From Phycisphaerae bacterium (lineage in GTDB: Bacteria; Planctomycetota; Phycisphaerae; Sedimentisphaerales; UBA12454), in the NCBI GenBank assembly GCA_026386845.1, contig JAPLMW010000073.1, positions 1 to 32,381 of the forward strand: a stretch of 32,381 nucleotides of DNA, in the 5' to 3' direction. Numbering within the stretch: the first letter of the stretch is position 1; every line of letters begins with the position of its first letter. The notes beneath the pieces were generated by a model, which ran no database searches, was not told the DNA's origin, and worked only from the letters and a program-made list of their open reading frames with translations. Position numbers and translations under genes: made by a program. Positions 1 to 32,381 of this stretch are shown in pieces.

Positions 1-285
1 CAACAAATCGGATATTCTTTCAGTTTTGACGAATTTCGAATCTTGTATCAATCTTAACCAGTAATTGGTTTCCCTGGCCTCTTTCGAAGCAATACACATT
101 TTTGCATAAAAGTCTTTTTTGCTTTGCCCTGCCAAAGCTTCCTCCACATTAGCGCCAATACTTGTACCGGCTCTGACCAACTGAGATGTCAACTCATAAT
201 GACCTTTTTGCTTTAAGTAGCTGCACAATTTGATAACACGCAAAGCAAAGTCATAGCTTTTTTGTTTTATGATGCTATTTGGCAT
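1..285 (-). CDS. Four-helix-bundle protein (23S rRNA IVP-like), 3' end cut by window
   Basis: The frame opens at an ATG (283-285) and stays open for 95 codons to the window edge, so the C-terminus is missing. Visible hallmarks of the four-helix-bundle/23S-IVP family are an N-terminal helix with KSYDFALRVIKLC, the block LVRAGTSIGANVEEA (usually S-[IV]-x-A-N-[IV]-x-E-[AG]) and a following KKDFYAKMCIASKEARE helix. Family members are small helical proteins of about 115-140 residues with no settled biochemical role; some lie within intervening sequences of 23S rRNA genes. The gene sits 39 bp behind metY on the same strand, with no room for a promoter of its own, so it is probably read from the upstream operon. 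A weak AAGG lies 11 bases before the start. The spacer is a degenerate 7-bp repeat array. Confidence 0.85.
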   Translation of the reverse strand, partial: MPNSIIKQKSYDFALRVIKLCSYLKQKGHYELTSQLVRAGTSIGANVEEALAGQSKKDFYAKMCIASKEARETNYWLRLIQDSKFVKTERISDLL

Positions 286-300
286 CGTCCGACAACCTTA

Positions 301-2528
<2,228 letters not shown>

Positions 2529-2530
2529 AT

Positions 2531-3430
2531 TTATTTTTTTGGTTTTTTCTGAATAATAACGAGTTGTGGTCTTGTCGTCGAAACGGTAACGCCGGGCGGG
2601 ACAGAATCCTTAATCCAGACGTTTCCGCCGATAGTTGCGCCTTTGCCGATTGTAATATCGCCGAGTATAGTCGCGGCGGCGTAAATTGTAACGTCATCTT
2701 CAATTGTCGGATGTCGTTTTACGCCGCGAAGGCTCTGACCCTTTGCCGGGGCAAGAGCGCCAAGCGTTACACCCTGATAAATTTTCACGTTATTGCCAAT
2801 AATAGTAGTTTCGCCAATGACTATTCCAGTTCCGTGGTCGATGAAAAATCTTTCGCCGATTTTCGCACCGGGGTTAATATCAATGCCGGTTTCGCGATGC
2901 GCGTGTTCGCTCATAATTCGCGGAATCAGAGGCACATTCTTCAGATAAAGCTCATGGGCAATTCTGTAAATGGTTATCGCTCTTAAGCCCGGATAGCTCA
3001 AAACAATTTCTTCAAGACTCGATGCTGCCGGGTCGCCGTCAAAAGCCGCCTGGATGTCTAACTTGAGCAGCCTGCGAATCTTCGGTATCTGAGCCAGAAG
3101 ATGTTCAACAACATCCTTGGCCATAATATGGCAGCCGGTGCAATCGCTGTTCTTCAGCCTGCACTGGTGAAGAAGCGCCCGCTCCACCTGCTCGGCAAGC
3201 TGACTCTGAACCTGGCACAAGATGTCGCCGGCAACAAAACTTATGTTGGAACTGGTAACGTCTCTTACGCCGGTATAGCCCGGAAAAATTACCTCCATAA
3301 GCAAATTGAGAATTTCGAGAATCCTGTCCCGCAAAGGCAGATTCGTCGTATCAATAAAGTTTATGCCCGTCTCATCCTGATAGGAGTCAATAATCGCTTT
3401 GACAATATTTTTAACATTATCGTTTTTCAT
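2531..3430 (-). CDS. cysE: Serine O-acetyltransferase
   Basis: Transfers acetyl from acetyl-CoA to serine, giving O-acetylserine for the neighbouring CysK. The N-terminal helical domain is followed by a left-handed beta-helix made of hexapeptide repeats, with the [10 protein letters not shown] active-site block and the [14 protein letters not shown] turn. The frame could open at 3484, but that would overlap cysK; the ATG at 3430 has AAAGG 8 bases upstream and begins just after the cysK stop, giving 299 residues. The protein ends in a lysine-rich QKKPKK tail and lacks the C-terminal isoleucine that many CysE proteins use to dock in the CysK active site. Confidence 0.92.
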
Positions 3431-3440
3431 TTTCGAACCT

Positions 3441-4361
3441 TTACTGAAACAGTTCTGTTGAAATATATCTTTCGCCGGTATCACAGATAATCGTTACGAT
3501 AATCTTTCCCTTATTTTCTTTTCTCCTGGCAACCTGCAGAGCGGCAAAGACATTGGCGCCGGAACTAATGCCCGCAAGAATTCCTTCTTTGGAGGCGAGT
3601 TGTTTGGCGGTTTCTATGGCATCTTCATTTTTGACACAGATAATCTCGTCAAGGACAGTTTTATCCAACACCTTTGGAACAAATCCTGCGCCAATACCCT
3701 GAATTTTGTGCGGTCCCGGATTTCCGCCTGAAAGCACCGGCGAATCGGCCGGTTCAACAGCAATAATTTTGACAGACGGCTTGTGTTCCTTTAAAACCTG
3801 ACCGCAGCCTGTAATTGTACCACCTGTTCCGACACCGGCAACAAATATATCAACGCCGCCGTTCGTGTCGCGCCAGATTTCCTCAGCCGTGGTTTTTCGG
3901 TGAATTTCCGGATTGGCGGGATTTTCAAACTGCTGCAGCATAACCATATTGCCGGTGTTGCTGACGAGTTGCTGAGCATATGCAACAGCCCCCTTCATAC
4001 CCTCGGCAGCAGGTGTCAAAACAAGTTCAGCGCCGAAAATCTTAAAAAGTTTGCGTCTTTCAATACTCATCGACTCCGGCATAACTAATGTGAGCTTATA
4101 ACCCTTTACCGCACAGACAAAGGCAAGTCCTATGCCTGTATTGCCGCTTGTCGGCTCAACAAGAATTGTATGTTTGTTAATCCTGCCCTGTTTCTCGGCA
4201 GCTTCAATCATCGCAAGACCAATTCTGTCTTTGACGCTGCCGCAGGGATTGAAAAACTCTATTTTAGCCAATACCTGCGCCTCGCCGGTATTAAGCGCGT
4301 TAATCCTAACCAGCGGCGTATTGCCGATTGTCTCGATTAAATTGTTATATATTTTTCCCAT
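3441..4361 (-). CDS. cysK: Cysteine synthase A (O-acetylserine sulfhydrylase)
   Basis: PLP fold-type II enzyme that makes cysteine from O-acetylserine and sulfide. It shows the lysine motif NPCGSVKDR (K44), the substrate loop TSGNTGIG, the phosphate-binding [10 protein letters not shown] and the late SSGAN motif. An upstream in-frame start at 4382 exists, but the ATG at 4361 has a strong GGAG 5 bases upstream and matches the usual family N-terminus, giving 306 residues. It is second in the operon, 45 bases after the Rrf2 regulator. Confidence 0.95.
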
Positions 4362-4406
4362 CGTCACTCCAATCAATCTCAAGTTTGTATCTCGGCGGCA
4401 GATACT

Positions 4407-4838
4407 TTAAATCTGATAATTTAGCTTCTCTTTTTCCGCCATCTCGACCAGGTTATGCAGGGTCTTGTTATCGAGCACATTCAATATCGCATCATTTACC
4501 TCAATCCAAAGCCGTCTTGTAATACAGTCCGCATAGTGCTCGCAGGCATCCTTGTTTTCGACACATTCAACCGTAAGCACCGGCCCTTCGAGGGCTTTGA
4601 AAATATCACTTAATTTTATATCCTGCGGCGGTTTTGCAAGCACATAACCGCCGTGAGGACCCCTAATGCTTCTTACAATCCCAGCGGTCTTTATTATCGC
4701 GATAAGCTGCTCAAGATATTTATTGGATATGTTCTGCTTTTCTGCAATCACCTTAATCTGCAACGGCCCAGCTCCATAAGCGAGAGCAAGTTCGAGCACG
4801 GCTCGCATTCCATATCTGGTTCTGGTAGAAATCTTCAT
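4407..4838 (-). CDS. Rrf2-family transcriptional regulator (IscR/CymR-like)
   Basis: The 143 residues have the Rrf2 layout: an N-terminal winged helix starting MKISTRTRYGMRAVLELA, a recognition helix with NISNKYLEQLI, and the RGPHGGYVLAKP wing. The cluster loop holds three cysteines, C92, C99 and C105, close to the C92/C98/C104 pattern that binds [2Fe-2S] in IscR. It may therefore sense Fe-S or cysteine status; CymR-type cysteine regulators lack such a triad. It is the first gene of the cysteine operon, so autoregulation is likely. The start is fixed by TTAGGAG 7 bases upstream. An imperfect dyad overlaps its promoter. What it senses is inference. Confidence 0.92.
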   Translation of the reverse strand: MKISTRTRYGMRAVLELALAYGAGPLQIKVIAEKQNISNKYLEQLIAIIKTAGIVRSIRGPHGGYVLAKPPQDIKLSDIFKALEGPVLTVECVENKDACEHYADCITRRLWIEVNDAILNVLDNKTLHNLVEMAEKEKLNYQI

Positions 4839-4872
4839 GTCATTTCTCCTAAATTCCTATGGTTTTAGTAGT

Positions 4873-4901
4873 ATTATATATATTCTACGAACCAATGTCA
4901 A
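4873..4901 (-). promoter_or_regulatory. Consensus sigma-70 promoter of the cysteine operon
   Basis: On the minus strand TTGACA (4896-4901) is followed by exactly 17 bases and TATAAT (4873-4878), a perfect match to both hexamers. The predicted start site is near 4866, giving a leader of about 28 bases with a TTAGGAG ribosome site. A promoter this strong normally needs a repressor, which fits the Rrf2 gene directly downstream. Confidence 0.85.
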
Positions 4902-4905
4902 CTAT
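4880..4905 (-). promoter_or_regulatory. Candidate Rrf2/IscR-type operator over the -35 region
   Basis: Minus-strand half-sites ATAGTTGAC (4897-4905) and GTAGAATAT (4880-4888) form an imperfect dyad, 6 of 9 positions symmetric, with an 8-base spacer. The first half fits the IscR type 1 half-site ATASYYGAC at all nine positions. The dyad covers the -35 hexamer and most of the spacer, the place for a repressor. The second half-site is poor, so this is a suggestion. Confidence 0.45.
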
Positions 4906-4976
4906 GTGCCTAAAAAAATATAAATAAAAGTTTGATTTATAGCTCTTTAATGTCTATTTATCTGATATTTTATTGC

Positions 4977-5005
4977 TTGACGCCTGTTAATACTATACTT
5001 ACAAT
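4977..5005 (+). promoter_or_regulatory. Sigma-70-like promoter of the alpha/alpha-barrel gene
   Basis: TTGACG (4977-4982), 17 bases, then TACAAT (5000-5005). The predicted start site is near 5012, about 20 bases before the ATG at 5032. It is divergent from the cysteine operon promoter about 75 bp away. Confidence 0.65.
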
Positions 5006-5031
5006 TAGTTTATATTATAAGGGCTAAAGAG

Positions 5032-6060
5032 ATGGCAAACAAATTTAAGCTGCCCAAACCTTCGCTGGAGCATTTAAAACGCCTTACAGACGATACAGGA
5101 TTGCTGCAGCACGCCAAATACATAATACCCGACCGCCAAAACGGCTACTGCACTGATGACAATGCGAGAGCCCTTATTGTTACGGCCAAACATTACAAAC
5201 AGCATCCTGAACCGGAGGTTTTAAGGCTGTTTGAAACACATTTATCCTTTCTCTATCACGCCCTAAAACCGGACAAAACTGTTCATAATTTTCTCGACTA
5301 CAATAGAAACTGGCAAACCGGCAAATCAGAACAGGACACTCTCGGCAGAACTATCTGGGCATTCGGCTCAGCAATAGCCGCCCCGCCAAATGATGATTAC
5401 ATCCCAATTGTCAGAGAATTTTTTGACGATACCTGCCAACATATATCATCATTACCCGCTAAAAGCGCATCTTATGCAATCCTGGGTTTATCTGAATTTC
5501 TCAATAAATTCCCGTCAGACAAACGGGCAACCGAACTATTAACCAAGGCCGCGGATATCCTTTTTAAAAATTACAATAAATACACCTCGTCAGACTGGAT
5601 GTGGTTTGAGGACATACTTTCTTACGCAAACGCTATCCTGCCGGCAGCTATGTATTCCGCTGCGAAAATCCTTAATAACCAGACCTACCTTGATATCGCA
5701 GAAAAGAGCTGCTCATTTCTGCTTGACAATACATTTAACGGCAGACACTTCAGCTTTATAGGTTCAAACGGCTGGTATCCAAAAGGCAAAAAACGCGTCC
5801 AGTTCGACCAGCAGCCAATCGAAGGGGCAGATACAGTTATAATGCTGGCAAAGGCATACGAGGCGACAAAAAATAAAAAATACCGAGACTTGCAAAAAAA
5901 AGCCTTCAACTGGTTTTTAGGCGAAAATGATATCGACACGCCGCTTTACGACCCGAAAACAAATGGCTGCTGCGATGGATTAGGGGCAGACGGAGTAAAT
6001 ATCAACCAGGGAGCGGAAAGTATTGTGAGTTTTTTACTGGCACGATTATTTTTAATTTAA
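5032..6060 (+). CDS. Alpha/alpha-barrel protein of six-hairpin glycosidase type, function unknown
   Basis: A 342-residue soluble protein with no signal peptide and no membrane segment. Repeated paired helices with conserved aromatic and acidic turns (GYCTDDNARALIV, NFLDYNRNW, DTLGRTIWAFG, WMWFEDILSYANAILP, NQGAESIVSFLLAR) point to an (alpha/alpha)6 barrel like those of GH and epimerase families. Relatives are, from memory, often labelled as glycosyltransferase-associated and found beside beta-mannoside phosphorylase or glycosyltransferase genes; here none is adjacent, so the substrate cannot be read from context. The ATG follows AAGGG and a clear promoter; the gene ends just before a GC hairpin. 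I infer a cytoplasmic sugar-active enzyme or partner subunit but cannot name a reaction. Confidence 0.7.
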   Translation: MANKFKLPKPSLEHLKRLTDDTGLLQHAKYIIPDRQNGYCTDDNARALIVTAKHYKQHPEPEVLRLFETHLSFLYHALKPDKTVHNFLDYNRNWQTGKSEQDTLGRTIWAFGSAIAAPPNDDYIPIVREFFDDTCQHISSLPAKSASYAILGLSEFLNKFPSDKRATELLTKAADILFKNYNKYTSSDWMWFEDILSYANAILPAAMYSAAKILNNQTYLDIAEKSCSFLLDNTFNGRHFSFIGSNGWYPKGKKRVQFDQQPIEGADTVIMLAKAYEATKNKKYRDLQKKAFNWFLGENDIDTPLYDPKTNGCCDGLGADGVNINQGAESIVSFLLARLFLI

Positions 6061-6065
6061 AAAAG

Positions 6066-6084
6066 CGTCGCCGTGCCGGCGACG
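6066..6084. terminator. 8-bp GC-rich hairpin between two plus-strand genes
   Basis: CGTCGCCG, loop TGC, CGGCGACG: a perfect 8-bp stem. No T run follows on the plus strand, so it is a poor intrinsic terminator for the barrel gene. On the minus strand the stem is followed by CTTTTTT, but no minus-strand gene ends here. It may be an mRNA-stabilising or attenuating hairpin, or a REP-like unit. Confidence 0.4.
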
Positions 6085-6106
6085 GCTAAACAATGGAAAT
6101 ACGTAA

Positions 6107-6877
6107 GTGAAGATTGCAACATTTAACGCTAATTCGATAAGAACCAGAACCGAGATAATCTCTAACTGGCTAGCGGAAAATAAACCTGATGCCCTATGTG
6201 TTCAGGAAACAAAGGTTCAGGACAAGGACTTCCCGGCAGATATCTTCGCCAAAACCGGTTATGAGTTTATCTTTAAGGGCGAAAAAAGCTACAATGGCGT
6301 TGCAATCTTCAGCAGGCATAAATTTACCAATGTTGAATCCGGCCTTGACAGCGAGCCGAAAGACCAGGCCAGAATGATAAAGGCAAAAACAGCGGGAATA
6401 ACTATCGTCAACACCTATATTCCGCAGGGTTTCGAGATTGAATCCGAGAAATACCAATATAAATTAGACTGGCTAAAAAGACTGCTCGAATATTTTAAAA
6501 AACATTTTAAGCCGACGGATAAGCTGCTGTGGCTGGGCGATTTTAATATCGCGTTTGAGGCAAAGGATGTTTACGACCCTATTGTGCTTGACGGAACAGT
6601 CTGTTTTAATCGGCAGCTTAGTGAAAACCTGAAAAAATTTATAGATTGGGGGTTTGCCGACCTTTTCAGAAAACACTGCACCGATACAGGGCAGTTTACT
6701 TTCTGGGACTACCGCGAACCAAATGGCTTTAAGAGGAATCGCGGCTGGCGATTAGATTATATAATGGGCACAGAGCCAATGGCAAAGGCCTGCACGAATT
6801 GCTGCATTGATAAAAAACCGCGGACACTCGAAAAACCCAGTGACCATACATTCCTTGTCGCTGAATTTAAGAACTGA
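6107..6877 (+). CDS. xthA: Exodeoxyribonuclease III / AP endonuclease
   Basis: The 256-residue ExoIII of the EEP nuclease superfamily repairs abasic sites and trims 3' blocked ends. Metal and catalytic motifs are in order: KIATFNANSIRTR, CVQETKVQDKDFP, WLGDFNIAFEAKDVYDP, FTFWDYR, RLDYIMGT and the C-terminal SDHTFLVAEF. The start is a GTG at 6107. A five-codon reading frame (ATG at 6093) ends in a TGA that overlaps this GTG by two bases, possibly coupling translation. It is 46 bp after the barrel gene and may be co-transcribed with it. Confidence 0.93.
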   Translation: MKIATFNANSIRTRTEIISNWLAENKPDALCVQETKVQDKDFPADIFAKTGYEFIFKGEKSYNGVAIFSRHKFTNVESGLDSEPKDQARMIKAKTAGITIVNTYIPQGFEIESEKYQYKLDWLKRLLEYFKKHFKPTDKLLWLGDFNIAFEAKDVYDPIVLDGTVCFNRQLSENLKKFIDWGFADLFRKHCTDTGQFTFWDYREPNGFKRNRGWRLDYIMGTEPMAKACTNCCIDKKPRTLEKPSDHTFLVAEFKN

Positions 6878-6913
6878 CACTTTTGGCCTTTTAACCAGCA
6901 ATGATTTTCAGTC

Positions 6914-7096
6914 TTACGGCTTGTCTTTTTCTCTTCTATCAGAGCCGCTGCGGCGTTCAGGACCTTTATAGCCGAACGAAAATTTTCGGCGGTATTCTCC
7001 GCTGCGCTTCTCGGCAGATTTTTTTTCAGATTTGTCCTTTTCGTTTGCCATTTTCAGCTCAAAAATCCTTTCCTCGTCATTTATACTATCGGACAT
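6914..7096 (-). CDS. Small highly charged protein with GPERRSGSDRRE motif
   Basis: Sixty residues, almost entirely Lys, Arg, Glu, Asp and Ser, with no hydrophobic core and probable disorder. The C-terminal GPERRSGSDRRE resembles the ERRSG-x-DRR motif seen in short proteins and linkers of many bacteria. The ATG has only a weak GAAAAG upstream. It fills the space between xthA (convergent, 36 bp away) and the ACT gene, from which a terminator separates it. No function can be assigned, and it could still be a chance frame. Confidence 0.5.
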   Translation of the reverse strand: MSDSINDEERIFELKMANEKDKSEKKSAEKRSGEYRRKFSFGYKGPERRSGSDRREKDKP

Positions 7097-7147
7097 ATTA
7101 TCTTTTCAATACCATCCCAATAATTAAATAATAAATTACAAAAACAT

Positions 7148-7185
7148 AAAAAGCACGCAATATTTTCAGGTTTTTGCGGCTTTTT
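7148..7185 (-). terminator. Intrinsic terminator of the surE-ACT operon
   Basis: On the minus strand AAAAAGC pairs with GCTTTTT (7179-7185 with 7148-7154) and an inner GCAA pairs with TTGC (7174-7177 with 7157-7160), around a 13-base loop. The stem ends in a T run and a further TTTTT follows shortly after. It starts 15 bases past the ACT gene stop. Confidence 0.65.
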
Positions 7186-7199
7186 CTCTGGGCAGTTTC

Positions 7200-7490
7200 C
7201 TAAACGCGGTGCATCATTTTGAAGATTATTTCGTCCTGAAAAGTGATTTTCAGTTTCATCTGGTCCGCTATTTTGTCAAGGTGCTTGTGAATCTGCGGGA
7301 TGCTGATTGCTGACTTGGCGATGTCAACTGCCATAGTCATAACGAAATAGTTTTCCATAATTTTCTGGTTGACGTCAACAATATTGATATTGGCTTTTGC
7401 CATCACGTTTGCGATGTTTGCAATGATGCCGACGCGGTCTTTGCCGGTAATGGTTATAATACAGATTTGCGATTGTTTTTTTGAGGCCAT
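7200..7490 (-). CDS. ACT-domain protein (UPF0237-like)
   Basis: The 96 residues form a single ACT domain: the first strand and turn ICIITITGKDRVGIIANIANVMAKANINIVDVNQ, then VMTMAVDIA and a C-terminal IHKHLDKIADQM helix. Free-standing ACT proteins of this type are presumed small-molecule sensors, often for amino acids, with no known catalytic activity; the ligand is unknown. It lies 16 bp after surE on the same strand and shares its terminator. The length matches the roughly 90-residue family. Confidence 0.88.
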   Translation of the reverse strand: MASKKQSQICIITITGKDRVGIIANIANVMAKANINIVDVNQKIMENYFVMTMAVDIAKSAISIPQIHKHLDKIADQMKLKITFQDEIIFKMMHRV

Positions 7491-7506
7491 AAAATTTCCC
7501 TTTAAA

Positions 7507-8250
7507 TCACCATTTTATCTGATGAAGTTTTTCCATATTTTTATAATCCGTCATATCGAATCCGAGAGCGGTAACGGTAATAAAGCCGTCCGCCAGCACA
7601 AGTGTATCCGAAGGTATATTCGTATCCCGATGGTCTCCGCCCGCAAGCTGATAAAGCATCTGTCCGGTATCGTTTTTGTTTTTTACAAAATACTCCTCAA
7701 AGCCCATCGTGGACTGCGGCACAACCTTGATTCCTTTCGGCTTTCCAACTGAAAGCCGCGGGATATTTATATTAATCACTCCCGATAAGCTGTGCATTCC
7801 TATTTTATTTATAACCTCAACACAATATTTTGCGGCAATATTGAAATCCATTTCTTCTTCGTGCGCACAACTAAGAGCAATTGCAGGAATACGATAAAAG
7901 GCCGCTTCCATCGCAGCGGCAACCGTGCCGGAATAATATACGTTAATACCGACATTCGCGCCGTTATTGATGCCGCTTACGACAATGTCCGGTTTTTGGG
8001 GACACAACTCCATAATCGCGAGTTTGACGCAGTCTGCGGGCGAACCGCTGACGCTGTAGCCGCTAAACTGATTTTCTATCTCAACCTTTTCACAGGCCAG
8101 CGGCTCAAAAACGGTGATGCTGTGTCCTGCGCCGCTCATCCTGTCCGAAGGTGCGACGACAGTTACATTACCCAGCTTTATCAGTTCCTTATAAGCCGCT
8201 GCTATGCCGGGGGCTTGAATTCCATCGTCGTTTGTCAATAAAATATTCAT
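7507..8250 (-). CDS. surE: 5'-nucleotidase SurE
   Basis: SurE removes phosphate from nucleoside 5'- and 3'-monophosphates using a divalent metal. The N-terminal MNILLTNDDGIQAPGI carries the metal-binding DD pair; the SGSPADCVK block and SGINNGANVGINVYYSGTV complete the active site. The 247 residues are normal. The ATG (8248-8250) directly abuts one arm of a 14-bp inverted repeat, so the bases just before it are repeat-derived; AAAAAAGG lies 9 bases upstream. A TATACT -10 at 8282-8287 lies in the repeat loop. Confidence 0.95.
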   Translation of the reverse strand: MNILLTNDDGIQAPGIAAAYKELIKLGNVTVVAPSDRMSGAGHSITVFEPLACEKVEIENQFSGYSVSGSPADCVKLAIMELCPQKPDIVVSGINNGANVGINVYYSGTVAAAMEAAFYRIPAIALSCAHEEEMDFNIAAKYCVEVINKIGMHSLSGVININIPRLSVGKPKGIKVVPQSTMGFEEYFVKNKNDTGQMLYQLAGGDHRDTNIPSDTLVLADGFITVTALGFDMTDYKNMEKLHQIKW

Positions 8251-8350
8251 CCCGTTAGACCTTTTTTCAATTTACGCAACCAGTATAAAATGTGTCTGTC
8301 TTTTTGAACACTAAAATATAGCATATAAAACCAATTAGGTCTAACGGGAT
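8249..8350. repeat. 102-bp element with 14-bp inverted ends (CCCGTTAGA family, copy 1)
   Basis: ATCCCGTTAGACCT at 8249-8262 is an exact inverted copy of AGGTCTAACGGGAT at 8337-8350, enclosing 74 AT-rich bases. The left arm overlaps the surE start codon. A second pair of CCCGTTAGA/TCTAACGGG arms with a similar span occurs at 31807-31903, also upstream of a minus-strand gene. Confidence 0.75.
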
Positions 8351-8413
8351 TCATATGCTCACTATAGTACCTGATAGCCTGCAATAATCAACAATCAATC
8401 CCTTAGGGACAAG

Positions 8414-8441
8414 TTGACGCTCCGCAAGGAAAGGTTATAAT
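8414..8441 (+). promoter_or_regulatory. Promoter of nnrE placed almost at the start codon
   Basis: TTGACG (8414-8419), 16 bases, TATAAT (8436-8441). Transcription would start around 8447-8449, at or just before the ATG at 8450, implying a leaderless message. The promoter lies between 9-bp inverted repeats ATAATCAAC (8384-8392) and GTTGATTAT (8443-8451). Confidence 0.6.
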
Positions 8442-8449
8442 CGTTGATT

Positions 8450-9139
8450 ATGGTAAGAAAATTCGACCGAAAGAACGATTTGATTTTAACAAGGCAGCAG
8501 GTTCGCGATTTCGACGCATGGGCGATAAATACCGCCGGCGTGCCGGGCGTTGTGCTGATGGAAAACGCAGGCCGGGGCTGTGCAGAAGTTGTCTTTGCGG
8601 AGCTGAAAAAATGCAATGGCACAAAAGTTTGTGTTTTCTGCGGCACAGGCAATAACGGCGGCGATGGATTTGTAATCGCAAGGCATCTAAAGAATGCCGG
8701 CTTTACTGTTAAAATAGCTCTCTGCGGTCAAGGTTCAAAAATAAAAGGCGATGCTGAAATAAATTACAGAATTGCCCGCAATATGGGTATCCTGATTAAA
8801 GAGCTTGAGCTGACGGATATTGAAAAAGCCGTTAAAAATTTTGCGGGGAATTGTGATTTAATTGTGGACGCGATTTTTGGCACAGGGTTATCAGGCACAC
8901 TCAGCGGCGGATTTGACAAACTCATTAACGCGGTAAATACTCTTAAAAAACCGATTGTAGCTGTTGATATTCCATCCGGCCTCGATTGTGATACAGGCTG
9001 TCCTCTCGGCACAGCAATAAAAGCAAAGGCGACAGTTACATTCGCTGCGGCAAAGAAGGGATTTACAAATGCCGGTTCGGCGGAATATACAGGTGAAATC
9101 TATATAGCCTCTATCGGCATCGAACCTGAGCAAATATAA
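8450..9139 (+). CDS. nnrE: NAD(P)H-hydrate epimerase
   Basis: YjeF_N-type epimerase, 229 residues, interconverting R and S forms of hydrated NAD(P)H so a dehydratase can repair them. The helix ILTRQQVRDFDAWAI, MENAGRGCAEVV, the nucleotide loop CGTGNNGGDGFVIARHL, and VDAIFGTGLSG followed by AVDIPSGLD are present. The C-terminal ADP-dependent dehydratase domain (NnrD) of fused homologues is absent. An in-frame TTG at 8444 has AAGGAAAGG 9 bases upstream, but the promoter predicts a transcript start after that TTG; I prefer the ATG. The gene's TAA touches the stop of the convergent gene. Confidence 0.9.
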   Translation: MVRKFDRKNDLILTRQQVRDFDAWAINTAGVPGVVLMENAGRGCAEVVFAELKKCNGTKVCVFCGTGNNGGDGFVIARHLKNAGFTVKIALCGQGSKIKGDAEINYRIARNMGILIKELELTDIEKAVKNFAGNCDLIVDAIFGTGLSGTLSGGFDKLINAVNTLKKPIVAVDIPSGLDCDTGCPLGTAIKAKATVTFAAAKKGFTNAGSAEYTGEIYIASIGIEPEQI

Positions 9140-10582
9140 TCACTTCGCTTTTTTACCGGAGGCCAGACTTCCGTAACCAACGAAGTTCAGAAATCTTTTG
9201 GTATTGAAGACAGGAATGGAAAAGTCTTTCGCCTGGTTCTTGACTTCCTGATACCGCTCCGAAGCCTTGACGGATGCTTCATATTTCTCCGTGGCCATAG
9301 GGTCGGCTTGTATCTCATCAAGTGTCGGTTTTTTATTTGCCTGCGGCACAGCACCAAGCACAACAAAGTCAGTATCGATTGTTACGGCATCTTCGACCTT
9401 TCCGCCCCAGTTTTCGATAAGCTCTTTGATTTTTGCGGCACCGTCCGAGTCAATATCCCCGTCGCCGTTGAAATCAAACTCTCCCGCGACAACAAACCTG
9501 TTGACAGCCTTGCTGTCCCAGATAAGGTTTACAATTACATCGCCTTCGATAATAGGATTCTTTTTGCTCGATTTGTTTATCCTTGCGATGGAGGTATTTT
9601 TGTCGACATTGAAAACTTCGACTTCAGCCTTGCTTGAACCATCGGTAGGAATAGACGCGCTTTTGTCATAAACGGAAAATGTCATACCCGGATAAACCTT
9701 GTCGTCTCTGCCGATATCTATAAAAACAATATTCGAGGAAATATCAATACCAATAATATGACCGTCAGGCTGATACGCCGCTACATCTTCCATTGGTCTG
9801 GGTTTGAGCAGCATATCTTCCAGCTTGCGCTGCTTGTCCAGAGATTCCTGAAACTTGTTTTCCGCAACGCTTAGTTTACTCATCACTGCCAGCAGCTCCT
9901 GTTTTGTTTTATTCTTTTCCTCTACGGCATCATTCGCCTGCTGCTTAAGCGACTGCAGCTGCTCATCGCCTTTTTTGTCCAGCCGACTGCAGCTTTGCTG
10001 AATATCATCGGCCTTTTTCTGCTCGGCACGTATTTGTGTCCGCAATTCTTCCTCTCTCTTGGCAGACTCCTGTTTTGTAAGGTCATATTTTTTATTCAAC
10101 TCATCAAGCTGCGAGCCTAACTGGTCGGCAAGTTCCTGTTTTTGTTTCAGCTTGGTGTCGTAAGTTTCAAGCAGCTGAAGAGCACCTATTTGATTAGCCT
10201 CAGAAGAAAGCGTCAAATCCTTCGGCAATTTCGCCAGAATATCGTTGTATTTTGTCTGCATCTCGGTCATTTTCACTTCCGCGCTCGTTTCGCCCGACTG
10301 ACCGCCGCCAAACATTATATACAACTGGTCAATATATCCGAGGAGCTGGCCGAGCCTGCTCTGGCCTCTGTCTTTCTGGCCGACAAGCGTACCGATGTTT
10401 CGCACCTGGTTTTGTGAAGCGAGTTCAGATGTCTCCTGTTGACTTTTCGTATATTGGTCCCGCCAGTCTTCCGACTTAAGGTAAAATATCACGGCGAGAG
10501 TCGCAGCGATAACAAATAAAGCGACAAATGTGATAACAGTATAAAGCGTTGTATTGCTTTGACCCTGACGAGCAACAGCCAT
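9140..10582 (-). CDS. Membrane-anchored coiled-coil protein with C-terminal BRCT-like domain
   Basis: A 480-residue protein of unknown function. Residues 13-35 form one membrane segment with a short basic N-terminus. Residues about 100-260 are Gln/Lys/Glu-rich coiled coil. A beta-rich segment follows (GHIIGIDISSNIVFIDIG to about 350). Residues 360-412 resemble a BRCT fold: FVVAGEF, then KIKELIENWGGKVEDAV and TDFVVLG; after an insertion, SIPVFNTKRFLNFV (about 455-468) fits the last BRCT helix. A calcium-loop-like DFNGDGDIDSDG sits inside the BRCT-like part. The topology suggests a cytoplasmic tail. AGGAG lies 8 bases before the ATG. It stands alone with its own promoter and could organise envelope or DNA-associated complexes; that is speculation. 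Confidence 0.8.
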   Translation of the reverse strand: MAVARQGQSNTTLYTVITFVALFVIAATLAVIFYLKSEDWRDQYTKSQQETSELASQNQVRNIGTLVGQKDRGQSRLGQLLGYIDQLYIMFGGGQSGETSAEVKMTEMQTKYNDILAKLPKDLTLSSEANQIGALQLLETYDTKLKQKQELADQLGSQLDELNKKYDLTKQESAKREEELRTQIRAEQKKADDIQQSCSRLDKKGDEQLQSLKQQANDAVEEKNKTKQELLAVMSKLSVAENKFQESLDKQRKLEDMLLKPRPMEDVAAYQPDGHIIGIDISSNIVFIDIGRDDKVYPGMTFSVYDKSASIPTDGSSKAEVEVFNVDKNTSIARINKSSKKNPIIEGDVIVNLIWDSKAVNRFVVAGEFDFNGDGDIDSDGAAKIKELIENWGGKVEDAVTIDTDFVVLGAVPQANKKPTLDEIQADPMATEKYEASVKASERYQEVKNQAKDFSIPVFNTKRFLNFVGYGSLASGKKAK

Positions 10583-10650
10583 CTAAAATCTCCTGAAACG
10601 GATATTAAAATCAGTTAATTTCGGCACTTATGCACCGACAGCATAACGTA

Positions 10651-10679
10651 ATTATCGTCAAAGACAGGCCTTTAGTCAA
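10651..10679 (-). promoter_or_regulatory. Promoter of the coiled-coil/BRCT-like gene
   Basis: On the minus strand TTGACT (10674-10679), 17 bases, GATAAT (10651-10656). The predicted start near 10644 gives a leader of about 60 bases ending in AGGAG. Confidence 0.5.
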
Positions 10680-10768
10680 CTAAAAACTTACCCAAATTCT
10701 CAAAGTCTTTGTGGCGTAAGTAGTTTTTAAACTGTATAGTTAGATTAAATCCTTTTTAAAGTTTAACT

Positions 10769-11485
10769 ATGCCAAAAGAAAGATTACAGAAGATACTTGC
10801 CGCCGCGGGCATCGATTCCCGCCGAAACTGCGAGCAGCTTATCCTCAGCGGCTTTGTCAGCGTCAACGGCAAAATCGTTGATACGCTGCCCGTTTTTGCC
10901 GACAGAGAAACCGATATTATAACGGTTGCGGGCCGGCGACTGCGGCCGGAAAAAAAGGTTTACTTCCTGCTGAATAAACCCAAAGGCGTTCTATGCACTA
11001 ATTACGACCCCGACAACAGGAGAAAAGCGATAGATTTAATTGACTGCAAGGAAAGAATTTTCTGCGTCGGCAGACTTGACACTGAAACGAGCGGGGCGAT
11101 AATCCTGACCAATGATACCGCGATTTGCGATAAACTGACGCATCCGAGACATCAGCTTGCCAAAATATACGTCGTTGGCGTTAAAGGTAAAATTACGCAG
11201 GAAGCGGTTGAAAAGCTGAAAAAGGGCATCTGGCTCTCAGACGGCAGGATACAGCCTGCAAAGGTAAAAATCCTAAAAGCTCACTATGCTGAAAGTCTGC
11301 TTGAGATAAAAATCACGCAGAGTCTTAACAGGGAAATTCGAAGAATAATGGCAAAAGTGGGCTATAAAGTAACTTCGCTGAAGAGAACGCAGATAGGGAA
11401 AATTTCCTTACATCGTCTTAGTGTTGGCTGTTACAGAGCGCTTACGAATCCTGAGGTGGAGCATCTCAAGGAAATCCGGGATTAG
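10769..11485 (+). CDS. rluB: Pseudouridine synthase, RsuA/RluB/RluE/RluF family
   Basis: Isomerises a uridine in rRNA to pseudouridine; family context favours 23S (RluB-type) but 16S cannot be excluded. Residues 1-60 form an S4 RNA-binding domain (RLQKILAAAGIDSRRNCEQLI, VSVNGK). The catalytic domain follows, with LLNKPKGVLCT and the active aspartate D104 in VGRLDTETSGAIILTND. The C-terminal SLNREIRRIMAKVGYKVTSLKR motif is characteristic. Its 238 residues match the core enzyme. Its TAG touches the stop of convergent rpmB, and a hairpin plus T run inside rpmB can serve as its terminator. Confidence 0.9.
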   Translation: MPKERLQKILAAAGIDSRRNCEQLILSGFVSVNGKIVDTLPVFADRETDIITVAGRRLRPEKKVYFLLNKPKGVLCTNYDPDNRRKAIDLIDCKERIFCVGRLDTETSGAIILTNDTAICDKLTHPRHQLAKIYVVGVKGKITQEAVEKLKKGIWLSDGRIQPAKVKILKAHYAESLLEIKITQSLNREIRRIMAKVGYKVTSLKRTQIGKISLHRLSVGCYRALTNPEVEHLKEIRD

Positions 11486-11764
11486 CTACTCGGCTTGTGG
11501 TGAGCCTGTCGAAGCCGCTTTTTTGTAATCCCTTTTTAACGGCTTTTGAACAAGTCCCATTTTGATTGCCTTTGCCGAGACTTTTATCCTGCAGACCCTG
11601 CCGTCAATAACGGCACGGACCTTCTGAATGTTCGGCTTGAATTTCCTCTTTGTTATGCCGGTGGTTTTTACACCGACGCCGCCGAGATATTTAGCCTTGC
11701 CGCGACGGGCAATACTGTTGCCGGCTGTCGTTTTTTTACCTAAAAAATAACAAACTCGTGACAT
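11486..11764 (-). CDS. rpmB: 50S ribosomal protein L28 with repeat-derived tail
   Basis: L28 of the large ribosomal subunit. MSRVCYFLGKKTTAGNSIARRG, then TKRKFKPNIQKVRAVIDGRV and RIKVSAKAIKMGL are the family core, ending around residue 75-82. At 92 residues it is longer than many L28 proteins. The last residues, AASTGSPQAE, are encoded by a REP-like palindrome (11491-11517), so the tail looks acquired. The start has GGAG about 10 bases upstream and a TTGCAA-16-TATACT promoter. Confidence 0.93.
   Translation of the reverse strand: MSRVCYFLGKKTTAGNSIARRGKAKYLGGVGVKTTGITKRKFKPNIQKVRAVIDGRVCRIKVSAKAIKMGLVQKPLKRDYKKAASTGSPQAE
11491..11517. repeat. REP-like palindrome inside rpmB, also a terminator for rluB
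   Basis: CGGCTT (11491-11496) pairs with AAGCCG (11512-11517); the inner GGTGAGCC can form a second small stem. On the plus strand a C and then six T follow at once, giving the shape of an intrinsic terminator just after the rluB stop. The core TTCGACAGGCTCACCA, read on the minus strand, is from memory a common interspersed repeat in many bacterial genomes. Confidence 0.65.
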
Positions 11765-11797
11765 AAGTCTTTAGCTCCAATTCAATAAAGAGCGGTA

Positions 11798-11825
11798 AGT
11801 ATAAGGATTTAACGAGATTTTGCAA
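11798..11825 (-). promoter_or_regulatory. Promoter of rpmB
   Basis: On the minus strand TTGCAA (11820-11825), 16 bases, TATACT (11798-11803). The predicted start near 11791 is about 27 bases before the ATG. Confidence 0.55.
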
Positions 11826-11847
11826 GATTAAAATAAAAATGACTAAT

Positions 11848-11870
11848 AACTCCTTATTTACAAGGAAGTT
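11848..11870 (-). terminator. Possible terminator of the pseudopilin operon
   Basis: AACT and CCTT (11848-11855) pair with AAGG and AGTT (11862-11870) with one bulged base. On the minus strand a T-rich tract (TTTTTATTTT) begins some 8 bases after the stem, so termination would be weak. It lies 10 bases past the last gene of the secretion operon. Confidence 0.4.
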
Positions 11871-11879
11871 ACGTCCATT

Positions 11880-12251
11880 TTACTGCCTCTGCGGCACGAT
11901 GTATTTTTTATTATGTTTAAAGCTCTGGCTGCCAAAACCACAGGATGTATTTACAGCAATCTCTGTTTGTTTGCGAGCAATCTTTTCTATTGTTACGGCC
12001 AATTGCGAATTTCTTGTACCAATACCGGCCGTATCAAGCTGAATTTCCCTTACAATATTTTTATTTCCATTCTCAACATTGTATTCCGTCCAGGCTATAC
12101 CGCTGGAAATCATATTCTGTTCGACCGTTTCAAGAAAAACCCTATTAGTCTGAAACGTAATTTTGTTTGATACCTCGGTAAGAACAAACAACACCGTGCT
12201 CATAAAGATAAGTATCATAATAACAATCAATAATACAAAACCCCTTCTCAA
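11880..12251 (-). CDS. Pseudopilin-like membrane protein (GspK/PilX-like)
   Basis: The 123 residues begin MRRGFVLLIVIMILIFMSTVLFVL, a class III signal-like start (basic residues, G then F, long hydrophobic helix) without the usual glutamate at mature position 5. That is a feature of GspK/PilX-type tip proteins. The remaining part is a short soluble domain with NQMISSGIAWTEYN-like helix, far smaller than a normal GspK, and ends in a basic KKYIVPQRQ tail. It overlaps the preceding gene by 4 bp (ATGA). Family assignment rests on position and N-terminus only. Confidence 0.65.
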   Translation of the reverse strand: MRRGFVLLIVIMILIFMSTVLFVLTEVSNKITFQTNRVFLETVEQNMISSGIAWTEYNVENGNKNIVREIQLDTAGIGTRNSQLAVTIEKIARKQTEIAVNTSCGFGSQSFKHNKKYIVPQRQ

Positions 12252-12748
12252 TTTTTTGCCTCCTTATAAGCACCTGCAAAATATACATAAGCATTTTCCA
12301 TTTTCTTATCCGCACGATTATAGCTTTTTAACTCCACACATTTTTTTACTTCTACGGCGAAACCTTCGCCATTTTTGCGCCAAACCCGCCATTCGATTTT
12401 GCCGTTCGGGATTTGCCAGGTGATTTTTTCTTTTGCATCACCAATTACAATCCTCGATATTTTTCCATCCTGCAGCAGGTAACAAATCACACTTCCCTGC
12501 TGCTCAATTAAAAGACTGTTCGCGTCTGTCGAATATTCCTGAAACGACTGAGGAAAGCCCTTGGCTGAATTAATATCTTTTCTTATATGTTTCAGAACAT
12601 CGAGAATACTGGTATTGGATTCAACAAGTTTGCAGGATTTGGGTATATCGTATATCATAACTTTAAACAGCCGGGATAGCGGTATCGATATAACCGCAAT
12701 AACCGCTATTATTGTAACACATTCCACTAATGAAAAAGCCTTTCTCAT
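12248..12748 (-). CDS. Pseudopilin, GspJ-like
   Basis: The 166 residues start MRKAFSLVECVTIIAVIAVISI: a prepilin-peptidase site with Ala instead of Gly before Phe, and glutamate at mature position 5. The soluble part has LEHIRKDINSAKGF-type helix, a strand-rich centre (LLIEQQGSVICYLLQDGKISRIVIG) and WRVWRKNGEGFAVEV, like GspJ/PilW minor pseudopilins that cap the pilus tip. It overlaps both neighbours by 4 bp, so translation of the block is coupled. Confidence 0.75.
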   Translation of the reverse strand: MRKAFSLVECVTIIAVIAVISIPLSRLFKVMIYDIPKSCKLVESNTSILDVLKHIRKDINSAKGFPQSFQEYSTDANSLLIEQQGSVICYLLQDGKISRIVIGDAKEKITWQIPNGKIEWRVWRKNGEGFAVEVKKCVELKSYNRADKKMENAYVYFAGAYKEAKN

Positions 12749-13128
12749 TTCCAGCTTTCTCCCTTCGGTGCAAAGTATCTCGCCAGTTCAACAGTAATAT
12801 CCTTATTTATGTCTTTGACAGTTGCCCTGACATTAACAAGTTTCAGACCCTGCCATTGGTCAATTCCATCCGACTGTTTGATTTCAATGCTCATTTTAGG
12901 CCATAATCTTTTAAAATCTTCATCATCAATCGCTTTACCTGTAACCGCAATGCAGTCGAGCTGAGCCTGTGCCGCTGAAATGCACCGCTGTCTGGTTAAC
13001 TGATATTGATTAATATTCCTGAAAACCTTCAACGCCATTGCCAGACAGCTTAAAATAATCACCAGAACAGTCAGAGCAACAATTAACTCTGTCAGCAGAA
13101 AACCGTTATGTTTGTTTCTTTTGTTCAT
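12745..13128 (-). CDS. Pseudopilin, GspI-like
   Basis: The open frame runs up to 13212, but the family start is the ATG at 13128, which makes the usual ATGA overlap with the upstream gene and places NG before FLLTELIVALTVLVIILS, a good prepilin cleavage site with Glu at mature position 5. That gives 127 residues, the size of a GspI-type minor pseudopilin. The soluble part holds a cysteine pair region (RQRCISAAQAQLDCIAV) and a strand-rich WQGLKLVNVRATV. It is expected in the tip complex with its two downstream neighbours. Confidence 0.78.
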   Translation of the reverse strand: MNKRNKHNGFLLTELIVALTVLVIILSCLAMALKVFRNINQYQLTRQRCISAAQAQLDCIAVTGKAIDDEDFKRLWPKMSIEIKQSDGIDQWQGLKLVNVRATVKDINKDITVELARYFAPKGESWK

Positions 13129-14576
13129 ACGAAATTCGCATATTGCACAAGAATTGCCACTATTGCAGAAAAGACTGCATAGGCTACGAAGCCAACCATT
13201 GCCCCAAGACATATTGTTGTCGAAGGCAGTAATATAAATCTGGCGAGATTTACCCTATAGCTGTAATTCGAGCGCCAGACCGATTCGAGCATTTCCAGGA
13301 CAGGCAAAGTATTTTCCGGATTTTCCTGCTGGGCAAAAGCCCAGGAAAGCGAATTTGCCAGTCCGCACCGCCTTGCGGCGTCGGCAATATTGTCCCCTGC
13401 CTCAATCTGCCTGAGCCATTTTTGAAGTTTTTTTCTGAAGAAATAATTGACATCAAGATTGATTGTATTGGCGACAGCATTATTGACGGTGCAGCCAGCA
13501 TTGAGAGATATTTTTAATACCTCCACAACCTGCAAAGTAGAATAATTATTTTCAAACCAGTGCAGAATCGGCAGATGCCATTTGATAAAATCCCCAATGC
13601 GTGAAAGCATCAGCGGTTTTTGGGGCCGGCGAGGCCGAAACCTGACCTTGATGTAAATAACAGCAGCCAAAAAAATAATTCCAATGACTATAGTGCTTAA
13701 CCATCCATATTTGAAAACAACAGCATCTGCAATGGCTACAAGAATCTTTGTGGATTTTGGAATATCCCCCCTGGTAACGTCGTGTATAATTTCGTAAAAT
13801 TTAGGTATTATACCTACTACAAGCCCCATCGTGATTAACGACATAACGACTAATACAATAAGAAAATAGGCGGCAGGGTATACAGGTTTTGTTCTTCTGC
13901 TATCATCGGCTTTCTGCAGCAGGTCTTTTTCAATTGCCTGCATAACCTGCGGCATCTGGCCTGTTTTTTCTCCAGCTATTATCAGAGCCGTTATCCTTGC
14001 AGGACATCCGCCAAAGCCGCGTTTGACTGATTCGCTGAGCGAATAACCCTGAACCAGCCATTTTGAAATCTGCCGTAAAATCTGCGAGTGTTTATGTTTG
14101 ATATTTTCTGATGCAGACTGCAGGGCCATCGGCAGCGGCAGATTCTGCCTGATACTTGCGCCTATGGTTGAGATAACAAAAGCAATAGTGGCATTTCGCT
14201 GTGTAAAGGAGGCCCCTACAAAATAAAGGAACACAAACCCCATAAACATCCCTATATACACGCCAAGCAGTGAAGAGACCGTTATGGAAAATGCCGCCAG
14301 TAAAATGATGCATATAAGAATTACCAGTATCGCTTTAGCCCAGTTTTTCGGCCAGGGAACAACATCAATTTCATGCCGCATAAATAATATTGAAATAAGG
14401 GTAGCAGGAAAAATACACAGCGATACTATTACCGGCGCTAACAACTCGTTGTTCGCTGCAAATATGAACGGAATTGACACCACGACAACAGGCAGGGTAA
14501 TAATAGCAAATCGGGGCGTTTTGAATCCCAGAAAAACATATAAAATTAACACAAATATTGTTATCGCCAGCAGCAT
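13125..14576 (-). CDS. Second GspF-like inner-membrane platform protein
   Basis: The 483 residues have an N-terminal set of about five hydrophobic helices (1-145), absent from ordinary GspF. Two divergent T2SS-F domains follow, recognisable from IRQNLPLPMALQSASENIKH, WLVQGYSLSESVKRGFGGCP and, in the second half, VVEVLKISLNAGCTVNNAVAN with RQIEAGDNIADAARRCGLA. Long hydrophobic helices sit after each. It follows the canonical gspF gene by 10 bp and overlaps the GspI-like gene by 4 bp. Two F-type proteins in one operon suggest either a hetero-oligomeric platform or a specialised inner-membrane partner of the pseudopilins. Confidence 0.8.
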   Translation of the reverse strand: MLLAITIFVLILYVFLGFKTPRFAIITLPVVVVSIPFIFAANNELLAPVIVSLCIFPATLISILFMRHEIDVVPWPKNWAKAILVILICIILLAAFSITVSSLLGVYIGMFMGFVFLYFVGASFTQRNATIAFVISTIGASIRQNLPLPMALQSASENIKHKHSQILRQISKWLVQGYSLSESVKRGFGGCPARITALIIAGEKTGQMPQVMQAIEKDLLQKADDSRRTKPVYPAAYFLIVLVVMSLITMGLVVGIIPKFYEIIHDVTRGDIPKSTKILVAIADAVVFKYGWLSTIVIGIIFLAAVIYIKVRFRPRRPQKPLMLSRIGDFIKWHLPILHWFENNYSTLQVVEVLKISLNAGCTVNNAVANTINLDVNYFFRKKLQKWLRQIEAGDNIADAARRCGLANSLSWAFAQQENPENTLPVLEMLESVWRSNYSYRVNLARFILLPSTTICLGAMVGFVAYAVFSAIVAILVQYANFV

Positions 14577-14586
14577 TTTTTTAATC

Positions 14587-15780
14587 TCACATCAGAGACG
14601 TAATTATTTTTATCATCGGCAGGAAAATTGAAAAAACCGTTATACCTATAAACCCGCCGACTAAAATCAGCATTACGGGCAATAGGGCCGCCTGCAGTCT
14701 TGCCTGGCTGCATCTGACTTGTTCGATATACATCTGTGCCAGACTGTGCAGATTATCTTCAAGTTCGTTTCGCTGTGAACCCAACTGGACAGAGTAGAGG
14801 AAAAGTTTCGGTATTACCCCGCAGAACTGCCCTGCCTGCATAATATTTGTCCCATTTTCTATCTGCTCGGCGAGAAAGGCGGCTTCATAAATAAGCTTTT
14901 CACTGCCGCTTGCATCTGCGCTTAACCTGAGACAATTCGGCATATCGGCCCCCGCCGCAATCATTACGGCCATTGATTCAGCCATTTTGGCCAGAATACT
15001 GCTATGATGCAATCTGCCGATTATCGGGATATTGAGCAAAAATGACTCTTTGAATCTTCTGCCCGCCGATGTTGCTGAAAGCAGCGTATTTAAAATAATC
15101 GCACCGGCAACCAGAGCGCCGATACTAATCCAGAATGGTATAATATTCTGGGCTATACTAAACATAAGCAGCGTCAGTTGCGGAAGTTCGCCGCCGGTCA
15201 TTTCTTTAAGCACAGTTACAAACTTTGGAATAATCATTATATACACAAAACTGATTATAACGGCCGCCATTGTAAGAATCACAGCCGGATAGGCCGTTGC
15301 TTCGAAGATAATCTTTCTGGTCTGATTAGACATCTCGATATGCCTGTTTAGGTCCGTCAGCATCTGGCTCAATCTGCCGGTCTCCACGCCTGCTTTTAAA
15401 ATTCTTCCGTAAAGAGGCGGAAAATGTTTTTGTCTTTTCTCAAATGCCTTTTCGATACTCATCCCGCCTTCAAGGTCGTCTGCGATATCGGTAACAAGTT
15501 TTCGCATTTTTCTTGAGCCGATGTCCGCCGAAAGTTCACGCAGGCCTCTTTCCAGGGGAATACCGGCCTTTGTGATTGACGCGAGCTGCTGATTAAAAAG
15601 CAAAAACTCATTTCTTCCAATAGCTGTTTTGGACCTTTCAGGTTTAGCCTTCTCGAGCAAATTAACACTAAGCTTCATCTCTTTGAGAAGTTCGGCGGCT
15701 TCCTGCGGCGAAGCTGCCTCGACAGTTCCCTTCATTAATCTGTCTGTCGATGTAAGCGCGTTATATTCAAATATTGCCAT
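14587..15780 (-). CDS. gspF: Type II secretion/type IV pilus platform protein GspF
   Basis: The 397 residues are canonical for GspF/PilC: MAIFEYNAL... at the N-terminus, KGTVEAASPQEAAELLKEM, then two copies of the T2SS-F domain (LASITKAGIPLERGLREL and MAVMIAAGADMPNCLRLSAD). Membrane helices lie near residues 165-195, 215-240 and at the C-terminus (LLPVMLILVGGFIGITVFSIFLPM). It links the cytoplasmic ATPase to pilin assembly in the inner membrane. It is 17 bp behind the ATPase gene. Confidence 0.93.
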   Translation of the reverse strand: MAIFEYNALTSTDRLMKGTVEAASPQEAAELLKEMKLSVNLLEKAKPERSKTAIGRNEFLLFNQQLASITKAGIPLERGLRELSADIGSRKMRKLVTDIADDLEGGMSIEKAFEKRQKHFPPLYGRILKAGVETGRLSQMLTDLNRHIEMSNQTRKIIFEATAYPAVILTMAAVIISFVYIMIIPKFVTVLKEMTGGELPQLTLLMFSIAQNIIPFWISIGALVAGAIILNTLLSATSAGRRFKESFLLNIPIIGRLHHSSILAKMAESMAVMIAAGADMPNCLRLSADASGSEKLIYEAAFLAEQIENGTNIMQAGQFCGVIPKLFLYSVQLGSQRNELEDNLHSLAQMYIEQVRCSQARLQAALLPVMLILVGGFIGITVFSIFLPMIKIITSLM

Positions 15781-15797
15781 TTTTATCTCCCAATCAT

Positions 15798-16979
15798 TTA
15801 TTCAGACTCTAATATGCCGCAAACCTTGTTCAACTCATCAACGGTAGTAATACCCTGACTGACAAGTCGTTTGCCGTCGGTAAGCATATTCGTATGTCCC
15901 GTCCTTTTAAGCAGTGCCTGGAGTTCTTCGAGGTCGGTCTTTTGGGCGATTGCTTTTCTAAGCTCACCGTCAAGTTCGACGATTTCCGCAATCAAAGCCC
16001 TGCCTTTGTAGCCGGCATCCAGGCAATTGCTGCATCCGACGGCTTCAAAAAATCCTGTTTTTTCATTTTGTTTCCTGCACTTATCGCAGAGTTTTCTGAC
16101 AAGTCTCTGATTTAAAATCGCCGCTACACTCGATGTTACCTGATAAGGTTCGATACCCATCTCGAGCAGTCTCAGGAAACCCGCCGCAGGTGTTCCGCTG
16201 TGCATAGTACTCATCAGAAAATGCCCTGTGAGCGCAGCTTCAACGGCGATTTTCGCCGTTTCTGCATCGCGTATTTCGCCAATCATCAATACCTGCGGGT
16301 CCTGTCTTAACAGAGACCTCAAGGCTGTCGGAAAAGTCATTTCGCCAAAAGGTGTAATCTGCACCTGCGTAACACCTTCAATTCTTATCTCAACAGGGTC
16401 CTCGAGCGTTACAATACTTTTACCGGGAAAATTTTTCAAAATATTTCGCAGGATGGCGGCTAGTGTGGTACTTTTCCCGCTGCCCGCAGGCCCGGTCAGC
16501 AGAAGCAATCCCTGATTTTTAAAAGCAATACTTTTGAGTGTTTTGTATATTGATTCTGAAAAGCCCAATTGCTCCAGTTCAGTCAGATTTTTGCGCTGAT
16601 AAAAAATTCTCACAACAGCCCTTTGGCCGTGTATCGTGGGAAAAACAGCAAGTCTTTCATCAAGAACTCCCTGATTGTTATGTCCGGCTGTTTCAATTCG
16701 GCCTTCCTGCGGAATATCGGTTCGATAGGTCAAAAGATTACCCAGCACTTTTAATCTTGCGATAATATTTTCCGACAGAAGTTTCGGCATTTTTTCGACC
16801 GTTTTGAGAACGCCATCAAGCCGATACTTAACAACCATCTCATTTTCTGTCGGCTCAAAGTGAATATCGCTGGCGCCGGCATTCATCGCCTCTGCAAGAA
16901 AATTGTCAACCAAAGCTGTAACATCCTGTGCTTTATTTTGGGGATTTTTAGGGTCTTTATTTGTCTTTTTTGTGTTCAT
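15798..16979 (-). CDS. gspE: Type II secretion/type IV pilus assembly ATPase GspE
   Basis: Hexameric assembly ATPase, 393 residues. The N2 domain has ASDIHFEPTENEMVVKYRLDGVL; Walker A is GPAGSGKSTTLAA; the Asp box is TLEDPVEIRIEGVTQVQI; Walker B is VLMIGEIRDAETA; then the His box STMHSGTPAAGFLRLLEMG and a tetracysteine CDKC / CSNC metal site. The large N1 domain of full GspE/PilB is missing. An upstream GTG at 16997 is in frame, but a TATAAT (minus strand, 16999-17004) would start transcription around 16992, after that GTG, so I chose the ATG. It is first of six coupled genes and divergent from the sigma factor gene. Confidence 0.92.
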   Translation of the reverse strand: MNTKKTNKDPKNPQNKAQDVTALVDNFLAEAMNAGASDIHFEPTENEMVVKYRLDGVLKTVEKMPKLLSENIIARLKVLGNLLTYRTDIPQEGRIETAGHNNQGVLDERLAVFPTIHGQRAVVRIFYQRKNLTELEQLGFSESIYKTLKSIAFKNQGLLLLTGPAGSGKSTTLAAILRNILKNFPGKSIVTLEDPVEIRIEGVTQVQITPFGEMTFPTALRSLLRQDPQVLMIGEIRDAETAKIAVEAALTGHFLMSTMHSGTPAAGFLRLLEMGIEPYQVTSSVAAILNQRLVRKLCDKCRKQNEKTGFFEAVGCSNCLDAGYKGRALIAEIVELDGELRKAIAQKTDLEELQALLKRTGHTNMLTDGKRLVSQGITTVDELNKVCGILESE

Positions 16980-17131
16980 TATTTCGCAATTTTCCACAAT
17001 TATATGGTTTTCTGAAGGATAGACGCATATTTATTTAAAATGTTAGCTGAAAAATCGAACTTTTTTTGAATTTTCTTAAGATTTTAGATAACATAAAGGT
17101 ATGGTATGCGTCTTTTTCGCAGAGAACATCG

Positions 17132-17689
17132 ATGTTAAGTAAGGCGGAAAGCTACAGGCTGTTATGGGATTTCGCCCTGCCGGAGCCGTTGGTTGCGTCT
17201 CAGAAATGGGTGCTGGGTGCGATGCAGTCTTGCGGTCCCGAATTGATTACGATGTTATGGCGGATACTCGGCAATGAACAGGATGTCTGCGACGCATATC
17301 AGGATACTTTCTTGCATCTCGCTCATTATGAAAACGGCATCAAGCCTCGCAGCATCAAGGCATATCTTTTCCGCTCAACGAGCAATACAGCAATCTCAAT
17401 ACTTAGACGGCGGATTATCGAACGAAAAAATCTGCCCGATGTTGCCGCCGTTAAGCAAACTGAAACGACGGCAAATGATTTGGATTCGAGTCATTTACAG
17501 CAGCAGCTTCGATATAACATTGCCAGATTACCTGAACATTTGCGCCAGGTCGTTACTCTGCATGATTTGGCTGAATTTTCGTATGCAGAGACGGCAAAGA
17601 TACTCGGAATAGCCGAAACAAGCGCAAGAGTCTATAGGCATAAAGCGATACAATTATTAGCGGTATGGATGAATAAAGAAGAATACTAA
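17132..17689 (+). CDS. ECF-type RNA polymerase sigma factor
   Basis: Sigma-70 family extracytoplasmic-function factor, about 185 residues. Region 2 includes LITMLWRILGNEQDVCDAYQDTFLHLAHY and AYLFRSTSNTAISILRRR; after a short linker, region 4 includes IARLPEHLRQVVTLHDLAEFSYAETAKILGIAETSARVYRHKAIQLL. The frame could start at a TTG (17066) lacking a ribosome site; the ATG at 17132 follows AGAGAAC and places the protein start just before region 2. The adjacent gene, 1 base downstream, encodes a zinc-type anti-sigma factor. It is divergent from the secretion operon, a possible target. Confidence 0.88.
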   Translation: MLSKAESYRLLWDFALPEPLVASQKWVLGAMQSCGPELITMLWRILGNEQDVCDAYQDTFLHLAHYENGIKPRSIKAYLFRSTSNTAISILRRRIIERKNLPDVAAVKQTETTANDLDSSHLQQQLRYNIARLPEHLRQVVTLHDLAEFSYAETAKILGIAETSARVYRHKAIQLLAVWMNKEEY

Positions 17690-17690
17690 A

Positions 17691-18182
17691 ATGAAAAATA
17701 AAGAAACAACAAACTGTAAGGACATAAGAGGCCGGCTGAATAAAATTATCAGCAGTTACTTAAGTTTTGACGCGGTATGGGTTCAGAACCATATTGTTAA
17801 CTGCCCCAGATGCCAGAAACGATTTTCTTCCATCGGTAAAGTGCACCTGGCGTTATCACTTCTCAAGTCAAGACCGCATCAGCTTGATTTATTAAAGCAG
17901 GCTAATATTCAGACAATCGATACTCTTGCCCATTCTGTGCGTCAGCACCATAAAGCCCAGAAACTAAAAATTGCCCGTCCGGAGCCGGGGCTCGTTGAAA
18001 AATTATCGCCGTTGAAAGGTTCGCTCGCAAATACAGCAGCGTGCATTGCAATCCTGTTCCTCGCCAAGATGGGAATTTTTAATTCGATGGAAAATTTTCA
18101 GGCTGACAGCCGAAAGGCAATCGAACATTATTACGAAAAAAATGTCGGTTCCGACATTTCAAACGAGATTTTCTCAAGCTGA
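17691..18182 (+). CDS. Anti-sigma factor with zinc-binding (ZAS) motif
   Basis: The 163 residues carry H34, C38 and C41 in VQNHIVNCPRCQKRF, the HxxxCxxC zinc-associated anti-sigma signature, in the N-terminal half. A single membrane helix follows at about residues 111-127 (NTAACIAILFLAKMGIF) and a short extracytoplasmic tail of about 36 residues. It should hold the ECF factor at the membrane until a signal triggers release. Its first codon begins 1 base after the sigma stop, so the two are coupled. Its last 9 bp overlap the convergent Nudix gene, and a terminator for that gene is embedded in its 3' end. Confidence 0.8.
   Translation: MKNKETTNCKDIRGRLNKIISSYLSFDAVWVQNHIVNCPRCQKRFSSIGKVHLALSLLKSRPHQLDLLKQANIQTIDTLAHSVRQHHKAQKLKIARPEPGLVEKLSPLKGSLANTAACIAILFLAKMGIFNSMENFQADSRKAIEHYYEKNVGSDISNEIFSS
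18136..18159 (-). terminator. Terminator of the gat operon embedded in the anti-sigma gene
   Basis: AAATGTCGG TT CCGACATTT at 18140-18159 is a perfect 20-base palindrome. On the minus strand it runs straight into seven T (18142-18136), the classical intrinsic terminator shape, 15 bases beyond the Nudix gene stop. It is fully inside the coding sequence of the opposing anti-sigma gene. Confidence 0.75.
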
Positions 18183-18803
18183 TTTTTTTCGTTTTGCCAT
18201 TTCGTCAAGACCGCTTAAACACAATTGCGACCAGGTTTCCATTGTATCTTTAACCTGCTGCAATTCTGTCGGCGTCATAAAGGTCATTTGTGTAATCATC
18301 TGCTCTTTTTTACTGACTTTCGGCTCGGCCAGAGTCCAAAAGTGAACTATGCCGAGATGAACACTGCCGACCTCGTTGGATTCGTCATTAAGAAGAGCAA
18401 CGATTTTATCAGTATAGGCAGTATCCACCGAAACCTCTTCAGCTACTTCTCTTTTAACCGCCTCACGATAAATTTTGTGAGCGTCCACACTAAACAGCGT
18501 CCAGTCAATCGGATTTATATGACCGCCTATGCCGATAGACCTTTTATCTACAAGCCTCTTTTCGCCTGCACGCGAACCTCTGACATAATTAAGGTATTTG
18601 CCGTTATGGCTCATAATTACATAAGGTATAAGCTGCTTGTAAGACGGGTCTTTTTCAGCTTCCGAACGCAGCATAAAACGCGGAACGCCCGCAACAAAAA
18701 GCCTTTGGATATACTTGTCCACATCAAATTGCAGACCCTGGAATGTCCCGACTCCTTCAAAGACTTTTCTTTCGACAACTAAAACCTCTTCCTGCTGTGC
18801 CAT
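18174..18803 (-). CDS. Nudix-like phosphohydrolase
   Basis: The 209 residues contain a divergent Nudix box: GIGGHINP at 91-98 and REVAEEVSVD at 118-127, separated by an insertion relative to the Gx5Ex7REUxEExGU consensus. Strands before it (YVIMSHNGKYLNYVRG) fit the Nudix fold. Relatives are, from memory, annotated as phosphoesterases without known substrate. Its ATG begins directly after the gatB stop (0-base gap), so it belongs to the gatCAB operon; a link to tRNA amidation is not obvious and may be only expression sharing. Confidence 0.75.
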   Translation of the reverse strand: MAQQEEVLVVERKVFEGVGTFQGLQFDVDKYIQRLFVAGVPRFMLRSEAEKDPSYKQLIPYVIMSHNGKYLNYVRGSRAGEKRLVDKRSIGIGGHINPIDWTLFSVDAHKIYREAVKREVAEEVSVDTAYTDKIVALLNDESNEVGSVHLGIVHFWTLAEPKVSKKEQMITQMTFMTPTELQQVKDTMETWSQLCLSGLDEMAKRKKSA

Positions 18804-20276
18804 TTAGATTCCTTTGTTTAATTTCGAGCTTAAAATTTTCGCGACTACCTGCGGATTGGCTGTGCCTTTGGTTTTTTGCATTACCTGCCCCATTAAAAAG
18901 CCGTTCGCTTTTTTGCTTTTTTTATCGCCGCTTTTGGCATCCTCAACGGCCTGTGGATTTGCCGCTATTACCTCATCGACGATTTTTTCAAGTTCGCCTT
19001 CATCGCTTTTCTGCAGCAGGTTCAAACTTTCTGCAATCTGCTGCGGGGCACTCTCGCTTTGCGTCATCTTTTCAAATATTGTAACCGAAGCGGTAGCGCT
19101 TATCTGCCCTGCCTCAACCATTTTAGCAAGCTCAGCAAGTTTCTGCGGACTTATTCCAAGTTGCGATACTTTGCAGTTCTTTTCATTGGCGATTTTCAAG
19201 CCTGTTTGCGTGACGAGGTTACAAATTCTTTTCGCATCTCCGCCGGCTTTTACAGTATTATCAAAAAACTCCGCTGCCGCCTTGTCTGCTGTCAATACGC
19301 CGGCATCATAATCGCTTAAACCATATTCGCTGACAAAACGGTTCTGCATCGTCAGCGGCAGTTCACAGAGTTTAGTTTTAATTTCCACCAGCCATTTTTT
19401 GTTTACGACAACCGGCACCAAATCAGGGTCGGGAAAATATCTGTAGTCGTGCGCCTCTTCCTTTTCTCTCTGCAAAACGGTAACCTCCCGTATATCATCC
19501 CAGCCCAAGGTCTTTTTGTTGCCGCTCTGCATCACCTTGCCGCTGTCGAGAAACTCGGCAAGTTGTCTTTGCGCCTCGAATGCCACACTTTTTTCAAGAG
19601 CCTTGAAGCTGTTAAGATTTTTTATTTCCGTTATCGGCGTTTTATATTCATTGTTATCTTTTTTAATATGAAGATTAACATTTGGCTCAAAACGCATATG
19701 CCCCTTTTGCATATCCGCTTCAGAAACACCGAGGAAACGCACTATTCTTTGCAGTTCAATTGCAAGCAGCCTTACTTCTTCCGCACTGTTTATATCAGGC
19801 TCGGTTACAATCTCCAGCAGTGGTGTTCCCGCCCTGTTAAGGTCAACTTGCGAAAAATTGCCTTCAGAATGAATATTCTTGCCTGCATCTTCTTCAAGAT
19901 GCACTCTTCTTATTCGGATTTTTTTAACTTTTCCGTCCGGCAGAGGAATTTCAATAAAGCCGGTTGAGCCGATCGGCAAATCATACTGGCTAATCTGATA
20001 ATTTTTCGGCAAATCGGGATAATAATAACTTTTTCTGTCCCATTTTGTAAATTCCGCGACTTTGCAGTTAAGCGACAACGCGGTAAGAATCGCAAACTCC
20101 ACCGCCTGTTTATTCATCACCGGCAGCGCACCCGGCAGACCCAGGCAAACCGGGCAAACCCTGCTATTCGGTTCTGCCGCAAAGATAAGCTCGCAGCCGC
20201 AGAACATCTTTGTCCGCGTTGCAAGCTGAACGTGAATTTCCAGGCCGACAATAACTTTATAATCGATATTCGTCAT
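18804..20276 (-). CDS. gatB: Asp-tRNA(Asn)/Glu-tRNA(Gln) amidotransferase subunit B
   Basis: GatB phosphorylates misacylated Glu-tRNA(Gln) or Asp-tRNA(Asn) and passes it the ammonia made by GatA. At 490 residues it is full length: the kinase-like core with KVIVGLEIHVQLATRTKMFC, the metal-binding cysteines around FCGCELIF and CPVCLGLPG, the RRVHLEEDAGK motif, and LNRAGTPLLEIVTEPD. The C-terminal helical and YqeY-like tail domain contacts the tRNA (FLMGQVMQKTKGTANPQ near the end). It overlaps gatA by 4 bp. Confidence 0.96.
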   Translation of the reverse strand: MTNIDYKVIVGLEIHVQLATRTKMFCGCELIFAAEPNSRVCPVCLGLPGALPVMNKQAVEFAILTALSLNCKVAEFTKWDRKSYYYPDLPKNYQISQYDLPIGSTGFIEIPLPDGKVKKIRIRRVHLEEDAGKNIHSEGNFSQVDLNRAGTPLLEIVTEPDINSAEEVRLLAIELQRIVRFLGVSEADMQKGHMRFEPNVNLHIKKDNNEYKTPITEIKNLNSFKALEKSVAFEAQRQLAEFLDSGKVMQSGNKKTLGWDDIREVTVLQREKEEAHDYRYFPDPDLVPVVVNKKWLVEIKTKLCELPLTMQNRFVSEYGLSDYDAGVLTADKAAAEFFDNTVKAGGDAKRICNLVTQTGLKIANEKNCKVSQLGISPQKLAELAKMVEAGQISATASVTIFEKMTQSESAPQQIAESLNLLQKSDEGELEKIVDEVIAANPQAVEDAKSGDKKSKKANGFLMGQVMQKTKGTANPQVVAKILSSKLNKGI

Positions 20277-21745
20277 AGTTCAGGTCTTCTTTTATGGAAG
20301 TCTGTCTGACTTTCAAACATTCTCGCAATACGCAACAGCTTTTCTTCCTGAAAAGCCGATGCGATTATTTGCAATCCTATAGGCAGATTATTTTTATCAA
20401 AACCGCAGGGAATACTTATTGCCGGCACACCTGCAAGATTAACCGCAATTGTATAAACATCGGATAGATACATCTGCAGCGGGTCTGCCGTTTTTTCGCC
20501 AATTTTAAAAGCGGTCGTCGGGCTTGTCGGCATTATGACACAGTCAGCCTTTTGGAACGCGGCAGTAAAATCGCCGCGGATAAGGTTTCGCACTTTCAGC
20601 GCTTTTAGATAATACGCGTCATAATAGCCGCTTGAAAGCGCATAAGTGCCGAGCATAATCCGCCTTTTGACTTCCTGCCCAAACGCTTCATTGCGAGATT
20701 TGGTATATACCTCAATATAATCAGCGGGATTTTTTGTCCTGTGTCCGTAATGCACGCCGTCGTATCTGGCAAGATTGCTCGATGCCTCGGCGGTAGCGAT
20801 TAAGTAATACGCCGCTATTGCATATTCGAAATGCGGCATTTTTATTTCGATAATTTCAGCGCCAAGTTTTTTGTAAATATCAATTGCGCCTTTAACAGCA
20901 TTTACAACTTCGCTATCCGCCCCTTCAAATAACTGCGGCACAACAGCTATTTTCAAATTTTTCAATGGCTCGTCAATTTCGGCAGAAAAATCATATACCG
21001 GCGCCATTTTTTCATCAACACTTGTGCTATCCCTCTCATCGTGTCCGGCAATCACGCTTAACAATAAAGCACAATCGCCAACACTTGCCGTCAATGGTCC
21101 AATCTGGTCAAGACTTGAACCATAAGCTACAAGACCATATCGCGAGACTCTGCCATAGGTGGGTTTTAATCCTGTAATACCGCAGAAACTTGCCGGCTGC
21201 CTGATGGAGCCGCCTGTATCGCTGCCCAATGCCGCAAAGCACATTTTTGCCGCTACCGCCGCAGCCGAGCCGCCGCTGCTTCCGCCCGGCACTCTGCTTT
21301 TATCCCATGGATTTACGGTTTTCTTTAAACCTGAATTTTCAGTGCTCGAGCCCATCGCGAACTCATCGAGATTTGTTTTGCCGATTATGACAGCATCGGC
21401 AGCAAGCAGTTTTTCAATCACGGTCGCATTATAAGGCGAGTGGAAATTTTCGAGTATCTTAGACCCACAGGTGGTCGTGCCGAATGTTGTGCATAGAACA
21501 TCTTTAACAGCTATTGGAACACCTGCAAGAACGCCGATAGATTTTCCCTTACTGATTTTCCCATCAACTTCTTTTGCTTTTCCCAGGGCATCATTTTTGT
21601 AAGTATTTAGATATGCTCCGATTTGGCCGTCATATTTTTCTATCCGCTCAAAAACTGCCGAGACTGCCTCGCTGCTTTTTATCTCGCCTTTTGCGATTGA
21701 ATCTCGAAGTTCTCTGCAGGTTAATTTTAGAATATCTTTGCTCAT
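20273..21745 (-). CDS. gatA: Asp-tRNA(Asn)/Glu-tRNA(Gln) amidotransferase subunit A
   Basis: GatA is the glutaminase of the complex and belongs to the amidase-signature family. The Ser-cisSer-Lys triad is readable as K81 (AVKDV), S156 (PGGSSGGSAA) and S180 (GSDTGGSIRQPASF). It has 490 residues and no insertions. It overlaps gatC and gatB by 4 bp each, as expected for obligate stoichiometric subunits. The presence of GatCAB implies that this organism makes Gln-tRNA, Asn-tRNA or both indirectly. Confidence 0.96.
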   Translation of the reverse strand: MSKDILKLTCRELRDSIAKGEIKSSEAVSAVFERIEKYDGQIGAYLNTYKNDALGKAKEVDGKISKGKSIGVLAGVPIAVKDVLCTTFGTTTCGSKILENFHSPYNATVIEKLLAADAVIIGKTNLDEFAMGSSTENSGLKKTVNPWDKSRVPGGSSGGSAAAVAAKMCFAALGSDTGGSIRQPASFCGITGLKPTYGRVSRYGLVAYGSSLDQIGPLTASVGDCALLLSVIAGHDERDSTSVDEKMAPVYDFSAEIDEPLKNLKIAVVPQLFEGADSEVVNAVKGAIDIYKKLGAEIIEIKMPHFEYAIAAYYLIATAEASSNLARYDGVHYGHRTKNPADYIEVYTKSRNEAFGQEVKRRIMLGTYALSSGYYDAYYLKALKVRNLIRGDFTAAFQKADCVIMPTSPTTAFKIGEKTADPLQMYLSDVYTIAVNLAGVPAISIPCGFDKNNLPIGLQIIASAFQEEKLLRIARMFESQTDFHKRRPEL

Positions 21746-22053
21746 AATCCGCCCGGTTCTTCCAGAATTTTCGGCACGAGAAAGAATTGCTCATCTTTTT
21801 GCGGTGCGTTGGCTAGCGTCTTTTCAGTTCCAAGCGATTGTTTTATCTCATCAGTCCTTAAACAATTATTTATCGGCAGACAGTGCGCCAGCGGCTCGAC
21901 CTTACTCGTATCAAGCTGATTAAGCTTTTCGACGTATTCGAGAATTGCGCTTAGCTGAACGGCAAACTGGACGATTTCAGCATCGCTTAGAGCCAGCCTG
22001 GCGAGTTTCGCAACCTGTCTTACCTGCTCTATATCTATTTTCTTCTGACCCAT
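21742..22053 (-). CDS. gatC: Asp-tRNA(Asn)/Glu-tRNA(Gln) amidotransferase subunit C
   Basis: Small wrapping subunit that stabilises GatA-GatB. The 103 residues have the family pattern: IEQVRQVAKLARLALSD, the ILEYVEKLNQLDT helix, then EPLAHCLPINNCLRTDE and a C-terminal FFLVPKILE. The frame extends to 22074, but the ATG at 22053 has AGGGA 6 bases upstream and gives the family N-terminus. It is the first gene of gatC-gatA-gatB-Nudix. Confidence 0.92.
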   Translation of the reverse strand: MGQKKIDIEQVRQVAKLARLALSDAEIVQFAVQLSAILEYVEKLNQLDTSKVEPLAHCLPINNCLRTDEIKQSLGTEKTLANAPQKDEQFFLVPKILEEPGGL

Positions 22054-22106
22054 AATTTTCCCTGTTCCATACACTACCTAATCGGCAATGAATTTTCAAG
22101 TATTGA

Positions 22107-22156
22107 CCCCGCACCTTCAAAATATTTAATTATATGGAATTAAGGAAGGTGCGGGG
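22107..22156. repeat. 12-bp inverted repeat between divergent gatC and E2 genes
   Basis: CCCCGCACCTTC (22107-22118) is an exact inverted copy of GAAGGTGCGGGG (22145-22156), with a 26-base AT-rich loop. TTGA flanks follow both arms. Similar GCACCTT-CCCC palindromes are, from memory, interspersed repeats elsewhere. The right arm runs straight into the -35 hexamer of the E2 gene. Confidence 0.65.
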
Positions 22157-22185
22157 TTGACAATATGCTTTTATTAAAGTATTTT
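22157..22185 (+). promoter_or_regulatory. Promoter of the E2 gene with repeat-adjacent -35
   Basis: TTGACA (22157-22162), 17 bases, TATTTT (22180-22185). The predicted start near 22192 excludes the TTG at 22187 as start codon and supports the ATG at 22217. Confidence 0.5.
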
Positions 22186-22216
22186 CTTGGGTTTCATTAA
22201 AAAACAGGAAACAAAT

Positions 22217-23290
22217 ATGCCAAAAGAAATCAAGCTGCCGCAACTCGGCCAGACGATGGAAGAAGGGATTGTCGTAAGTTGTCTGGTCAAAGTCGGTCAG
22301 AAAGTCAAAAAAGGGGATTTCCTGTTCGAAATCGAAACCGATAAGGCAACGGTCCAGATGGAATCCCCCGAAGAAGGTTTCGTCAGGGAAATCCTTGTGA
22401 AGGAAGGCCAGGCCCTGTCGGTCGGAGATATTCTTTTAATACTCGGCGAAGAAAACGAGAAAATCTACCCTGTCCGCCATAGCCTTGGCGAAGGCGGAAC
22501 AAAGAAAATCGTCAACAAAAAAACGACCGAAGCCCCGCCGCCGGAAAAAACACCGGCAGGCAAAATAACCTCTGCAGACATCAACGCCGCCGCACAGGAC
22601 CAAATCGGCTACAAACTTGGCCAAAAAGTGCCATTAAGCAACTTGGCGAAAATGACCGCTGAAAAAATGCTCCGGTCAAAACGCGAAATCCCCTGCTTTT
22701 ATCTAAATATCACCGTCGATGCGACTGAACTGGTCGTATTTCGCGAAAAATTTAATAAATCATCCAATATCAAAACATCATTCAACGATTTTATAATGAG
22801 AGCCTTGTCTCTTGGATTGGCACAATGGCCGATTATGACAGGCCGTCTCGAGGGCGACTCAATCCAGCTTGCCGATTCAATCAATATAGGTCTTTCTTTG
22901 CTTGTAAAAGGAGCATCTGTTACGGCAGTTGTGAAAAACGCCGATAAAAAAAATCTCGCTCAAATCGCACAATACAGTGCTGCTCTTATCGAGCGCGCCG
23001 GGGCGGGAAAACTTGCGCCTGCCGACCTTGAAGGCGGCTGCATAACCGTAAGCAATCTCGGTGCGATGGGCATAGATTCATTCATTCCTATCGTTGTGCC
23101 GGGCCAGTGCAGCATCCTCGGTATTGGGAAAATATCAGATACTTGCGTTATAGAAAAAGACAAAATAGTTGTTCGCAAATTTATGAAAATGACGCTTGCC
23201 GTCGACCACAAGGTAGCCAACGGCGCGGAAGCGGCACAATTTTTAAGTTGTGTGGGAAAATTATTAGAAGACCCCCAAAAGCTGATATAA
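22217..23290 (+). CDS. 2-oxo acid dehydrogenase E2 acyltransferase, short form
   Basis: The 357 residues hold one lipoyl domain (1-80; lipoyl lysine K43 in ETDKATVQM), a Lys/Pro linker (81-115) and the catalytic domain (about 138-357) with VSNLGAMGIDSFIPIVVPGQ and DHKVANGAEAAQFL. The peripheral subunit-binding domain is almost gone: only its last turn, TPAGKITSADI (112-122), remains. The catalytic motif is H331-x-x-x-N335-G instead of HxxxDG. Residues 85-94 of the linker come from a REP-like palindrome. No E1 or E3 gene is adjacent, so the substrate (pyruvate, branched-chain or acetoin) is unknown. The ATG has AGGAA 7 bases upstream; an in-frame TTG at 22187 is rejected. Confidence 0.85.
   Translation: MPKEIKLPQLGQTMEEGIVVSCLVKVGQKVKKGDFLFEIETDKATVQMESPEEGFVREILVKEGQALSVGDILLILGEENEKIYPVRHSLGEGGTKKIVNKKTTEAPPPEKTPAGKITSADINAAAQDQIGYKLGQKVPLSNLAKMTAEKMLRSKREIPCFYLNITVDATELVVFREKFNKSSNIKTSFNDFIMRALSLGLAQWPIMTGRLEGDSIQLADSINIGLSLLVKGASVTAVVKNADKKNLAQIAQYSAALIERAGAGKLAPADLEGGCITVSNLGAMGIDSFIPIVVPGQCSILGIGKISDTCVIEKDKIVVRKFMKMTLAVDHKVANGAEAAQFLSCVGKLLEDPQKLI
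22469..22498. repeat. REP-like palindrome within the E2 linker
   Basis: TCCGCC (22473-22478) pairs with GGCGGA (22493-22498); inside, GCC pairs with GGC around TT. It is in frame and encodes PVRHSLGEGG. The reverse frame reads SAFAKAMAD, a string I recall from many spurious small ORFs that are translations of this repeat family. Confidence 0.65.
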
Positions 23291-24040
23291 TTATTTTAAG
23301 ACGTTCATAAGTTTTAAAATCATCGGTGCTGTTCTCATCGGCCTTTCGAGAATATGCGTTATATATTCAATCAAAAGATTCTGCATCTCAACAAGCACTT
23401 TATTATCACAGTTTGAAATCTTTGCCGATTGATTTAAACATTTGGCACATTCGCCGCTTATTTTCTTTTTGTCGATAAAAGCGGATTCGCAGTCCCGGCA
23501 GACAAGGCCGTTGCCAGATGAGCTGAAGAAAAACTCTCGCCAGTTATTGGCGAATTTCTTTTTGCAGTTTACGCAGCAATCACAAAGAGGTTTCGAGCCT
23601 GCTTCAGATAAAAGTGCAAACTGAAAAAGAATTAGAAACGGCAGAATCTTATTATCAGGACTTTCTTCGAGCCTTTGTAAAAACAATACTGCTTCGTTAA
23701 ACATTGTCGGGTGAGGGTCAAGCTCTTTTGTGAATAAATTCAAAAGCTCACAGGCAAAAAATCCGCAATTAAGTGCAAAAAGTTTTTTGCGCAGAGTAAA
23801 CCCGAAAAAAGTCGGATTAAACTCTGTCAGCGTTCCAAGTTTTTCGCCGTCTCTTAGAGAAAAAACCATATCGCCGGCAGTGCAAAGCTCAATCGGTCCC
23901 GAAAAAGAAGATTTCGGCTTTTTCGCGCCTTTGGCTATTACGCTCAATTTGCCGTTCTGGGCGGTAAAAAAGGTAAGTATCTGAGAGCTTTCAGAATAAT
24001 CGGTCGTACGAATACATATACCTTTGTCTTTTTTAAGCAT
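23291..24040 (-). CDS. recO: DNA repair protein RecO
   Basis: RecO loads RecA on SSB-covered gaps with RecR. The 249 residues show an N-terminal OB fold (GICIRTTDYSESSQILTFFTAQNGKLSVIAKGAKK) and a helical domain carrying a zinc finger: C156/C159 (CCVNC) and C181/C184 (CRDC). The C-terminal LIEYITHILERPMRTAPMI matches the family end. It is last of the purA-to-recO operon, its start directly following the ybeY stop. Its TAA touches the TAA of the convergent E2 gene. Confidence 0.92.
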   Translation of the reverse strand: MLKKDKGICIRTTDYSESSQILTFFTAQNGKLSVIAKGAKKPKSSFSGPIELCTAGDMVFSLRDGEKLGTLTEFNPTFFGFTLRKKLFALNCGFFACELLNLFTKELDPHPTMFNEAVLFLQRLEESPDNKILPFLILFQFALLSEAGSKPLCDCCVNCKKKFANNWREFFFSSSGNGLVCRDCESAFIDKKKISGECAKCLNQSAKISNCDNKVLVEMQNLLIEYITHILERPMRTAPMILKLMNVLK

Positions 24041-24526
24041 TTACTTTTTCTGACTATATACAACGCCGTATCCGAACTTTTTAAGTATATCATCTTCGGT
24101 TTTGTGCATTTTTGCCGCCTTGCCCGCTGTAGAATCGTCAAAGCCGAGATTATGAAGAAGACCGTGAAGAAAATAAAGCGCAAGTTCTGATTGAGGTTTA
24201 TGATTTCTTATCTTTGCCTGCCGCTGCGCCATTTGGGCGTTTACGACAATATCAAAAACTTTTATGTCATCTCTTTTGTCGGAAAGGTCAAAACTTAAAC
24301 AATCCGTCGGATTTTTCTTCCTGAGAAACTTTCTATTTATCCTGATTATTTCCTCATTACCAGTAACAAAAAGATTTATCTGTGCCTTTTTGACCCCGAA
24401 TTTTTCGGCAACCCCTTGCGCCATTTTAACCATCCTGCGATGATTAAAACGAACAATATCACAGCCTATATCTATATTAACTGCGATATCAGACCCAGCG
24501 TTTTTTTTAGACGTTTTCTTTCCCAT
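24041..24526 (-). CDS. ybeY: rRNA maturation endoribonuclease YbeY
   Basis: Single-strand endoribonuclease for 16S rRNA 3'-end processing and ribosome quality control. With the ATG at 24526 it has 161 residues; a longer frame to 24592 would lie deep in the upstream gene. INLFVTGNEEIIRINRKFLRKKNPTDCLSFDL is the conserved core. The zinc motif reads H121-GLL-H125-NLGFD-D131: the third ligand, His in E. coli YbeY, is Asp here. The gene overlaps the HD phosphodiesterase gene by 20 bp and precedes recO by 0 bases, the common phoH-HD-ybeY order. Confidence 0.9.
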   Translation of the reverse strand: MGKKTSKKNAGSDIAVNIDIGCDIVRFNHRRMVKMAQGVAEKFGVKKAQINLFVTGNEEIIRINRKFLRKKNPTDCLSFDLSDKRDDIKVFDIVVNAQMAQRQAKIRNHKPQSELALYFLHGLLHNLGFDDSTAGKAAKMHKTEDDILKKFGYGVVYSQKK

Positions 24527-26027
24527 TCTCAGAGGTTTGCTCTTCTTCCGCAGGTTTCGGATATGCAATTCGGCCGTGATAATGAGCCGCAAGACTTTTC
24601 GAGAGCGAATCTTCTATCCGGCTCAGCTCACGAAGCGTAAGGTCGCAGTCGTCAAACTGACCATCCTGCAGGCGTTTCACAGCCATATTGTGAACTACCG
24701 TTTCTATTTTCGTCGGTGTTATTTCTGTAAGAGCACGCACCGCTCCTTCCACCGTATCGGCAAGCATTACTATCGCGGCCTCTTTCATCTGCGGCCGCGG
24801 GCCGGGGTATCTGAATTCGACTTCCGACGGCGGTGCAACGTTACCGTTGGTTTTCTTTCTTGCTTCCTCGTAAAAATACTCTATTAGCGTCGTGCCGTGA
24901 TGAGTTTCGATAAACTGCATTATCACGGCAGGCAGTCTGTATTCCTTAGCCATCTCGATGCCGTCCTTGACATGGCCGGCGATTATCAACTGACTCATAG
25001 CCGGCGAAAGCTGTTCGTGACGGCTTGCCGTGCCCATCTGATTTTCGATAAAATAATAGGGTTTCCCGATTTTGCCGATGTCGTGATAATAAGCGCCGAC
25101 TCTGCACAAAAGACCGTTCGCCCCGATAGTTTCTGCCGCCGTCTGGGCTATCGAGCCTATAAGCAAACTATGGCTGAATGTCCCAGGAGCCTCCATCGCA
25201 AGTTTTTTCAGCAGCGGCTGATTGGCATCGCTGTAATCCAGCAGGGTCATACTGGTCGCAACATGAAAAATTTTCTCTATCAAAGGCAAAAAAGCCTGGA
25301 TAATTATTCCCACAAAAATCGTTACAGCCGCTATTCTGCCGGAAAAAACAAACAGTGAACCGGAGAATCCTTTCTCGAAAAGACCCGCAGCAAAACTGAC
25401 TATAAAAACCGCCGCACCGGCAAAAACGCCGACCTCAAGAAGTTTTATGCGGGTTCTTATTTCCTTCAGCAGAAAGCAGCTCGTAAGTATTCCGGCAGCC
25501 ATTGCCAGAAAAAGTGCGAAATCGGTCTGGCGACCGGCGGCAAAACAGACAAGCGAGGCAAAAAAAAGACTCATTCCGATTGCAAACCGCTGGTCATAAA
25601 CAATAGTCAGAACTATCGCACAGATTATCGAACTGGCCACAGCCAGATAAATATGATTTTGGAAAAAGAACCCGGACTTCGTAAGAGCCAGCAGCAAAAT
25701 AAACAAGCTGCATAGTACAACAGCCCTTAAAGGATTTTTGACTATTTTGCGATTATAATGATAAACATATACCGCCATTGCAATGCCGATACCGGCAGTA
25801 ATAAAAACAACCGAAACTGTCTGATACCACAAATAGAAACCGAGTTTGTCCTGACCGACGACAATACTTAAAAGAAAAGAACATACCGCGATAAAACCAA
25901 TAAGTATCAGAATGGACCAGGGAATGCCGCTGTTGATAAATTCGCTTAGCTTGGCGAATCTTTCAGCCGCGAGGTTTTCCTTGAGCTGTTTGCGGCGGGG
26001 ATTTATATTTCTTTTAAATATTCCCAT
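24507..26027 (-). CDS. 7TM-HD family phosphohydrolase (PgpH-like), short form
   Basis: A membrane HD-domain protein of 506 residues. About eight hydrophobic segments span residues 35-250; the cytoplasmic HD domain follows at about 285-455, with the APGTFSHSLLIG lead, H-D pair and ion-binding YYHDIGKIGKPYYFIENQ, GHVKDGIEMA and FIETHHGTTL. In Listeria PgpH this domain hydrolyses c-di-AMP. Full PgpH is about 700 residues with an extracellular 7TMR-HDED domain; that domain is absent here, so any external sensing is lost or done by another protein. It lies between phoH (6 bp) and ybeY (overlap). Confidence 0.9.
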   Translation of the reverse strand: MGIFKRNINPRRKQLKENLAAERFAKLSEFINSGIPWSILILIGFIAVCSFLLSIVVGQDKLGFYLWYQTVSVVFITAGIGIAMAVYVYHYNRKIVKNPLRAVVLCSLFILLLALTKSGFFFQNHIYLAVASSIICAIVLTIVYDQRFAIGMSLFFASLVCFAAGRQTDFALFLAMAAGILTSCFLLKEIRTRIKLLEVGVFAGAAVFIVSFAAGLFEKGFSGSLFVFSGRIAAVTIFVGIIIQAFLPLIEKIFHVATSMTLLDYSDANQPLLKKLAMEAPGTFSHSLLIGSIAQTAAETIGANGLLCRVGAYYHDIGKIGKPYYFIENQMGTASRHEQLSPAMSQLIIAGHVKDGIEMAKEYRLPAVIMQFIETHHGTTLIEYFYEEARKKTNGNVAPPSEVEFRYPGPRPQMKEAAIVMLADTVEGAVRALTEITPTKIETVVHNMAVKRLQDGQFDDCDLTLRELSRIEDSLSKSLAAHYHGRIAYPKPAEEEQTSENGKENV

Positions 26028-26033
26028 AGACTA

Positions 26034-26978
26034 TCAGGCCTGTTTCTTCTTTTTCGCTTCATAAGCCACAACGATATTCTGCACAAGATTATGCCTTACA
26101 ATATCGGTATCATCAAGACCTATTAGAGATATTCCAACAGTTCCGGCAAGAGTCTCCATAGCATCGAGCATACCGCTTTTCTGTCCCCTTTCAAGGTCAA
26201 CCTGGGTAATATCGCCCGTGATAATCATCCGTGAGCCCCTGCCCATTCTCGTTAAAAACATCAGCATCTGAGACGGCAAAGTATTCTGAGCCTCATCGCA
26301 GATAATACACGCTTCGTTTAGGGTCCTGCCCCGCATAAACGCAAGCGGGACTACTTCTATAATATCCATCTCCATCAGCTTGCGCATCTGTGAAAACTCC
26401 ATCATATCTTCAAGACTGTCGAACAGCGGCCTCAAATACGGATTGACCTTCGCCTGCAGGTCACCGGGCAGAAAGCCGAGCTTTTCGCCCGCCTCGACCG
26501 CGGGACGAGCCAGAACAATCTTTCGTATCTGTTTTTTTCTTAACATCGAGACGGCAACAGCAACAGCAAGATACGTTTTGCCCGTGCCGGCAGGCCCCGT
26601 GCAGAAAGTCAAATCATAATTCTGCATCGCTTCTATATAACGTCTCTGGCCGCGAGTAAACGGCTTTATTATTTTTTTCGGAGAATAGACCAAAATACCG
26701 AAACCTGCATCAGGTTCAATACTAACCTCAATTTTACTTATCAGGCCGATTACGTCATTGGCGTTCAGTTTGCCGAATCTTACCAGGTGCTTTTGCATCA
26801 GCTCGATAACTTTCGCGGCCTTGCTGACATCCTCATCGCCTCCCTGAAGGACAATTTCGCTGTCCCTGGCGGTTATTTTAACGCTGCAGCGGGCGCGTAA
26901 TATCCTTAAGTGTTCATCGCCGAGCCCGAAAAGCTCCAGCCGATTACCCGCAGATTCAATTTGTATTGTTTGCTCCAT
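26034..26978 (-). CDS. phoH: PhoH-like ATPase
   Basis: PhoH-type P-loop ATPase of 314 residues, presumed RNA-associated. The N-terminal ~100 residues form a small KH-like domain; then Walker A GPAGTGKT (128-135), ARPAVEAGEKLGFLPGD, Walker B ACIICDEAQNT (D228) and a sensor region MIITGDITQVDL. The genomic partner ybeY, two genes downstream, supports a role in RNA or ribosome metabolism. Gap to cdsA upstream is 7 bp. Confidence 0.93.
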   Translation of the reverse strand: MEQTIQIESAGNRLELFGLGDEHLRILRARCSVKITARDSEIVLQGGDEDVSKAAKVIELMQKHLVRFGKLNANDVIGLISKIEVSIEPDAGFGILVYSPKKIIKPFTRGQRRYIEAMQNYDLTFCTGPAGTGKTYLAVAVAVSMLRKKQIRKIVLARPAVEAGEKLGFLPGDLQAKVNPYLRPLFDSLEDMMEFSQMRKLMEMDIIEVVPLAFMRGRTLNEACIICDEAQNTLPSQMLMFLTRMGRGSRMIITGDITQVDLERGQKSGMLDAMETLAGTVGISLIGLDDTDIVRHNLVQNIVVAYEAKKKKQA

Positions 26979-26985
26979 AAAACCG

Positions 26986-27849
26986 CTATTTAATCAGCAT
27001 AAAAAATAAATACGCGAAAACGCCCGTCGCAAGCGGAGAGTCAATTACATCCAGCACTCCGCCAAAGCCCGGCACTGAATTCGACGAATCTTTCTGCTCT
27101 GCCGCGCGCTTTAACATTGATTCAGCCAAATCGCCAAGCTGACCCAGAAAGGCGAAAATCACGCCAAATAATATCGCTCCCATAAGAGACATTATATCAA
27201 ACACTTTAGCAATTATCGAGGATACAGCCACGGCAAAAACTACCGCGCCGGCCATACCTTCCCACGTCTTTTTAGGGCTTATTACAGGCGAAAATTTATG
27301 TTTTCCAAAAATTCGGCCTATCGTATAAGCCCCTATATCTGCACACTTTACGACAAAAATATACATTAAAAACGCAATCGGACCAAAATCAATTCTCAAG
27401 GCGATAACAAAACTTGTCAGCGCACCAAGATAAACTAATGTAAGCAGATTTGCGCCGCAGTTTGCAAACGCGCCAACGGCCGCATATTTGATACCCTGCC
27501 ATAAAAAAATCGCAAGAACGCTTAAACAAACAACAAAGGCAAAACCCAAAGCGGCGGTTCGATTCTTGTCGGCAAAAAACTGAGACCAATACCAGACCGT
27601 GGAAAGTAAAATACTTCCTGTGATTGTAATGGGCAGAAATATTTTTGCCCCGGCGGAATTCACAAGCTTGGATAATTCAAGATTTGCCGGTATTGCCAAG
27701 ATAACCAAAAAAACCGCAAGAAGTGTTGCCTGCACCGGCGCATCCGGTTTTTGCGAACTCAAACTGCCGTCAAGCCTGCCATCAAACAAAATCAGGGCGA
27801 TGAAAACAATCGTCATCAACGTGCCGAATATTAATCTGTATTTTAGCAT
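26986..27849 (-). CDS. cdsA: Phosphatidate cytidylyltransferase
   Basis: Integral membrane enzyme making CDP-diacylglycerol from phosphatidate and CTP, the branch point for membrane phospholipids. It has 287 residues with about seven or eight hydrophobic helices. The SPKKTWEG motif and the C-terminal signature GDLAESMLKRAAEQKD, then PGFGGVLDVIDS, are clear. The signature usually reads PGHGGxLDRxDS; here the His is Phe and the Arg is Val, so activity should not be assumed without checking relatives. It follows uppS by 21 bp. Confidence 0.9.
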   Translation of the reverse strand: MLKYRLIFGTLMTIVFIALILFDGRLDGSLSSQKPDAPVQATLLAVFLVILAIPANLELSKLVNSAGAKIFLPITITGSILLSTVWYWSQFFADKNRTAALGFAFVVCLSVLAIFLWQGIKYAAVGAFANCGANLLTLVYLGALTSFVIALRIDFGPIAFLMYIFVVKCADIGAYTIGRIFGKHKFSPVISPKKTWEGMAGAVVFAVAVSSIIAKVFDIMSLMGAILFGVIFAFLGQLGDLAESMLKRAAEQKDSSNSVPGFGGVLDVIDSPLATGVFAYLFFMLIK

Positions 27850-27870
27850 CAGAAAGTCCCAATTAAAATT

Positions 27871-28656
27871 TCAGACTACCGACGGTTTAATATCTCCTAT
27901 ACGCCTTTCACGCTTCGAATATTCTATTATAGCCTTGTCGATATCCTGCGGAGTAAAATCAGGCCAGAGAACTTCGGTTATATAAAATTCGGCATAAGAA
28001 AGCTGCCATAAAAGAAAATTGCTGATTCTTTTTTCATTTGAGGTTCTTATCAGCAAATCCGGGTCCGGCAGAGAGGCTGTATAAAGACTATTATTTATAA
28101 TATTTTCATCAATTTGTTCTGCATTTAATTTTCCATCGATACAGTCCAGACAGATTTTTTTTACGCCATCGACAATTTCCTCACGGCTGCCGTAATTTAA
28201 GGCAAGGGCAAGCGTCATCCCAGTATATTTAGACGTTATTTCAACGGTTTTATGAAGTTCCCTGACAAGTTTCGGCGGCAGTTTTGCAGTTCTGCCGAGA
28301 TGAACCAGTCTTACATTATGTTCTTTGAGAGTTTTTCTTATTCCGACAAGATAACGGGTATAAAGCTGCATTAGGAAACTAACTTCTAATTTGGGCCGTT
28401 TCCAGTTCTGCATACTGAAGGAGTAAAGCGTCAGACACTCCAGACCCAAATCGACACAGTAATCTACAATCTTCTCTACTGTCCGTGCGCCCTGCTTGTG
28501 TCCCTGAAAACGCGGAAGACCTCGCTGTGTCGCCCATCTGCCGTTGCCGTCCATTATTATGGCTATATGGCGCGGCATTCTTTCAACGGTAATGCCGAGC
28601 CTTGCCGCCGCCGATATGCGATTTTCCTGCATCGATGGTTTTGTTTTCGGTCCCAA
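27871..28656 (-). CDS. uppS: Isoprenyl transferase (undecaprenyl diphosphate synthase family)
   Basis: Cis-prenyltransferase that builds the C55 lipid carrier for cell-wall and surface polysaccharides. MPRHIAIIMDGNGRWATQRGLPR holds the catalytic Asp and phosphate-binding GNGRW; TLYSFSMQNWKRP and LLIRTSNEKRISNFLLWQL complete the active site. The usual FSTENW is FSMQNW. The start is likely the TTG at 28656: AGGAAG, 8 bases upstream, overlaps the last codons of purA, and the next in-frame ATG (28632) has no ribosome site. Length 261 residues. Confidence 0.93.
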   Translation of the reverse strand: MGPKTKPSMQENRISAAARLGITVERMPRHIAIIMDGNGRWATQRGLPRFQGHKQGARTVEKIVDYCVDLGLECLTLYSFSMQNWKRPKLEVSFLMQLYTRYLVGIRKTLKEHNVRLVHLGRTAKLPPKLVRELHKTVEITSKYTGMTLALALNYGSREEIVDGVKKICLDCIDGKLNAEQIDENIINNSLYTASLPDPDLLIRTSNEKRISNFLLWQLSYAEFYITEVLWPDFTPQDIDKAIIEYSKRERRIGDIKPSVV

Positions 28657-28661
28657 AAATC

Positions 28662-29939
28662 CTACTTCCTGAAGATTGTCTGGCTTCTGCCGGGGCCGAC
28701 GCCGATAATCGTTACTGGCAAATCTATAATTTCCTCAACCGTTCTGATATATTTTTGCCCCTGCTTCGGTAATTTGTTAAAATCGGCAGCCTGTGTAATT
28801 TCCTCACTGAATCCTTTGAGAGTCTCGAATCGGCATTTTACTTTTGCCAGCCTGTCGATATTCGACGGAAACATTTTAACTTCTTTGCCGTCGATAGTAT
28901 AACCTGTGCAAATTTTAATCTCATCGAGACCCGCAAGCGTATCGAGATGCATCATAGCTATTTCATTTATTCCGCCGATTTTCGCGGCGTATTTCACCAC
29001 CATAGTATCGAACCAGCCGCACCGTCTCGGTCTGCCGGTTGTCGTGCCGTACTCGTGTCCCTTGTCGCGGATATATTGGCCGATTTCATCGTTGAGTTCC
29101 GAAGGAAACGGCCCTGCTCCTACACGGGTCGTATAGGCCTTGACAACGCCGATAAACTTATCAATCATCTGCACAGGCACGCCGCAGCCGGGGCCGACGC
29201 CAAGAGAGCTGGCGTTCGAGCTTGTAACATACGGAAATGTCCCGTGGTCAAGATCGAGAAGAGCGCCCTGTGCGCCTTCGAAAAGAATATTTTTGCCTGA
29301 TTCAATTTCCTGATGGAGGTATTCCGTGGTGTTGCGGATATATTTCGAAAGCCGCTTGGAATATATTTTGCATTTTTCAAAAATCTCTGCCGCCTTGATT
29401 AGCTCGGCATTATATAAAGCCGCGAAAATTTTGTTTTTGTAATTAACTATCTTCTCAAGTTTATCTTTAAAATTTTCAAGGTCAAGCAAATCAGTCATCC
29501 TGACAGCATAGCTTCTGCCGACCTTGTCGGAATAGCACGGTCCGATACCACGGACCGTAGTGCCGATTTTGTTATCGCCTAACGACGCCTCTCTTAATTT
29601 GTCTTCCGCCTTGTGGTAGTCGAGCACAATATGAGCGCTTTCACTGATAAATAATCTGCCGTCAAGCGTTATTCCTCTTTGAGCCAGACCGTCAATTTCC
29701 TCCAGCAGAACTTCAGGGTCAACTACAACGCCGTTGGCGATAACGCAGATAGTTTTATCTCGTATCGCTCCGCTTGGCAGAAGATGCAGCGCGAATTTCT
29801 TATCGCCGATAACGACCGTATGGCCGGCGTTTGCTCCGCCGCCATAGCGAACGACTATGTCGTTTTTCTCGGCAAGAATATCCACGACCTTGCCTTTGCC
29901 TTCATCGCCCCATTGCAGACCAACAACGCAGGTATTCAT
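28662..29939 (-). CDS. purA: Adenylosuccinate synthetase
   Basis: Commits IMP to AMP synthesis using GTP and aspartate. The 425 residues are full length: VVGLQWGDEGKGKVVD (GDEGKGK loop), GGANAGHTVV, GTTVRGIGPCYSDK, FEGAQGALLDLDHGTFPYVTSSN and TTGRPRRCGWFD. GAGGA lies 9 bases before the ATG. It heads the purA-uppS-cdsA-phoH-HD-ybeY-recO block and ends 5 bases before the uppS start. Its leader contains a copy of a CACGAAT-type short repeat. Confidence 0.96.
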   Translation of the reverse strand: MNTCVVGLQWGDEGKGKVVDILAEKNDIVVRYGGGANAGHTVVIGDKKFALHLLPSGAIRDKTICVIANGVVVDPEVLLEEIDGLAQRGITLDGRLFISESAHIVLDYHKAEDKLREASLGDNKIGTTVRGIGPCYSDKVGRSYAVRMTDLLDLENFKDKLEKIVNYKNKIFAALYNAELIKAAEIFEKCKIYSKRLSKYIRNTTEYLHQEIESGKNILFEGAQGALLDLDHGTFPYVTSSNASSLGVGPGCGVPVQMIDKFIGVVKAYTTRVGAGPFPSELNDEIGQYIRDKGHEYGTTTGRPRRCGWFDTMVVKYAAKIGGINEIAMMHLDTLAGLDEIKICTGYTIDGKEVKMFPSNIDRLAKVKCRFETLKGFSEEITQAADFNKLPKQGQKYIRTVEEIIDLPVTIIGVGPGRSQTIFRK

Positions 29940-29958
29940 AACGATAATTCCTCAAAAA

Positions 29959-29977
29959 ACCACGAATGGACACGAAT
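29959..29977. repeat. CACGAAT-type interspersed short repeat in the purA leader
   Basis: ACCACGAATGGACACGAAT holds two CACGAAT heptamers 10 bp apart. From memory this string (ATTCGTGTCCATTCGTGGT on the other strand) is scattered through many environmental bacterial genomes. It lies about 20 bases before the purA start, in the 46-bp gap to the upstream gene. Confidence 0.5.
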
Positions 29978-29985
29978 CGTTTCGG

Positions 29986-30447
29986 TTAGCCGGCGATTTT
30001 CGACACAAGCAGTTCAAGGACGGCATTAAGATTATCATAAGTGCGGTCGCTGATTTTACGCTGTGATTTTTGCCCGTCAGGCAATTTATACTCTACTATA
30101 AAAAAGCCTTTTGTGTCAAAATCGGTTTTATTTATACTGTCGATTGAACTATATGGAATTTTGTCTTTTTCACTGAAGATAATCGCCTCATCATCGGCGA
30201 CAAGCTTTTTATCCTTTGCCTTCCAGAACCAGACAGCAAAAATTACCGCCCCGGCCAAAAAAAACGGCGGTGATTTCTGATTGAAAGCGAGCGTCGAGTC
30301 GGGTATCCCGAGATTTGTGTGCTTTTTGATAAACGTCTTGTTAAAAAAACCATCGTAAGCGAAAAATGCCGCTGCTATCAGCAGCATCACAATATATATC
30401 TTGAAATTCGTTTTTTTGTACTGACAATATGGTGCAATAACCGCCAT
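29986..30447 (-). CDS. Two-helix membrane protein with PH-like tail, unknown function
   Basis: The 153 residues start at an ATG with a strong GGAGG 5 bases upstream; a TTG at 30459 in the same frame is rejected. Two hydrophobic helices (FKIYIVMLLIAAAFFAYDGFF and PFFLAGAVIFAVWFW) form a hairpin. A cytoplasmic beta-rich tail follows, with AIIFSEKDKIPYSSIDSINKTDFDTKGFFIVEY, which looks like a bacterial PH domain. No function can be assigned. It is 46 bp ahead of purA on the same strand and may be its leader gene. Confidence 0.75.
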   Translation of the reverse strand: MAVIAPYCQYKKTNFKIYIVMLLIAAAFFAYDGFFNKTFIKKHTNLGIPDSTLAFNQKSPPFFLAGAVIFAVWFWKAKDKKLVADDEAIIFSEKDKIPYSSIDSINKTDFDTKGFFIVEYKLPDGQKSQRKISDRTYDNLNAVLELLVSKIAG

Positions 30448-30503
30448 TTTAACCTCCAATTTAATTGCGTTTTCGTTTATTAGTCACACTGTATCTTCTT
30501 TTT

Positions 30504-30540
30504 AGGAAGTAAGGAATTAAGGACGTAAAGAAATAAGGAA
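30504..30540. repeat. Left inverted terminal array of the four-helix-bundle element
   Basis: A purine-rich degenerate 8-bp array (units such as AAGTAAGG, AATTAAGG, ACGTAAAG, AAATAAGG). It matches the reverse complement of 31017-31053 at 30 of 37 positions without gaps. Confidence 0.7.
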
Positions 30541-30580
30541 AAACAAAGAAGCATTAGTAAATTTATCAACCTTTATCATA

Positions 30581-31000
30581 TTATTCTTTCTCAAAAGTTT
30601 CCCAGTTATCCATTAAAGAATTGAGCATTGCTCCGACTCTATTGTATTCATTGTAAAGTCTTGTGTAAATGTCCGGTGAAATATATTTACATTCTTTTGA
30701 AAAATCGAGCCAAACTTTTGTTTCTTCGCAAGAACCATTGGAATCATTAAGATGCCTGATAAAAACATTTTCATATCTTCTCTTTGCCCAGCCTTCCGCT
30801 ATATTGGCCGGCACTGACCTTGAAGATTTTCTAATTTGACTTACAAGAGAATAAATTTCTTCCTTTGGAAATTTCTTTGTTATCTCGAATATTTCCATAG
30901 CTAATTTATATGATAATTGATAAACGCTTAAGTCCCTGTAGGTCTTGATTACTGAATTAATTTTATTATTATCTTTTTTTTGAATTTGGCAATCTGCCAT
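30581..31000 (-). CDS. Four-helix-bundle protein (23S rRNA IVP-like)
   Basis: A complete member with 139 residues. An extended polar N-terminus (1-17) is followed by YRDLSVYQLSYKLAMEIFEIT, SLVSQIRKSSRSVPANIAEGWAKR (family signature), FIRHLNDSNGSCEETKVWLDFS and a C-terminal ARLYNEYNRVGAMLNSL-like helix, the four helices of the fold. Biochemical role is unknown; the fold is pentameric and basic in solved relatives, as I recall. The ribosome site AAGGA lies in the repetitive flank 9 bases upstream. The gene is 44 bp behind the unknown 250-residue gene and co-directional, the same geometry as the copy behind metY. Confidence 0.88.
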   Translation of the reverse strand: MADCQIQKKDNNKINSVIKTYRDLSVYQLSYKLAMEIFEITKKFPKEEIYSLVSQIRKSSRSVPANIAEGWAKRRYENVFIRHLNDSNGSCEETKVWLDFSKECKYISPDIYTRLYNEYNRVGAMLNSLMDNWETFEKE

Positions 31001-31016
31001 TTTTTAGTATCCTTAC

Positions 31017-31053
31017 TTCTTTATTTCCTTGCTTCCTTATTTCCTTATCTCCT
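31017..31053. repeat. Right inverted terminal array of the four-helix-bundle element
   Basis: On the minus strand this reads as degenerate 8-bp units AGATAAGG, AAATAAGG, AAGCAAGG, AAATAAAG. It overlaps the last two codons and TAA of the upstream gene. Confidence 0.7.
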
Positions 31054-31797
31054 GTGCGCTATGGCATTGGTCAGGGGCATCACGAAATTCGGCACAACTT
31101 TTTCATCCATAAAATCAACAGACATCCGGCAGAGCCTGTCAAAAACGGTTTTAAGGTCAAAATCTCTGCCGGGACAAGGGTACTGCCTTATTGTCATATA
31201 CAGGCTTATGGGTTTATTCTCATCGAATTTTTTGTTGCGGATTTCAGATTCCTCTGTTCGACTATCCACCGTCAGTCTGGCACGAGTCGTACAATCATCG
31301 TCAAGTGCGACTACCACTGCGGGAGAAAGACTCAATGGTCCGGCTCCGGGGCAATTAAAAATCTGGGAAAAAGCCGAACCGCTGAACAAGGCTTCGGCTA
31401 TTATCTCATTGTGATTGCCCGCGCAATCAAAATCCATCCCGAAGGTCAAATCGACGCTGTCTATATCCAGACTTCGTACTCCCAGCATATACGGCACAAG
31501 TTCAATTACCACCTTTGGCAGCTCGAATGCCTCTTGAAAACTTTCAGGATTAACAAAGCCCGAACCGAGCCGGTCAATATCGACACTGACCCAGCGGTTT
31601 CGCCCGGCCTGCGGGTCATCTTCAAGACAGTAGCCGGCGTCGCCATCCCGTGCCAGGGTCTTCATCGAGGGAAACTGTTTGGTTATTCTTTCAAAGAATG
31701 TAAGCAGGGTCTCCCTTTCGCTCGGCAGGTCGAAACGGGTATTTACATACATATCAACGAAAAAATCATCACAAAACGAACTATAACTAATCGACAT
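31045..31797 (-). CDS. Conserved-looking protein of unknown function, 250 residues
   Basis: I do not recognise the family. The protein is soluble, acidic, and lacks a signal peptide or membrane segment. It contains RWVSVDIDRLGSGFVNPESF, LPYMLGVRSLDIDSVDLTFGMDFDCAGNH-type strands, and YMTIRQYPCPGRDFD, suggesting an alternating alpha/beta fold. A 253-codon frame on the opposite strand is its shadow; the minus frame has a good GAGG 5 bases before the ATG and a more protein-like composition. Its final two Arg codons and stop come from the repeat array of the downstream element. A CCCGTTAGA inverted repeat lies directly upstream. Confidence 0.75.
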   Translation of the reverse strand: MSISYSSFCDDFFVDMYVNTRFDLPSERETLLTFFERITKQFPSMKTLARDGDAGYCLEDDPQAGRNRWVSVDIDRLGSGFVNPESFQEAFELPKVVIELVPYMLGVRSLDIDSVDLTFGMDFDCAGNHNEIIAEALFSGSAFSQIFNCPGAGPLSLSPAVVVALDDDCTTRARLTVDSRTEESEIRNKKFDENKPISLYMTIRQYPCPGRDFDLKTVFDRLCRMSVDFMDEKVVPNFVMPLTNAIAHRR

Positions 31798-31806
31798 AAA
31801 GCCTCA

Positions 31807-31903
31807 TCCCGTTAGAAAAACGACAATAAATAACTACCGGCAAATCCTGTTAGAAAAGACTGCAATACAAGGCTTTCTATCGGCCTGCAATTTTCTAACG
31901 GGA
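31807..31903. repeat. 97-bp element with 13-bp inverted ends (CCCGTTAGA family, copy 2)
   Basis: TCCCGTTAGAAAA (31807-31819) is an exact inverted copy of TTTTCTAACGGGA (31891-31903). A third, imperfect left arm TCCTGTTAGAAAAG lies at 31844-31857, so the right arm could pair with either. It sits 10 bases upstream of the 250-residue gene, as copy 1 does at surE. Confidence 0.75.
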
Positions 31904-31968
31904 CTCGCTCCAATAAAACCAGTTACAGTATTATCTTCTCATAAAAGGCCTTTAAAAACAAGCATAAA

Positions 31969-32381
31969 TTAGCTCGTATAGTTCTCGACATCCGGCAGAG
32001 ACAATTCAGTCAAAATTGCCCCGATTGTCGATAATAATGCAAAAGCGAAACATTTCCAAAGGGCGGAAATTATCACATTTGTAGTTTGACCGGCAGTGAA
32101 TACTGTATATAAAATAGCCATTATAAATCCTGCCGCGGCGGCAGCGGAAAACCTCTTTAAAAGCGATGCTCTGCCGCAGAAAATTGTTACATAAATACCG
32201 CAAACAAAACAGAATAAAACAGCAGCCAATTTGAAATGCCACTTTCCAAACAGCAGCAGAGCCGCTGAAGCCAGAGCGGCTATTAGGATTATATGCCAGT
32301 AACGTGGAGCTAATTTTTCACGCAAAGACGCTCTTGCCCGCATCCTGCGGCGAATTGTCAAAGGCCAATTATAAAAGAGAC
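31969..32381 (-). CDS. Small multi-pass membrane protein, 5' end beyond window
   Basis: The frame is open from the stop at 31969 to the window edge, so the true start may lie outside. The first in-frame start-like codons inside (TTG 32361, ATG 32343) lack ribosome sites. Four hydrophobic helices are visible (WHIILIAALASAALLLFG, LAAVLFCFVCGIYVTIFC, FSAAAAAGFIMAILYTVF and CFAFALLSTIGAILT) after a basic RRRMRARASLREK segment. Unknown family; topology suggests an inner-membrane protein. Confidence 0.65.
   Translation of the reverse strand, partial: LFYNWPLTIRRRMRARASLREKLAPRYWHIILIAALASAALLLFGKWHFKLAAVLFCFVCGIYVTIFCGRASLLKRFSAAAAAGFIMAILYTVFTAGQTTNVIISALWKCFAFALLSTIGAILTELSLPDVENYTS

What the first reader, a model, noticed from the sequence alone, without database searches (positions are those of the whole stretch)
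30504..31053. Four-helix-bundle gene packaged in a 550-bp unit with 37-bp inverted ends
The gene lies between inverted 8-bp tandem arrays matching at 30 of 37 positions. This is the architecture of 23S rRNA intervening sequences (inverted ends around an IVP gene) but outside an rRNA gene. It may be a minimal transposase-free mobile element, or an RNA that folds into one long hairpin. The function of this protein family is unsettled, so the architecture itself is a lead.
Basis: partly seen in the sequence, partly recalled or inferred. Interest (0 to 1): 0.8.

Follow-up and report, generated by a model that had tools for sequence, protein, structure and literature searches.

The report
Tiny mobile gene inside word-repeat hairpin
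A small bacterial gene of unsettled function sits inside a hairpin whose two arms are built from a short repeated DNA word; the unit was inserted here, the same word hairpin occurs without the gene in dozens of other gaps of this genome, and related genes in many phyla carry their own words, so this gene family looks like the core of an overlooked mobile hairpin element.

Summary
The PF05635/TIGR02436 gene (30581-31000, minus) lies between inverted arrays of an octamer (AAGGAAGT-type), five and six words long; 0 of 3000 shuffles match the pairing. Dozens of relatives have an empty site, 13-87 bp between the same two genes. In 40 genomes, 77 of 129 such genes carry locus-specific inverted arms above the 99th percentile of cross-pairs, against 1 of 91 control ORFs. 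Word period is mostly 7, sometimes 8. Similar proteins at unrelated sites, and in other phyla, share words, so the arms belong to the element. Same-genus genomes show occupied, empty and differently occupied gaps. The window's word occurs 115 times in its own genome, in roughly 45 places, mostly gene-less hairpins with five words per arm; these too have empty sites. The protein is under purifying selection. Best reading: the gene-bearing member of an IVS-like mobile hairpin family outside rRNA, working like a REP or MITE family but without a transposase. How it moves is not shown.

The parts
30503..31054 (-). the whole inserted unit: left arm, gene, right arm
   Evidence: absent in the orthologous gap of relatives (13-87 bp between the same genes instead of 588 bp)
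30503..30542 (+). arm downstream of the gene: TAGGAAGT AAGGAATT AAGGACGT AAAGAAAT AAGGAAAA, five octamer words
30581..31000 (-). four-helix-bundle gene, 139 aa, PF05635 (23S_rRNA_IVP) / TIGR02436; weak matches to DGR Avd
   Evidence: PDB relatives 2gsc and 2rld
31007..31054 (-). arm upstream of the gene, inverted copy of the octamer array, six words; ends in the stop codon region of the upstream gene
31045..31797 (-). upstream host gene (250 aa, no family match); its ortholog directly precedes the 157-aa gene in relatives
29986..30459 (-). downstream host gene (157 aa from TTG; more likely ATG at 30447 with GGAGG at 30457-30453)
28662..29939 (-). purA, next gene of the conserved gene order

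Best explanation
The unit is the gene-bearing member of a family of hairpin elements. Each element is a pair of inverted arms made of about five copies of a short word (7 or 8 nt), enclosing either a four-helix-bundle (IVP/Avd-like) gene or only a short loop. Shown: the unit was inserted between two genes of a conserved gene order; arms are specific to the element and follow the protein clade; gene-less hairpins with the same word are dispersed in the same genome and are themselves present or absent by genome; the protein is kept by purifying selection. Inferred: the protein, probably a homopentameric ring like its solved relatives, recognises its own word in the paired arms and helps element copies enter intergenic gaps, so that gene-less hairpins are non-autonomous copies, as REP hairpins or MITEs are of their parent element. 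In the operon transcript the arms probably form the stem of a long hairpin that RNase III can cut, as in 23S IVSs, which would keep the insertion tolerable. The copying enzyme (host repair, replication template switching, or a reverse transcriptase in trans) is unknown.
For: Empty sites in relatives and at nucleotide level within one genus: at the SRP RNA-dnaX gap one genome is occupied (434 bp) and two are empty (38 nt) with flanks 98% identical; at another gap two genomes with flanks about 92-94% identical hold different elements with different words while two are empty. Own-pair versus cross-pair arm test, 77 of 129 above the 99th percentile, controls 1 of 91. Words shared between similar proteins at unlinked sites: mean 12.8 for distance below 0.5 against 8.3 beyond 1.5, 0 of 2000 permutations for pairs below 0.8; the same AAAGGCAC-type word with one protein clade in Nitrospirae, KSB1, Bacteroidota, Verrucomicrobia and others. 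115 matches to the word in the own genome against 2 for the reversed control, none above control level in relatives of other families. Five words per arm in 13 of 18 left and 14 of 18 right arms. Gene-less hairpins: empty gaps in relatives and different-word hairpins in the same gap; 7 of 11 such gaps match arms of gene-bearing elements beyond all 100 shuffles. Heptamer replicate: the genome with a perfect-armed AGTTATC element holds 120 matches, control 0. pN/pS 0.09-0.13. RNA fold pairs the arms, z -3.9.
Against: One relative (G008) has 37 matches to the AAGGAAGT word but no gene like P0001 in a 93% complete draft, so the gene is not needed for the hairpins to persist. About 40% of the genes show no arm pairing above the threshold. 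No target-site duplication was seen and the host spacer is replaced rather than split. Mismatches in arms show no sense-strand G:U excess (90 against 77, p 0.35), so selection for an RNA hairpin as such is not supported. Gene-less heptamer copies are mostly one-direction arrays, not hairpins. Word-protein association may be co-inheritance without recognition.
Confidence: 0.55

Rival explanations
1. The unit is an mRNA version of the 23S intervening sequence: the arms pair in the operon transcript, RNase III cuts the stem and frees the inner mRNA. The hairpins are kept for RNA processing or as insulators, and the protein is a passenger or a local regulator, not a mover.
For: Arms pair in the predicted RNA. 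Both neighbours are co-directional in 100 of 129 cases. The Coxiella 23S IVS with tandem heptamers is excised by RNase III (PMC4990558). One element lies in the spacer between SRP RNA and dnaX.
Against: No G:U bias in the sense strand. Fast turnover of hairpins with different words in the same gap suits mobile copies better than conserved RNA signals. Words follow protein clades across phyla.
Confidence: 0.2
2. Arrays arise by replication slippage, and the two arms are kept alike by template switching in the hairpin (quasipalindrome correction); the gene was caught between facing arrays and has no part in their spread.
For: Same-site pairs: arms match their own partner better than the ortholog's (18.4 against 13.4, p 5e-8), so both arms drift together. 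An in-place inversion between arms is seen (L038 against L146 and L176). Gene-less arrays exist without a cognate gene.
Against: Does not explain dispersed hairpins of one word in some 45 gaps of one genome, the shared word of similar proteins at unlinked sites and in other phyla, or the repeated presence of one gene family inside arms.
Confidence: 0.17
3. The protein is a settled regulator that binds the word arms to control its own operon and other operons that carry the same word hairpin, a small regulon spread by duplication.
For: Purifying selection on the protein; many hairpins of one word placed between operon genes.
Against: Gene and hairpins are absent from most relatives at the same sites; hairpins remain where no cognate gene is found; different elements occupy the same gap in one genus.
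Confidence: 0.08

Closest known systems
23S rRNA intervening sequences (IVS) with an IVP/S23p gene
   Same: Same protein family (PF05635), inverted ends that form a stem, size of about 0.4-0.6 kb, and in Coxiella tandem heptamers upstream of the ORF (PMC4990558)
   Different: Lies between protein-coding genes, not in an rRNA gene; word arrays form the arms; dispersed gene-less hairpins of the same word in the genome
REP hairpins with RAYT genes, and MITEs with their parent elements
   Same: Many short gene-less hairpins in intergenic gaps and a single gene-bearing copy with the same ends
   Different: The gene is not a transposase; ends are tandem word arrays; loops are unrelated to each other; no target-site duplication seen
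Diversity-generating retroelement accessory protein Avd (bAvd)
   Same: Homologous four-helix bundle (bAvd E 1e-7, DivGenRetAVD E 2e-8)
   Different: No reverse transcriptase beside the gene, and several genomes with many copies have no PF00078 reverse transcriptase at all
Short tandemly repeated repetitive sequences (STRR) of cyanobacteria (own knowledge)
   Same: Intergenic tandem arrays of degenerate heptamers
   Different: STRRs are known as one-direction arrays; a link to a protein is not known to me and was not tested

Membership tests
23S rRNA intervening sequence | located inside an rRNA gene | tested here: not met
   the unit sits between a 250-aa gene and a 157-aa gene next to purA
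23S rRNA intervening sequence | encodes an IVP (PF05635) protein | tested here: met
   PF05635 E 3.4e-36, cut-off passed
23S rRNA intervening sequence | inverted ends that can form a stem | tested here: met
23S rRNA intervening sequence | excised from the transcript by RNase III | not testable with these tools
   needs RNA
MITE or REP-type family with a gene-bearing parent | many dispersed gene-less hairpins with the same ends | tested here: met
   115 matches in roughly 45 places, control 2
MITE or REP-type family with a gene-bearing parent | parent gene is a transposase | tested here: not met
   the only ORF of the unit is a PF05635 protein
MITE or REP-type family with a gene-bearing parent | target-site duplication (MITE) | tested here: inconclusive
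   none visible in occupied/empty comparisons; the spacer is replaced and array ends are degenerate
DGR (Avd) | adjacent reverse transcriptase | tested here: not met
   one RT in the own genome on another contig; none in several genomes with 5-13 copies
Insertion sequence with inverted terminal repeats | encodes a transposase between terminal inverted repeats | tested here: not met

The most novel reading that the evidence does not exclude
IVP/Avd-like four-helix-bundle proteins are, as a family, sequence-specific hairpin-word binding proteins of a transposase-free mobile element class, one protomer of the pentamer reading one word of a five-word arm, with 23S IVSs and dispersed word hairpins of many bacterial phyla as special cases.
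Probability: 0.3. Interest if true: 0.95.

Novelty: new variant of a known kind. Interest (0 to 1): 0.8.

Why it matters
PF05635/TIGR02436 proteins are common, have solved structures (2gsc, 2rld) and no settled function. If the arms are their binding and mobility sites, one model links 23S intervening sequences, the Avd protein of diversity-generating retroelements and the word hairpins scattered in many genomes, and it gives each protein a predicted ligand, its own word array, which makes the function directly testable. It would also be a mobile element class that encodes no recognisable transposase, recombinase or reverse transcriptase.

Tried and rejected
(1) Target-templated words: the outer word here (GGAGATAA) equals the conserved host stop context CACAGGAGATAA, which suggested words copied from the target. 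Rejected as a general rule because words follow protein clades at unlinked sites and across phyla. (2) A resident reverse transcriptase as mover: several many-copy genomes have no PF00078 gene, so it is not needed for maintenance. (3) A sense-strand G:U excess as proof of RNA selection: not found. (4) search for related loci with the mixed alignment A1 failed for lack of conserved stretches; a single protein was used instead. (5) A census of word hairpins in 306 kb of sample with a strict ungapped finder found one; it is too strict for imperfect arms, and the pattern search was more useful. (6) Paper searches for PF05635, four-helix-bundle genes with inverted or tandem repeats, and STRR found no description of this architecture outside rRNA; the library holds open-licence papers only.

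Full report
1. Observation. The flanks of the 139-aa ORF at 30581-31000 (minus) are inverted arrays. The repeat finder gives 30504-30540 / 31017-31053, 37 nt at 81%, and 30504-30539 / 31010-31045 at 83%. Read as octamers they are TAGGAAGT AAGGAATT AAGGACGT AAAGAAAT AAGGAAAA (30503-30542) and the facing GTATCCTTAC... array (31007-31054). Their pairing score of 21 is never reached in 3000 dinucleotide shuffles (maximum 15). The protein is PF05635 / TIGR02436 with weak Avd matches and has two solved relatives, 2gsc and 2rld.

2. It is an insertion. Orthologs of the upstream gene are found in 32 of 40 relatives. In the syntenic ones the next gene is the ortholog of the 157-aa gene and then purA, with 13-87 bp between in most of them and no four-helix-bundle gene in any; a few more distant genomes have 0.7-1.2 kb without this gene there. 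The host sequence CACAGGAGATAA(stop) is conserved and runs straight into the array here.

3. Inverted arms are a property of the gene family. The own genome has 11 copies by P0001 search (13 by PF05635). Nearly all have facing arrays of short words, with a different word at each locus. For 129 distinct genes from 40 genomes the upstream 200 nt were aligned to the reverse complement of the downstream 200 nt: own pairs have median 16.5, cross pairs mean 8.5 (99th percentile 15.0); 77 own pairs exceed that percentile; the own partner ranks first of 129 in 52 and in the top five in 96; 1 of 91 control ORFs exceeds it. The best period is 7 in 38, 14 in 25 and 8 in 8 of 77 arms, and both neighbours are co-directional in 100 of 129. 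Upstream arms are purine-rich and about 35 nt long.

4. Arms belong to the element. On the protein tree, clades share words even at different sites. Among pairs that share no flank, word sharing is 12.8 for protein distance below 0.5 and 8.3 beyond 1.5; for pairs below 0.8 none of 2000 permutations reaches the observed mean. A protein of the CAAAGG clade finds relatives in Nitrospirae, KSB1, Bacteroidota, Verrucomicrobia, Desulfobacteria, Elusimicrobia and others, most with the same AAAGGCAC / AAAGGTTC / CAGAAGG words in facing arms. Because that sample shares one word, the cross-pair statistic is less sharp there (10 of 77 above its 99th percentile). At orthologous sites arms match their own partner better than the ortholog's (18.4 against 13.4, p 5e-8), so both arms change together.

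5. Polymorphism within a genus. In genus g15 (four genomes, two of them without any copy) seven gaps were compared by joined flanks. SRP RNA-dnaX: occupied in G029, empty (38-nt spacer) in G039 and G025 with flanks 98% identical. Another gap holds two unrelated elements with different words in G029 and G039, with flanks about 92-94% identical, and is empty in G025 and G021. Others are occupied in one or two genomes and empty in the rest. The spacer is replaced, not split, and I see no target-site duplication. Arrays often supply the stop codon of the upstream gene. One element is inverted in place relative to its flanks (L038 against L146 and L176).

6. Gene-less hairpins. The word AAGGAAGTAAGGAAATAAGGAA (up to 3 mismatches) occurs 115 times in the own genome against 2 for the reversed pattern, in roughly 45 places by my count of the listed hits. 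Of 18 facing pairs resolved, 13 left and 14 right arms have exactly five words; loops are 1-115 nt and unrelated, against 464 nt with the gene in the window. One hairpin sits inside the loop of a hairpin of another word (L344). The word is nearly confined to the window's family of genomes. These hairpins are polymorphic too: the ychF-SDH gap is 247 nt here and 21 nt in G006 and G009; the ABC-transporter gap is 168 against 30-33 nt; the groEL-dnaJ gap holds hairpins with different words in different genomes and 7 nt in G001 (gene names judged by eye from the protein sequences). Seven of eleven such gaps match arms of gene-bearing elements beyond all 100 shuffles. A second family repeats the pattern: G029, with the perfect-armed L163 element, has 120 matches to its heptamer word, control 0, and five of the ten genomes tested have none; these copies are mostly one-direction arrays.

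7. The protein matters. Orthologous pairs show pN/pS of 0.09-0.13, so the gene is maintained. P0001 has pI 8.35 and the family median is 8.6.

8. Mechanism. Shown: insertion, element-borne arms, word-protein association, dispersed gene-less relatives, conserved protein. Inferred: the protein reads its own word in the paired arms and promotes copying of arm-bounded units. Five words per arm and the five-chain crystal structures invite a one-word-per-protomer model, which is only a numerical coincidence so far. Against a strict gene-mobilises-hairpin model, G008 has 37 matches and no cognate gene; loss of the gene or another mover would explain that. Against selection for an RNA hairpin, mismatches show no sense G:U excess. 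The predicted transcript does pair its arms.

9. Known relatives. The nearest described thing is the 23S intervening sequence: the Coxiella IVS has an S23p ORF, inverted ends, RNase III excision and strain-variable tandem heptamers (GACAGAT) upstream of the ORF (PMC4990558), and IVP ORFs are also reported inside 16S and 23S insertions of CPR bacteria (PMC11270868). The present unit fails the defining rRNA location, so it is IVS-like, not an IVS. It works like a REP or MITE family with a gene-bearing parent but has no transposase. It is not a DGR. No paper I could search links PF05635 genes with word-array hairpins outside rRNA; the library covers only open-licence papers.

Noticed in passing
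window 1-345: A second four-helix-bundle gene (about 19-282, minus) lies at the contig edge with an upstream array GAGTTCTTAATTTTGAGTTATTAGTTCTTAG; its upstream gene is shared with L078, L040 and L118, which carry the same kind of word.
   Followed up: partly
window 8243-8356 and 31807-31903: Palindromes with ends ATCCCGTTAGACCT / TCCCGTTAGAAAA and loops of about 70 nt; the same ends occur in L002, L005, L364 and L379. A second, non-word MITE-like family.
   Followed up: no
window 22106-22157; L374, L379, L380: Palindrome with ends (A)TCCCGCACCTTC ... GAAGGTGCGGGAT, found several times in the genome sample.
   Followed up: no
window 29945-29980: Short one-direction array CCACGAATGGACACGAATCG just upstream of purA, in the style of the words.
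   Followed up: no
L217 (G039), the gap that holds L163 in G029: This gap holds a 694-bp pair of genes in G039 that look like a nucleotidyltransferase (MNT) and a HEPN partner, judged by eye.
   Followed up: no
L203, L205 (G029, G025): Gene-less hairpin ACCACGGATTACACAGATTTCACGG ... CCGTGAAATGCGTGGT in the gap where G039 has a gene-bearing element.
   Followed up: partly
L038 against L146 and L176: The same element at the same site but inverted relative to both flanks, which suggests recombination between the arms.
   Followed up: partly
L192 (G000:C65:19304-19774): The only PF00078 reverse transcriptase of the genome, closest to group II intron and defence RT models but below their cut-offs.
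   Followed up: partly
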